A DNA stretch of 64,000 bases, taken from NCBI GenBank assembly GCA_950295325.1, contig OX485803.1:1676001-1740000 (forward strand), written 5' to 3'. The translations under genes were made by a program, and so were the position numbers. Shown piece after piece: positions 1 to 64,000 of the stretch. This stretch comes from Polytrichum commune. Taxonomy: Eukaryota; Streptophyta; Polytrichopsida; Polytrichales; Polytrichaceae. The notes beneath the pieces were generated by a model that saw nothing but the letters and a program-made list of their open reading frames with translations, was not told where the DNA came from and did not search any database. Every line of letters begins with the position of its first letter. Position 1 is the stretch's first letter.

Positions 1-2402
1 TTTGTCTATTGATTTAATGATATTGTATAGTTAATTAGAAAGAAATTATGCACTAAATTTATTGAGAAGTATGTTTAATTAAAAAAATTCTCCATCCCTG
101 AAATCCGCATTGAAAGTCACCGCGAAAACACATAGCACCATGGGAACGAGAACAATGCATCACATAAACACAGAGACCACAAAAAGCAAAGGCACAAACC
201 CCTAGGATGATGAGGCAGAAACATGTCTCACAAAGTCATCCATGATAGTGAATGAAATTGAACCATTTTCATCCAGCTATACCTTCATACAAGGAATCGC
301 CTATTACATGCAGGTACAATTTCCCTCCCTTTCTTCCTAATGCCCTTTCATTTTTTTTCAATTTAAGAAACTATGAGAAATGATAAGACCCCTATGTTGA
401 TTTATACACATGACTCTCATAGTTTATTAGGGGTTTGCTTTTCCTAAAAACGTTCAAACAATTATCTCAAAAGAATAAAAGGTGCCCTATGCTTGATCCC
501 ATGTGGTTTTCTAACTTTTCTAAATGATCAACCTGAGATGACAAATCATGAGAACTGCTCTAATCGACATGTAAAACTAATTTGTGTTCCATACTAGATG
601 TATGTTGGGTAAACTTGCATACCCTATGAACTTAAAAATTAGTTGTCTAGTAACATGTTGATATCATTACTCAAATAAGTAAATGCTGGAATATAAGGAT
701 GGATATGATAGTAAAAAAGGTTGTCATAACTATCTAAGTGCCAAGAAGAATTCAATATACAAATGTACATTTCTTCATCCAAAACACAAATGTGTGAACC
801 TAGGTGGTTAAGATTAATATCTCATAATCAAAGCTTTCAAGATGTGTTCATTAAGCTCATTCAAATGCCAAACCAAGTACAGTTTTTAATTCTTGAACTA
901 TAAACGATTCCCAATGTTTCCACTAGATGAATGAGAGGTTATATAATCATGAGAAGTTGCCACTTGTTCTTTACCACTACAAGGTAGACTATAGATATTC
1001 AAATGTACAACACTATCAAATTTGTATATCGCAAACTATCTCATAGTGGCAAAAGATTAAGTGGCAACGACTCATGATCCTTGTTGTGCGAACAACTTAC
1101 TTAAAAACGAGGGTAATTTGGTCATGCTAGACAATCAAGGCAGCTAATAATCCCTATGACTAGGCACCCAAGGTAAAAAATATCACTTACGTATTTGGAC
1201 CTAGTAAATTTATTTCGTGTGTCCATATGAGGACATTAAGAAAAGGTTGGTTTGGGGCTTCCTAAGTATTAGATCCACCAACAAAGAAGAGAAGTACCAC
1301 CGTAAACTTCAAAGAAACACTAAGGTACTGTGAGCTATTAAAGAACAATTTTAAAATTTTAAACTTCAAGAAGAAAAATAAAAATCTAATTTTTTATTTA
1401 AGAAGAAAAAACCATTTTTGTTTTTTTAATTGAAAATTTGATAAAAAAGGATAATTGATCAATATTAGATTTTTCAAATATATATTTTAATAGTATTACA
1501 TCCAATAGGATTTGAACATGTAATGGTCCTAAGGTAGAGAAATTCCTTGTTCATGGTACACTTCCAAATTGTCCCAATCTCCGAGTGTGATAGAAATCTA
1601 AGTAACTTTGATTCCAAGTTAGCAATGGGTGCAACTAGCTAGTCTCCGACACCTACACTAATTATGGTCTATATTGTGGGCCACATTATTTAGCTCATAT
1701 TTACACTAAAAACATTCTGGATAATATTGTAGGTGCACAATATTTACTAACAAAGTATTGAATATGAGAGGAACTTGCATTTAGTTGCAATGATCAGTTT
1801 AAAATCAACTTCTCTTCATGTCAATCTTTGGTGTTTTTCCCTTGATTTTTAGACTTAGGAAGCAAGATTATAGAATGTGGATTCACTTCTCAATAGATTT
1901 CATTTGATACCCTACCCAAAACTAGAAGTGAAAAGAATGACATCATTGTGAGTGATTGAAGATTCAAAAGCAAGTAGACAAGTGCATACTATATTCTTGT
2001 GTGATGTTGTAGTATTGTGGGCCATGCTAGATGAAAAGTTGTCAAAGGCAAGTCACACTACACTGGAACTACACTTTTGCCCACACTGTTTATCATAATC
2101 GTTTAAGTGTTAAATACATTTGATTGTCACCCTCATGGATCAACTTTTGATTAAAATAACATGGTTTCAACAAGAGAACCAAAGATCAATTTTGAACAAA
2201 CCTATAATGAACATTTCAAATACTCAGAATCTTTTGATATATGAAGTCCATATACTACTTGCTAATATATGATGGAATCCTCTTTCCATCAATAATTTGA
2301 CTCATCAAAAAGCAAGATGATCTTAAAATGTCAATTGAGCTCAAATGCTTAAAAAGGCAATTATACGTATGATCATTTTTGTGCGCCACCTAGCACTACA
2401 AA
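1..2402. other. non-genic AT-rich stretch
   Basis: No open frame longer than about 60 codons with recognisable content is visible on either strand, and I see no splice-supported gene model. The sequence is AT-rich with poly-A/T runs (for example around 1350-1450). I recognise no repeat family here. Confidence 0.5.
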
Positions 2403-2817
2403 TTGTCACGTCGATTTGCACACATGGTTGGGGTCGTGTCGGCTAACGGAACATGGTTCTCTGGAAGTCTTATAATATTAATAATATCGGAACACCGACT
2501 TGTTGATCTTATAATTTTGGTTCTTTTGTGGGGGTCAAAGTGTCAAGTGTCCGTATTTTGTAGCGAATCACGTAGCCAACCTTATTTGGGTCCTACTGAA
2601 TCCCAAAGCCCCAAGGGAAAAGGGCATAACAACCGCCCTCTCTTTCGATGGACTAGTTGGCAACGATGGCAAGAAAAACAAACAACCACATGAAAGATTC
2701 GCAACGTTTGGCTTCTCTAGGTCTAGGACGCAACGTCAAAATTTGTCTTTTTGGTTTTTAAGTCTCATGTTGTAGCCCCCAAATTGTGATGATTCTCTAC
2801 TACTCCAACAATCAATC

Positions 2818-2838
2818 TACTACTACTACTACTACAAC

Positions 2839-2871
<33 letters not shown>
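2818..2871. repeat. compound microsatellite (CTA)n-(TA)n
   Basis: A run of CTA trinucleotides passes directly into about 14 TA dinucleotides. It lies in otherwise unremarkable sequence. Confidence 0.9.
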
Positions 2872-2873
<2 letters not shown>

Positions 2874-3419
2874 CTGAGACAAATACAAATGCAAAAAATC
2901 TCCATTTCCAACTAGAAAGTGCTCCAATTTGCCAATAAGAAGCGCCCTGCTTCAAGAATCTGCAGCAACTTTTGTAAACAAACAATAAACTAATCGTATG
3001 TCACACCAGCTTTCGAGATCTATCCCATTGCCTTTGAGCAATGGTTTCCACCTTTAAAGCGTTTCCCATGATTGCTATGGTGTATTGATCTGTTTAGAAA
3101 ACTTTGGCGAGCAAGCTGGCATCCATGTAATCTCAATGTTTTGTGTACTCGTGTGAATACTGTACAGTGATGTTTGATGTAACACAAAATAATTATTTCT
3201 GGATAATTTTGTCACATGTCATATCCACATCGATCAAGATCATGTTCAATCCAACATGAAAATTATGTTTTGACACTCAAAGTGTTGAACTAGACGTCAC
3301 TCTACATTATAAAATTAGCCAAGTAGATATGTTTTACAAGTCCAGAAAGTATGTATTTGAAGAGATGAATTAGTGGGAGACTTGCATAGATTCAAAGCAG
3401 ATCTACTTTGGTTACTTAT

Positions 3420-3770
3420 GTGGATGTGTGACATAATCAGACATCTGCACTTGAGTGGTGTGCACGATTAGGTGTGAATCTAAGAACAAACACCAACAAT
3501 ACAATAAGTGATCAAGAGACATTGGACCACGTGGTCAAAAATCGTTCTTCGTTCTCAAGTACCAAAATCAATTGGGAAGACTCATGAAACATTCAACAAG
3601 ATAAAAGAAAAGAAAGAATTCACTTTGATAATGAATAAGAATCAAGATATTCATATATGAGCTTTGGAAAAATTACAAAGAAAATGACTTCGACCTCAAT
3701 TTGGATTTGCTATACGGATCATCTCATCTAGTGAGTGCTACTCTTCAGAGTTACACAACGCTATATTTAT
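3420..3770 (+). repeat. dispersed repeat R1, copy 1
   Basis: Shares an ordered series of short blocks with at least five other places in this window: a 'ggtgtgaatctaagaac' block, a 'catt-gaccacgtggtcaaaa' block, an 'aattgggaagactca' block, a 'gataatgaataag' block and a 'cctcaatttggatttg' block. Other copies are near 4715, 5150, 6765 and 7118 on + and near 36885 and 38393 on -. It encodes nothing recognisable. Copies that preserve ends show a terminal GTAGACGTGCCTAAT inverted repeat, so it is most likely a non-autonomous DNA element. Confidence 0.6.
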
Positions 3771-4284
3771 TTATTTGACAAGGATGTAACATTTAAGCAA
3801 GCAAAGTCATTTTATGTTCTATACTGTCCGAACTCGTGCGTTAGACGTAATTGCATCGAAAATACTAATAATTCCAAATACGAAGACGCACTAGATGGGA
3901 TTTAATCAGTGCAGTCATCTTGTACTAATCCCATTGTGTTGTATTGTATTGTGAACCACCGAAGATCTGTCTACCTTACACGAAACAGAGGGGAAAGTGA
4001 GCCACTGTGTCATTCCAAGGAAAGGGGAAAAAGGAAGCAAAGAAGGTTGACAGAAGACAAATGCTACAGTGTGTGCTGCTGCCATTGTCATGAGCTTTCT
4101 TTCGTACTCTGCTGTGTCTCGCTCTCTGTCCATAAAGTGGTTTTGCGCAAAACTTTTCCTACCGCACAAGTGAAAACAGTGGAAAGCTGGGTTTTGGTGA
4201 GGTACCACCATCACCCCATCATCCCATGAGCTGATGATGACCATGATCATTATAATACGGTAGGCGAGTGTGTTACTTAGAAGA

Positions 4285-4704
4285 GTGAGTTTCCATGTAC
4301 GCCACTCGCCCACCGGATTCCAGCGTGAATATGGACAAACCCATTTAAATGTAGAGGGAATACGATGGGGTAGGGTTCATATGTGCCAACTAGTTGCGCC
4401 ATTCTTCTCAAATCCAGGTCCATGTACTAGCCTCCTCCTCTTGGTTACCAAGGATGGAGTTCTAGACCATCATTGATACTCTTGAGTCTTTAATTGGGAT
4501 TTTATCCTTTGGTGACCGGCACTTATAGGTTAATGCTTCTTTAGTGGACGCATGAAAGTCTAGTGGCCCATGTCCATGGCCCTCCACATTCTAGCGGACC
4601 GGCATAATGTGGTTGGATGTCGGCTTGTGCTTGACTGCATGTGAGCACCTCCAACCCACTGTTGTCTAGAATCACTGGGCGAGCGGCCTACACGAATACT
4701 CACC
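4285..4704 (+). mobile_element. inverted-repeat element (MITE-like), copy A
   Basis: The left end (GTGAGTTTCCATGTACGCC followed by ACTCGCCCA) and the reverse complement of the right end (GTGAGTATTCGTGTAGGCC followed by GCTCGCCCA) are imperfect terminal inverted repeats of about 28 bp. The internal sequence is non-coding and reappears in inverse orientation at 42231-42615, including the block around 4365-4400 (gatggggtagggttcatatg). No clear target duplication was found. A class II non-autonomous element is the likely identity; the superfamily is undecided. Confidence 0.65.
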
Positions 4705-4714
4705 CTTATCTTGC

Positions 4715-5010
4715 TTGACACCTGTGTTTGAGTGGTATGTGCATTGGTGTAGCTCCAAGAACAAATATCATAAAGACACGTGTTTTTTATTAAAAAAAAA
4801 TTGACTACGTGCTCAAAATATGTTAAGTATTTTAGGTTTAATAATTGAACGTAATTGAGGAGAATTGTATGACCAATTCATGAGCTCAAAAAACCTTTAC
4901 TTCGATAATGGACAAAATGTACATTTGAACTCCAAAAATTAGGAAGAAAGTGGCGATGGCCTTGATTTGGATTTGGATTCATCTCATACTAATTGTGTGT
5001 TTTCATATTT
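4715..5010 (+). repeat. dispersed repeat R1, copy 2
   Basis: Begins directly after the MITE-like element. It carries the R1 blocks in order: 'gtgtagctccaagaacaaat', 'gactacgtgctcaaaat', 'cttcgataatggac', 'cttgatttggatttgg'. Ends are not resolved. Confidence 0.55.
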
Positions 5011-5149
5011 CAGGAGAAGTGGGCTAGTCGGAAAAAGTACCCATTTCAAATCACCCATCTACCTTAGTGTAAACCATGACAGTCTCACTAAATCTATTTA
5101 GTCTAAACTAAGGGAGCCTAAGGCAAGGAGTCGAACATAAGGGTTACTT

Positions 5150-5420
5150 ATCTTAACCATACACCTACATTTCAGTAGTGTGTGGTTACTTAGGTGTGGA
5201 TCTACGAGCAACATAAAAAAAAAAACTTGTGTTTAAAAGATATCGGACCACATGTGGGTAATCTTTGGGGTGCAAAAGTCAACATAATTATGAGGACTTA
5301 AATGGCTAATATTAAGAAGAAAGGTAATCTTCAATTTGATAATGATTAAGATATTCATATGAGTTCCAAAGATTATGAAGTCAACACAAGCTGCAGGCTT
5401 GATTGGTGTTTATTACCCTT
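5150..5420 (+). repeat. dispersed repeat R1, partial copy 3
   Basis: Partial match to R1: 'cttaggtgtggatctacgag', 'tatcggaccacatgtgg', 'ttcaatttgataatgatta', 'tattcatatgagttcc'. It is truncated and diverged. Confidence 0.5.
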
Positions 5421-5546
5421 GGAGAAGTGCCAGGTGCATAGCTAAAAGTGCTTGTGAAAGGCCAACTTAACATAAATGATAGCCTTGTTGCATCCATGTT
5501 ATTAAGCTAAGCTAACCTACTTTAGAAACTTATCTTGATCAAGTAT

Positions 5547-6213
5547 CCCAGGGGGTGAACTCTTCATTGAAAATCTAAATGACATGCATGGGTCATTATG
5601 AAATTAAACCCCCTATATATAAATAGTTTTTACGGAACACAAATGTATACATACTAACAAAGGCAAGACATGGACTCATGTATTTATACGAAGCTTTACA
5701 ATTAATATGGTGAATGCCTCCACTACATATACACAATATAATCATGAGTGAAATAGGCCTTATTGCATATAAATTCTTATATATACATTCGGTTTCAATT
5801 TCTAAATAAAAAAACCATTGAACATTTTTTACATCCATACTCAACAATTGCATCAAACCAACAAAGACAAGAGCAGAGTAAATTAGCCTTAATTCGGAAA
5901 GCAAAACTCAAGGGAGCCCATGAGCGTTCCAAGAGCCTCTACTTTGTAAATGCCTAAAACCCTAATGCAACACCTATCAAGAATGGGCATGGTAGTCATT
6001 AAGAACTATTACCAAATGACAACAATGAATGAAAATGTGAATTGGATGAAACTAACACATGTTGTTTAATTTTCTCCAAACCTCAAGCCCCTTTTTGTAC
6101 ATCTACCTTTACTTTAAGTAATTCAAAAAAAAAAATGTATACACTAGTGAAAAATAACACCCCTTCTTACACTCACATTAATTCATACATAGTATGAAAA
6201 GTCCACTCCCGGG
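5547..6213 (+). mobile_element. H2 element copy A (hAT-like, non-autonomous)
   Basis: The start CCCAGGGGGTGAACTCTTC and the reverse complement of the end (CCCGGGAGTGGACTTTTC) form terminal inverted repeats. Flanking octamers TCAAGTAT and TCAAATAC match at 6 of 8 positions and are probably a mutated 8-bp target duplication. The interior matches 15006-15935 on the same strand and 19628-20344 on the opposite strand. There is no coding capacity. The 8-bp duplication and short inverted repeats fit the hAT superfamily; that assignment is inference. Confidence 0.7.
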
Positions 6214-6764
6214 TCAAATACCTAGATTTGAGCGATATGCAGTTAACCCTTAGGTGTAAATCAGAGAGCAAACTCCAAAGGTCATGCTCATTGCTATGAC
6301 CATGCTACGCATACCAAAACCAACAAAAAAAATTAGGTGGTTACAAGTTGATGTTTTTCTCAATCGAATGGCTTTTAACCCTATGCAACAAGCACTTATC
6401 TAATATTGGAATAAATCCTAGTAGTTGGCTGCATGATTTGTCCCATCCACCTTCTAAAGCATAATTTGTCTCCATTTGTCCCCTCCTCCTTTAATGAGAT
6501 TCTCCTATTCTTGTCTTGTGCCCCTTTTATTATAGTCTTCATTCTGAAATTTTAAGATAAGAGACCAGAACTCAATAGATATGTGAAGCTCCATTTAGTT
6601 ATAATCTTTTAATTTGATTGCAACCTTCATCAAGAGGACATGGCTCAAATATTCAAGTGAAGTAGGAAGTTGTCCACTCTTGGGCAAAAACTGGCAATGC
6701 TATAAATTCTCAACATGGGTCATCAATAGAATGGGCAATATCATCACCCTTAGGTTCTAGTCCC

Positions 6765-7040
6765 TGGAATTGGGAATTATTTGATTGATGTGTGGTTAGT
6801 TAAGGATCAAACACCAAACATCATAAAGACACAAATTAATAGAGATTGAACTACATCTTCAAGTTTTATTAACTTTCCACACTCAATAGCGAACACAATT
6901 GGGAGGACTTGCATATATTTAGTCAAGAAACCAACAAACACGCAGTTTCGATAATTATAACCAAATCATGAGAGGTTCAACTTAGGCTCCAATTTTTGTT
7001 GATGATCCATTTTAGAATTGTTGATGCAGTTACACAAGTT
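6765..7040 (+). repeat. dispersed repeat R1, copy 4
   Basis: Shows R1 blocks: 'gtgtggttagttaaggatc', 'aacatcataaagacac', 'gagattgaactacatcttca', 'caattgggaggact', 'ggctccaatttttg'. Non-coding. A short R1-like tail is also visible near 6225-6290. Confidence 0.5.
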
Positions 7041-7117
7041 TTGTCATGATGTAAATCGAATTCGTAGAATTAACTGGAGAACATGAAAACTGAACCGAAT
7101 AACAACCACATAATTTA

Positions 7118-7640
7118 AGGTAGAGGTGCCTAATTTGGTGACTTCTCTTAATTGGACACCTATTCAAAACCGGTATGCAATTAGGTGTGGCTCCAAGAAC
7201 AAATACCAAAATGACATGTGTGTAAAAGAAATCGGACTACAAGCTCAAAATACAATAACCATTTCTAAGCCCAATAATGAACATAGTGGAGGGGGGGAGG
7301 GGGAGGCATAGTTTGTTACAATGACCACAAAGACGTGTCGCGTGGTCACATAACATGTCAAATTTTGACTCTTCATCACACACGTGAAGAGCAGCAAGAC
7401 ATTAGCTTTGTGCTAGAATCAATAAACTTGGTCGACTCAGTTGACAAGTCCAAGCCTAGTCGACACTTTACACATTCGTTGTGGTTGTTTAAACGAGTGT
7501 GAGGTCAATTTAACAATCCCCTATCTATCTATTGATCATTCGTTCATCATATAAGCTCTGCCCGAAAATCGCAAAGAAAGTGACTACTGCCTGGATTTGG
7601 ACTTGTTAATAAACCAAGTTGTACTAAATTGCGTGTTTCA
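7118..7640 (+). repeat. R1 copy 5, interrupted by a foldback MITE
   Basis: Starts with the R1 terminal motif GTAGAGGTGCCTAATTT, continues with 'ggtgtggctccaagaacaaa' and 'atcggactacaagctcaaaa', and resumes after about 7535 with 'tgcctggatttggacttg'. The interruption at about 7310-7525 ends in the same bases (tcaatttaacaatcccct) as the foldback element at 19111-19351, so one repeat is nested in another. Confidence 0.5.
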
Positions 7641-8733
7641 GATCCTGTGAGAAGTGGGTACTTAGCCGGGAAAGAAAAGCAACCCTTGAAGACGCATCCC
7701 ATCCACCGCAGCTGGTGTGAACATGTACTCTGCATGGAGGTGGCGACTCATCGATCAGGCGGTGATGTCGCAGGAGCTGGTACCGATTCACTTAGTCAAG
7801 GTGAGATGGGCGAGATGTGCAGGAGCAGGGAGCGGAAGGGTGAGACGGCGGAAATCGGTGGAGGAAGCACTTGCTTAGGAAACGCGGGGAGGTTAACTTA
7901 GCATGGAGTAATCCAAGTAGGTAGGCTGGGTGATGGGCCGGGCGTGGCTTGTCCGGGATCAGCAACTGTGGAAGAAGGATGGCAGGTAGTACGACGCCAT
8001 CACTGCTGCTGCTACTACTACTACTACTGCTAACTACTAAACTACTGTTTTATCGCGTAGCAAGTAAAAACTCGTCTGTTTCTCTTGTCTTTGTCTCTGT
8101 CTAGATGTGTGTCTGTGCCATGCTGGGCTGGGCTGGGCTGGCTGGGCTGCATTGACTTGCCCCCTGCCCACCCTGCCAAGTTAGCATTTAGCATTGAGCA
8201 AAGCAAGGCAAGGCAGCTGATCATCTTCATGAGGACTAGCTTATGATAACCTAGCCAGCAACCGACGGCCTCCGTGGACACAGCACCAGCACGCACTTTT
8301 AGAAATCCCGAGCACTCGGGGTGTCAGAATATCATCACTGTCAGACTCCAGACCCAGCAGCAGTAGGAGCAGCAGGAGCAGGTCGACTCATGGTTAATAA
8401 GATAGACTCCTTAGAACTTAGCTCCGGCCGGGCGGTGGGTCTAGCTCATTGTGCTGTCGATGCATTCATCACTTGTTGACGGTAGTAGATTGTGCATCCA
8501 TCCTGGCGCAGGAGTAAGTACTAGCGGCTGGTGAAGAAAGAAGAACAAATTTGCTGCAGCTAGCGTCAAGTTGTCTCGCCCAGCATGTGTGGGATATGTC
8601 TGTCTGCCTGTCTGTCTATCTGTGTGTACATGTGGGGGTGTTGATGGTCGCTAACTAGCTAGCTTCTGCTAGACGTGACTCATCAAGCTGCTTAGAGGTT
8701 GGCTAGGCTGTGGGAGCTGAAGCTTGGGTGAGG

Positions 8734-8749
8734 AGGGAGGGAGGGAGGG
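8734..8749 (+). promoter_or_regulatory. potential G-quadruplex in HD-Zip leader
   Basis: Four GGG runs separated by single A bases (GGGAGGGAGGGAGGGA) lie about 110 bases upstream of the HD-Zip start codon, on the coding strand. If the transcript begins upstream of here, the RNA could fold into a parallel quadruplex that affects translation. The motif is seen directly; its function and its presence in the mRNA are inference. Confidence 0.45.
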
Positions 8750-8783
8750 AGAGAGGGAAGGACGGAGCGATTCTATCACCATC

Positions 8784-8804
8784 ATGATGCAGGGGTGGTG
8801 GTAG
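8784..8804 (+). CDS. six-codon upstream ORF ahead of HD-Zip gene
   Basis: ATG ATG CAG GGG TGG TGG TAG is a complete tiny frame 57 bases before the main start. A second upstream ATG at 8815 opens a different frame that runs past the main ATG at 8861 and ends at a TGA about 90 bases further on, so it overlaps the start of the real coding sequence. Both would reduce initiation at 8861 if they are in the transcript. The transcription start is not known from sequence. Confidence 0.35.
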   Translation: MMQGWW

Positions 8805-8860
8805 GCTGCGTTGGATGCACGTTGTGTTCACGAGCCTTTGCAGCAGCGAAGTTGGCAGTT

Positions 8861-10686
8861 ATGGCAACGGTGAGCAGCTTCGGTCCAGGGCAGAATCTGA
8901 TGCTCATGCGGAATGAGATGAGCCGCTCCGGGTCGCTGGTGGCCATGCTGTCCTCCTGCAACCCTCATGTGGGCCTCCAAGGTGTGTGTGTGTGTGTGCG
9001 CTTGCTTGCTTGCTCAACATGGGTTGTATCTTGCAGCTCTAGATGAGCAGAGTCCAGACAGGTTTTTGTGACCGTGCAGACAACTGCTTGTTTTGCTGTC
9101 TGGCCAGTCCGCGGTTAAGAGTACATTGTCGGGTTAGATGAGTGAGGTGAGGCTACATTCCTCACTCCGACAAGTTGGGATCCGGAGAAACTAAGTAAGG
9201 TGCAGTGCACTATAAGCGTAATACTGAAGACAAACATTCTGGGATGATGTGGTCAGGATCAACAACATCAGCAATGGTAGAGTCACGGTCAGTTCAATTC
9301 TAAAATGCATTCATGGACACATTGATGACGAGTGCCTGTTGTGTTGTTTGTCATATTTCCAGTTCCTCGTTCGGGTGGGGGATTGGAGGATGCGATTGTG
9401 GGGTGCGGGCAGAAGCGCCCCTTCAGCTACCCCGTGACATTCGACGGCGCTGTGGGGATGGAGGAGGCAGAGGATGGGGATGATGGTGGGGACGAATTCT
9501 CCCACCCTGTGGAGAAGAAGCGGCGGTTAACATTCGACCAAGTGAGGTCACTGGAGAGGAACTTCGAAATAGAGAACAAGCTGGAGCCGGAGAGGAAGTT
9601 ACAGCTGGCCAAGGAGCTTGGGCTGCAACCCCGGCAGGTTGCAGTGTGGTTCCAGAACCGGCGTGCGCGCTGGAAAACGAAACAGCTTGAGAGGGATTAT
9701 GAGGTGCTAAACTCGGGGTACAATAAGTTGAAGGCGGATCTGGAGGTCATTGTTCGCGAGAAGGACGTCCTCAAGGCTGAGGTGAGGATCCAGCATATTT
9801 GCCAACCTCATTCGACTGTAAGATCATTTTGGTAGATAATTAAAGCTAGGATCACATAGGCCCAAAATTCTTTCATCGCTGCCTTCCAGGGTCTAGGAGT
9901 TGTGTAGATAGTATCACTTGTGAAAGTGGAACATCTACCATCGCCCTACATATGTCGTATTCGGACAGAGGTGTGGAGCTTCGGGCGGACCCTGTGTGCA
10001 TATATGTGGACACATTAGAGTGGCAAGGAGTAGCAATAGTTGGAGGCACGCATCGCTAATTTTCTGATCTGTGTTTTTATTTGGTTTTGCAGGTGCAGCG
10101 TCTAACTGGGAAAAGTATGTCGAAATCTGAGGACTCACAAGGCTGCCAGTTCGTGGAACCGGCACAATGCGGGAGCGAGACAAATGTGGATTCCCAGAAG
10201 TCGGAGATAGACTCAGATTCCCCGGCTCCTCCATCGAGGAGCCAGATGCACCATGCAGTCAAGGCAAATTCCCCAACCGTCGACACTGTTTCTTCCGCTG
10301 GCAGGAAGAAGGAGAAGACGGAGCAAACGAACACAATCAGCTCCGGCAGCATCAACTCCAGTGACAATAACATTCTGGACGCAGAGAGCCCTCGCACCAC
10401 GGATAGCAGCAACTTAATGTCAGCTCATGATGATTTAGCGTGCCAGCCAGTTGCGAGCTATTCTTGCCACCAGTTCCCAGCTCCTAGTGACAGTTTTGCG
10501 GCTCCCAACATTTTGCATGTGCAGGACGAAGATTTGTGCAATCGATCGGAGGTCGGTTCGGGCGCAGGAGCTGGCTTCCCAGTGAAGCTCGAGGATGGAT
10601 GCGCCTTCCAAGTAGATCCCTCCTGCAACTACTACTTGCCGCAATTGGATGAGCATACTGGCCTCCCCTGGTGGGATTGGCCTTGA
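8861..10686 (+). CDS. HD-Zip class I homeodomain-leucine zipper transcription factor
   Basis: DNA-binding transcription factor of the nucleus; class I members act as dimers on pseudopalindromic AATNATT sites and often in water-stress or developmental responses (family knowledge). Exons: 8861-8981, 9363-9781, 10093-10686, joining in phases 1 and 0 and giving 377 residues. Residues about 91-150 form the homeodomain, with [10 protein letters not shown] in helix 3. A zipper follows with heptads L149, L156, L163, I170, L177 and L184; the second intron falls between residues 180 and 181, so the last heptad is in exon 3. Residues 74-88 are acidic. The C-terminus ends LPWWDWP, like the aromatic AHA activation motif of class I proteins. 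There is no START domain or CPSCE motif, which excludes classes III/IV and II. ATG 8861 is the first ATG in this frame; its leader has upstream ORFs. The gene looks intact. Confidence 0.93.
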
Positions 10687-11234
10687 GCACCCAATGCTGT
10701 AACATCGAAACAACAAGCTGACTGTAATGTTAACCCCGTTAGAGTGAAGCCGGCCGGTCGCTCATAACAAGCCTCGCAGGTACTTGCAGGGCTGCAATTA
10801 GTTAAGTTAGGCTATGAAAATCTCACAGGATAGGAAATTAGGCCATGGTCTTGCTACTGGATTAACGGTCCCATTCTGCGCAGTGACATGATTGTTACGA
10901 AGACTGCAGAGTGGGGCTCCAGCATCATCCCCCGACCTACACTTTGGATCATAATTAATTCACCTCCGGCCACATGATGCGAGGGCCGGCGGCCCTCAAA
11001 TTGGCCGCGCAATAACAGGTCTTGGACCTCGACATCCCCCAGGAGCACCATCGACATGACTTGATCACTGCAAACATCAATGACATCTCATGATCATCAA
11101 CAACTGATCACTCACCATTACTTGTAACTAATATATGTAAGATATTAGGAAGATCTCGATCATTTGAGCAAATTGCTGATGTTCGGTTACGGGCTTCGTT
11201 GGAAGCCAGATTGTTCAACATGATCTGTTAACCA

Positions 11235-11240
11235 AATAAA
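11235..11240 (+). terminator. possible polyadenylation signal (AATAAA)
   Basis: A canonical AATAAA lies about 550 bases after the HD-Zip stop codon in sequence without other coding content. Plant poly(A) signals are loose, so this is only a candidate. Confidence 0.25.
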
Positions 11241-14200
11241 ATTAAGCGGTTGCCTTATCAAGCTGATGCTCTAAATTCTGGAATCTTTCTTGAAATGTTT
11301 TTCAAGTGAAAACCGCTTCCTCGGGCTCCAACGATGGGCAGGAATAGATTGCGCAGCAATTCATTATCAACACCCAAAGCCTCGCCTGCTTTTACATTTT
11401 AGGCTATGTTGCACTTAAACGGTCATCCATATTCAATGACCCCGCATGTATGTACTAATTACACGCGACAGGGAGTGTTCTGCTTTGACTCCACAACTTC
11501 CATACCAGAAGTGAAACCCACGTTGTTGGATTTCATCCCCAGGGTGTGAAAAGCTTGGACACCAAGTGAAGATCACTAAACACGAAGTGCAAGTCTAACA
11601 GAATTGTTTCCTGACATGTACTGCCGTTCTATGTCCATCACCACTTGCTCGGTCCCTGTCTGGAGCCTGCCCTCAAACATCAAGTAATAATCCATGTCCC
11701 TAATGACCAAACTCGACCATTCTGCAAATTGGATGATCCAAGTCAACACTATCAAGGGGGTTCTTGATCAATCAAGTATTTAAGTATCAGGAGGCTATTC
11801 TTTGAAAAGCCATCACCATTCAACTCCACACTTGACCTCAGAACTTAGTGCCTCAGCCTTACCACTCAGTTCAATCTTGAGAGAAATTGCTACAGCAGTT
11901 CAAATATCATCAATCTGCAATTTATGGCAATTTGAAAGACTTAATCTAGTGAAATTTCACCAAAAAACGAGATTGTTCAGGATGTGAGTTACTACATTGA
12001 GATTGGGTAGGTCCATTACAATGTCATCTATGTCCCTGTACACGGCGCATCTGTCAACCAGAATGGCCCACATTGCCAGCCTTTCCAGCTACTAAGGAAT
12101 AGTCCATCATGTCCCTTTTGCCATTCGTATTTCTAGCTACCTAAGACACCCCACCGAGTCACACAGAACATTTTTGAATCCCCCAATATGAGTTCATCCC
12201 GATTCCCGACCCGGCCATATCCAATCATCTTATCGGAGTGCGCAGAAAACCTAGAGGCCAACAAATTAATACTCTGAACAAGCTGACTCAACTGCGCCAC
12301 AATTCAGAAGCAGTCAACAACGAAGTACTATACTCTAGACAATCTATCATCTAAGTACTCCCAGGACTTTCAACCATGACAGCTCCTGAGACATCCCTTC
12401 CAATTCATGCTTCTAACCTACAATTTGACATGGTCGCAGCTCTCGGAATCAAAGAGCCGCCCACTGTACGCAGGAAAAGCAACACCTAATTCCACTGTCA
12501 ATTAGGGTTGGAAATTTCATCTGAACCTACTCTACGACATAATTTTCATCTGACATCACTCAGTGGTAAGCTTTAAGCAACACTAATTTGAAATATGAAA
12601 ATGTACAGGAATTGGTAGACTTCCTTTACTCCCTCTCTGATTGACTGTATAGATAGGTATTCATTACATTGATGTAGTATAGGTTTGCCCAAGCTTCCAC
12701 TATAATTCAATGCCTTTGCTAATTGAGAACAAGCTTGGGTTGCTTCAGGCAGGCTGGAATGTGAATTTCCCCATGTCAGGGCAATCTATTTGAAGCAATT
12801 GACATATGGTAATGGGTGTTCAAGCGAAAGGCCTGGTCAATGATTTGGCTGAATTTGATAGATACATAAATTGGAATGCCATTACGACTAGATGCATTCT
12901 ATATACCAGCACGTGTTTCTTCCTCCATTGCTTTATTTCACTTTGTTCTGACTCAATACGACTGACGTTCAGTGAGATACACCAGGAGAAAATTATAGCT
13001 TCAGCTGCTCTCTCAAGGAGCCGGAGTGAAGTAGGGTTTCCGATTCACTATGGTCATCATGACCTAAGTTTTGCAAAGTTTCTCATATCAAAGGTTAAAT
13101 CAAATACCAAGAAAGACAAGCAAAGGGCTGAGACGAATGCTTTAAACCTTAAACCTGATGAGGTAAACGTTCGCCTGTGGTTATGGGTGGCTTAAACCCA
13201 AGGCGTTCACCCGGATCCCATGCGAAATCCAAGGTTAAGCCGCCTAGGCCGGAATAGTTACTCGAATAGGTAACCTTCCTAGCGCCTGATTTTCAATGCA
13301 CCCTACCATCTATGGTCACTCAATCATAGCGGACGTACCCTGTGAACCAGGTATTGCAACCAACCATGTGTGAACCCGAGAGGCTTGCCCTTTGGGGAGA
13401 TAGATGTCCGTAGGTTTGTCCGCATCCATTCCCGGTATTCACCTTCTAAAGAAGGCAGTAGTCTTTGGGGTCCTCTAATTCTCATAATGCCCGTGTCAAG
13501 ATTACATTGACTTAAGACCAACACGAAAAATGAAGCAACAGCATAATTCACGCCGGTGGCAACATCGGGGTCGTCTTTCTTTCTTTCTTTTTTATTTCTC
13601 GCCTGTGGTTTTTCATCTTATGCCTCAAGGATACAGGTGCTACCTGACCTGCACAATGAATGCTTCTCAATGACATGAAAACTGAATGTCTGCACAGGAG
13701 TGTCATGCAAGTGAAGTTGGAAGTAAGCTTAGCTTGTGCACGAAGGGAAAAACTTGCACCTTACAGCACTCCAATTGTCGTCACCTCCAACTTTCTAAGG
13801 AGCAGACTGTGTGCACGACAAATATCATAAATGTGAGTTGAATCCTAGAATCTTTTATTTGTGAGCATTTTCAGAACAAAAGCATGGCATTTCAAGACCA
13901 TTGTTTTTCATTTCCAGATTTCAAGTCGAGAATCGCACTCAAATGACATAGGTCATCTGAACAACATTCTATGTTTTGAATTATTATGTACTGTATGGAA
14001 GCAGAATTTCCAATGACCTCGTTTTAAGTCGAATGAGTAAGCCCCTTTCGATATTGTCCATTAGTAAGGCGTGCACGCAAACATTGGCCATGGCTAGCTA
14101 TCAAAATACCAACGCAAAGTCTCAGATTCTTAATGCTGCAGAGGTAACTCCCAAAGTGGGTCTCAAAGGAAATAGTGATGCCAAAGTGTACATCTCAGTC

Positions 14201-15005
14201 AGCAAAATTTTACACCACCTCCTCAATCTTTGTAAATTTATCCACTCCAAGAATATACAGTCAATGATGAGAGAATGCCTTTAAATGTACAATGGCCAGG
14301 CCCGATCAGATCAGCAACTTTAGAAGAACCTACACGTCATGATAATAATCTACATGCATCGAGAATTGTATTGAAGCAGATTACACAATATCAAATGGTG
14401 CTTGTGGAAGGGTATCACCATCAATGGGAAATGAATGAAAGGAAAGGATAACAATTCTAAAGTCCGGGAAGCCAAAAGGCCTATGGCACTAAAAGTACAT
14501 CAAGATGGTGCCAAACAAGCTAATTCCCTAGGGTAACAGAGTGTAATAGTTTTCGTGAGATAAAGGCTAATATCAATTCAATTATCCAGTTGGAAGAAAG
14601 ATTTGAGACTCTCTAGTGCTACATTTTCGAATAGTGAAGGGAACTTATCCATAATGGAATTGTAGAGTGGGCACTCCAATAGAAAGTTATCTTTGTTTTG
14701 AACTAGATTGTAAGAGCAAAAGTGGCATAATCTCACATGGACTTGGGGTCAAGGATCTCACATCAGTGTCCGTCACACCGCATCACATCCCGTGACGGGG
14801 ACGTGACGTTGGACCCAAAAACATCACATCAAAAAGGGGGGGGGGCAAAACAGTTTACCTTGGGATAAAGTGTCTACTATTGACAAGCAGTTAAGTTCTA
14901 AACTAGTCACCTACTACCGTATAATCGACTTAAAGACAACTGCTTAAGAGCAGTCACTGTGGTGTGTAATGAGCAAATCGACTTGGAAGGTTGACTACTC
15001 AAGAC
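11241..15005. other. non-genic stretch
   Basis: No gene model is supported. An open frame of 129 codons at 12806-13195 resembles nothing I know and has no splice support. A more GC-rich tract at about 13190-13560 contains a 75-codon minus-strand frame of unknown nature. Imperfect poly-G (14836-14845) and poly-T/CTTT runs (13577-13595) are present. Confidence 0.4.
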
Positions 15006-15935
15006 CCTGAGGGGTGAACTTTTCAATGGATTCCTAAATGACATACGTGGGAGACTATGAAATAAACCCCTTATATACGAGAATTTGATAGAGAAAATCA
15101 AATGTATATGTGCTAACAATAGGCTAGAAAATGGACTCATGTATTTATGCTAAGTTTTTCAATTTAATGTGATAAATGCCTTCACTAAGTACACAAAATA
15201 TAAATCATGAAGTAAGTATGCCTTTATTACATATACAAGTCATTAGGGGATATTACCATCTTACCCACGGGGAGGTCACTTCATTATAAAGTTGAACAAC
15301 CACGTGCGAACAAATTACATGTAAAAAATGTAAACAATGTACATGAAGCATCACCAAAACGGGTCAAAATTTTATCAATGTTTTTTCATGAGTAGATATA
15401 CACGGTACCTATTACATAGTAAAAAATGGTAACTAAATTTGATGATTCTTTTTTCTATAAAACATGTTGTTTCTAGCTAGAATGATGCAAAATTGAACTA
15501 AAAAATTACTACAAAAATAAAGATGACTAAAAATTTCAAAAACAATATACAAAAGATACTATCCATCGTTATGTATATGTAGAAAAAATATCATAAATTT
15601 TAGAATTATCTATGGCATGTAATATAGGGGTAGCAAACTTTGTTCGCACGTGGTGTTCAACTTGACAATGGAGTGACCTCCCCGTGATCTTACCACAATA
15701 TAAATTGGATGAAACTAGCACATCTATTTGCATTTCTTTCTCTAAACCTCAAGGCCTCTGTTGTAAGTCTACCTTTCTTTCAAAATTCTTAATACCGGTA
15801 GTCATTTTAGATGTACACACTAGAGAAAAACAATGTCTCTCCCTTATGTATATTATGTATGCTAATGCCTCATTTTAAACCCCTTTTGACACTCACGTTA
15901 GTTTGTACATGGTATGGAGAATCCACTCCACAAGG
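15006..15935 (+). mobile_element. H2 element copy B, carrying a nested MITE
   Basis: The start CCTGAGGGGTGAACTTTTC and the end ATCCACTCCACAAGG are H2 termini. Flanking octamers CTCAAGAC and CTCAAAGC (6 of 8 identical) look like an aged target duplication. Inside, 'atgtatttatgctaagttttt' and 'aattggatgaaactagcac' match the other two H2 copies. The element is split by the MITE at 15266-15686, so H2 inserted first. Confidence 0.65.
15266..15686. mobile_element. hAT-like MITE, copy 1, with perfect 8-bp TSD
   Basis: Bounded by CACGGGGAGGTCACT and its complement AGTGACCTCCCCGTG, with inverted repeats extending about 45 bp through a CCACGTGCGAAC/GTTCGCACGTGG segment. It is flanked on both sides by ATCTTACC (15258-15265 and 15687-15694). 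The AT-rich non-coding interior matches 61005-61412 closely. The perfect 8-bp duplication is typical of hAT; no transposase is present, so it must have been moved in trans. Confidence 0.88.
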
Positions 15936-16021
15936 CTCAAAGCAGTCGTTCGCCCAAGTTGACTCTCTTTGACAGTTGTCTGCACAAGTCAACTACTCGT
16001 AAGCAATCAATATGTGGACTA

Positions 16022-16666
16022 CAGTAACCTCCCGCTTAAGTACGCAACTTGAACATGCGCAGTTTGTGTGTACTTAGCTGGTAGGTGCGTACTTTAGGGT
16101 TTCCCAAATTGCTTGTGTTTCACTATAGCCGGTAGGTGTGTACTTTAGGGTTTAAGGTTTCCCAAATCGCTTGTGTTTCGCTACAATGTTGAAGAAACCA
16201 AACGGAAAGCGTCTCAATGAGCAACAACGTTGCAAAATCATCTTGAAGGTTAGCAGAACAAATACTCCGAGTAAAAGGGCTCTAGCCTGAGAGTACTTCG
16301 TTAGTGAAGGCGATGTTAACACTCAGGAACTGAATGTCGGTTTAAAAAACGGAGTTATATTCTAGGGTTTTGACTCTCTTTATAAGCAGGTTCTTGACAT
16401 CGAGGATTAGTTGCTCTGCCTTGAAGTTCAAGCAAAAGCAGAGGAAACATTTGATGGCCTTAAAAAATCGTTTGAATCATTTTAGAGCAAGATCCGAGTG
16501 GTCGGCCTCAAAGCCAAATGCAAAAAACTTCAAAACTTACGCCAAATGACAATTCACGACATGTTCAACTAAGAAATCTTGAACCCTCAAATTTTTGCCA
16601 AAAAATGCATACTTAACCGGGATGCGTACTTAAACGGGTGCGTACTTAAGTGGGAGGTTAATATTG
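16022..16666 (+). mobile_element. decayed pogo/Tc1-mariner-type element with CENP-B-like transposase fragment
   Basis: The ends CAGTAACCTCCCGCTTAAGT and CAATATTAACCTCCCACTTA (right end, reverse complement) are inverted repeats, and each side abuts a TA dinucleotide (16020-16021 and 16667-16668), as in Tc1/mariner/pogo insertions. A frame from ATG 16186 reads KRLNEQQRCKIIL followed by PSKRALA, resembling the CENP-B/pogo N-terminal helix-turn-helix. It stops at 16288 and has further stops, so no functional transposase remains. A roughly 60-bp segment (GGTAGGTG...TTTAGGGTTT) is repeated in tandem near 16080-16180. Confidence 0.7.
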
Positions 16667-19110
16667 TACTTGTCCACCCAAAGACATGTGGCATCGATAG
16701 GTTGGGTGGGGAGGTGTCACATCTGATCAACACCCTCCCTGTAAGTATATATGAACCCCACTTCCATTCCACCCTCACTACACCCTTGCTCTAGTGGCTC
16801 ATTGGTTGTTGAACAACCGTTGCCACTTGGAGACCGAGGTGAGTTGGAGGGCACACATTGTGGGTTTGTGTTCAAGAATTATACTTTATTGCACCACATC
16901 GACTTACATATGTCATACATACATACATTCTTCATTCCACACATGACACCATGATCCATTGTGGCCGCTTTTATTTAAAACATGGGATAGCATTTTGAAA
17001 CAATACCGGAACTTGTAAAGTGCAAACATTTATTTTGGAGGTGTTTAACATAATAGGATGTTGTTTGAACGACAGAAATGTAGGCTTTATTTTAAATATA
17101 TTCATTGGTTGTTAACATTTGGAAGCGCTACCATACTACATTAAATTTTATTTTTAGGCAAAAAAAGAGCTTTTGGTTTGGTGGCAACGATGGTGAATGA
17201 AAGTAAAACACCATTGGAACCTCCGCATGGCAAGGAATCGGGTTCCAGGGTCAACACCAGGAGGTACACTTGGAAAAGGAAGACCGAATGCACCAAGGGG
17301 TAGACCACAACCCATCAATTTGTAAGTGACACGAGATACCAATGTTCTCGCTAATCCGGATGACCGGATGAGAGGGGTATGTGGATGTATAACATTGTCT
17401 AAAGGTATGTGAAGTGGACACATCAAATGAGGATGTTCATTCCGAGCGTAAATGTCAATTGAATTTCCAAACATAAGTATGGGTTATGGAAGGAGGTGAG
17501 TCATAATATTTTTAGAGTCCGGTGCAATGAGGTTTGGAAGTATATATAGGAAGGACCAAGGGAGTTTGATCACGGCCATATGCTCATGTGGTTGTGCCAA
17601 ATAATGTATGCCCACGGGTAGGTCACTTAGTGCATTTTAAAAACGATGTGCGGCATAATATAGAGAGGATTAAAATCATTTGAAATAAAAATTATAAAGG
17701 AATTCCAAATAATGAAGGGGCCATTAAATGTAGACAATCCCATTATAAGTAAGTTAGATGGATATAAAACGTGGGCCATTATTTTTTTGTAAAATTAATA
17801 TAGGGGTTGAAGATAAGGATCCTAGAAGGTATGTTTAATATGGTATGTAAATGGGTTTAGGACTCACGGGGATGGATGATAATTGGGATTTCTGTCTGTC
17901 CAAAATGGATGAAAAAAGAACGCACCGTCGTTGGGGTCATCTTCCTCATGCCCGTTTATTACTTAGAAGGAATATAGAGTACAAAAAATTACAGTGACTT
18001 GGACAATATAAATAATGGAAGGGTGCAAACAAATGGGCCATTTTTAAAATTTAAATAATTATAAGGAGGCTTTAATTCAACCCTTGAAGGTAAATAGCCC
18101 CAAAACAAAAAACCCCTAGCCGCACATGGTGCACAAAAATGCCTTAGAGTGATCTACCCGTGTGTATGCCAAGATCATTTTGGACAGACAAATTGACTAG
18201 TCAACCATCTCACATACCATAGCAAATTTGAGGGCAGCACACCGGAGTAGGGTCATACCTAGTTCCATGCTAGGCCGGAACATAGGCCGACCAATCTCAT
18301 TGGCATGGCAACCTCCAACAAATCTTCCAACGGTCCAAGCTCATTTTGATATCTTTTTGATCCCAAGCCATCAACCTCTAGGAACTCCATCCCTCGACTG
18401 GGTAGACCTTGATGATGCGAACACAATGTTGGGGGTACCCATTGAACCACTTGCCAGGTGACAAAGAATTTGCATGACACCACCACAATGGATCATGCTT
18501 GATTTGTGCATTGTCTTCACTAGTTTTTGTGGAGTATCATCAACATCATTAGTAGTTGTTGATAGTGATGCGGTGGAGGTGTTGAGGGCTGAGTTGGCGA
18601 AGTGCAAGTTGGACCACAAACGGGAATTTGAGTTGGTATGCATAGAACACGTAAACGAGGTCCACAAGTTGGAGGCCTAGATTGAGGAGTTGACTAAGTA
18701 TGTGGAGTTAATAATAAACAACAAGGCTTATCAACAAGGACCGTAATTGAAGGCGTGGGTGGAAACTCTAGGGGCGAGGAACAACCGCCATCAACAAATT
18801 TGGAGACAATTCCGGTTGATTACGGCAGGGTAATTAGGAGACACCGGATGTCGAAGGATTACTACATGGCCATGGTCACAACCACCCTTTTGTGTACGCA
18901 ATGTGCAAGAGGTTGTTGATGGACGAGCTTAATAAATTTAGGAATCCGTGCAAACAATGGCCTGATCGTTGCCTGGGGGGGTCACTCTCATACTTTAAAA
19001 ACTACTTGAAAACAAATATAGGGTTCACTTTAAAGGTGCAGCCAACAAATAATTAAACCTAGATTTGTAACAAAGACCAAGTTACATTTTAAACTCCATG
19101 GTGTACATAA
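16667..19110. other. non-genic stretch with decayed coding remnants
   Basis: No intact gene was found. Two adjacent + frames (18228-18461 and 18474-18680), followed in the second frame by a stop and then more charged sequence up to about 18745, read like an old gene fragment. The second part is rich in E/K/L and could form a coiled coil. I do not recognise the protein, and there is no start or splice pattern to support a working gene. Confidence 0.35.
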
Positions 19111-19351
19111 AGGGGATTGTTAAATCAACACGTAGTTTGTTAAAACAACCACAAAGATGCATGAAATTGATTATCAATGCACACATGAAGAGGAGCAAGG
19201 TACCAACTATAATATAAAGAAAGTGGAAGCATAGACAATACCTTGCTCCTCTTCATGTGTGCGATAAATATAAAATTTTGACAAGTCATGCAACCGCACA
19301 ACGCACCTTTATGGTTGTTTTAACCATTGTGTGGTCAATTTAACAATCCCT
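19111..19351. mobile_element. foldback MITE
   Basis: Almost the whole 241 bp is an inverted repeat: AGGGGATTGTTAAAT at the left and its complement at the right, with arms continuing to the inner CATGAAGAGGAGCAAGG block that also occurs inverted. TAA lies on both sides (19108-19110 and 19352-19354), which would suit a 3-bp target duplication as in PIF/Harbinger, though the AT-rich context makes this weak. A diverged relative lies at about 7310-7525. Confidence 0.7.
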
Positions 19352-19627
19352 TAAATAAATTAGAATGTTTACTAACTGATCATGTTAGAGAAATTCTAAA
19401 ACTAACATACCATAAGGTTCAGTAGGGTGAGGAATTTAAATAATATATATAAGGGCCCCACACCATGGATGAGTACCATTGGATGACATCTTATGAATGT
19501 ATCTTTGTAGTTGGATGTAAAATGTCAAGTTTGATGCTGGAAATGATCCTGATGGATTTGGGCATTTTGTTTGGATTTGTGAGTTCCCAATTAGGGTTTG
19601 CGGGAGCTCTCCGGAGTTAACCTATCT

Positions 19628-20344
19628 CCTAGGGGTGGACTCTTCCTACAATGTACAAACTAATGTGAGTGCAAAAAGGGTATTCTTTGAGTTGTTAACA
19701 TACATAGTGAACATAAGGAAGAGGTATTATTTTTCTCTAGTGTGTACATTTAGAAAGACTATTAAGAATATTGAGGTAAAGTTAAATTTAATAAAGGGGG
19801 CCCAAGGTTTAATGAAAATTTTGACAATAGATGTATAAGTTTCATCCCATTCACGTTTTCATTCATTGTTCTCATATGGTAATAGTCCTCAATGACTACA
19901 TTGTCCATTTTTGTTGGGGTTTGCATTTGGTTTTTAGGTTTTAAAAACTCTAGGCTCTTGGAGCACTCATGAGCCCCCTTGAGTTTTCCTCTTTGAATTG
20001 TGGTGAAGTTATTGTATTATTGTCTTTGTTTGTTTGATACTATCATTGAGTTACATGCTATGGATGAAAAATGGTTCAATAACCTTCTCATTGGAAATTG
20101 CAAGTGGATTTTATAAGTAATAAAGGCTCTAATTCATTCATTTTAAATTTATATATGTAATGGAGGCATTTTTCACCTAAAACCAAAAAGCTTAGTATTA
20201 ATACATGAGTCCATTTTCTAGCTTGCTGTTAGTACGTATACATTTGTATTTATTTACAAACTTCTTGTAATTAGGGGATTTAATTTCATAGTGACCCACG
20301 CACGCATGTCATTTAGATTTATAATGAAGAATCCACCCCCCGGG
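19628..20344 (-). mobile_element. H2 element copy C with perfect 8-bp TSD
   Basis: The termini CCTAGGGGTGGACTCTTC and, at the right end in reverse complement, CCCGGGGGGTGGATTCTTC are inverted repeats. The flanks are ACCTATCT on both sides (19620-19627 and 20345-20352). The interior matches the other H2 copies in inverse orientation, for example 'aatacatgagtccattttct'. It is non-coding. The exact duplication makes this the reference copy for the family boundaries. Confidence 0.85.
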
Positions 20345-20352
20345 ACCTATCT

Positions 20353-21547
20353 AAGCAAACTCTTACTTTCTTTTGAACTTGGCAAATGTTGATGGTTGAT
20401 TGAGCAAGGTTTAGGCATAGGCGCACACAAATAGTCACGCTCCTAAAATGCGCCCAACCCGAGATTCATCTTTCCTAAATTTAGTCCTTTGCTCACTTGG
20501 TAGATGGGTAGAGTTCATGATTTTGATTTTGGTGTGATTTCTCACATTTTTGGGTTTAGTTGCTGCTGCAGAGGAAGGGGGCAACGTCAACAAGAGGTGC
20601 TTGTGCGAGCAAGTTGAGGTTTGGGGGTTTTGTGAGGTTGTTGGTCACAAATCATGTTTGTCATGTCTTTAAAGTTGAAAATGTTAGTCCATAACTTATT
20701 TGACGTTGCGATTGTGCTAAGGGCGACACATATGCCAAACTCATACCACTTTTTGAAGGTATTCATACTGTAGATTGGCCCTTTCAATTCTTTGATGTTG
20801 AGAGTAGATGCAAGATTAATTGCAAGTTTGAGGGGTTTATTAGAGTTTCTTTGGATGTATATGTTTTGTCACTAGCTAAACCCAACCTTGAATACAGAAA
20901 GCACATGCGTGTGGTTGACCTGTATTTGTTTATGACTCCCAATAAACTCTAGAGTGCTTAGTAGAGGAGATTGAAATCCAAGATCTTACACCCCCCCCCC
21001 TTAATGACTTTGACCAACCACTACCTCCACATGTTGGGTCTAGAGTTAGTGGTGAGAAAACTAACCATGTGGCATCTAACCTAAAGTCCACATTGGTGAG
21101 TACCGAGGTTATGGCTAGATACTTGTTGGCTAAACTTTGGAAAGATTTGAAACTAATAACCTTGCAAGATCAGCAATGGCACTTGAGGCCTTTCGACCAT
21201 AATTATATGGGTGTAGACTTGAGCATAGAAATCATATGTTATGTAATGAGTGGTTTTAACCACTTGTACTTGAACGGAATGCGCCCATGAAAATATAATC
21301 TAACAACTTCTGAACTTGCATGGAGATATCTTTGAAATTGAGCATACTTCAAAACAAATCTAGGTCACTTTAAACATGTTTCATTACACATGTACATAGG
21401 GGGAGTTGAACTTGAACCACGTAGAGTTAGAATTTTCCTTAAATAGATGTCCATAACAAGTGGCAAAAATTGAAAAGATTGCATGCAAGAAAGGGTAATG
21501 CTTCCAATTTGATAAGTTTGTTAGAACCCTCATAACATTATTCATAA
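20353..21547. other. non-genic stretch
   Basis: Only short frames (up to 73 codons) with no recognisable content. Near 20660-20950 several frames look like fragments of a decayed coding region, but stops occur in every frame. A ten-base C run lies at about 20991. Confidence 0.4.
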
Positions 21548-21690
21548 CCATAACAATGTTCTGTGGCACTAATAATATTCCATAGAACATTTCCGGATAT
21601 TTCCGGATATTTCCCACATACAATCTGTATGTGGGAAATATCCGGAAATATTTTGTGGAATATTGTCAATGCCACAAAACATTGTTATGG
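21548..21690. repeat. long near-perfect hairpin
   Basis: Two arms of about 68 bases pair across a loop of about 5 bases at 21622-21626. The innermost stem is CCCACATAC/GTATGTGGG, and the outer ends are CCATAACAATGTT/AACATTGTTATGG. Mismatches are scattered through the arms and a TTCCGGATA unit is doubled in the left arm. It could be a tiny palindromic MITE or a young hairpin-RNA locus; nothing separates these from sequence alone. Confidence 0.75.
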
Positions 21691-24600
21691 ATCTGGATAA
21701 TATTATGCTACATACATATTATATTCTACCATAATTCTAAAATTTGTGCTAATTATGATGTGAATCCTCATTATAAGGCAATAGGGTTGTTAACCTTGTC
21801 CCCTCACAACACCCCTATCTTTGCCCCAAGCTTACTACCTTTGTAAAGTGAAGGAAAAGCAAGGGCATCGAGTAAGTACACCCCCCTAAAGGATCCATGA
21901 GGTTGTTGTACTAACACCTCATAGTCGGAGTACTGTCACACTCTGCTAGAGTTCATTCACTTGCATTGCATATATCCAAAAAGATTTTATTATTATTATT
22001 ATTTTCCAACCACATAAATATATTATGTTATGTTATTCTATATTGCATAGCATATGCAACAACAAAAAATTCTCCTCATCCACTTCTATTACATCACATG
22101 ATTACATATGTAATTTAGGATGGGTTTACATTAGGGTTTCGGGTGCAAGAAATTTGGTGTCCAAACAATCCCCCAATGGATCTTACTATTAGACTCAAGA
22201 TTGTACTCGACCTTTCAAAATCACTTCTTGAGCTAGGATGAGTATTTTCACGAGTGGGAATTGCCAAGATTTGGTGTGAAAGTGATGTCACATTCGCAAA
22301 ATTGGTTTTTATCTTATCTTGAATCAACCCTCATGTAAACGCCTTGGCACCCATTGGCAGTTTAAACTTAAGTTTTCCCATTTAAACTTAAACCTATGTA
22401 AATTCAAAAAATGCCTCTTCTATGTTGTTTAAAATCACCTATACCACTTGCAACTAGGATGGATTGTACAAGAAAGTTTGAATTGGATGACATGAGTAGG
22501 CAAGTACAAATCTTCATCATGTAAATCTGAAAGACCCTCTTGAAGGTTCGTACCATCCTAAACACGGCACCCTACATGTAGTTCTAAAGAAAGTATTGCA
22601 TGGCATTACATGGTAGCATATAGTATATATAATGCATTGTGTGAATAGAAATGATGCTATATTACATTGAAAGTTTTCCAAAAAATTGCCTTCACAAATA
22701 AAGAGTACCCTATAGATACTCACCCCCGTCCCACCTTATTTTCAATATTTTGCTAGTGAAGTACCCGGGGATTGCTTGATTTTGAAGTTTCTTTGGTCTT
22801 GGACCCCAATGTAAACGAATGCTAGGCTATTATCGCTTTTATTTATTTTTATTATATATATATATATATATATATATAGCAGTCGGGTACATATGATGAG
22901 GATTTTACATATTCTATGCAAGTAGGGTATGGGATTTGAGAATACTTTTGTTTTTGATACTATTCAATTGTAAATGCAATCCAATACCTTCATACCGAGT
23001 TTAAATTACCTTGGTATTGACTGAAACACTAATTTGGGTGTAGAAAGAGTTTCTTATCTTGTGATACTCATCAAGTATCAATATGTGACTAATATTGATA
23101 CTTGTCCCATGACGGTTTCTACAAATCATTGTCATAAACTTAATTTACTTTCCAATTTTTATTTTGGCAAATTGGTTTTCTATCATGATCTTAAGTTTCT
23201 TTTACAAAATGTGAAGTCTGTTTGAAAAATATATATTAATTTCTCTCAACAATTTCCAAAATACGATAATAAATACCAAAACTACCATGTATTAAAATAG
23301 TATTACAATTTGGCTACTAGTTAGATGTCGATACTTGGTGAGTATCACAAGATGACATACTCTTCTTATACCCATATCATTATTTGGATCAATACCATCC
23401 TTAATGCCATATTGGAACTAAGGTAATAATACCTAGGTCTTAAGGTTTTTGGGTTGTGTATAGTAATTGAATGGTATCAATTAATAAATAAATCAATATG
23501 CTCTCATATGATCATGATATTGGTATAAAATAAATATAGAGTTATCTCTATGAGTGCGAAGTGTTGTACGCATATGTGCTTTGACAAGAGTTGGGGATGC
23601 ATGTGGCCTCATGTGCATGAGAATTGGTCCCCCCCCCCCCCCCCCCAACATGGTGGTGTATGTATTGGTGCACTTGATTGATTGGTTTGCTCTTAAGCAT
23701 GTGTCTATGTCACTTAATAGAACATTATGATTGTGCCTCCAAAATATGTTGAGGGGTAGTTGATGGCCTATAATGCATGTTATTTGATCCAGTCTTTGGT
23801 TCCTTAATGTCATTTTCACATCACGTACATTAATACCATGTCCACACTAAGGTTGGTTGTTGTTCCTCGATAGCTGGAAGAGTACTTCTTGATAGGGAAA
23901 TTTCTTCTCTTTCCATAATTTATTATTACCAATAAAGATTTTTTGTCCTACTCATAGTAACCTCAATAAATGTAATGTACCGGAGTTTCGCTTGTTCACA
24001 TCATTACATACAAGACAATAACTCCTATGAAGATCGAAACTCTCCCACTATTGTAGGCCAATCGTTGGTCTTAGTGTAAGCATTGGTATAAGTTGGCTTT
24101 TAATTGGTTCTTCTCCAAGCTACGATCCTAGACCCAACTCGAAATCAACGAGTTGCCTTGTGAGGAGTAGAGCATGCGAGTGCTATTCAAGTAGTTTTTC
24201 TTGTTCTCCATCTTCTTAGTATTGATCATATCTTCGTCTTCAAATTTGTGTGGCATTAGCAAATACATGACAAAATATCAACAATAACCAATTTGAAAAT
24301 CCGACCTTAGTTATGGTTATTGAGTGTGCATGTTTGTTGATTCCTTAATTGAATACATAGGTCCTCCCAATTATGTTCATTGTTGTGATTTTTATTCACA
24401 CGATCCATTTGAGCCATCTAGTAAAAGATGAAAAATCACAGATATGAAAGCTTTGATGGGCACTTTAAGGGAAGAAACAATAGTCAGATTTACATGTTGT
24501 GAACTCAATTCCTTTCATTCAAGGCTTAGGTGCTCCAACTTTCACATATGGCGCTAAAATTTTGGAAGGCGACTTGAAAAACTTTCATTGGAAGGTTTTC

Positions 24601-24969
24601 AAGAAGGAATGAAGATGCATATGATGTCTCATGTCAAAGTGCGTTCTTTGACTACCATCATATTTTGCTGGCCGAATTTGGAGAACTCCCCATAGAATAA
24701 TACGTTCTCAAGCTCACTATGGGCTTGCAACAATAATTTTGCCCACCTAACCCCCTTTTGGTTAGTCAATAAAAACATCCTCACTTTCCCGACACCTGGC
24801 CAATCAAGGATTTAACACCTGGCGCAAATCGACAACCATGTAGAAGACATCTTGAAGCCTATCTCATTGGGAAACCCATGTTAACCCAACCACATAAAAG
24901 ATAACATAGGTTTTTTTTTTTTTTTTAAATTTTTAAATTTTTAATCAAGGAGACCTTTCTTGCTAAAGA
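21691..24969. other. non-genic stretch with simple repeats
   Basis: No gene was recognised. Simple sequence includes an (AT)n tract at 22852-22877, an 18-base C run at 23629-23646 and an oligo-T run at about 24911. The longest frames (about 108 codons on - at 23493-23819) span the C run and are not convincing. Confidence 0.45.
23629..23646. repeat. poly-C tract (18 C)
   Basis: An uninterrupted run of 18 cytosines in AT-rich sequence. The exact length may reflect assembly or sequencing slippage. Confidence 0.85.
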
Positions 24970-25329
24970 GTGGAACTCTTCCATTTCTTAGGGAAGAAAC
25001 TATATTACCTCCACCTCCAAGAATTTCTCACATACAAATGTGAATTGTACTTGAAGCAACTATTGACTCCACCACAATGCAAGATCATTGCTGCCTATCG
25101 CACCTTAAACCATAGACTTGCCATTGAAGCTGAAAGACGAATGACCATCCCTATCTCTAGAGATACTAGATTTTGCCACTTTTGCTCCTACAATGTGGTT
25201 GAAAATGAGGCACACTTCATGTTGGAATGTTCCCTATATAACCCCATTGGAGATAAGTTTCCATCACTTTTTGAGAATGTAGTTCCAGGGAGCCTCAAGT
25301 CTTTCTTTCAATTACACCATCAAAGTTGA
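24970..25329 (+). pseudogene. LINE-type reverse transcriptase C-terminal fragment (zinc-binding region)
   Basis: The 119-codon frame contains RTLNHRLAIEAERR, then CHFC, then ENEAHFMLEC. This order (short basic 'R.xxHRLxIExxR' block, Cys-x2-Cys, Glu-x-Glu-x-His-x4-Cys) is what follows the reverse transcriptase domain in plant and other non-LTR retrotransposons. No catalytic FADD region or endonuclease is found upstream, so this is a 5'-truncated remnant, the usual state of LINE insertions. The first codons before about residue 40 are poorly conserved and their start is arbitrary. The assignment rests on motif memory only. Confidence 0.6.
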
Positions 25330-25522
25330 CATTAGCCTCTATCTCACTTAGGCTACTGCACTCCGCCACTCTAAAAAATTAGTTGGTTTGAAACCATTCT
25401 AATGTACTTTCAGTCCCATTAATCTTTTCGACTTCCCGGGATTCAAGATCAATTTCACTTCAGTAAGTAAAATCTCAACATATACTTCAATCTTTTTCAA
25501 ACATGTGTCTTGAGGGTGCTCA

Positions 25523-26656
25523 GGGGCGGTTTACACTATGGACCATGAAGTTGGACCAGGGCTCTGCAAGGCATCTGATTGGCTGTTGAAGTTCTCCCGG
25601 GACAACTTCGGTTTACACTAAGGAAAAAATGGCAAAGGGACCATGGAGGTCGAGGTCCCCAAAATATAATTTTTAAGGCCTAATAAATGCACTGACATGG
25701 TCCAACGGGTTTTGCGTTGAGAGAGGCAAAAGAGGTGGTCTGGTAGGAAAAGGCAAGGGCCCATGTCAGAGAAATACCATTTCAATAAACTTTTAATGGA
25801 CCTACCTTTTAAGCGCCTTAATTATACCATAGCCCATGAGACATACCAACACTACCTTGCCCTACCCCTTAAACCGGCTCACACGTGTTTCACCAAACAA
25901 CGCGGGACATCTAGAACTCAAGAATTCAAGTGCAGATTTGTTTTTTTGGTCTACCAAATGTAATTTTGGGAATTTTGGGGCTTGTAATATACCATTGGAA
26001 AGGTCTTGAAAATACCTTTCCAACGGTATATTACACACCCCAATATTCTTACAAAATGAAGTTGAAAAACAAAAAACAAAAATATGTAGTGGTTTAGTGA
26101 TTGTAGATCAGGGTAGTCAAAAGAAGTGCAATGGGAAATCTTCTAACATTAATTATCAAAGAATTGAAAATTAGTGTTGAGCAAGGTAGGGTGGTAACAA
26201 CATTAAATATAATCAAACACTAAATATCCTATTTAGTGTAGTGACAACACAAGGTACATGTCACATGCAAATTACATTGAGCATGTACAAATTAAATTGC
26301 TCATTTTATTTTATTTAAAAAAAATTGTTGTGAGAAGATTTGCAAGCCACATCTTCGACACATTTAACAAGAAGTGAAGACAAGTGAAGCCCAAGAGAAG
26401 ACAAGGAATGATCAAACTTATTTTTTTTTCAAAATTGCCCTTTTTGGGCATGTATTAAAAAAATCAGCACCTCCACTTTTTGGTGCATGGTCATTCTTCA
26501 TGGTCCACATTCGGTTTACACCTAGTGAAGGGCCCACGAACCATGAAAAATAATATTTTAGTAACTCGGACCATGGAAGTCGTCCCATGAAGTCGTCCCA
26601 CGCAAAATAGGCCTCTTACGTGGGACGACTTCATGGTCCATGGTGTAAACCGCCCC
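25523..26656. mobile_element. 1.1-kb PIF/Harbinger-like non-autonomous element
   Basis: The left end GGGGCGGTTTACACTATGGA and the reverse complement of the right end GGGGCGGTTTACACCATGGA begin inverted repeats of about 35 bp, continuing to a TGAAGT(T/C)G-type block. TCA stands on both sides (25520-25522 and 26657-26659), compatible with a 3-bp target duplication. Subterminal copies of the 'cggtttacac' motif occur inside near 25609 and 26511. No transposase frame is visible. PIF-like is inferred from the G-rich end and 3-bp duplication. Confidence 0.7.
25974..26050. repeat. internal hairpin of the PIF-like element
   Basis: The segment 'ggggcttgtaatatacc' is mirrored by 'ggtatattacacacccc' after a short spacer, with AAAGGT/ACCTTT pairing next to the loop. 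The predicted stem is about 30 bp. Confidence 0.7.
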
Positions 26657-26659
26657 TCA

Positions 26660-28270
26660 TTCTTTGGTCCTCATCTAACCACACACCGATTAAATAAGGG
26701 TTTCTGATCAAGAAGGCAACCGAATATCACCCGCACACTACCTTATTCTTCATACTTTTATCAATGAAAAACGCCACTTGACTGAAAAGTGAAAAAGACT
26801 AAAAAGACTAAAAATCTAGAATCATCGTGATGTGGAGGCAAAGTGAGTACCAGTTACGAAAACCCATCCGTTGAACGATTGAATTGCGTCCCTTCACAAA
26901 GAATCTGGCTGTTAAGCAAGTAAGCTTATGGGTTGTTGGTTGCTTTAAACTGGGTGCGTCCGATTGCATTCGGCGACTGAAGTGCCTGGCCATCTTCCCA
27001 GGATTTCTTACTGGGCTTCTGTCGGATTGATATCAACATGTGCACTTTTCAGGCTGCGATGGCACAAGTCTCACGTGATATATGCTGAGATGAGTTGCCT
27101 CGACACCACCAAAATGCGACCTCTCTTCCACGATTTAGCTCAAAAAATTCATCAACTCGAAGTGCTGCAGAAAGCTTTGAAAATTTGGTGCTTGGAATTT
27201 GAGGTGCTACGGTGAGTACATGTGCCCTAGATCAATGCTCTCTGCAATGTTTCGAGGTTGCAGCATTTCTGTCGACACCCTTACCCTTGCTTTCAAAAAT
27301 TTCTGGTGCAGATTTTGTTAGGCATGTAAATTTTTTCGGAGAATGCCCTTCAATGGAGAGTTAAATGACGTGTAACACAAAACTTCTGCATATGGGTTTC
27401 GATGTCTCTTATCTCGTTTAAGTATTTCATGCCTTCTGCTTCTGTCTCGTTCCTAACGAGTTTTGCTTCCCCCTTATGGATAGCTCATATTTTGAATTTT
27501 TTTGCTGGGATAGTCATTAGAGTTATACTTTTACCCCAAAGGCAGTTTAGGTCTGGAGTTGGTTGTTTCGCATACAACACCTTCCATGTTGTGGGTAAGT
27601 TTACGGTGCATTCTTGAGGTAGTGTGGAGGTTTGAGCGAAGAACATTTTATATTGATTTTATATTGATTCATTGAGGGTCAAAACTCATTTTGGCATGTC
27701 AAGAGGTGCTAATTAATAAGTTTGACCCTCAATGCACCGAACAAAAACAGGTTGCTTATGTTTTGAATTATTTTTTCTGGGATAATTATTAGAGTTGTCT
27801 TTCAAATTCAAAAGTCGGCCTTTTGGTTTTGGTCGGGAGTTGGTTGTTTTGCATACAACACCTTCCATGTTCGGTAAGTTTTCGGTGCATTCTTGGAGGT
27901 AGTCATGTGGAGGTGTTGAGCTAAGAACATTTTATGTTGGTTCATCGAGGGTCAAACTCATTTTGGCAAGCCAAGAGCTGCAAATAAAACGAGTCTGGTC
28001 CTCAACGAACCTCCGAAAAAAATTAGGTTGCTCTTCATTCAAATTTAAAGACTACCTGCAAGCATGAACCACCCGAATTAGTGGAATCAATGATATTGTT
28101 TGCAAAACAAGCAATAGGAAACCATAGGGGACGAACTCCCGACGGAAAGTCCCGTTGAATTTAAGGATAACTCCAGAGCCTTGGTTTCGAGGGATGTTGG
28201 CATAGCTAGTGATTGAGTCTACAGTGATCGAGTGTTTGAGGTTCTTCAGATTGTGGCAGGTGAAGGTGTA
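26660..28270. other. region upstream of the PAP gene, with tandem duplication
   Basis: No gene was found. About 270 bp starting near 27480 is repeated directly near 27755: the blocks 'ggagttggttgttt(c/t)gcat', 'acaacaccttccatgtt' and 'gaacattttat(a/g)ttg' recur in the same order up to about 28020. The duplication ends about 250 bp before the PAP start codon and may include promoter sequence. Confidence 0.6.
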
Positions 28271-31200
28271 ATGGAGGAGATGTGGAGGTATGGGATATTA
28301 CTCGTCACCCTCCTGGCGTGCTCCCATGTGGCAGCAAGAACCTGGGAGCTCCAAACCCCAATAGATGAAACCCAACCTTTGTCCAAAATTTTTCTTGAGC
28401 GTGCAACTGTGGAATTGGATGCTTCAGTTTCCATAAATGCCGACCCCATTCTTCTCGGCCAACAGGTAGGGCTCCTTTTGCAAAACATCAAATTCCTGTT
28501 GATGGCATTCTCTGTTGATATAATAGGTTTTGAAGATGTTCATTATTTGGCGTCACATACATGTTCATATGCCTTCTTTGTGCTGGCAGGGGGAAACGGC
28601 AGAATGGGTTACTGTTACATTCAAGAAGCCCGTGGGTGCAAGTGAAACTGATTGGGTTGGAGTTTTCTCCCCTGCTAAATTCAAGTATACTTCAACATCA
28701 ACTCCCTGAATTTCTAAAATGAGCTTCTGTTTGGGGACCTAGGTCTAAAGTCATGTACCTATGCAGCTAGCTTTTCGTTTGTACAATTGGAGCAGTGTCC
28801 AGGAAAGATTTTGGGCAAAATTGATCGGAATCCAAGTCCAATCATTACATATTGAAATTGTTAGGTTTTCCTTTATTATTGTAAGGTAAATTCTATAGTT
28901 TTCTAAAACCACCAGCGATTTGCCTAAAATCTTGAACTTGAACCGGTTATTTCTCAAACTCAACGCCCCATCTGTAACTAGCAGTGAATCTCCCCATTCG
29001 CAGGATTGGAGAATGGGTGTTTTTATTAGGAGATGCATGACAGCAGCAACTCACAGGTTTATTTGGAACCCTGTGCAGTGCCTCAGATTGTAGGAAGGAG
29101 TTGACTCCCTGGGAATCCCCCCCATATTTATGTCAATCCCCCATCAAGGTTTGATGTCTACTTGTTGCCTTATATGCTCAGTGTGAATACCAGGAGTAAC
29201 TGTGGAGAGTAAACTTTTATGTTGTTCCCCTGCTTTTTGTTAATCTTTGTTCAAGGTTTAGGGTTTACCCTGGCATTTGTTTGACATGCTGATAACTGTT
29301 TGATGCAGTATAAGTATGCGAATTACTCCTCACCAAATTACACAGCCCAAGGAGAAGGGAAAGTACATTTTCGATTGATTAAGCAGCGGGGTGATTTTGC
29401 CTTTGCATTCTTCTCTGGAGACATTACAAATGTGAGTCTTTTAAGTCAAGGTTTTCCTTTAGCTGTTAAACAAGGTAATCTAAAGCCTCGATACCACTGC
29501 TTCTAATGAAGGAGTACTTTTAATAGTTAGGGTTTCTGAGAGGGTTTTTGCTTGGATGGATTATGGGGAGCAGCCGGTGCTGGAGGCAGTCTCCAATACT
29601 ATTACATTCAAAGATGTGAAGGCCCCAGTATATCCAAGACTTGCCCTAGGATCCTCATGGGATGAAGTAAGTACCACTAATCCATTTTGCAAGTGTATCT
29701 CTTGTACTCGTTGAAATACTTCTCTCATACTTCCGGTGACCTAAATGCCTGTAATTTTCTTTTACAGATGACCGTAACTTGGACTAGTGGATATGGGATA
29801 GAAGATGCACAGGCTGTGGTAGAGTGGGGTTCTGAAGAAGGCAAAGAATCATGGGTAACTCCTGCTGCCACATTGACCTTCACCCGGCATGACATGTGTG
29901 GTAAGTCTACTTCTCAAATTGATGCAATCCTTACTGTCCCAAACTCTTGGATTCCTACTTTGATACACAGATGTGGAGGTTTAGGGCTCAGGGTTTGCAG
30001 GGTAAGGCTTAGAATGTGTCTGTACTACTACTACTACTACTACTACTACTAGTAGTAGTACTACAACAAATAATAATAACTTGTATTACCTACATTCTAA
30101 ATAATAAGAATTCATGGCCCAGGTCGAGTTCAATAGTCAGGCTTGAACTAGGTAGGCCAGTATCAAGGACTCTGAAGCGCTGTAACTGTTATGACCCTGC
30201 ACTCCCGTAACTTTTGATTGAATGCTTCGTTTATGATCTATCATTAACGATGTAAATATTGGTGTAGATTCTTTCTAAAGAACTGCAAATGATGTAAAGT
30301 TTGTTGCAATCCTTACTGTCTCAAATTCTTGGATGCCTGCTTTCATACACAGATGTGGAGGTTTAGGATTTAGGGTTTGTGGGGTAAGGCATAGTCTTCT
30401 CTGTACTACTTTTTCCTGATAATTTGTGTTAGCTACAGACTAAGTTATAAAATTCACGGCACAGGGTTCAATAGTCAGGCTTGAACTTGGTAGGCCACTA
30501 TCAGGGAACCTGAAGAGCTGTAATTATTATGACCCTCAACTCCCGTAACAGTTGATTGAACTCTTCGTCTGTGATCTATCAAAGATGATGCAAGTCTTGG
30601 TGTAGATTATTCTCTAAAGAAAATTCCAAATACATATGAGGACCTTCACATTGCTGGATTGTTTTGGTTTATCAAACACATCAGGAGAAAGGTGTTCTAC
30701 ACAGTATACCTGTTATCCTGATCACCTCTTGGTCCTTACATGCTTGTTGTTAAAATGCAGGACCACCTGCTAGAACTGTTGGATGGAGGGATCCAGGATT
30801 CTTTCACACTGCATACCTGAAGGGGCTGTGGCCAAGTACCAGGTAAGTGTCAGTGTTTCACCATAAAAGGAAGTGCTTCCACCATGAAACGAACTTCACC
30901 AGAGATAGTAGAAAATTGACATGCAAAATACTTAATGAATGATGGCAGATACTATTATAAGGTGGGACATAAGGTGAAGGGAGGCACCTATGTTTGGGGC
31001 ACACCATACTCTTTCAGATCTGCCCCTGCTCCAGGCGAAAATACTTTGCAGCGTGTGATCATTTTTGGTGGGTGATTATGCATCTTAAAGTTTGTGCAAT
31101 CTGTGCTTGTCATTCTTGTGATAAGTCTTTGCCGACCTTTCTATCTGTAAGGCCTTTTCATGAGGCTCTTGGAACGTCTTGGATGCATATCCGCCCATTT

Positions 31201-33102
31201 TTCCTTGGACGAAAGCAATGTCATAACATTTAGCCTATTGCATTGGAAAGCTCAACGTACATTCTTTGATGAAGCTCTGCTATCATCCGCTTCTGAAAGT
31301 TGAAGTCAGGATAAAAGATGAAGCCATAAAAGATGTTTTTGCAAATTCATTGTTGAAGCTGGGTCATTCACATCTGCTGCACCTTTGTTTTCTTGAGTGA
31401 GCTTACAGTGGTGATTTGTGTGTATTATGCAGGTGACATGGGCAAGGTATTATTCTCAACACCATTTTCTCTCTTTTAATTTCTTTAAACAAAGTATAAC
31501 ACCACTCCTGCTTGTAGTTCAAGATTCTTGCAAAATGTAGTTGTTGTAGAGTTTCATGAAAGTGCGGCTCACTCTTTGGAATATGGCAAACTTGCTTGCA
31601 GTTAGAAAGAGATGGATCAAATGAATACAATGAATACCAGCATGGAGCTCTCAACACAACGGACACGCTTGTCAAGGATGTCAACAACTATGATATTGTT
31701 TTTCACATTGGAGATTTGAGCTATTCAAATGGATATATGTCAGGATGGGACCAGTTCCAAGAACAAGTTGCTGACATCACAGCACGTGTCCCATACATGA
31801 TTACAAAGTATGTGAAATATGTGCACATTGATTATGTATCCTGAAAGACGCTTTGATATTTTGTAATCTGAGACTTGATGATTCACAAAACTGAACTGGT
31901 GTGATGTTTGTTGGTTGATCTGTGACAGTGGTAATCATGAGAGAGATTATCCAGGCAGTGGGTCATTCTTCCAGAACAAGGACTCTGGAGGAGAGTGTGG
32001 TGTCCCATCACAGACAATCTTTCATATGCCGACCAGAAACAAGGCCAAATCATGGTACTTGATCCTCAAAGAACTTGAATAGGACTGATATTACTCATTG
32101 GTTTGTGGTTTTTGTAAAGTGAAGGAAAATTTGCATACTGGTGAGGGGCAATATACTTCAATTTTACTTGTACCATGTAGATTCTGAGTGGAATGTTGGG
32201 AGGTTGAATAAATGAATCTGACTGAAAGTCTTGGCCACCATGTTCTCCAGGTATGCTACGGACTGGGGGATGTTTCACTTCTGTGTTGCGGACACAGAGC
32301 TTGACTGGAGAAAGGGCACAGAGCAATACAAATTCTTGGAGGAGTGTTTTGCATCAGTTGACCGACACCGACAACCATGGCTGATTTTCCTGGCTCATCG
32401 GGTTCTTGGGTATTCTTCAGGTATCTATTATAGTCAGGAAGGCACATTTGCTGAGCCCTCAGGACGCGAAGACTTGCAAAAGCTTTGGCAGAAGTACAAA
32501 GTAGACCTTGCTTTGTATGGTCATGTGCACAATTATGAACGAAGCTGCCCTGTGTACGAGGTAAAAAAGAACACCAGCTGATTACTGCTCGATTTGTTAC
32601 TAAATTTGAGGGTATATTTGATACTTCTGTATGCATAGGTTTTGATTGAGGAAGAAGATGCAAGTTTGTTTCTGATCAGGTTCTTATAAAGATTTGTATG
32701 TAAGTTTTCGACCTGAAGTTATGAGTCAGAAGGTAGATGCATGGTGTTGGTCATCCTCACGTGCAATATAATCTTTTCATCCTGCAGAGCCAATGTGTGA
32801 CCACTGAGAAGGACCACTATTCAGGAAGATTTAATGCTACCATTCACGTAGTCGCCGGTGGTGGAGGCTGTGACCTGTCTGAGTTCAGTCCATATCTGCC
32901 ATTCTGGAGTCTTGTGAAAGACATGGACTATGGCTTTACAAAGTTGACAGCCTTCAACCACAGCACATTGCTGTTCGAGTATAAAAAGAGCCGTGATGGT
33001 GACGTTTATGACAAATTCTTGATCTCCAGAAACTATAGGGATGTGCTTGGCTGCGATGGCACTCTCAACCACAATTGCCCAGAAGTAATTCTTGCTTCAT
33101 AA
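28271..33102 (+). CDS. purple acid phosphatase, secreted, AtPAP1/24/27-like clade
   Basis: Metallophosphoesterase that hydrolyses phosphate monoesters or nucleotide pyrophosphates with a dinuclear metal centre (family knowledge). Thirteen exons join in frame: 28271-28465, 28590-28684, 29079-29148, 29309-29431, 29574-29666, 29768-29900, 30761-30842, 30949-31067, 31433-31446, 31602-31807, 31929-32054, 32251-32560, 32788-33102, giving 626 residues, close to the roughly 610-620 of this clade. Residues 1-22 are a signal peptide ending VAA. Metal-ligand motifs are complete: GDMG (about 304-307), GDLSY (345-349), GNHE (378-381), AHR (467-469) and GHVH (509-512). The N-terminal half is the beta-sandwich domain (YKYANYS, WTSGYG). 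Exon 9 is only 14 nt and encodes GDMGK. Exon 5 could start 3 bases earlier. No disabling change was seen. A decayed copy lies downstream. Confidence 0.93.
29921..30615 (+). repeat. tandem duplication within PAP intron 6
   Basis: A segment starting 'gcaatccttactgtc' at about 29926 recurs at about 30306, roughly 380 bases later. Both copies contain 'cacagatgtggaggtttagg', 'ttcaatagtcaggcttgaac' and 'ttggtgtagatt'. The first copy holds a (CTA)n/(GTA)n microsatellite at 30023-30062 that the second lacks. The duplicated block includes exon-6-adjacent intron sequence only. Confidence 0.75.
30023..30062. repeat. palindromic trinucleotide microsatellite
   Basis: A run of about nine CTA/TAC units turns directly into GTA units, so the tract is self-complementary and can form a hairpin inside the intron. 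Confidence 0.85.
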
Positions 33103-34582
33103 GACACATTATTAGGTGTATCTTTAAGAGCTTTTTCTGCAAATTTAGATTGCTGAGGTATTTGAAGTCAAGGCAGAAGAGTAGAAACTGACTTCCTAGA
33201 GCAAAGGCCAGTCCCAAAACATTTGTGACAAAATCCGAACCTATTCTTTGTAGTGTATTGCAGATTGTAGTATAGCTTTAGCATCTCAAAGCTGATGTAT
33301 TTAATGTAGTTCGATGTAGACTATGTTAGTTGTGGCCTTGTGTGATTATGCTTTTTTGAGGTCATCCTTCTGATAACCTGGATTCAGATATTATGATTTC
33401 CTTGCTTAAGCTACACATTCCACAGTTTTTGAGCAGACATTTTGTATCTGACCATTTGAGATGTGAAGAAGCAATGATTACCCTTTTCTGTTGTTTATGA
33501 TTATGTCCCCCCACATACGGGAGATAGGGTTTGGCCTTTATGGTCACTTATCAACATCATCAGGTTTACATCTCACCAGAGTAGAGCTTTAACAAATTAA
33601 GTGGATAGACAGGGAAGGTTTCCTGCATATCCTTTTGAAATTATTGTTTGGACTCATATTGTGTAGCCCAGTCCTTTGCAACTCACGTTTAAATTCTATC
33701 CTTCTTTTCTGCAACTCTTATATCCATTGTTGATATGTAGATTATGATACTTGTACAAAGTACCTGATTTTACTTGAAGTTTCATCAAGTTACTGCAGGC
33801 GTACAATCTTGCATCCAAAATACTTGCATTGAGGGACAATTTCCTCTGAGAGTTTAGGGGATGTGTAACAAAGTCTCTTGTGTGTGGGGTTGGGTGATAG
33901 GCGTCCTTCATTTCTATTTCTCTGAAATCTTTCTTGGCTTTCTGTGCATAGAATGTAGTTATTCTTTTTAATTCTTGTCTCGTGCAACAGATTGCTTTTC
34001 CAATCTTGCATTTCTGTCATCCTCGAAGGCTATATTCTATATTTGCAGTACTATATTGCAATATGTATATTCAAATTTTCTTATTGTGATTGTATACTCA
34101 TCTAGTGTGCATCCCTTACATTCAACGACACTTGGGTTTAAATAGACAAGGATCAATTATAGGATATTGAAGGACTTACGGAAACTCAAGAACACGTGAA
34201 ATTTTATTTCGTTTTTATATGTAGAAGTCATTTGAGCATGTTTGGGATTATAAGGATAGTGAATCTCAAGGCCTCATCAATACTGTCTCATAGAGTATAT
34301 AACTTAGGTGTGTCCTTTGGAGGGAGTCTTGCATCTTGTTGTTGGATGGTTGAATCCAACAGACTAACTTCATGTTGTGATTTGTTAGAGAAGGGTTTGT
34401 TCCAGCTTGCCTGCATTCACAGCCTTGCAGCGCCACCTTCCTGCAATTTGTGGGCTTGCATATTTTTCAACCCCTGGGAATGAGTCGTTGGTATAGCTAG
34501 TGATTTCTGTGGTCCACAGAGTAATAAGGATTTACTGAAACTCAAAAGTTTGAGTTCAATATCTTGCAGGTGCAGGTACAAG
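33103..34582. other. spacer between PAP gene and its decayed copy
   Basis: Presumably begins with the 3' untranslated region of the PAP gene. No coding region is recognised; frames on both strands are short. Confidence 0.5.
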
Positions 34583-36884
34583 ATGACAAGGCACGCAACA
34601 GTACTTTTCACCCTCCTAGGATGCTCACATATGGCAGCAAGTATGTGGGATTCGTAAAGCCAAATAGATGAAACCCAATCTTTGTCCAGAATTCTTCTTT
34701 AACTTGCAGCTGTGACACTGAACGTATCAGTATCCATAACTGCCAACCTTACTTTTATCTAATAGGTAGTGGATCTTCTTTGCAAAACATTGATGAAATT
34801 CTCTGTTTATCAAGTGACTTCAAGATGCTTATAATTCTGTGTCATGCACCTGTGCCTTCATTGTCTTGGCAGGGGGAAACAGCAGAATGGGTTACTGTCA
34901 CATTTAAGAAACCTGTTGGGGCAAGTGAAATTGATCGGACTGGAGTTTTCTCTGGTATATTCAAGTATACTTCAACAACCTCGAAATACTGGTTTAAGCT
35001 TCTTGGTTCTGAGCTTCTTGGTTCTGAGCTTCTGATTGGAGGTGTTTTCTAAGCTTCAGAAAGTCTAATCCAATTTTGGTCTCGCATATAGGTGAATGCA
35101 TGGTATCAATAATCAACATCAGTAATGGTATCAAAGAACCTAACTATGGGTATCAAAATTGTAATACCAGTCAAATATTGATATTTGGTGGGAATGTCAG
35201 TGAGAGAATCTTTGTAAACCTACCTAAGTTATCATTTGGGTTGTCAACATTCTAAACCATATTGATACTAGGGTGATTTTGCCTAGGCATGAAGGTTCTT
35301 GCATGTAATATTGACCCAAATGGTATTGAAAACAAAAATACAGTCAAAAACCCATACCCTACTGGTATCAAAAAATTTGAAATCCTCCATTATAGATACC
35401 AGAATGTATAAAAAAAAGACAATACCAGACCAACACTGGTGTAAAACATATGTAGCCAGGTTTGTGTACAATTGGAGCAGGTTTAAGGCTAGAGTTGAAA
35501 GAGGCAGTTTTTTAATTAGAACGTGCATGACCACGGTAACTCACATGGTTGTTTTGAGCCCTGTGCAGTGCCTCAGATTGCATGAAGAATTGACTCCTGA
35601 GGATAAGTCTATGCCATCTTTCAATAAAATCATGCCATATTCATGTCAATCGCTCATTAAGGTTCCACACCTACTCATTGCCTTACATGCTCAGGGTGAG
35701 TACCAGGGGCAACTGTGAAGAGCATGCTTTAGTTGTTCCCCTTATTTTCTTATACTTTGCTCAAGGTACAGAAACCTCTTCACAGATTTTTTACAATCTG
35801 CCAAATGTTTTTATGCAGTTTAAGTATGCCAACTACTTATCACCCAATTACACTCCTCAAAGAGAGGGAACATTGTCTTTTCAACTGATCAAGCAGCGGT
35901 CTGACTTTGCATTTAAATTCTTCTCAAGAGACGTCACAAATGTGAGTGCATTTGCTATTCCACTTCAAGATTTTCTTCAACTTTCAAACTTGTAAAACTT
36001 AGAACAGGTAGGATTCTGAGAGTGATTTTTCTTGAATGGATCTGGGGAGCAGCCGTTGCTGGAGGCAGTCTCCAATACTATTACATTCCAATATGTGAGG
36101 CTCCAGTATATCCAAGACTTGCCCTGGGATCCTCATGGGATGAAGTGCCACCAATCCTTTATGCAGCTGTTTCTGTTCTCTTTGAAATGCTTCTTTTGTG
36201 CTTGTGGTGATCAATATGCCTGCAATTTTTTTCACACATGACTAATTGGACAAGTGGATATTTGATAAAAGATGCGCTGGCTGTGGTAGAGTGGGGTTCT
36301 GAAGAAGGCAAAGAATCATGGATAGCTCCTGCTGCCACCCATTGACTTTCACCCAGCATGACATGTGTGGTAAGTCTACTTCTCAAATTGTAGCTATCCT
36401 TACTGTCCCAAAGTCTGTGTACCTATCTTGATCTCCAGATATTGACTATTAAGGGTTTAGAGTTTATGGGTTAACGTTTGATTTTTTTCTGTATAACCTT
36501 TTTCTATTATAGAGTGGTTTCCTTTGCAAAATAACTTCAAACATCAGAAGTCTTCCTCATTGGTGGACCCGGTTTATCACATGGCAGGAGAAAGCTGCTC
36601 TGCTTTATAGGGCACCTGCTTTATTGATTACTCCTAGTAGCTCTGCAAAAGCATCTGCAAGAACTGTTGAATGGAGGGATCCAGGATTCTTCAGACTGCT
36701 TACCTCAAGGAGCTGTGACCAAGCACCAGGTAAACTTCTCACTGTTCTTACTAGAAGGAGTTCATTCGACCTGGGGAAGAACCTGAGCTTCAAAGATACT
36801 AGGAGATTTACAGCAACATCTGTACTGAATGATGATGACAGATATTATTATAAAGTGGGATTTAAGGTAGACGTGCCTAATTCA

Positions 36885-37219
36885 GATATTTTTCTCTATG
36901 CACCTACTTCTACACCTAACCAATGGGAGATGATTATCAAATCCAAATCGTGCCCATAGCCATTTGCTTCATAATTTTCAGAGGTCATATGAATGTCTTA
37001 TTCATTACCAAAGTGAAGATTCTCGTCCTAATTGAGTGGTCATATATGTCCCTCCAATTATGTTGACTATTGAGCCTAGAATGCCTAGCATATGTTGAGC
37101 ACGTAGTCTAATCTCCTTCAAACATATGTCTTTTTGATGTCCATTCTTAGATATACTTCTTAGATCCACACAACACTTAAATACATATATATCCATATTA
37201 TTGCTATGTTAAGATTAGG
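36885..37219 (-). mobile_element. R1 element inserted in exon 8 of the PAP pseudogene
   Basis: Interrupts exon 8 between the residues matching YYYKVG(H/F)K and KGG(T/A)YVW. It begins GTAGACGTGCCTAAT and ends with the complement ATTAGGCACGTCTAC. The interior is the R1 repeat in minus orientation ('caatagtcaacataattgg', 'gtggatctaagaag'). This copy gives the cleanest ends of R1 because the interrupted exon can be aligned with the intact gene. Confidence 0.75.
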
Positions 37220-38392
37220 CACGTCTACAATAAGTTGAAAGGGGGCGCCTATGTGTGGGTTAAAGAAAACTCTGTCATATCTGTGCCTGTTCCAGCTGAC
37301 AACATGTTGCAGTGTGTAATCATTTTTGGTGGAGTATTCATGCACCTATCAGTTTGTAGAATATGTGCCATTTATTTCTTATGGTGATCTTATGTAGACC
37401 TCTCTATTTTAAGGCCTTCCCATGGGCCTCATCTCATAGGCAATGATAGCATGTAGGATGTTTACCTGTACGTTGTTTAGTGTTGTGCTTTTTGCCCTCA
37501 TCAACCCATTTGAGTTCTTAGAAAATGGAATGAGTATATTAAAAAGCAGTGTCATTCACATAAGTTGTATCTATCCATAGAAGCTTATAATTGCTGTGTC
37601 GTATGAGATCGTGCAGTTGACATGGGCAAGGTATTGTTCTCCACACCAATTCCTCTCTTTGAAATTTCTTAACAAAGTTTGACACCACTCCTGGTTGCAG
37701 TTCAAGGTTCTTGTAAGATGTAGTGGTTGTACAGTTTCATAAAAGTGCTGCTCATTCTTTGGAGCATGGCAAACTTGCTTGCTTGGATCCAATGAATAGA
37801 ACAGATACACTTGTCGAGGACGTCAACAACTATGATATTCTTTTTCACACCGGAGATTTGAGCCATGCAAGTGGATATATGTCAGAATGGGACCACTTCC
37901 AAGAGCAAGTTGCTGACATCACAGCATGTGTCCCATACATGGTTACAAAGTATGTGAAGCACACGCACATTGATTATGTATCCTGGAAGTCGCTTTGATA
38001 ATTTTGTAATTTGAGACTTGCTGATTCCCAAAACTGAAATGGTGTGATGTTTGTTGGTTGACCTGTGCCAGTGGAAATTACGAGAGAGATTATCTAGGCA
38101 CTGGGTCATTCTTCCAGAACAAGGACTCTGGAGGAGAGTGCCAAACACAGACCAGCTTCCACATGCTGACCGGAAACAAGGCTTGGTACTTGATTCTCAA
38201 GAACTTCAGTGCGAATTGACAATAAATGCGTTCCTGGTTTTTGTGAAGTGAAGGAAGGTTTGCATACTGGTGTAAGAGGCAATATAATTTGATTTCACTT
38301 GTACTATGAATTCATTCTGAGTGGAATGTTGGGAGGTTGAATAAATGAATCTGACTGTGGAAGTCTTGACCACCACGTTCTTGAGGTCAGGT

Positions 38393-38597
38393 AGATGTGT
38401 CTAAATTGGATATTTGTCTCTCTGCACCCATTTATAGCGCAATTAGTGCAAGATAATTAGCAGTTTCAAATTGTGCTCGCAGCCATTTGCCTCATAATAT
38501 TCAGAGCTTGATATGAATATTCTTTTCAATTTCAATGTGAAGGTTCTCGTGCTCATTAAGTAGTCATATAGGTCCCCCCAATTATGTAGACTATTGA
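38393..38597 (-). repeat. second R1-related segment in the PAP pseudogene (exon 12)
   Basis: Starts GGTAGATGTGTCTAAAT and shares 'catttgcctcataat', 'ttcagag', 'aggttctcgt' and 'ccaattatgtagactattgag' with the copy in exon 8. It stands where roughly the first two thirds of exon 12 should be, and the exon resumes at 'gccctcaggacg'. It is either an insertion with deletion or a gene-internal conversion from the exon 8 copy. Confidence 0.6.
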
Positions 38598-39251
38598 GCC
38601 CTCAGGACGTGAAGACTTGCGAAAGCTTTGGCAGAAGTTCAAAGTGGATCTTGCTTTGTGTGGTCATGTGAACAGTTATGAATAAAGCTGCCCCATGTAC
38701 AAGGTAGAAATGAAACACGAGCTGATTACTGCTTGATTTGTTACTGAATCTGAGGTATACTTGTCTTAGCACCTTGATACTTTTGTCTGCTTAGGTTCTG
38801 ACTGAGGGAGAAGATGCAAGGTTTTTTCTGATCAGATTCTGTGTCTAAGTTCTTAAAACCTAATCAACGAGTACAAGGTAGATGCATGGTATTTGCCACT
38901 CTCATGTTCCACTGTAAATGTTTCTTTGTACAGACTCGATGTGTGACCACTGAGAAGGACGACTATTCATTAAGATTGAATGCCACCAGTCACATAGTGG
39001 CCGGTGGTGGAGGCTCTGACCTGTCTACTCTTATTTCATATTCGCCTTTCTAGAGTCTTGTGAAAGACTTTGACTTCAGCTTCACGAAGTTGACGGCCTT
39101 CAACCACAGCACATTGCTGTTCTAGTACAAAAAGGGCCGTAACAGCGAAGTGTATGACCAACTCTTTATCTCCAGAAACTACAGGGATGTGCTTGGTTGC
39201 AATAGCACTGTCATAAAGAGTTGCACAGAAGTAGTAAATCTTGCTTCATAA

Positions 39252-42230
39252 GAATGACACATTAGTAGTTCATGTACCTTTGAAGAGCTTTTGCTGTGAG
39301 TTTAGAGTGCTAAGGTGTCTGAAGTCAAGGTAAACTAGTAGAAACTTTCTTCCAAGACCGAAAGGTAGTCCCAACTGCCAAGTTATATTCCAAGGTGTGT
39401 CGTTGGTTGGGTCCAGGTTCTAGCATATATAACACATCTCAACTTCAAATCTTACAAGTTCCTGTCCACGGGACATTGTTACTACGCCCAGCTGTGGCTT
39501 TGTGTAATAACAGCATTTTGAGGGCATCCTTCTGTCAAATGAAGCTGGAAATTAATTTCCTCAGATTCATACACTTGGGTTCGTGCAAAACAAATACATG
39601 ATATATATATCGAGATGGTAGAATCTCTGTAGTGTATGACTGATTGTTTAGTTCTAGATTCAACAATTGAAGGCTAATGTTGTCACAATGTAAAATACTG
39701 ATTGTGTCAGCTGCGGCATTGTGTATTTGCATTCAGAGAACAGTTTTTGATATCATCTCTTTAGTTTATTTTTAATTGCCAGGATGTCTATTCTCCTCCT
39801 GAATGTTTCTCCTTTCTGTGGTTGTTCATATCCATGTACAGGTTTGTAATGAACCAAATTTCCCACGCAACAAAGTAATCCCATCTCTTCCGACAATACA
39901 AAACACTCGCCACATTTGTTTTTGCAATCCTGAGACACAAGGTTGGGCAAGTTTCAAATTTTCCTCCTACAGCTTATTTCTCTCATTCCAACTTTTTAGA
40001 GTTTTTATGAGCATGCCAGAATCTCGCATAATTTTCCTCCCAATTCATTTGCCACTACCGAACAAGAGTAATGTCAAACAAAGGAATTGCTTGGCACAAA
40101 GTGCTGCATCAGACTCACAATCATCAGAGTCCAATCATCCACAAGATTTCTCAGTGCTCCCCCTGACCAGGGCCGAGTTACTTGCCATTTTTCAAGAATG
40201 TGTGTCATTCTCGCTCACCTGTTCAAATCCCACAATGATTTACCTTCATTGAAGCTTAGATCATTGCAAGTTCATATGTATTCCCTTCAACGCTGATCAT
40301 GTTGTCTTCCTTTCAGATGTTGGTCAACATAAGGAAAACACAAGGGGGCGGGGGACACTTATAAGTTGATACATTGTTTGCTTATAATTCAATTTGACTC
40401 TTAGAACTAAGTGTTAATTCACCCCCAGCATGTGGATTGAAATCGAGAACAATGTTACGATTCTCAATGGAAGAGTTTGTCATGAGAGAGGTTGGACTAC
40501 TTGTTCCCCTATGATGGCATACCTTCGTATTAACAAACTCGATGAATTTAGGGCTATCTTCAAATAACCCACACAATCTGAGAAAACTAATAATTTGGAG
40601 AAAATCCAGAAGTAATTGTGCCATCATAAGAGCTCCTACTATACAAACCAAATCCTCGAGCTTGTTAAGGTTGGGAATGCAAAAAAGGAAAACAACTCTT
40701 GAAGATAATTTTTCCACTAGGACAAGATTTGCCACTAAGATGTTGGGTTGGAGTAAACCTTGCTTTTATTTTCAAATGAATGATGTTCACAACTACTAAA
40801 AGTTTGTCAAATGTATTCACGTAAAATCAACATCCCAATTTCACATTATTTTGTCAACAATTATGTGTAGCAAACAACCAACATACAATCCTGCATTATA
40901 ATTTACTAACAACATGTCCAGATCGGGAAACATGCCTAACCCACACATTTCTTTATATGTTTAGCCCATTTTTTCTAACAAATAAATACCAAACCATGCG
41001 ATCATACTTCCTATCCTAAGTGCGTTCAAATAATTGCACAAGATTCCCACTCTTTTATGTTCTCGCCTTAATCAAGGACTAAGAACGTCACACACATCCA
41101 ATCACCACCAAGTCCAACCCCCCGGCCCGAACCAAAGCCCATTTTATGCCCATATATTTGCACGGCCCCAAAAAATACTCATAGGGCTCCGACCAGCCCC
41201 AACTTAGATGAACTCCCTTTTGCTTTGACCCAGCAATCCATCATTTTGGAGCCCTAACCACATCCATCACAAAAAGCAACCGTTGTAACGGATGAAGTTA
41301 GTGTTTTTCATCCAACCAACGCTCCCCTATCTCCAAGGTGACAAGGCATGGCCACTACTTCAAGGTGGCCCAACCCTCACGTGTAGTAATCTAAACTTCT
41401 TTTGAGTCCTTTTTGCACCATCTTCGCCTGTGTGTTGATCGCACAAAAGGCCCAGATCTCACGATCTCCACCATCGATCCTCCAAGTGGCCTAGATTGCA
41501 CGAGACCCAAACGGATCTTCACCACTCGTTTACTAGCGGCCCAGACTTTGCACATGTGGGCCGTTGAACGTAGTAGGAAGCCCATGTGGCTCTAGGCGCC
41601 CTTTATAACAAGCCCTTTTCTTTACTCAATTGTGTAGGCAAACTCTCACGTAAGCATGAAGGCAATCATAGCATCCATGGAAGTATTGTTATGAGTGCTT
41701 GGGTTTCTTGTGTAGAGATCATTTTTGAGGACGTTGATCATCATTGTTGTGTGGATTGGAACTAGCATCAAGGAGTGCGGTAATTATCTAAATGATCTTA
41801 ATCCATTGATTACATGTATTTTCCTTAAATCTCTCCGTGTTACGTATTCGGTAGCTTTGTAGATCAACAGAAACTCAGATTGATGCAATTCTGGGTTTGA
41901 TAGAGGAGTTGTGTGTATGAGAGGCCTCATTTTGTGTTGATGTTTGAGTGTTGATGAATCATCCATCTCTCTGATCATTTTCGTGAAATTCCGGTCCCTG
42001 AATTCATTTTTTTACAAGCAGTATGCACGATTGTGGTTTGCAGATTTGGCAATGTGGAACCTTCGAGAGATAACGTGGTGTAGCAATGTCTCAAAGCTCG
42101 ATGAGCTTCGCAAAAGGGACTATCTAAGTGTTTACATTGTGATTTCGTAGCTTTTGTGGAAGAGTTACTTGTTGACTCACCACCCATGTCAGGAGGTGCA
42201 ACAAACCCCTGGTCTATTGGTGGGCTAAGG
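39252..42230. other. non-genic stretch
   Basis: No gene is recognised. The longest frames (149 codons at 39803-40252 on +, 117 codons at 40382-40735 on -) have no motif I know and no partner exons. The more GC-rich part at 41090-41640 has a TATA-like 'cctttataaca' at about 41600; it might be part of an LTR, but no matching second copy is in the window. Confidence 0.4.
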
Positions 42231-42615
42231 GTGGGTTTCCATTTAGGTCGCTCGCCTGCTAGATTCTAGATAATAGTGGGTTGGAGGTGTTCTCATGTAG
42301 ATTAACACAAAGTTGCTAACCAACTACACTTTAGTGGCCTACTAGAATATGGAGGGTCGTGGATTTACATGCGCCCACTAAAGCACTTTCTAACTTACAA
42401 GTGCCGGTCATCGGATGATTTGAAGATTGATGGTCATATCTCCATCTTTTGGTAATCTGAAGGAGGAGGTTAGTATGTGGACCTGCGTTTGAGAAGATGA
42501 GAGTAGCTAGTTGGCACATACGAACCCCACCCCATCATATTCCATCTAAATTTTATTGAGTTTGTCCTTATTCCCACTAGAATACAGTGGGTGAGCACCC
42601 TACATGGAAACCCAC
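42231..42615 (-). mobile_element. inverted-repeat element (MITE-like), copy B
   Basis: Ends GTGGGTTTCCATTTAGG and (reverse complement of right end) GTGGGTTTCCATGTAGGG are inverted repeats. The interior is the inverse of 4285-4704, for instance 'gttggcacatacgaacccc' against 'ggggtagggttcatatgtgccaac'. It is non-coding. Confidence 0.7.
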
Positions 42616-42690
42616 CTCACTCTCGGATACAAGTAGAGACAATGCCTAGGGTCAAAGTTCCTCTTTTAATTCTTGTTGAAACAAGCTCGG

Positions 42691-42695
<5 letters not shown>

Positions 42696-42736
<41 letters not shown>
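42696..42736. repeat. (TC)n microsatellite
   Basis: About 20 uninterrupted TC units in AT-rich sequence. Confidence 0.9.
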
Positions 42737-42737
<1 letters not shown>

Positions 42738-45700
42738 GTTGCTTAATTTGCACAAGACTACATAAATCATGGTTGATAGTTCATGTCACTGACCTATGTT
42801 TTTGTCATGGCTATCTATCTAAGCTTGTCATAATTCAATGATATATGGCAATCACAAATCCTTTCAACATGTTTTGTAGTAAATAGAAAATCTTTTTCTC
42901 CACCTTGAAGCATCATGAGTTGTTAGAGAGCTTTATATAGTGAACTCTGAATGCAAATGTCAAATATCGTTTTCCCCCTTCCAGTTCATCAATTTCCTTG
43001 TTCAAAGGAAAGTAACGACTATGGGGGAATATAAACGAAGCTTGCGCAATAATTCTTGGGTCAATAAACAATCAACTCGTCCATGTAGAGCAACTATCAA
43101 AGCTCACAAACAAGAGGGAGTTGTGAAATATGAATTACAAATGTGTCACATCCACATTGATGGAGTTGGATTTAGTATTGTCATTGACCTCCATTGCAAA
43201 TCAATCTTACAAGTAATTTCTAGAGGATGTCAACGCCGGCTCCTTGCTAAACCAAGCATGGATGAAGAGCCTCTTTGCCCGCATGCTTACTACTGCCCCT
43301 TTTCGGTTGTGAGTTCTATCCAAGGAAGCGTCTCTTGCATATTTTTACTTGATGAAAATCACCACCTTGAGCGATTAACTTTGTGAATTGCATAACATGA
43401 TGAAGGATGTTATGAAGATCAAATATACTACCATGTTTAGGTCCACTAACAAGAATTTGTTGCAAGGAAACCAAATCTTGTATTTCATTGCTAAGTGTAA
43501 ATAACCTAGCCATTGTAAGAATTAGCAATCGAATTGTAAGCATATTAAGTAATGTTCACACGTCATCGTTTGTTATTGAAGTGGAGATCACCACAATGGA
43601 GTAGATAGATTCTTGAACAAAACACTCAATCCCACATTCGGATCTTTGACTTCGCAGCACCAACTTCCAAGTGACCACAATGTGGGACCAATCGATAGCC
43701 TAGCAACGAAAGTGCAAGTAATTAAAAAAAACACAAAGAATTGTGGTTCTTTAGTATTGTCTCAAGTGGCACATGTAGAGCAAGCAAATGAGGTACGGTG
43801 ACGTTGGGTGGGAGGAACCAATGGGTGGCAATGTCCCATGTGGCCACAAAAGGGAGGGTTTGGGGTCTTCGGGCCTCTTCCCTATATAAAGAGAAACCGG
43901 ACTATCTAGCAAATTATATGTAACTCAACTCTGACCTTCAAGACATCCTCACCAAAACCTAGAATAAGCTCACCGAATTCATTGATGTTCAATTTACTTG
44001 AAACACAGAGGGTATGTTTGATGAAAGACTAAGATTGAACAACACTAAATTATTGATTTATAAAAGCTATATTATAAACGGTTTTTTTTTAAACTGATAT
44101 TCACAAATATATTTTAACATATTGTTTTATAGGTAAATGAGATTTTTTTTACAAAAGACGATTGTTACATGTGAGGTAGAAATAACCTCAATCTGGATCA
44201 TTAGAATTAAGATCATGATTTGAAAATGTCAAAATGGGATTCTCAAACAAGTAAGGATTAAAGCACCACAAAGCAACATTTGACAACCTGGAGCCGCTCA
44301 AACAACAAGTAAAAATTCACACTTCATTTTTTAATAGAGAAAGCATGTATCCAATATCTTCCTTTGGATTCCAAAACAAAGATGTGATATTTCCAAATCG
44401 ATTGTTATCTACACCAATGAAGCATCATAAAATTAGTAAAAACTAAACCTAAATGATATGCATGGTGTTGTATATAATAATCTCCACTCCAAATGCTTGA
44501 TGATGAGCGAAATGCATGGCCCACCCGGGTTCAATTCCTTAGGCCATCATGGCGGGGTTTGGGTTGGAAACTTGAGGTGCACTTTTTGGTCCCTCACCCA
44601 TTCGCCCCGTGTTTGATTCCAAAGTGAGATGTGGATGTGAGCTCGAAGGGGGCAAATGAACTTAAGTACACCGTACACACCTTACTTCCCTCGGACAAGA
44701 TATTTTTGGACAACAATGCCCCAAAATTGCCATAGGTGCACATGATGCAAAACCTTGAACAACTCTCTCATGTGGCATATTATAAGGTAGAACACTAAAG
44801 CATGATCTAAGAAGGAGAAGTATCTATGAGCCTCCTAGATACGCCCTCAAAGTGGGATATACCTCTAACACTTGGAACACCGTGCGCGTCTTTCACTCAA
44901 GTGGTTCACCAAAAGCCCAAAAGCCCATATCCGGGTATACTACTCATGTACGATGTAGGCTATCTTGAACCCTCCTAGATGTGTCTAAAAATGAACATAC
45001 TCATAACATTTTGGGAACCCTACCTTTCTAATATTCCAAGCGGTGTGCATCTCAAAATGAACGTCCTATACAATGTTTGGTAGATGTACCTCCCTTTTTC
45101 TTTCAAGCGGTGGATCACAAGGTACGCTTATGTAGACCATAATGTAGTGAGAATCTACTTGTACACAAAGTGTGTTCCCAAAAATGACGTATTGAATGAT
45201 ATATACGTTGTAGATGAAGGTTCCTGAATCTCCCCAATGAACACCATATATACTACGAGTAATGAGGAGAAGTCATTGAAGCAACAAAGCTCACGGAGGT
45301 GACCTAAAGTACTCATAGGTTTTGGTCACTTTATACTTCTAGAAGGAAAATGATTCTCCGGGGTTGACTTTAGTTTTAAATACTTTAAGTTACAAGCATA
45401 TGTCCAAGGTAGGCAATGAGCTCTTTGTCATATTTACGCTCAAGTTATATCACATAACATTACTCAGCTATAGTAGTCGGCTCATTGAACCATGAAGTAA
45501 AGTAATTATATTATGTGGATTCCCTAAACAAAGTAGTAATATTCAACTAACGTTCATACGTTCAAGTTGATACTTGAGATTTTGGGTGCAATTATATTCC
45601 TGTCATTATTCACTGAAAATACTAACATTATTCACAATAATCATACTATTCATATCATCACTATTCACTATTCATATTGACATTAAATTCTTCTTGTTAT

Positions 45701-48700
45701 ATTCTACCCATGTAGGTAAGACGGTGAAGGCCACTATCAAATGCTAAATATAGAAGTTGAACTCAACCATATGGTTGAGTAATGTTGTGCACTTATAAAA
45801 TTGGTTTACATCATTCAAGATGCAAGGTGAAATTAAAACAAGTTGTACCTAATTTTTCCTGGATCCATGTCAATTTATTTGCCCTATACTAAATCAATAT
45901 TTTTGACGTAACAACAAACCACTCTTGATTTTTGGATCATATATCATTTCATTTGACTTCATCTAGTTACAATTCACCCCTTTAAGTACCCTTGGTTTTC
46001 GTGGAAGCCTAGGGATCATTGAAGCTTTGTTACAAACCCACCAAATGTGCAAGCAAAATTATTATGAAGTCATTTTCCCCTGAGTTTATTAGGGTTTGCC
46101 ATGTGTCGGCACCCTTCCTACATCAACCCCGGGTACTATGGTACTTTTATATTCCAAAGAACTTCCCCACCACAAATAATCCCTCAAGCTTGCCACTTTT
46201 TGAGCAAGCTTGAGTATCTTCAACACAAACTATAAGTTAGACTATCATGCTCTACAAAAATTAAAGCGTCGGCAAAGCCACTCCACATACATACCCATGT
46301 TCTTTAGCCCAAGACAAACTAGCGGTGGGGCCCAACCCACCCACCCATAAGTCGATTGCTCGGGCCCGGGACCCACTAAAAATATTGTTTGCACTTGACT
46401 GCCCAAGGGGTACTAATAAGCGTTCACGAAATCCCAAAGCCTTACCATGCCTTTGCATTTCCCCTTTTGGAACCACTTTCTCTTCATGGATTTCCATGTA
46501 ATTGCTTGTACCACTACATAAGCAAACTCTATTGGGACGAGTTTCAAATCGATGGAGTTGTATTAGTCTTCCATTGGTCTCATCAAAGTCAATGTTTTCA
46601 AATCAAAGGCATGTTTTAACTCATTTTGATAAACGTTTATATTCATCCATCATCCAAGAAAATTATATTACATAATTTTGACATGGGGCGTTTTTATTTA
46701 TTTAAAATTTAGATGTTAATTGCGATTTGCATGTCAACAACAAGATTCACATCAATTATAGTGATCGTTGGTTTGGGCGTTACAAGAACGTCATTGATGC
46801 AGACGATAAGGGTCACTTCATATTCAAGCCAAGGGCCATCACCATGTAATTGTGAGGACCCTTGACTCTCATCAAAAAGTTGTATCAATTGTCTAAGGTC
46901 CTTGACTCTGACGTAGTCTACCAAAATTTGCACATGGTCTACCTTTTGGAGGTGAGCCTAACGCAAATTCCTACACACCATGAAACATTATCCATAGTTT
47001 GCCATGTAGGAATCCATGTAGACTTTTCATCAGTGATAATTTATTTGGGCCATTAGGCCTTCACCTTCTAGTGTAAAGTGAACTTGGACGGTATCGGCCT
47101 TTTTGACCAATGAGAGATCTTAGAATGCGGTCATGGGCCTTCGGTGTCATGTGTGAAGTGGCCCTAAGTGCATTGTGCTTAAGCCACAATCCACTTTTAG
47201 GATCACAACCTTTCCTAACATGTGGTAATGTGCCTCACACTACAACTCTTGTGGATGAAGACAAGCTTGTGTGGAAGGTTGCAAAGAGTTCTCACATTAG
47301 TAAGTGTGGTTGTCATAGATATATAATTTTCGTTGTTTTGGATATGCATACAATTTCAAGTATCTTATATATCTATTTCATGCTAACATAATCATGAGCC
47401 AACTGCAGTCACCTTCCAACTTGATGTTGCTTCCTCCACGTATAGAGAATGCGACACATGTTATGGCGGCTACATCGACACCGGTCGCTCGTGAAAATTC
47501 CCGATGGTTAATTCGGTTGGCATATAAAGAATACAAGGCAAAGAAGGGCAACAAAAAGGATAGTGAGAATGAATAGCATTGTGGTTAGTTTTAGACATTG
47601 TGAGTGGATTTCCGTGGCTTGGTTTTCATGTTATGCCTTGCTTTGAATAAACCACAATCAATGGACTTGTTTTTGTGTGGGCAATATCATCTTCCCCTGC
47701 CATCATTTAATTGGACATAAATGTGTTGGCAAGTGTTTTTTAATCTCAATATGTAAAACTCAATTGATCATGACAATGCAATCTAAAGTACATAAGAATT
47801 TGATAGGTGAATGAAATGACCATGTAAATCATCCATACATGTGTACATGGTCCAACTTTTTATGGCAAATAATTCACATTTATAGGAAACATGTGGCCCT
47901 AATACTAGTTGATATTTTTTCCGTCACCACTCATATGATACCACTCACTCCCAAGATAAATACTTGTATATAATGCGCTTGGTGACCATCTTTCCACCAA
48001 TGTACTCTATAAGCTTGGATGACTTACTAAATGGAGTTTTACCCTTCAACATGGTCTAGAAGCATTTGGTCCATAGAAGAATTCACCACTTCTCAATATA
48101 ATCTAATGGATAAAGAAGATTCTCATTCAATGATACTAGTCCTATGTCATATTCAACCATGTTATCATATTGGATGACTTTTGCATGCTCCAACTGCAAG
48201 ATAAAAAGCAAACAAATCAAAAGGGATGAAATACAATTAGTATATACAAATTACATATGTTGAATGATTATGAAGAAATGAACAATACCCAAGCCTAAAA
48301 CAAGGCCTTTGCGAGCCACGTTTCTAGTAGGTTCTCTTTCACGTCACAAAGCAGAAAACGGAGTGACTCTCATGACATGCGATCAAAATTTCATCAACAC
48401 AATCAGTGCACACTGAATTTGCCAACTGGAATTGTGGCAATCATTTGCGATTTCTCCATCGTCATATCCAACTTTTGCATCGAGTCCAAGATGTTTATTG
48501 ATTTGGGTGATATATAAATGTTAGCATCGCATAGCCCAAAGATATTTCATAATGTTGAAAAATATAAGGATATGATCAGGAACAATACCTCTTTCAAGAA
48601 GTTTTCACTGTGAGCCGGATTTGCAATAACAAGTAGTTTCTCAATTTCTTCCTTATATCTTTGATTGCCTTTTTTGAAGTTTTTTCCTTCACCAATCACA

Positions 48701-50103
48701 TACCCTCTACTAATTTTAAAGCCAAAGGAGTCTTGTCATTGTACATCATCGACGCCTCTTGTGTTGTTGTTGCTATTTCCCTTTGCACCGCCATTCAAGC
48801 TTGTATTAAAATAGAAGAGGGAGGGAATGATAACATAAAAAGGAATAGACAAACTCCCCAAACTTATCAATTAAGGATTGTGTAAGTTATTAACCTTGTA
48901 CAAGAATTGGGTAATACATCCAAAGTAAGAGGGTACCACATATTATTTTGTCGTCTATTGAGGCACGCATCAAAGTATGAAACATGTAGAAGTTCTTAGA
49001 AATCTTGAAACTGGAGAGTACCAAATGTTTTTATCATGTGAAGTTTGTGAACCAAATTTGTCTTCACATGGACTCTCTCCATGGACCTACACAAAAATGA
49101 TAATATTAAACAACATTAAAAATTTGAAGATTGACAATTCAGAATCTAGACAAACAATCACATGCTAATATTAAACAAGAAGTTTTCTTGGAATATGAAC
49201 ATGTTCACGTCATGCATAGCTTCAAACAATACACCCACAAAACCGTTTGGATCCAAGAATATGCAATCAACCATGTAGTGTCACTCTAGGTCATCACAAT
49301 GAAGTAATCAATATGACACCTTCAAGCACTCACCCTATGAATGTTTTCCCATACCTAAAACATTTTGCCTTTGAAAACGCCTAATTTAGCATCGGTTTTC
49401 AAATACAACTCAAATGAGTCATTAAATTCTTGCCACTGCTCATCCTATAAATCATAAGTGTTTTGTGTGAGCAACCCCACTCTCCCTTTGTCATTTATGA
49501 TGGAATTGTATAGTACCCTATTGCCTTCACAATATTTATTAACAAACTCATTCTCCATTAATTAAACATCCATCTCTAGTATAGGTCTAACCAATAGCAA
49601 TGGTTCTAGGCAATAAAGAAGCATACTAAAAACGAGATATTATTGCAGGTTTTATGCATAAATTCGCAATCGATTGATTTAAGTTTGTATTTTGAGAAAT
49701 TTTCATGTACAAAACACTGTCATCCACATCCTCCAATCCTACCGGAAACACGCTTGAAGGGCAAGTGTTGACATTTTCCTCTCAATTACACGAGAATAGA
49801 TGTAAAACTATATGAAAAATTTATGATATAAAAAATGCTCAACATTTTAAGGTGGTTGAGGGGTTGGCCACCACCCCAAACCCCTCTTAAGTATACACAA
49901 ACCAATTTAGGCCTAGGCTTCAAGCCTCATGGTCTAGGAAGGTATGGATTGATGCAATAAGGTATATAAATACATGGAGGTATCGAAGTGCACTAAGTAC
50001 GTAAGTACGGAGTATAGATACCCAGAGGTTTCGAAGTCTACCAATATACCGAAGTCCAACAAAGGTATTGAATACACACATGGTTTAGGGAAAGGGTCAC
50101 ATC
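42738..50103. other. non-genic stretch with unrecognised coding remnants
   Basis: No supported gene. Frames at 42940-43386 (148 codons, +) and 47110-47391 plus 47394-47576 (+) have no motif I recognise. On -, segments between about 49000 and 47900 read as short exon-like pieces separated by AG-ended AT-rich gaps (for example one containing GEGKNFKKGNQRYKEE near 48650-48710), suggesting an eroded gene with stops. A TATA-like 'cctatataaagag' lies at about 43890. Confidence 0.35.
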
Positions 50104-50526
50104 TATGGAATACAATATGCACAGCAGCTTGGCGTTGGTTGCAGCTATCGACGTTGCCGCAGCCTCGTGCTCGCGATTGCAACTCGGCGCTCACTGCAGC
50201 CTGGCGCCTGCAAACCCTAAACCGGCCCGTCCTCGTTGACGGGCGGCTACCGTGGTAACCAGTTGCCAAGCATCGCCCAGGCAGCCAAACCTACTCGAGG
50301 AAAATGCCAGGGTTATGACGTCCCCTCCCCAAACAGACGGGGACACATAGAAAATCGCATCAAACATACAAACTCATGATCTGAGATCCATTTCAAATCG
50401 CATCACACACAAAAACTCATGATGTGAGTGTCATTTTACATCTCATCACACACACAAACTCATGAGCAAATCAACCTCAAGGGCCAAATATGTGATAACT
50501 CATCGCATCACACACAAATACTCACC
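50104..50526 (+). repeat. left outer arm of the foldback-like element
   Basis: Matches 60788-61726 in inverse orientation once the MITE there is removed. It includes a GC-rich outer part ('cctaaaccggcccgtcctcg' near 50215) and, at about 50345-50520, three to four diverged units of about 46 bp built on 'cgcatcacacacaaaaactcatgat'-type sequence. It holds the empty site (50305-50312, TGCCAGGG) of the MITE inserted in the opposite arm. Confidence 0.85.
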
Positions 50527-50966
50527 AAGTGGAACGAGCCACGGCGGTAACAAGCCATGGAGGATCCACTCAGTCGAGTGGATCCTCGAGTGGAACATGG
50601 CGAGGATCCACTCGACCGAGGGGAACGAGCCACGGCGGTAACCAGCCGTGGAGTATCCACTCGGTCGAGTGGATCCTTGCCATGTTCCACTCGAGGATCC
50701 ACTCGACCGAGTGGATCCTTGCCGTGTTCCACTCGAGGATCCACTCGACCGAGTGGAATGAGCCACGGAGATCACCAGCCATGAAGGATCCACTCGGTCG
50801 AGTGGATCCTCATCGTGTTCCACTCAATCGAGTGGAACGAGCCACGGAGGTAACCAGCCGTGGAGGATCCACTCGGTCAGGTGGATCCTCGTCGTGTTCC
50901 ACCGGACCGAGTGGAACGAGCCACGGCGGTAACCAGCCGTTGAGAATCCACTCGACTGAGTGGATC
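50527..50966 (+). repeat. 79-bp palindrome-rich minisatellite, left segment
   Basis: Tandem units built from GGATCCACTCGGTCGAGTGG, a GTTCCACTCGACCGAGTGGAA palindrome with minor variation, and GCCACGGCGGTAACCAGCCG. Each unit contains two palindromes around CTCGRYCGAG. Most frames are open through the array, so the apparent open frames here (up to 146 codons) are not evidence of genes. Confidence 0.9.
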
Positions 50967-51154
50967 TGAGAAAACTAGAACTGAGACCGGAGGCAAGTGA
51001 GACAGAAACATTGTCTGGAACACAACTGTTCAATTGTGAGTGAGAAACTCACTGGTATAAGTACATGAGAAAATAACCTAGAGCTGAAGAGAAACCCTAA
51101 AGTAAAAGGTAAAACACTAATGGTAACTGGGATGTGGGCATAAACGGTTCAACA
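50967..51154 (-). repeat. 3' LTR of copia 1
   Basis: 188 bp, with TG...CA ends on the element strand and 4 differences from the 5' LTR at 56395-56582. It lies about 80 bp upstream of the antisense frame at 51235, so its plus strand could hold that frame's promoter. Confidence 0.95.
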
Positions 51155-51161
51155 CCCCCTC
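51155..51161 (-). other. polypurine tract of copia 1
   Basis: GAGGGGG on the element strand abuts the 3' LTR start TGTTG, as expected for the plus-strand primer. Confidence 0.85.
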
Positions 51162-51234
51162 GTGCACACAAGCCCACTAGTTGAAATTTGAAGCAGAGGG
51201 GAGTCAAGCAAGCTGCTCGTCACGTGTGTCGGTG

Positions 51235-51972
51235 ATGGATTTGAGGCTGCAAGAGGTCACTTGGGTCCGCCTACTGTCGCTCCTGGTATGGACAATTTTG
51301 ATGATGTTGAAGCGGGGACTGTCTCAATTGATCGATGTAATCGAGAGGCGAGTCTTCGTGGAGAGCAATCAGACCAAAAAGGAGGAGAAGAGTCAGAGAG
51401 GAGAGGGAGAGAAGGTCACGCTATTGCCCCCTCTGAGCGACCAATTAGTGCTTTCGAAAGTCTGGCCGCTTCTGCATAAGCAGGTGAATGTGTCTCTATT
51501 GTGGAGACTTTGGAGGGTCAACAAGGCCTGGAAGAGAAGTGTGAGTAACAGTCTTGAGTGGGCAGCCCTTGAGATGGTTAGGGTCGACTCTCCCGGTTAC
51601 TTAAGATATCTTCGAGAGCGCCGCGAGCGTCGACCATCCTTGCTGGAGCGCGTCGAGAGTGAGAGGAGGTTGATTGCGGTGCTGCTTGCCGAGAATGTGG
51701 TCGAAAGTTTGGCACAGTCGGAGTCGATTGTGCGACGAGAGACCAGTGGCGAAAGAGGTTCGGTAGGAGCATGGAGAGGAGATTCTCGAACGGAGGAGGT
51801 GGAGAGTCCTTTTAATGTTGGGTACACAGGACTGATTGGTTTCGAGGAATTTAGAAGTGAGAGAGATGACGGGATTTGTTGGTGTGAGGAATTAGATTTC
51901 GAAGCAAACGCTTCTTCGTCCGAGAGTTTAGTTAGGGTGTATTACCCTCGTCATACAGTGAGAGGTGGATGA
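51235..51972 (+). CDS. antisense F-box-like protein encoded within copia 1
   Basis: A 245-residue frame on the strand opposite to the retrotransposon, between pol and the 3' LTR, overlapping the pol tail by 22 bases end to end. Residues about 9-27 are a hydrophobic helix (VRLLSLLVWTILMML), followed by a charged linker and residues about 64-104 resembling an F-box (LPPLSDQLVLSKVWPLL, then LLWRLWRVNKAWKRSV). The C-terminal third is acidic and ends near YYPRH. ATG 51235 is chosen because the related frame in copia 2 starts at the same MDLRL. An F-box would suggest binding to SKP1/SCF ubiquitin ligases; that is inference from a short motif. Expression is unproven. The alternative is a chance open frame, which the related copy makes unlikely. 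Confidence 0.7.
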   Translation: MDLRLQEVTWVRLLSLLVWTILMMLKRGLSQLIDVIERRVFVESNQTKKEEKSQRGEGEKVTLLPPLSDQLVLSKVWPLLHKQVNVSLLWRLWRVNKAWKRSVSNSLEWAALEMVRVDSPGYLRYLRERRERRPSLLERVESERRLIAVLLAENVVESLAQSESIVRRETSGERGSVGAWRGDSRTEEVESPFNVGYTGLIGFEEFRSERDDGICWCEELDFEANASSSESLVRVYYPRHTVRGG

Positions 51973-54900
51973 CTAAGATGGCTGAGAAGGTGAAATTTCT
52001 CTCGGCATTCTTCAAATTTGGTCCTGCCAAGAGATTTCGTTAGGAGATCTGCAGGTTGCTCTCGGGAAGAAATGAATTCAACCCTGATAGAGTTGTTTTC
52101 AATCTTTTGACGAGTAAAATGGTAATCAATTTCAAAATGTTTGAACTTCTCATGAAAGACAGGATTGTAGCTAAGTTTAATGCTACTCTGATTGTCACAA
52201 AAGAGGTAGGTAGGCTTGTCATCCAAAAATTTGAGCTCTTTTAGTAATCTTCGAATCCAGATTGCTTCACATGAGCATTGAGCAAGTGCTCTATACTCCG
52301 ATTCGCAAGAGGAATGGGATGTACTGGATTGTTTCTTTGAATTCCAAGAAATCGGGGAATTTCCTAGAAAGAAAATGTAGGCCCCAACTGAGATCCTGTC
52401 GTCGATATCCTGACCGTAGTCAGCATTAGTGTACCCATGTAGGCGATTTTCCTCCCCTTGTTTAAAAAACAAGCCTAAGCCTGGGTACCTGCATATGTAT
52501 CTCAGAATGTGTTTTGCGGCTTGAAGATGGGCCTCTTGAGGATTCTGCATGAACCGGCTGACAACACTGACTGCGTGGGTGATGTCCGGACGAGTTTTGG
52601 TCAAGAAGAGAAGTTTTCCCACTAGCATGCGGTAGAGAGTTGCGTCGACTAGAGGTGTAGAAGAATCTTTTGAGAGAGTCATACCTTCAGGAAGAGGAGT
52701 GTGAGATGGGGAGCACTGCTCCATGTTGAATTGTTGGAGGATACTTAATGCGTATTCCGTCTGGTGCATGTGGAGACCGGAGAAGTTGCGGTCAAACTGC
52801 ACTCCGAGATATCGTTGGATTGGTCCAATATCATGAGTTTTGAAATTTTGGTGTAGATGTCGCTTAAGTTGAGTGATGTGTCGAATGTTGCTTCCTGTGA
52901 TGAGAATGTCGTCTACGTAGACTAAAAGTGCGATGATGTCAGAACCAAAATGTGCAAAGTAAAGATTGGGGTCGGACTTGGATTGAGTGAGGTGCCATTC
53001 TAGGAGGGCAGTGTGTAGACGAGCGTACCATGCTCTAGGACTTTGTCGGAGTCCATAGAGGGATTTGTGCAGCTTGCTGACGAGGTGTTCAGCTCCAGGG
53101 ATGATGAAGCCCGGTGGTTGGTGCATATACACGTCTTCGCGAAGAATGCCATTTAAAAATGCAGTGAGGACGTCCAATTGGTGAATGGGCCAATTGAGGT
53201 GTACTGCAATGGCTATTAGTATGCGAATTGTCTCCCAGCGGACAGCGGTAGCAAATGTGTCGAGGAAGTCAATTCCATCATGTTGTTCAAAGCCACGAGC
53301 TACCAGTCTCGCTTTGTAGCGTGTGGAGTTGCCATTAGCACCAGGTTTGATTTTGTAAACCCACCGAGAGGAAATTGCGCGCTTGTCCGCAGGGAGGGGA
53401 ACCAACGTCCAGGTGTTGTTGCTGTTGATGAAGTCGATTTCTGTTTGCATGGCCGCCAACCAGTGAGGATTGGTATGAGTTTGTTTGAAGGTGAGGTGAT
53501 CAGTTGTAACTTCAGGGGAAAAATCTTGAAATTCAATATGCGCAGCAAAATCCAGTAAATGGCGTGGAAAACGCCGTATGCGTTCGGATCGCCTAGGGAA
53601 GTCACTCGCTGGAGGGGGTTGAGAAATTGAGGGAGGGTTGGTGTTGGAAGTCGACTCAGAGAGGTCGGTGTCGGAAGGTGACGTCGAGATTTGAATCGGT
53701 TGTGGGTTGACTAACGTGGGTGGACTGGGAGGCTCATTCGAGACTTCAGGAGTGGATGGAGGCGGTTGATTTCCCAGCAATACTCTGGATTCTTCAAGTC
53801 GAGTGGGTGCTGGAATATAGACAGCATTGGAGGGTTCTATGGGTGTAGGGTTGAGGTTTGAATTGAGAGAATTCTCTTCATCAATGAAGATGTCTCTCGA
53901 AATAAAAACCTTGTTAGTTGAAGGGCGATAACATCTATACGCTTTAGCTGATTCATCAAAGCTAAGGAGTATGCATTGTTCGGAACGTGGGTCAAGTTTT
54001 GACTTAGAAGGTTTGGGAATATGCGAGAAAGCAGGAGACCCAAAAATACGGAGATGAGTTATGGAGGGTTTCAAACCTGAGAAAAGTTCGTTAGGTGTCA
54101 TGTCTGGATGACACTTTGTTGATCGAAGGTTTAAGATGTCTCCTGCCGCTTTGACAGCTTCACCCCAGAGATGGCCAGGAAGCGATTTGTCTAGGAGGAG
54201 ACATCTTGTGATGTCAAGTAAGGAGCGATTTCGCCTCTCAGCCACACCGTTCCGTTGTGGCGTATAAGGCGGGATGAGTTCGCGAGAGATGCCTTTGGTG
54301 GAGCAAAAAACATGGAAGGCTTTTGACGTGTACTCTCCACCATTGTCAGTTCGAAGTGTTTGTACACGCTTTCCTGTAGAGTTTTCGATGAAGTGGACGA
54401 ATTGCTGGAATTTAGCCAGCACATGGTTTTTGTGTGAGATAAAATAAATCCAAATTTTCTTGGAAAAATCATCAACAAAGGTAACGAAAAACTTAGCACC
54501 ACCTGTGGATTGAACTCGGAAGGGGCCACAGACGTCCGAGTGGATTAGCTCGAGAATTTTTGAAGCGTGATGAGTTGTTTCTTTCGGCATCTTCGATCTG
54601 GCTCGTTTGCCCAATTGACAGCTGCCACAAGTGTGCTTTGTAAACTGTAATGGAGGCAACCCTTTTACAGCTGCGGAATTGATCATTCGCTGTAACCCTC
54701 GTGTGTGAAAGTGGCCAAGGCGTTTATGCCAGAGGGCTGCTTTAGACAAAAGGCGAAGGGAATTGATTTCAGGCCCTTAGGTTGGTGAGACCCCTTTGAG
54801 TCTGTATAAGCCTTTGGTAGCTTCCCTTGGAGCAAATGCTTCAATCGCGAGGGAGAAGTTGTTAATGACAAAACAACCCTCTGATCTGAATATGAGTGTT

Positions 54901-56330
54901 TTATTCTGATCCGTCAAGGATCCGACACTGAGAAGGTTTTTGGTAATGCCAAGGGTATACAAAACAGAAGAGATGTTTATTTTTCCTGATAGAAATCGTA
55001 CATCGATATTTCCGACGCCGGTCACAGTATGATTCTGTCCATCTGTTGATCTTACTTGAGATCCACTGGTTTGTTGCAGAGAAGAAAAAACTGAGGGGTC
55101 ACCGGACACATGGTGAGTGGCCCCTGAATCTAAGTACCAAGAACTAGTCTGTTGTGGTGTTTCTACTAGGTTGAGCTCAACTAGACACGCGTCTATGACT
55201 TGATCAACAGTTTCAAAACTGTCTGGATCTTGATCTTGCTTGAAAGGGTCAGGTTCCTCCAAGTGATGTACCTGTCCACTCAGAGTGCGGTTGCGCCGCT
55301 CCAGAAGCTTGTTTTCGTAATCCTTCATGCGGTCAAGAATAGATCTGAGGTCACATTCGCGTTCGAAATGGCCATCTAGTCCGCAGAAGTTGCAACAGTC
55401 GGTTCTCGGTTTATCAGGCCCCCTGGATTTGAATCTTGGCTGGTACGTCATTTGCTGGTTCCGACCTTGTGTCGCAGTAGGGTGAGTGCCGACTTGTTGA
55501 TGTTGACTTGCGTACCTAAGCGCGTGTTGTCCTCCCGAATCTGTGAAGTTGGAAGATCGCGGGTTCGATGATCTTCCTAAGTCGGTGTAGCGCCTGTGTG
55601 CGTGAGTGTGTCTGGCGTTCGGTGTCTAACGGAAGTTGTTGAACCGTTGGTTCGACTGTGGACGCCAGTTTTGTAGGAAGAGAGCTTCACCATCGTCCTT
55701 CTGTTGTTCTTCCATCTTTAACGCTGTCTCTTCCGAAATCAATTTTGCTTCAAGTTGTTCATATGTAGGCAGAGTCTGAGCGGAGATCTGCATTCTCTTA
55801 AAAATTTCGTACTCCTTGGGAAGGTGTTTGAGTGTCTAATACACTATAATGTCCTCAGGGATATTTACCTCTACCTCTTCTAAGAGGTTTGCGACTTCCT
55901 TTACCTCAGTGAGGTGTACATCCATAGAGATTGACTCAGTTTTTCTAAGAGCAAAAAATTTCTCTATGAGCATTACACGTCTTGGACCGCTGTCAGATTC
56001 GTATCTGGCCTTCAAACCTGTCCAACATTCGTAAGGGTCGTCGTAGCGTCGAAGAAGCTTGAGCACGTTGTTCTTCACATTGCTGTTGATGATACTCATG
56101 ACTTGCTGGCGCGCCATCTTCTCTTCTTGGCTCATGATTTTTGGTGGCGGCGTGATGCAGTAACGGAATCGCCCGTCTTTCTGTAGCAAATTTTTCATTC
56201 TGTAGGCCCAGGTCCCGAAGTTGTTGCCGCCCTCCAAGTGATAGGTTTCGGGGAGTCCACTATCACCTGTCATTACAAAATGCCTATTGTCTTGTACGCT
56301 AATCTCAGATTCTATCTCGGTTGCAGACAT
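51951..56330 (-). pseudogene. copia 1 gag-pol polyprotein with three in-frame stops
   Basis: One reading frame of 1460 codons from ATG 56330, broken only by stops at 55836-55838, 55626-55628 and 54777-54779; no frameshift. Order: Gag (residues about 1-300), zinc knuckle C-x2-C-x4-H-x4-C (about 313-326), protease DSGA (about 401), GAG-pre-integrase LWHKRLGH, integrase with HSDVCGP, LRTDNGGEY and the later Glu, reverse transcriptase with YVDD (52910-52921), and RNase H. The RNase H motif reads TNAD where copia elements usually have D-A-D, possibly a lost catalytic Asp. All three stops could come from C-to-T changes on the coding strand, as expected for deaminated methylcytosine. It makes and integrates the element's DNA in a virus-like particle; this copy is non-autonomous. 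Confidence 0.95.
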
Positions 56331-56382
56331 CCTCGAGAGAAACGGTGGATCTACTCTTCTATGTTGTCGTTCTACATAGCCT

Positions 56383-56394
56383 GCTCTGATACCA
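56383..56394 (-). other. primer-binding site of copia 1
   Basis: TGGTATCAGAGC on the element strand, immediately after the 5' LTR, complementary to the 3' end of plant initiator tRNA-Met, the usual copia primer. Confidence 0.95.
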
Positions 56395-56582
56395 TGAGAA
56401 AACTAGAACTGAGACCGGAGGCAAGTGAGACAGAAACACTGTCTGGAACACAACTGTTCGATTGTGAGTGAGAAGCTCACTGGTATACGTACATGAGAAA
56501 ATAACCTAGAGCTGAAGAGAAACCCTAAAGTAAAAGGTAAAACACTAATGGTAACTGGGATGTGGGCATAAACGGTTCAACA
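56395..56582 (-). repeat. 5' LTR of copia 1
   Basis: 188 bp, near-identical to 50967-51154. It is followed directly by the GGATC target duplication and the 79-bp array. Confidence 0.95.
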
Positions 56583-57170
56583 GGATCCACTCGACCGAGT
56601 GGAATGAGCCACGGCGATCACCAGCCATGAAGGATCCACTCGGTCGAGTGGATCCTCATCGTGTTCCACTCAACCGAGTGGAACGAGCCACGGAGGTAAC
56701 CAGCCGTGGAGGATCCACTCGGTCGGGTGGATCCTCGCCGTGTTCCACCGGACCGAGTGGAATGAGCCACGGCGGCAACCAGCCATGAAGGATCCATTTG
56801 GTCGAGGGGATCCTCATCGTGTTCCACTGGAGGATCCGCTCGACCGAGTGGAACGACCCACGGCGGTAATCAGCCATGGAGGATCCACTCGGTCGAGTGG
56901 ATCCTTGCCGTGTTCCACTCGACTGAGTGGAATGAGCCACAGCGGTAACCAACTGTGGAGGATCCACTCGGTCGAGTGGATCCTTGCCGTGTTCCACTTG
57001 ACCGAGTGGAACGACCCACGGCGGTAACCAGCCGTGGAGGATCCACTTGGTCAAGTGGATCCTCGTCGTGTTCCACTCGACCGAGTGGAACGACCCACGG
57101 CGGTAACCAATCGTGGAGGATCCACTAGGTCGAGTGGATCCTCGTCGTGTTCCTCTCAACCGAGTTTGGC
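56583..57170 (+). repeat. 79-bp palindrome-rich minisatellite, middle segment
   Basis: About seven units continuing the array that copia 1 interrupted. Consecutive 79-bp units start with GGATCC at about 56879 and 56958. Units differ at scattered positions, mostly at CG dinucleotides (CG/CA/TG), which suggests methylation decay. Confidence 0.9.
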
Positions 57171-57435
57171 GCTCGCTGCTGCAACCTTATATGTTGTCAT
57201 GTCATGATGTCAGTCTCGCACTCCAAAGTCCGTCAAAGTCAGCTCCCCACAAAAACAATACTCCAGCTCTCACCTTCCGCCAAGAACTGTTACAATGTTC
57301 TAGCATCCGCACTTGCCACCCTTAAGTTCATGCTGATCTTTAGTGGTCTAAATCACCGCTTTAAACTACTAACTCTAAGCTCTACACATCCTGGATGGGC
57401 TCCGCAACCGTACTGTCAACCAAATACAGGCACCA

Positions 57436-59569
57436 CCATCTATTACTCACCTTCGAATTTTTGGGTCTCCTGTTTTTGCTCACATCCCAAAACCCTCTAG
57501 GACCAAATTAGACCCCCGCTCCAAAAAATGCATTCTTCTTAGCTTTGATGAAGCAGCTAAAGCTTACAAGTGCTATCGCCCCTCCACCAGAAAGATTTTT
57601 GTTTCCAAGGATATTGTCATTGACGAGGACAGTCTTTTCACTCCGGCACAGACACCGGAAACTCAATCTACTCTCCCAGCATATAATACACCTGCACCAA
57701 CTCGGATTGGAGAATCCCAGACTCTTCTCAACCTGCAGCCACAAAACTCTACTCCTGACCCACAGGACAGCCACCAAGTCCTCAAGCATCTACTCCCTTG
57801 CCAGACATACCGTAATTATCCTCACCTACTCTCAGCGGTGCTGATACTTCTTCACCTAGCCCCGAGGAAATTGCTTCCCTGCCCTCCTCACCAATTCTAG
57901 TAACCAATCCCCCTCGGCGGTCCGACCGCATCAAACGCTTCCCTCGACATCTCTACGACTTTTGCGGCTCACGTCGAGCTTGACCGTCCTGCCTCTATCC
58001 CTGAACTACAACCTGAACAACTCATTTTTCAACAAGTCCATACTAACCCTCACTAGAAAGCTGCCATGCAGGAAGAAATTGATTCTATATGCAGCAATAA
58101 TACTTGGACCTTGGTCGAACTTCCTCCTGACAAGAAAATAATCTCTTCCCGTTGGGTCTACAAGGTGAAGACAGGTAGCAACGGCAGTCTTCCTCGATAT
58201 AAAGCAAGATTAGTTGCTCGAGGTTTTGTACAGAAGGATGACATCGATTTTCTTGATACTTTTGCCCCTGTGGTTCGCTGGGAGACTATCCGAATTCTCA
58301 TTGCTATTGCTATTCACCTCAATTGGCCCATCCACCAGCTTGATGTTCTAACTGCCTTTCTGAATGGCATTCTAGAGGAGGACGTTTACATGCATCAGCC
58401 CCTTGGCTTCATCCAGAGAGGAGTTGAACACCTCGTGTGTAAACCTCACAAATCCCTCTACAAACTTCAACAAAGCCCACGCGCCTGGTATGCACGCCTT
58501 CATGCTGCCCTTCTTGCCTGGCGACTTATCCAATCCCACTCTGACCCTAACCTTTACTTCGCTCACGTAGGTAATGACACAATTGCTCTCTAGTCTATGT
58601 CGATGACATCCTTGTCACAGGAAGCAACCTCCGTCTCATCACCCAGCTCAATAATCACTTTCACTGCACATTCAAGACCAATGACCTCGGCCCCATTCAG
58701 AGGTACCTCGGTGTTCAATTCGACCGAGATTCTACTGGTCTTCGCATGCATCAGACGGAGTATGCTCTCAGCATTCTCCATCTCTTCAACATTGAGCACT
58801 GCACTCCATCCCACACCCCTCTTCCCGAGGGCCTCACCCTGTCCAAGGATTCTGCTACACCGCCTGTGAATGCCACCATCTACAGGATGCTTGTAGGTAA
58901 GCTATTGTTTCTCACTAAAAGTCGACCTGACATCACTCATGCTGTCAGTATAGTTAGCAGGTTCATGCAAAATCCCCAAGAAGCTCATTTACAAGCGGCC
59001 AAGCATGTCTTACGCTATGTGCGCCGTTACCTAGACATAGGCTTGTTTTTCAAACAAGGGGAGGAGAATCGTCTTCATGGGTACACCGACGCAGACTATG
59101 GCCAGGATATTGATGATAGAATTTTTGTAGGAGCATACATATTCTTCCTTGGAAATTCTCCTGTTTCCTGGAATTCTAAGAACCAGTCTAGTACTTCTAG
59201 GTCATCTTGTGAATCGGAATACATAGCTCTTGCTCAATGCTCATGTGAAGCCATATGGATTAGAAGACTGTTGGAAGAACTTAAAATCCTAGACAACAAG
59301 CCTACCCATCTTTTCTGCGACAACCAAAGCAACATCAAACTCAGTTACAATCCAGTTTTTCATGAAAAATCCAAACACTTTGAGATCGATTACCACTTTA
59401 CTCGTCAAAGGTAGAAAATAACACTATCAAAGTGGAGTTCATTCCATCTCAAGAACAACCGGCCGACCTTCTCACCAAATCGCTCAGGAGAATCAAATTC
59501 GAAGACTGCAGAAGGAAACTTCACCTCCGAAATAGCCTGACTGACTATCGTCAGACTCTCATCAAGTGA
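57436..59569 (+). pseudogene. copia 2 pol fragment (integrase end, RT, RNase H)
   Basis: Starts at the integrase C-terminal block THLRIFGSP, runs through a decayed linker, then reverse transcriptase and RNase H, about 80% identical by eye to copia 1 in the RT core. Lesions: frame loss in the linker (57660-58050), a TAG where copia 1 has the Trp of NPHW (about 58054), a one-base loss just before YVDD (58596-58607), and a frame break at about 59411 near the RNase H end. Copia 2 keeps TDAD in RNase H. It ends with TGA at 59567-59569. It cannot encode a working enzyme. Confidence 0.93.
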
Positions 59570-60276
59570 CGAGGGAAATACGCCCTCATTGAACACCCAG
59601 AGGAAGAAGCACATGCCTCTTCAAACCCTTTTCCCTCATTCTGATCACAGGTACTCTTGCTATAGTTGCGAACATTCCCAGAACAAGGGAATCTTGTCCA
59701 CATACAAGCACGGACGGCATCACCTAAACCCTCAGTCGAACTCCAGTTTCCCTCATCCTTCTCGTAACTATCAGTCTTCAACCGAATCCTTTCAGACTGA
59801 GATGTGTAATCCGCGAGGCGCTCCGACAACAACACTGAAATTGATCTCAACTCATCTTCCACCCGCTCCCGCAACGAAGGACGACGCACACAACGATCCT
59901 CGAGGTATCGAACATAACCTGGAGTGTCGACCCGGACCATCTCCAAGGCTGCCCATTCTAAGGTCATGGCTACGCCCTCCCTCCAGGCACGGTTCACCCT
60001 TCTGAGCCTCCATAAAAGCGATGCATTCACCTTCCGATGGAGAAGGGGCCAAATTCGGGTGAGGACTAATTCGTCGCTCAGAGGGGGCAACAATGTCGTT
60101 GCCTCAACTGTTCTTCCTCGGACTCCCCCACTCAAGGACTGTTCACCTCTATCAAAAACTCTACTCTCAATCGCATCTATCAACTGTGAGATACCCCACT
60201 TCAACATGACCAAGATCATCCAGATCAGCAAAGACAACAACCGCACCCAAGTGATCTCCTTCAATCTCAAGTCCAT
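59551..60276 (-). CDS. antisense F-box-like protein encoded within copia 2
   Basis: A 241-residue frame opposite to the element, overlapping the pol tail by 19 bases, positioned exactly as in copia 1. It starts MDLRLKEITW, has a hydrophobic helix at about 9-27, an F-box-like segment at about 64-103 (LPPLSDELVLTRIWPLL, LLWRLRRVNRAWREGV) and then LEWAALEMVRVD shared with copia 1. Of the first 41 residues, 32 agree with the other protein. The C-terminal third differs but both end near Y(Y/F)PRH. The frame is uninterrupted although the neighbouring pol has several lesions. Function, expression and the F-box call are inference; a chance frame is improbable given the paired conservation of start, length and motifs. 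Confidence 0.7.
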   Translation of the reverse strand: MDLRLKEITWVRLLSLLIWMILVMLKWGISQLIDAIESRVFDRGEQSLSGGVRGRTVEATTLLPPLSDELVLTRIWPLLHRKVNASLLWRLRRVNRAWREGVAMTLEWAALEMVRVDTPGYVRYLEDRCVRRPSLRERVEDELRSISVLLSERLADYTSQSERIRLKTDSYEKDEGNWSSTEGLGDAVRACMWTRFPCSGNVRNYSKSTCDQNEGKGFEEACASSSGCSMRAYFPRHLMRV

Positions 60277-60351
60277 CACTACTCACACTCACACTGAAAA
60301 GCCTCAGTTGGCTTGACACTTGTAAATTAGCTCAATGGGAGCCTTGTGTGC

Positions 60352-60360
60352 AAGAGGGGG
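60352..60360 (+). other. polypurine tract of copia 2
   Basis: AAGAGGGGG directly precedes the LTR start TGTTGAAACC. Confidence 0.85.
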
Positions 60361-60527
60361 TGTTGAAACCATCTGCCCACAAGGATTGTTACCGTAGTTA
60401 GATTTTATTTACTTTAGGGTTTCTTCCAGTAATTAGGTCTAGATCTACGTGTACATATACCTGTGAGTTCCATCTCACCTTCGAACAGTTCAGTTCCAAG
60501 GTAGTGATTTCTACCTTAGTTTCGACA
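60361..60527 (+). repeat. 3' LTR of copia 2
   Basis: 167 bp, begins TGTTGAAACC and ends TTTCGACA. There is no partner 5' LTR in the window. The array resumes directly after it. Confidence 0.8.
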
Positions 60528-60787
60528 TATCCTTCACGGTTGGTTACCGCCGTGGCTCATTCCACTTGGTCAAGTGGATCCTCGAGTGGAACACGGCAAG
60601 GATCCACTCGACCGAGTGGATCCTTCACGGCTGGTTACTGCCGTGGCTCGTTCCACTCGGTCAAGTGGAACACGGCAAGAATCCACTCGACCGAGTGGAT
60701 CCCCACGGCTGGTTACTGCCGTGGCTCGTTCCACTTGACCGAGTGGATCCTCCATAGCTGGTTACCGCCATGGGTCGTTCCACTCGG
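60528..60787 (-). repeat. 79-bp palindrome-rich minisatellite, right (inverted) segment
   Basis: About three units of the same array in inverse orientation, for example CCACGGCTGGTTACTGCCG near 60705, the reverse of GCGGTAACCAGCCG in the left segments. It ends at GTTCCACTCGGTGAG, the mirror of the left boundary. Confidence 0.9.
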
Positions 60788-61726
60788 TGAGTATTTGTGT
60801 GTGATGCGATGAGTTATCACATATTTGGCCCTTGAGGTTGATTTGCTCAATGAGTGTGTGTGATGCGATGTAAAATGCCACTCACATCATGAGTTTTTGT
60901 GTGTGATGCGATTTGAAATGGCACTCACATCATGAGTTTCTATGTGTGATGCGATTTTCTATGTGTCCCCGTCTCTTTGGGGAGGGGACGTCATAACCCC
61001 GGCACACGGGGGGATCACTCCATTGTCAAGTTGAACACCACGTGCAACCAAAAAAATCCTTCTTTTGGTAAGTTGCACCACCAAAATGGGTCAAAATTTT
61101 ATCAATTTTTTTTTCATGAGTAGATATACACAGTACCTATGACATATTTAAAAGTGGTAACTAAATTTGATGATTTTTTTTTCATAAAACATACCGTTTC
61201 TAACTAGAATGACACAGAATTGAACTAAAACAATTACTAGAAAAATAAAGATGACTAAAAATTTCAAACATATATACAAAAGATACTATCAATGGTTATG
61301 TATATGTAGAAAAAATATCATAAATTTTAAAATTATATATGGCATGTAATATAGGGGTAGCAAACTTTGTCCGCACGTGGTGTCAACTTGATAATGAAGT
61401 GACCTCCCCGTGCCCCGGCATTTTCCTTGAGTAGGTTTGGCTGCCCGGACGATGTTTGGCAACTGGTTACCACAGTAGCCGCTCGTCAACGAGGACGGGC
61501 CGGTTTAGGGTTTGCAGGCGCCAAGCTGTAGTGAGCGTCGCAGCGACCGCCGAGCTGTAATTGCAAGCGCGACAGTGCGGCCGCGAGCGCGAGGCTGCGA
61601 CAGCAGCGGTAGCACCAACCAACATGAGGTTGTTGTGCGTATTGTATTCCATACCGGGACCGCTAGGCTGCGGCGACGACGGTAGCGGATGCCAAGGCAA
61701 GGCATCCGTGCATATTGTATTCCATA
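60788..61726 (-). repeat. right outer arm of the foldback-like element
   Basis: Inverse of 50104-50526, interrupted by the MITE at 61005-61412. The distal end is longer than in the left arm because the terminal segment is repeated: TATGGAATACAATACGCAC (inverted) near 61655 and TATGGAATACAATATGCAC at the outer end, each followed by a GCTACCG...GCAGCC segment. Confidence 0.8.
61005..61412. mobile_element. hAT-like MITE, copy 2, with perfect 8-bp TSD
   Basis: Begins CACGGGGGGATCACTCC, ends with complementary ACCTCCCCGTG, and is flanked by CCCCGGCA on both sides (60997-61004, 61413-61420). The interior is colinear with 15266-15686. The opposite foldback arm keeps the unoccupied site at 50305-50312 (CCCTGGCA on its minus strand) with matching sequence on both sides, which proves the boundaries. 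Confidence 0.93.
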
Positions 61727-61732
61727 CACATC

Positions 61733-64000
61733 CTCATCGGCTTTGTCTCCGTTGTTGGGGTCTCATCATCATCCCCCGCCAAGTCCCCCTCCATAGACTC
61801 CCTTTGCTCGCCCTTGGTTGTGACCATCCACCACTGTCGTATGGTCATAATCACCTCCTCCCCAAGCGTGGGCTCATCCACTCCAACCTTAATTTCCATC
61901 TCTCCATCCTTCACACCCACCCCTCCATCCTCCGCCTTAACTTCATCCCCTCCCAATTACTCCATCCGCCAACAAAATTTTACATGTTCTACACTCCTAT
62001 GGATGTAATGGTTGGGGCAAAGTTAGGAAGGTCGCCTAAAATAAGTTGTTGTGTTTTAGAGGGATCACCATCCCCTATGAACTTTCACGAGTTGATTGGA
62101 GTGTGTAGTGTCTTTGTGGTTTATGAATATGACGTGTGCAAAGTCCACAAGTTCAGACACTACACAAACAATCTTTTGCTTTGTCATTTTGCGGATTATT
62201 CCAACCAAATGCAAAGCTAGACAATTATTGAAACCCTACATTGGACTATCACAAAAACTTGCCTCCTTGCATATCTCCTCATCCCCTCCACTTTCATAAG
62301 AGTCAGTGCGGTGTCGCTAACCACGTTCACGCTATCATCCACAAATGCAATTGGTTGTTGGACATCATCGCCACCTCTCATTGGCTCCGATTCCAATATT
62401 CTTGACATTTGCATGTCCATTTTCGATCTCTCCAACTACTTCCACATGGAGAACTTTTAACCCACTTCCGCATCTCCTTCTCTTGGGGGGTTTCACGATT
62501 CCTTGCTTCGAGCATTGGCACTTGTCAATATGAGCTCAACTTAGTTTCCAATGCCTTTGCCTTGATCTCATTGCAAGGGGGTTAGCAAAAACTCATGTAT
62601 TGTATGTCTCCAATATTAAAAAGAGGTTGAGTTCCATTACCAACCATGTGTTCATAATGGGTTTAGGGGATGGTTTAGGGTATGCATGCAAGAAGGGAAC
62701 TTAGGTCAAGTGGCTTGCTCCAATCTGGGTACAATCCATGAGGTCATTGTGTATAATATCTTACCTATACTTTTTTTTTTTTTAAATGGGTACATTATTT
62801 GGCGTGTCCTTTTTGGGATTAGGTGTTGCATAATGGCATCTTGCATTTTATTGTTCAATTTTTTCCAGAACAATATGGCTTCCATGAGAGCCATTGGTTC
62901 TTTGGTGCCTTTCACATTCCCCTTGGCTTCCACTTGATTACTCTTGGTATCAAAGGATATGTTGGAGCCAATGTAAGAGTAGTTCAAGAATGATAATGAA
63001 AGATAGGGCTAAGTGTGTTGTATTGTATAATGTACTAATATGACTGGGTTGTGTATAGGTGCAGTGTTCTCCTTGCAAAGATGTGGTGGAATTTGAGAAT
63101 ATAGAATGAAAGAAAGAAATAAAGAAAGACAACTCCAATGTTGCTACCAACATGATTAAGGTGTTGCTTCAATTTTTTTTTGAGTTGGTTTAAGTCTAAA
63201 GAATCCCGAACCAAACATCACCACAATTAGAGGGGGGCCCAAAGATTATTGCCTCCTCTCAGAGGTGAACACCTTGACCATGTGCCGACAAGCTAGCCAA
63301 CCCCTAACACCCAATGTGTATGTTTGACAAAGTTTTTACAAGTCTTTCACTTTTGACATGCAAAAACTCGCACACAAAAAAACGCACGTCAATTGACACA
63401 CACAATTTAGAAGTTGACATGTATTGTGACTTGTGAAGACAAAATATACACGTCAATTGACACGCTAGAAATTAAAATGACATATATTACTAGGCAATTT
63501 AAGTACTATAAACCGCAACTCAAGTGTCCGGAACACATAACCCATAACAATAGGAGAACTTCCTACACTCACTTACGTACTTAAGTTCAGCCTTGTTATT
63601 GTAATTTCTTTTGTAACAGGGTGGCTCTACAATTGAGACGGTGATCAGAGTGGTGGTGGAGGCTAAGTACAAGGTTGACAAGACCATTGTTCCTTTGTAT
63701 TGCACATGTATTTCCATGAATTTTTGTGCAAGTATATGAATGAACAATTTTCCCCAACATATCTTGAAGAGTGTTGCTTTGTCTGGTTAATTTGGTTAAT
63801 TTTGAGGCGTCTCAGCTTGACATTGGGATGATTTGAGGTAGACTTTGCATAGTGCAAAGATACCCTTCGGATTGAATTTCATGTACAATGTACAATTCAC
63901 AATGCTTGAATTGAAACTAGATTGGAAGCAATATTGTTGTTGGGTCTATAATTTGAATGCCATCAACGTTCACAATTCCCTAAATGTTGGATGGTTTTGC
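61733..64000. other. non-genic stretch
   Basis: No supported gene. Frames at 61715-62008 and 61561-62220 start in the foldback arm and contain nothing recognisable. The sequence is AT-rich beyond 62.5 kb with an oligo-T run at about 62770 and no recognised repeat. Confidence 0.4.

Follow-up and report, generated by a model that had tools for sequence, protein, structure and literature searches.

The window, by which we mean the whole 64,000-nucleotide stretch of DNA analysed, contains two copia retrotransposons, the features of which are collected in Table 1. Element 1 lies on the minus strand, is 5,616 bp long (50967-56582) and is complete in outline. In its pol frame Pfam places rve at residues 67-164 and RVT_2 at 444-686, i.e. 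integrase before reverse transcriptase, as in Ty1/copia, and element 1 alone has the set of Ty1/copia hallmarks (TG...CA LTRs, primer binding site, polypurine tract (PPT) and 5-bp target duplication). We take its primer binding site to fit initiator tRNA-Met. Element 2 has a broken pol and is missing its 5′ end; the right boundary of its 3′ LTR was set by the TG...CA ends and by the similarity to a surrounding array that begins at 60529. This palindromic 79-bp array, found around both elements, is flanking DNA and not an LTR. A preference of copia for the array as a target was rejected, because the two window copies are the only ones inside it (2 of 25 loci).

Table 1. Coordinates of the two copia elements and of their antisense accessory frames in the window
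Feature	Position	Strand	Basis or remark
Element 1, left target-site duplication GGATC	50962..50966	.	direct reading; partner 56583-56587
Element 1, 3′ LTR, 188 bp, TG...CA	50967..51154	-	98% identity to 56395-56582
Element 1, polypurine tract GAGGGGG (minus strand), adjoining 3′ LTR	51155..51161	-	direct reading
Element 1, antisense accessory ORF, 245 codons	51235..51972	+	final 22 nt overlap pol end
Element 1, accessory protein, conserved hydrophobic N-terminal helix, about residues 3-41	51241..51357	+	invariant columns, hydropathy, low-confidence models
Element 1, accessory protein, F-box-like segment, about residues 62-115	51418..51579	+	profile comparisons
Element 1, pol frame: gag_pre-integrs, rve, SH3, RVT_2	51951..54749	-	
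Element 1, upstream polyprotein part (Pol_BBD)	54777..55451	-	
Element 1, gag (Retrotran_gag_2)	55836..56330	-	
Element 1, primer binding site TGGTATCAGAGC	56383..56394	-	direct reading
Element 1, 5′ LTR, 188 bp	56395..56582	-	LTR pair comparison
Element 1, right target-site duplication GGATC	56583..56587	.	
Element 2, 5′-truncated copia, pol pieces 58066-58593 and 58746-59414	57435..59540	+	left limit approximate
Element 2, antisense accessory ORF, 241 codons	59551..60276	-	
Element 2, accessory ORF, F-box-like segment	59935..60096	-	position from alignment of accessory proteins
Element 2, 3′ LTR, about 167 bp, PPT before it	60361..60527	+	direct reading

A first-pass annotation of this DNA had described, in both elements, an open frame between pol and the 3′ LTR on the opposite strand, encoding proteins with a shared start, a hydrophobic N-terminal helix and a shared end, and all of this was confirmed. 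Both proteins begin with MDLRL and end in YYPRH or YFPRH followed by 5 and 4 residues, respectively; they are identical at 125 of 249 columns (50%; BLASTP, E 4e-72). The pol and accessory frames run tail-to-tail on opposite strands; all 16 copies examined (taken from the 18 open copies described below, with L001 and L010 left out) show an overlap, of 4-56 nt. At 21 of 25 loci a junction resembling LTR and PPT, recognized by pattern, precedes the ORF start by 35-96 nt. The protein has about 240-250 residues. It begins with the hydrophobic helix (maximum Kyte-Doolittle value over 19 residues 1.58-2.05 in all 18 open copies); its middle domain is conserved, its linker evolves fast, and a P-R-H motif marks the C terminus. 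Location after pol together with a hydrophobic helix would suit an env-like gene, for which the one feature we searched was the N-terminal hydrophobic stretch, but the antisense orientation and the lack of a Pfam match make this extremely improbable.

We collected related copia elements across the host genome, as the first-pass annotation had proposed. Among the listed pol matches with at least 69% identity, 31 of 35 carry the frame in antisense, at most 469 nt 3′ of pol, and 25 of these 31 ORFs lie 23-36 nt from the end of the pol query. A remnant of the ORF was present at one further pol match and a very weak trace (E 0.088) at another; the ORF was not found in six outgroup pol regions. The pol rows used number 41, namely all 35 listed at 69% identity or more and six at 42-49%; the survey scored 150 of 1131 candidates, and the individual check covered these 41 rows, the remaining listed ones being at 39-44%. 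The accessory protein itself gave 59 matches in the genome (408 Mb, that of a moss according to plastid psaB), 22 of them full-length. Eighteen of the 22 are unbroken, and these make up the copia alignment, which excludes the interrupted full-length copies (L002, L003, L008 and L023) and partial matches. The first exact DNA pattern that we searched in the host genome returned 0 matches.

The accessory ORF is a real gene, kept by selection as a protein. The proportion of full-length copies that are open, an excess of third-position changes and a dN/dS well below 1 place the frame beyond chance. Summed dN/dS, the ratio that the first-pass annotation had named as a check, was about 0.19 for the ORF, 0.12 for its residues 1-157 and 0.04 for pol, resting on 20 finite pairs out of 136. 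Mismatch at the three codon positions was 0.37/0.30/0.57 over the whole ORF and 0.29/0.16/0.57 in residues 62-157, and residues 158-236 are near-relaxed (pN/pS 0.73). In every one of the 18 open copies, each of the five other frames contains 2-24 stops. In the open copies the C-terminal PRH is kept while its codons change. Were the functional product the antisense RNA, acting as dsRNA or through transcriptional interference, the antisense position and the overlap with the end of pol would be accounted for, and RNA roles are discussed for other elements in the available text of PMC7264820. The dN/dS, the codon-position signature, the 18 diverged yet open copies and the preserved PRH nevertheless largely refute RNA as the sole function, leaving this alternative very unlikely.

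In 17 copies (L010, with its truncated pol, was omitted) the trees of the ORF and of pol share 13 of 14 splits. Most simply, therefore, a single acquisition of the ORF predates the divergence of the sampled copies and was followed by joint inheritance with pol. Genome survey, purifying selection and tree congruence thus agree on a conserved antisense gene of a copia lineage, as originally proposed. Related F-box-like ORFs elsewhere in the genome (see below) make a host origin possible, and the gene could be a host sequence captured once and now passively drifting; this is highly improbable given purifying selection up to synonymous saturation, retention of the ORF across the lineage, and near-identical pairs (L014/L016 and L021/L022) in which the frame is still open. 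No host donor gene was found, L033 having been tried as a candidate.

The first-pass annotation had also called the middle of the protein F-box-like. This reading is plausible and draws its support solely from related ORF families of the same genome: pooled with them, the copia members match host F-boxes, and by themselves they barely do. None of the 18 copia members matched F-box or Transposase_28 in Pfam, and searches with single proteins and with profiles gave no accepted match in Pfam and no credible match in PDB for either the copia family or a pooled core (16 copia and 9 other sequences, trimmed by hand). When hhalign compared the copia proteins with 24 host F-boxes, the whole alignment reached a probability of 2.1%, equalled or exceeded by 3 of 60 shuffles, and the core by itself 7.6%, equalled or exceeded by 1 of 60. 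With the first 8 host F-boxes the probabilities were 0.1% (7 of 30 shuffles) and, for the core, 3.8% (2 of 100 shuffles). A home-made HMM of host F-boxes gave a best E of 0.037 with the copia members, the others among the matches listed being at 0.66 or above. The AlphaFold prediction made with both window proteins had a pLDDT of 41; for residues 1-181 of the element 2 protein, three helices, the number in an F-box fold, were predicted at 68-82, 85-99 and 106-114 with low confidence (mean pLDDT 53).

Profile comparisons also covered the related families (the hhalign E-values are for single comparisons). The copia family matched the A6 relatives with a probability of 96 (E 1.4e-9; 0 of 30 shuffles), the A4 relatives with 87%, and the second relative set, A12, with 84-90 (0 of 60 shuffles). 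A5, a group of five from a single relative family, gave no match when used alone (29 of 30 shuffles scored equally well). The pooled core matched the 24 host F-boxes with a probability of 82 (E 1e-5; 0 of 60 shuffles), in an alignment that pairs LP.E.L, V.K.W and the final W. The relative families (L027/L028, L034-L039, L036 and L078-L094) have in common with the copia protein the core LR..(N/C)K.WK..V..S.E(W/Y).A(L/F). Among weak Pfam matches, all below the cut-off, PF00646 was the commonest in the first relative set (5 of 10, best E 0.015), and in the second set K-box (6 of 18) and F-box (5 of 18) were about equally frequent. Judged by these profiles, the copia accessory protein and the other F-box-like ORF families in this genome are homologous, and the middle domain of the copia protein is probably a highly diverged F-box of the type common to these families. 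Alternatively, the protein may be a conserved, lineage-specific helical protein unrelated to F-boxes, serving for example nuclear import, particle assembly or membrane association. Such roles have been proposed for other antisense accessory ORFs, including suggested nuclear or DNA-binding roles for the Grande and Retand products in the accessible portions of PMC7264820 and PMC11963269. Since every copia member lacks a credible match in Pfam and PDB, the direct match to host F-boxes is weak and the hydrophobic helix is strong, we regard this alternative as plausible but less likely; against it, the homologous families, pooled with the copia protein, match host F-boxes in the expected register.

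The surroundings of the F-box-like families differ from those of the copia ORF. Some relatives neighbour CACTA transposase genes or lie inside repeated elements: L027 and L028 have tnp2 within their own stretches (adjoining CACTA transposases), and L035 and L039 have downstream arrays with 101-bp offsets. A general CACTA adjacency of the wider F-box-like ORFs was rejected, at least 2 of 96 places lying within 3 kb of a Transposase_21 match (150 of 643 candidates scored); we therefore claim the association solely for L027, L028 and C4:38749867. The sequence searches otherwise gave one chance-level match to a small nuclear ribonucleoprotein (E 0.25) and, with a relative family, one to Syndapin (E 0.56).

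We consider the product to be a lineage-specific accessory protein of moss copia, probably an F-box adaptor of divergent sequence whose target is a host factor, and give this reading a probability of about 0.5. The antisense mRNA would begin in or just past the 3′ LTR. The hydrophobic helix may anchor the protein at a membrane or provide a helical contact, and the F-box-like part would touch SKP1 or mimic such a contact. The protein could then either block an SCF ligase or bring to it some host factor that keeps the element in check, the fast-evolving region being the putative target-facing part. That it works as an SCF adaptor is a tentative proposal, and an anti-silencing target is rather doubtful. 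An interference with host ubiquitin-dependent defence, which the first-pass annotation had surmised, is likewise conjectural. On a broader view, which we hold to be somewhat unlikely, a copia lineage, CACTA and other repeated elements of mosses, selfish elements of both classes and unrelated to each other, would share one divergent F-box-like accessory family that plugs into or blocks host SCF; it is similarly speculative that the copia lineage carries a version of this shared toolkit read in antisense and fused to a putative membrane-seeking helix. The clearly selected antisense accessory gene comes with a testable hypothesis of SKP1 binding, and hints at a route by which a copia element could influence its host. 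Gene targeting is practicable in mosses.

HIV-1 Vpu has an N-terminal membrane helix. Vpu is likewise an accessory protein and, as described in part of the literature, uses an SCF ligase, an analogy that implies no homology; unlike the F-box proposed here, it recruits beta-TrCP and is itself no F-box. Polerovirus P0, which is small, belongs to a mobile agent and has an F-box-like motif as well, offers a functional analogy only. According to the available part of PMC6593998, P0 is a silencing suppressor that binds SKP1 and can target AGO1, the SKP1 contact being reported to stabilise P0 and not to be directly needed for suppression. If the F-box reading is true, the moss protein would be a transposon counterpart to viral F-box-like silencing suppressors, and its relatives next to CACTA transposases would point to a strategy used repeatedly.

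Among retrotransposons, the closest class is the plant aORF-3R class (Grande gene23, RIRE2, Retand ORF4/TRP28 and PvRetro13; accessible parts of PMC7264820 and PMC11963269). As there, the moss ORF is antisense, lies between pol and the 3′ LTR and is kept in most copies of the family (31 of 35 listed pol matches; dN/dS 0.19). It differs in belonging to a Ty1/copia lineage of a moss, in having no Transposase_28 or other accepted Pfam match, and in its tail-to-tail overlap with pol, short LTRs and kinship to F-box-like ORFs. The function of plant retrotransposon antisense accessory genes is not established, as far as the available text of PMC7264820 goes. In titles and abstract openings of the open-licence literature we found no F-box-like antisense ORF in copia. 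An extra copia ORF 3′ of pol is known as eORF-3′F from 74% of elements of the SIRE lineage (PMC6317226, in part); eORF-3′F is in sense orientation and very heterogeneous, whereas the moss ORF is antisense and forms one alignable family. The survey behind this figure set a minimum ORF length of 250 codons, which 12 of the 18 moss accessory ORFs fall short of. It recorded orientation and obtained ORFs from 582 copia elements, and its supplements may therefore include antisense copia cases.

Both open frames that the first-pass annotation had placed on the strand opposite to copia pol, between pol and the 3' LTR, are present in the window in that orientation, and their proteins share 125 identities over 249 aligned columns (E 4e-72). 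The complete copy (element 1) has a pol frame in which Pfam recognizes rve and RVT_2, while pol of the 5'-truncated copy (element 2) is in pieces. In element 1, 80 bp separate the 3' LTR from the start of the accessory ORF, which runs into the end of pol with its final 22 nt. Of the 18 open copies in the genome, 16 were examined for such an overlap, and all 16 have one, 4-56 nt long.

Coordinates of the accessory ORFs, of repeats around them and of a different copia family (C1-C7, contigs of the host genome)
Feature	Location	Remarks
Accessory ORF, element 1	window 51235-51972 (+)	245 codons
Accessory ORF, element 2	window 59551-60276 (-)	241 codons
79-bp tandem array	window 50495-50966, 56583-57180, 60529-60790	near-perfect palindromes (GGATCCACTCGACCGAGTGGATCC)
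Inverted repeats outside both copia elements	window 50104-50715, 60561-61653	pieces 76-84% identical
Clusters of different copia family	~C1 33.4, C2 47.3, C3 33.2, C4 35.5 Mb	
The same, continued	~C5 46.6, C6 25.5, C7 13.6 Mb	

The host is very probably a moss. Its contig C8 (146,561 bp) has two PsaA/PsaB frames, and the psaB piece scores best, at 1671.8 bits, with chains of the PDB entries 7ksq, 6l35 and 8htu (with 7kux and 7xqp), which come from the moss Physcomitrium patens; 9lut follows at 1634 bits, and the others among the 60 of 84 matches listed reach 1601 at most. A search of the host genome (408 Mb, seven contigs each 42-78 Mb) with the accessory protein gave 59 matches (70 of 70 candidates scored), 22 of which span residue 1 to at least residue 239 (18 stop-free and 4 with stops). 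To survey pol we used 235 residues from its RNase H side, which returned at least 151 matches (150 of 1131 candidates scored), and examined all 35 with at least 69% identity among the matches listed, together with six of 42-49%. The accessory ORF lies on the opposite strand no more than 469 nt 3' of pol in 31 of these 35, and in 25 of the 31 it is 23-36 nt from the query end. The other four comprise C3:13722411, where an ORF remnant adjoins pol (E 5e-5), C4:1526380, with a very weak remnant 0.6 kb off (E 0.088), and C4:55876383 and C4:45120929, where the adjoining pol end is missing, since the matches cover only query residues 1-147 and 1-128; 3' of the former the best ORF match has E 0.12. 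None of the six pol matches of 42-49% identity has an ORF match within 20 kb. Stretches of 2.8 kb 3' of pol were searched at five of these six and at one further pol match, with identities of 43-49%, and gave a best E of 0.33; in four of them, frames of at least 60 codons were also inspected. No pol match of 49-69% identity occurs among the matches listed. The ORF therefore marks one clade.

The ORF keeps its position, is inherited together with pol, and its protein is under selection. For 17 copies the ORF and pol trees have 13 of 14 splits in common, with no conflict between splits of support above 0.9; dN of the two is weakly correlated (Spearman 0.22). Over the 20 of 136 pairs with all rates finite, pol has a summed dN/dS of 0.04, the whole ORF one of 0.19 and its residues 1-157 one of 0.12. 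A separate run that took in all 18 copies yielded a median ORF dN/dS of 0.17 (58 of 153 pairs finite). These ratios are approximate because most pairs are synonymously saturated. Mismatch at the three codon positions was 0.37/0.30/0.57 for the whole ORF, 0.33/0.12/0.48 for residues 1-43, 0.29/0.16/0.57 for residues 62-157 and almost flat (0.54/0.58/0.62) for residues 158-236, and the other five frames hold 2-24 stops in each of the 18 copies. The closest informative pair, L004/L005, has an ORF dN/dS of 0.58, and in its pol pN and pS are nearly the same, a pattern that copies dead for a short time should show. Two pairs of loci (L014/L016 and L021/L022) are ~99% identical with the ORF open in each, and the ORF has therefore moved in recent insertions or duplications.

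Conservation among the 18 copies covers, at the N-terminus, the MDL start, W10, L13, L16, L17 and W19, followed by the segments TL.PPL.DELVL..IWP..H, S.LWRL..V...W and W.A...V..D..G, and further RP, V-E and a terminal PRH. The predicted hydrophobic N-terminal helix was recovered in 18 of 18 copies as a 19-residue stretch beginning at residue 7-15 (Kyte-Doolittle 1.58-2.05). Structure prediction was poor (mean pLDDT 41 with two sequences and 53 with one); in the single-sequence model, a helix over residues 1-30 is confident, and three more, over residues 68-82, 85-99 and 106-114, have low confidence.

The first-pass annotation had also called the protein F-box-like, a claim that failed or found weak backing in direct tests and gained support through relatives. 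Pfam found an F-box in 0 of 18 copia members, and searches of PDB with the copia proteins and profiles gave no credible match. In comparisons with 24 host F-box domains, which PF12937 had detected, hhalign gave the copia core a probability of 7.6 (E 0.0046; 1 of 60 shuffles as good) and the entire alignment 2.1 (3 of 60); with the first 8 of these domains the values were 3.8 (2 of 100) and 0.1 (7 of 30). An HMM from the 24 domains matched L013, a copia locus, at E 0.037, and other copia members among the matches listed at E 0.66 or above. Weak tail matches of the copia search led to ORF families of ~170-240 codons with the core LR..(N/C)K.WK..V..S.E(W/Y).A(L/F). The copia profile matched the sets A6 (10 members; probability 96, E 1.4e-9, 0 of 30 shuffles), A4 (87) and A12 (18 members; 84-90, 0 of 60), and did not match the five members of A5 taken alone (29 of 30 shuffles as good). 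Hand-trimmed cores pooled from 16 copia and 9 other sequences matched the 24 host F-boxes with a probability of 82 (E 1e-5, 0 of 60 shuffles) and the first 8 with 49 (0 of 100); A12 on its own reached 48 (0 of 60). Among weak Pfam matches, F-box was the commonest for A6 (5 of 10, best E 0.015), and K-box (6 of 18) and F-box (5 of 18) were similarly frequent for A12. This indirect route through related families is stronger than the direct tests, and we put the probability that the copia domain is a divergent F-box at roughly two in three.

Some relatives lie beside transposon genes. At L027 and L028 (6 kb each) the F-box-like ORF is at most a few kb from a Transposase_21 (tnp2) frame, L028 having an additional Transposase_24 match slightly below cut-off, and L030 is 98% identical to L027 across 1.5 kb on a different chromosome. 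At C4:38749867 such an ORF likewise adjoins Transposase_21 (CACTA) genes. Another family (L034, L035, L037, L038, L039), whose copies have the common end GGGAAACT(C/T)A, belongs to a repeated element with an F-box-like ORF. L035 and L039, on separate chromosomes, are 97% identical across 2.3 kb and are followed downstream by array-like matches at 101-bp offsets; one copy of this type starts within the tnp2 frame of L027. L036 as query gave 126 matches at E of 1 or less, and L026 is perhaps a normal gene of the host. Of 96 places with F-box-like ORFs, at least 2 have a scored Transposase_21 match no more than 3 kb away. C4 (59 of 408 Mb), perhaps a repeat-rich or sex chromosome, holds 38 of the 96.

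We suggest that the ORF would be transcribed antisense from the 3' LTR, whose TATA-like block has an acceptable reading on either strand in most aligned copies and so favours neither direction. The N-terminus could contact a membrane or make a helical contact, the F-box-like domain that the protein probably has would recruit or block SKP1-based ligases, and the variable part might read a host target. Polerovirus P0 and HIV-1 Vpu would be parallels in mode of action, with no homology claimed; according to PMC6593998, P0 binds SKP1 and can target AGO1, and the SKP1 contact is reported to serve P0 stability, not suppression directly. In the wide survey PMC6317226, the eORFs of SIRE copia are sense-strand and ORFs were counted from 250 codons, a minimum below which 12 of our 18 fall; antisense copia ORFs may stand in its supplements, because that survey distinguished orientation. 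Among the open-licence papers listed by our searches, none describes a copia element with an antisense ORF of F-box-like type, an absence that does not prove novelty.

In the aligned 3' LTRs, which are short, two inverted pairs recur (AGACAG...CTGTCT and GGAAC...GTTC) and may fold into an RNA hairpin. The palindromic 79-bp array around both copia elements belongs to the flanking DNA and is no part of the LTRs; its pattern, allowing up to 3 mismatches, matches 52 times over the two strands, where 0 matches are expected. Together with the inverted repeats that enclose it, the array resembles an older inverted-repeat element that later received the copia insertions. Clusters of a different copia family, in which open frames of 1,363-1,373 codons are numerous, lie about one per chromosome among the matches listed and resemble centromeric copia, which is known in Physcomitrium.
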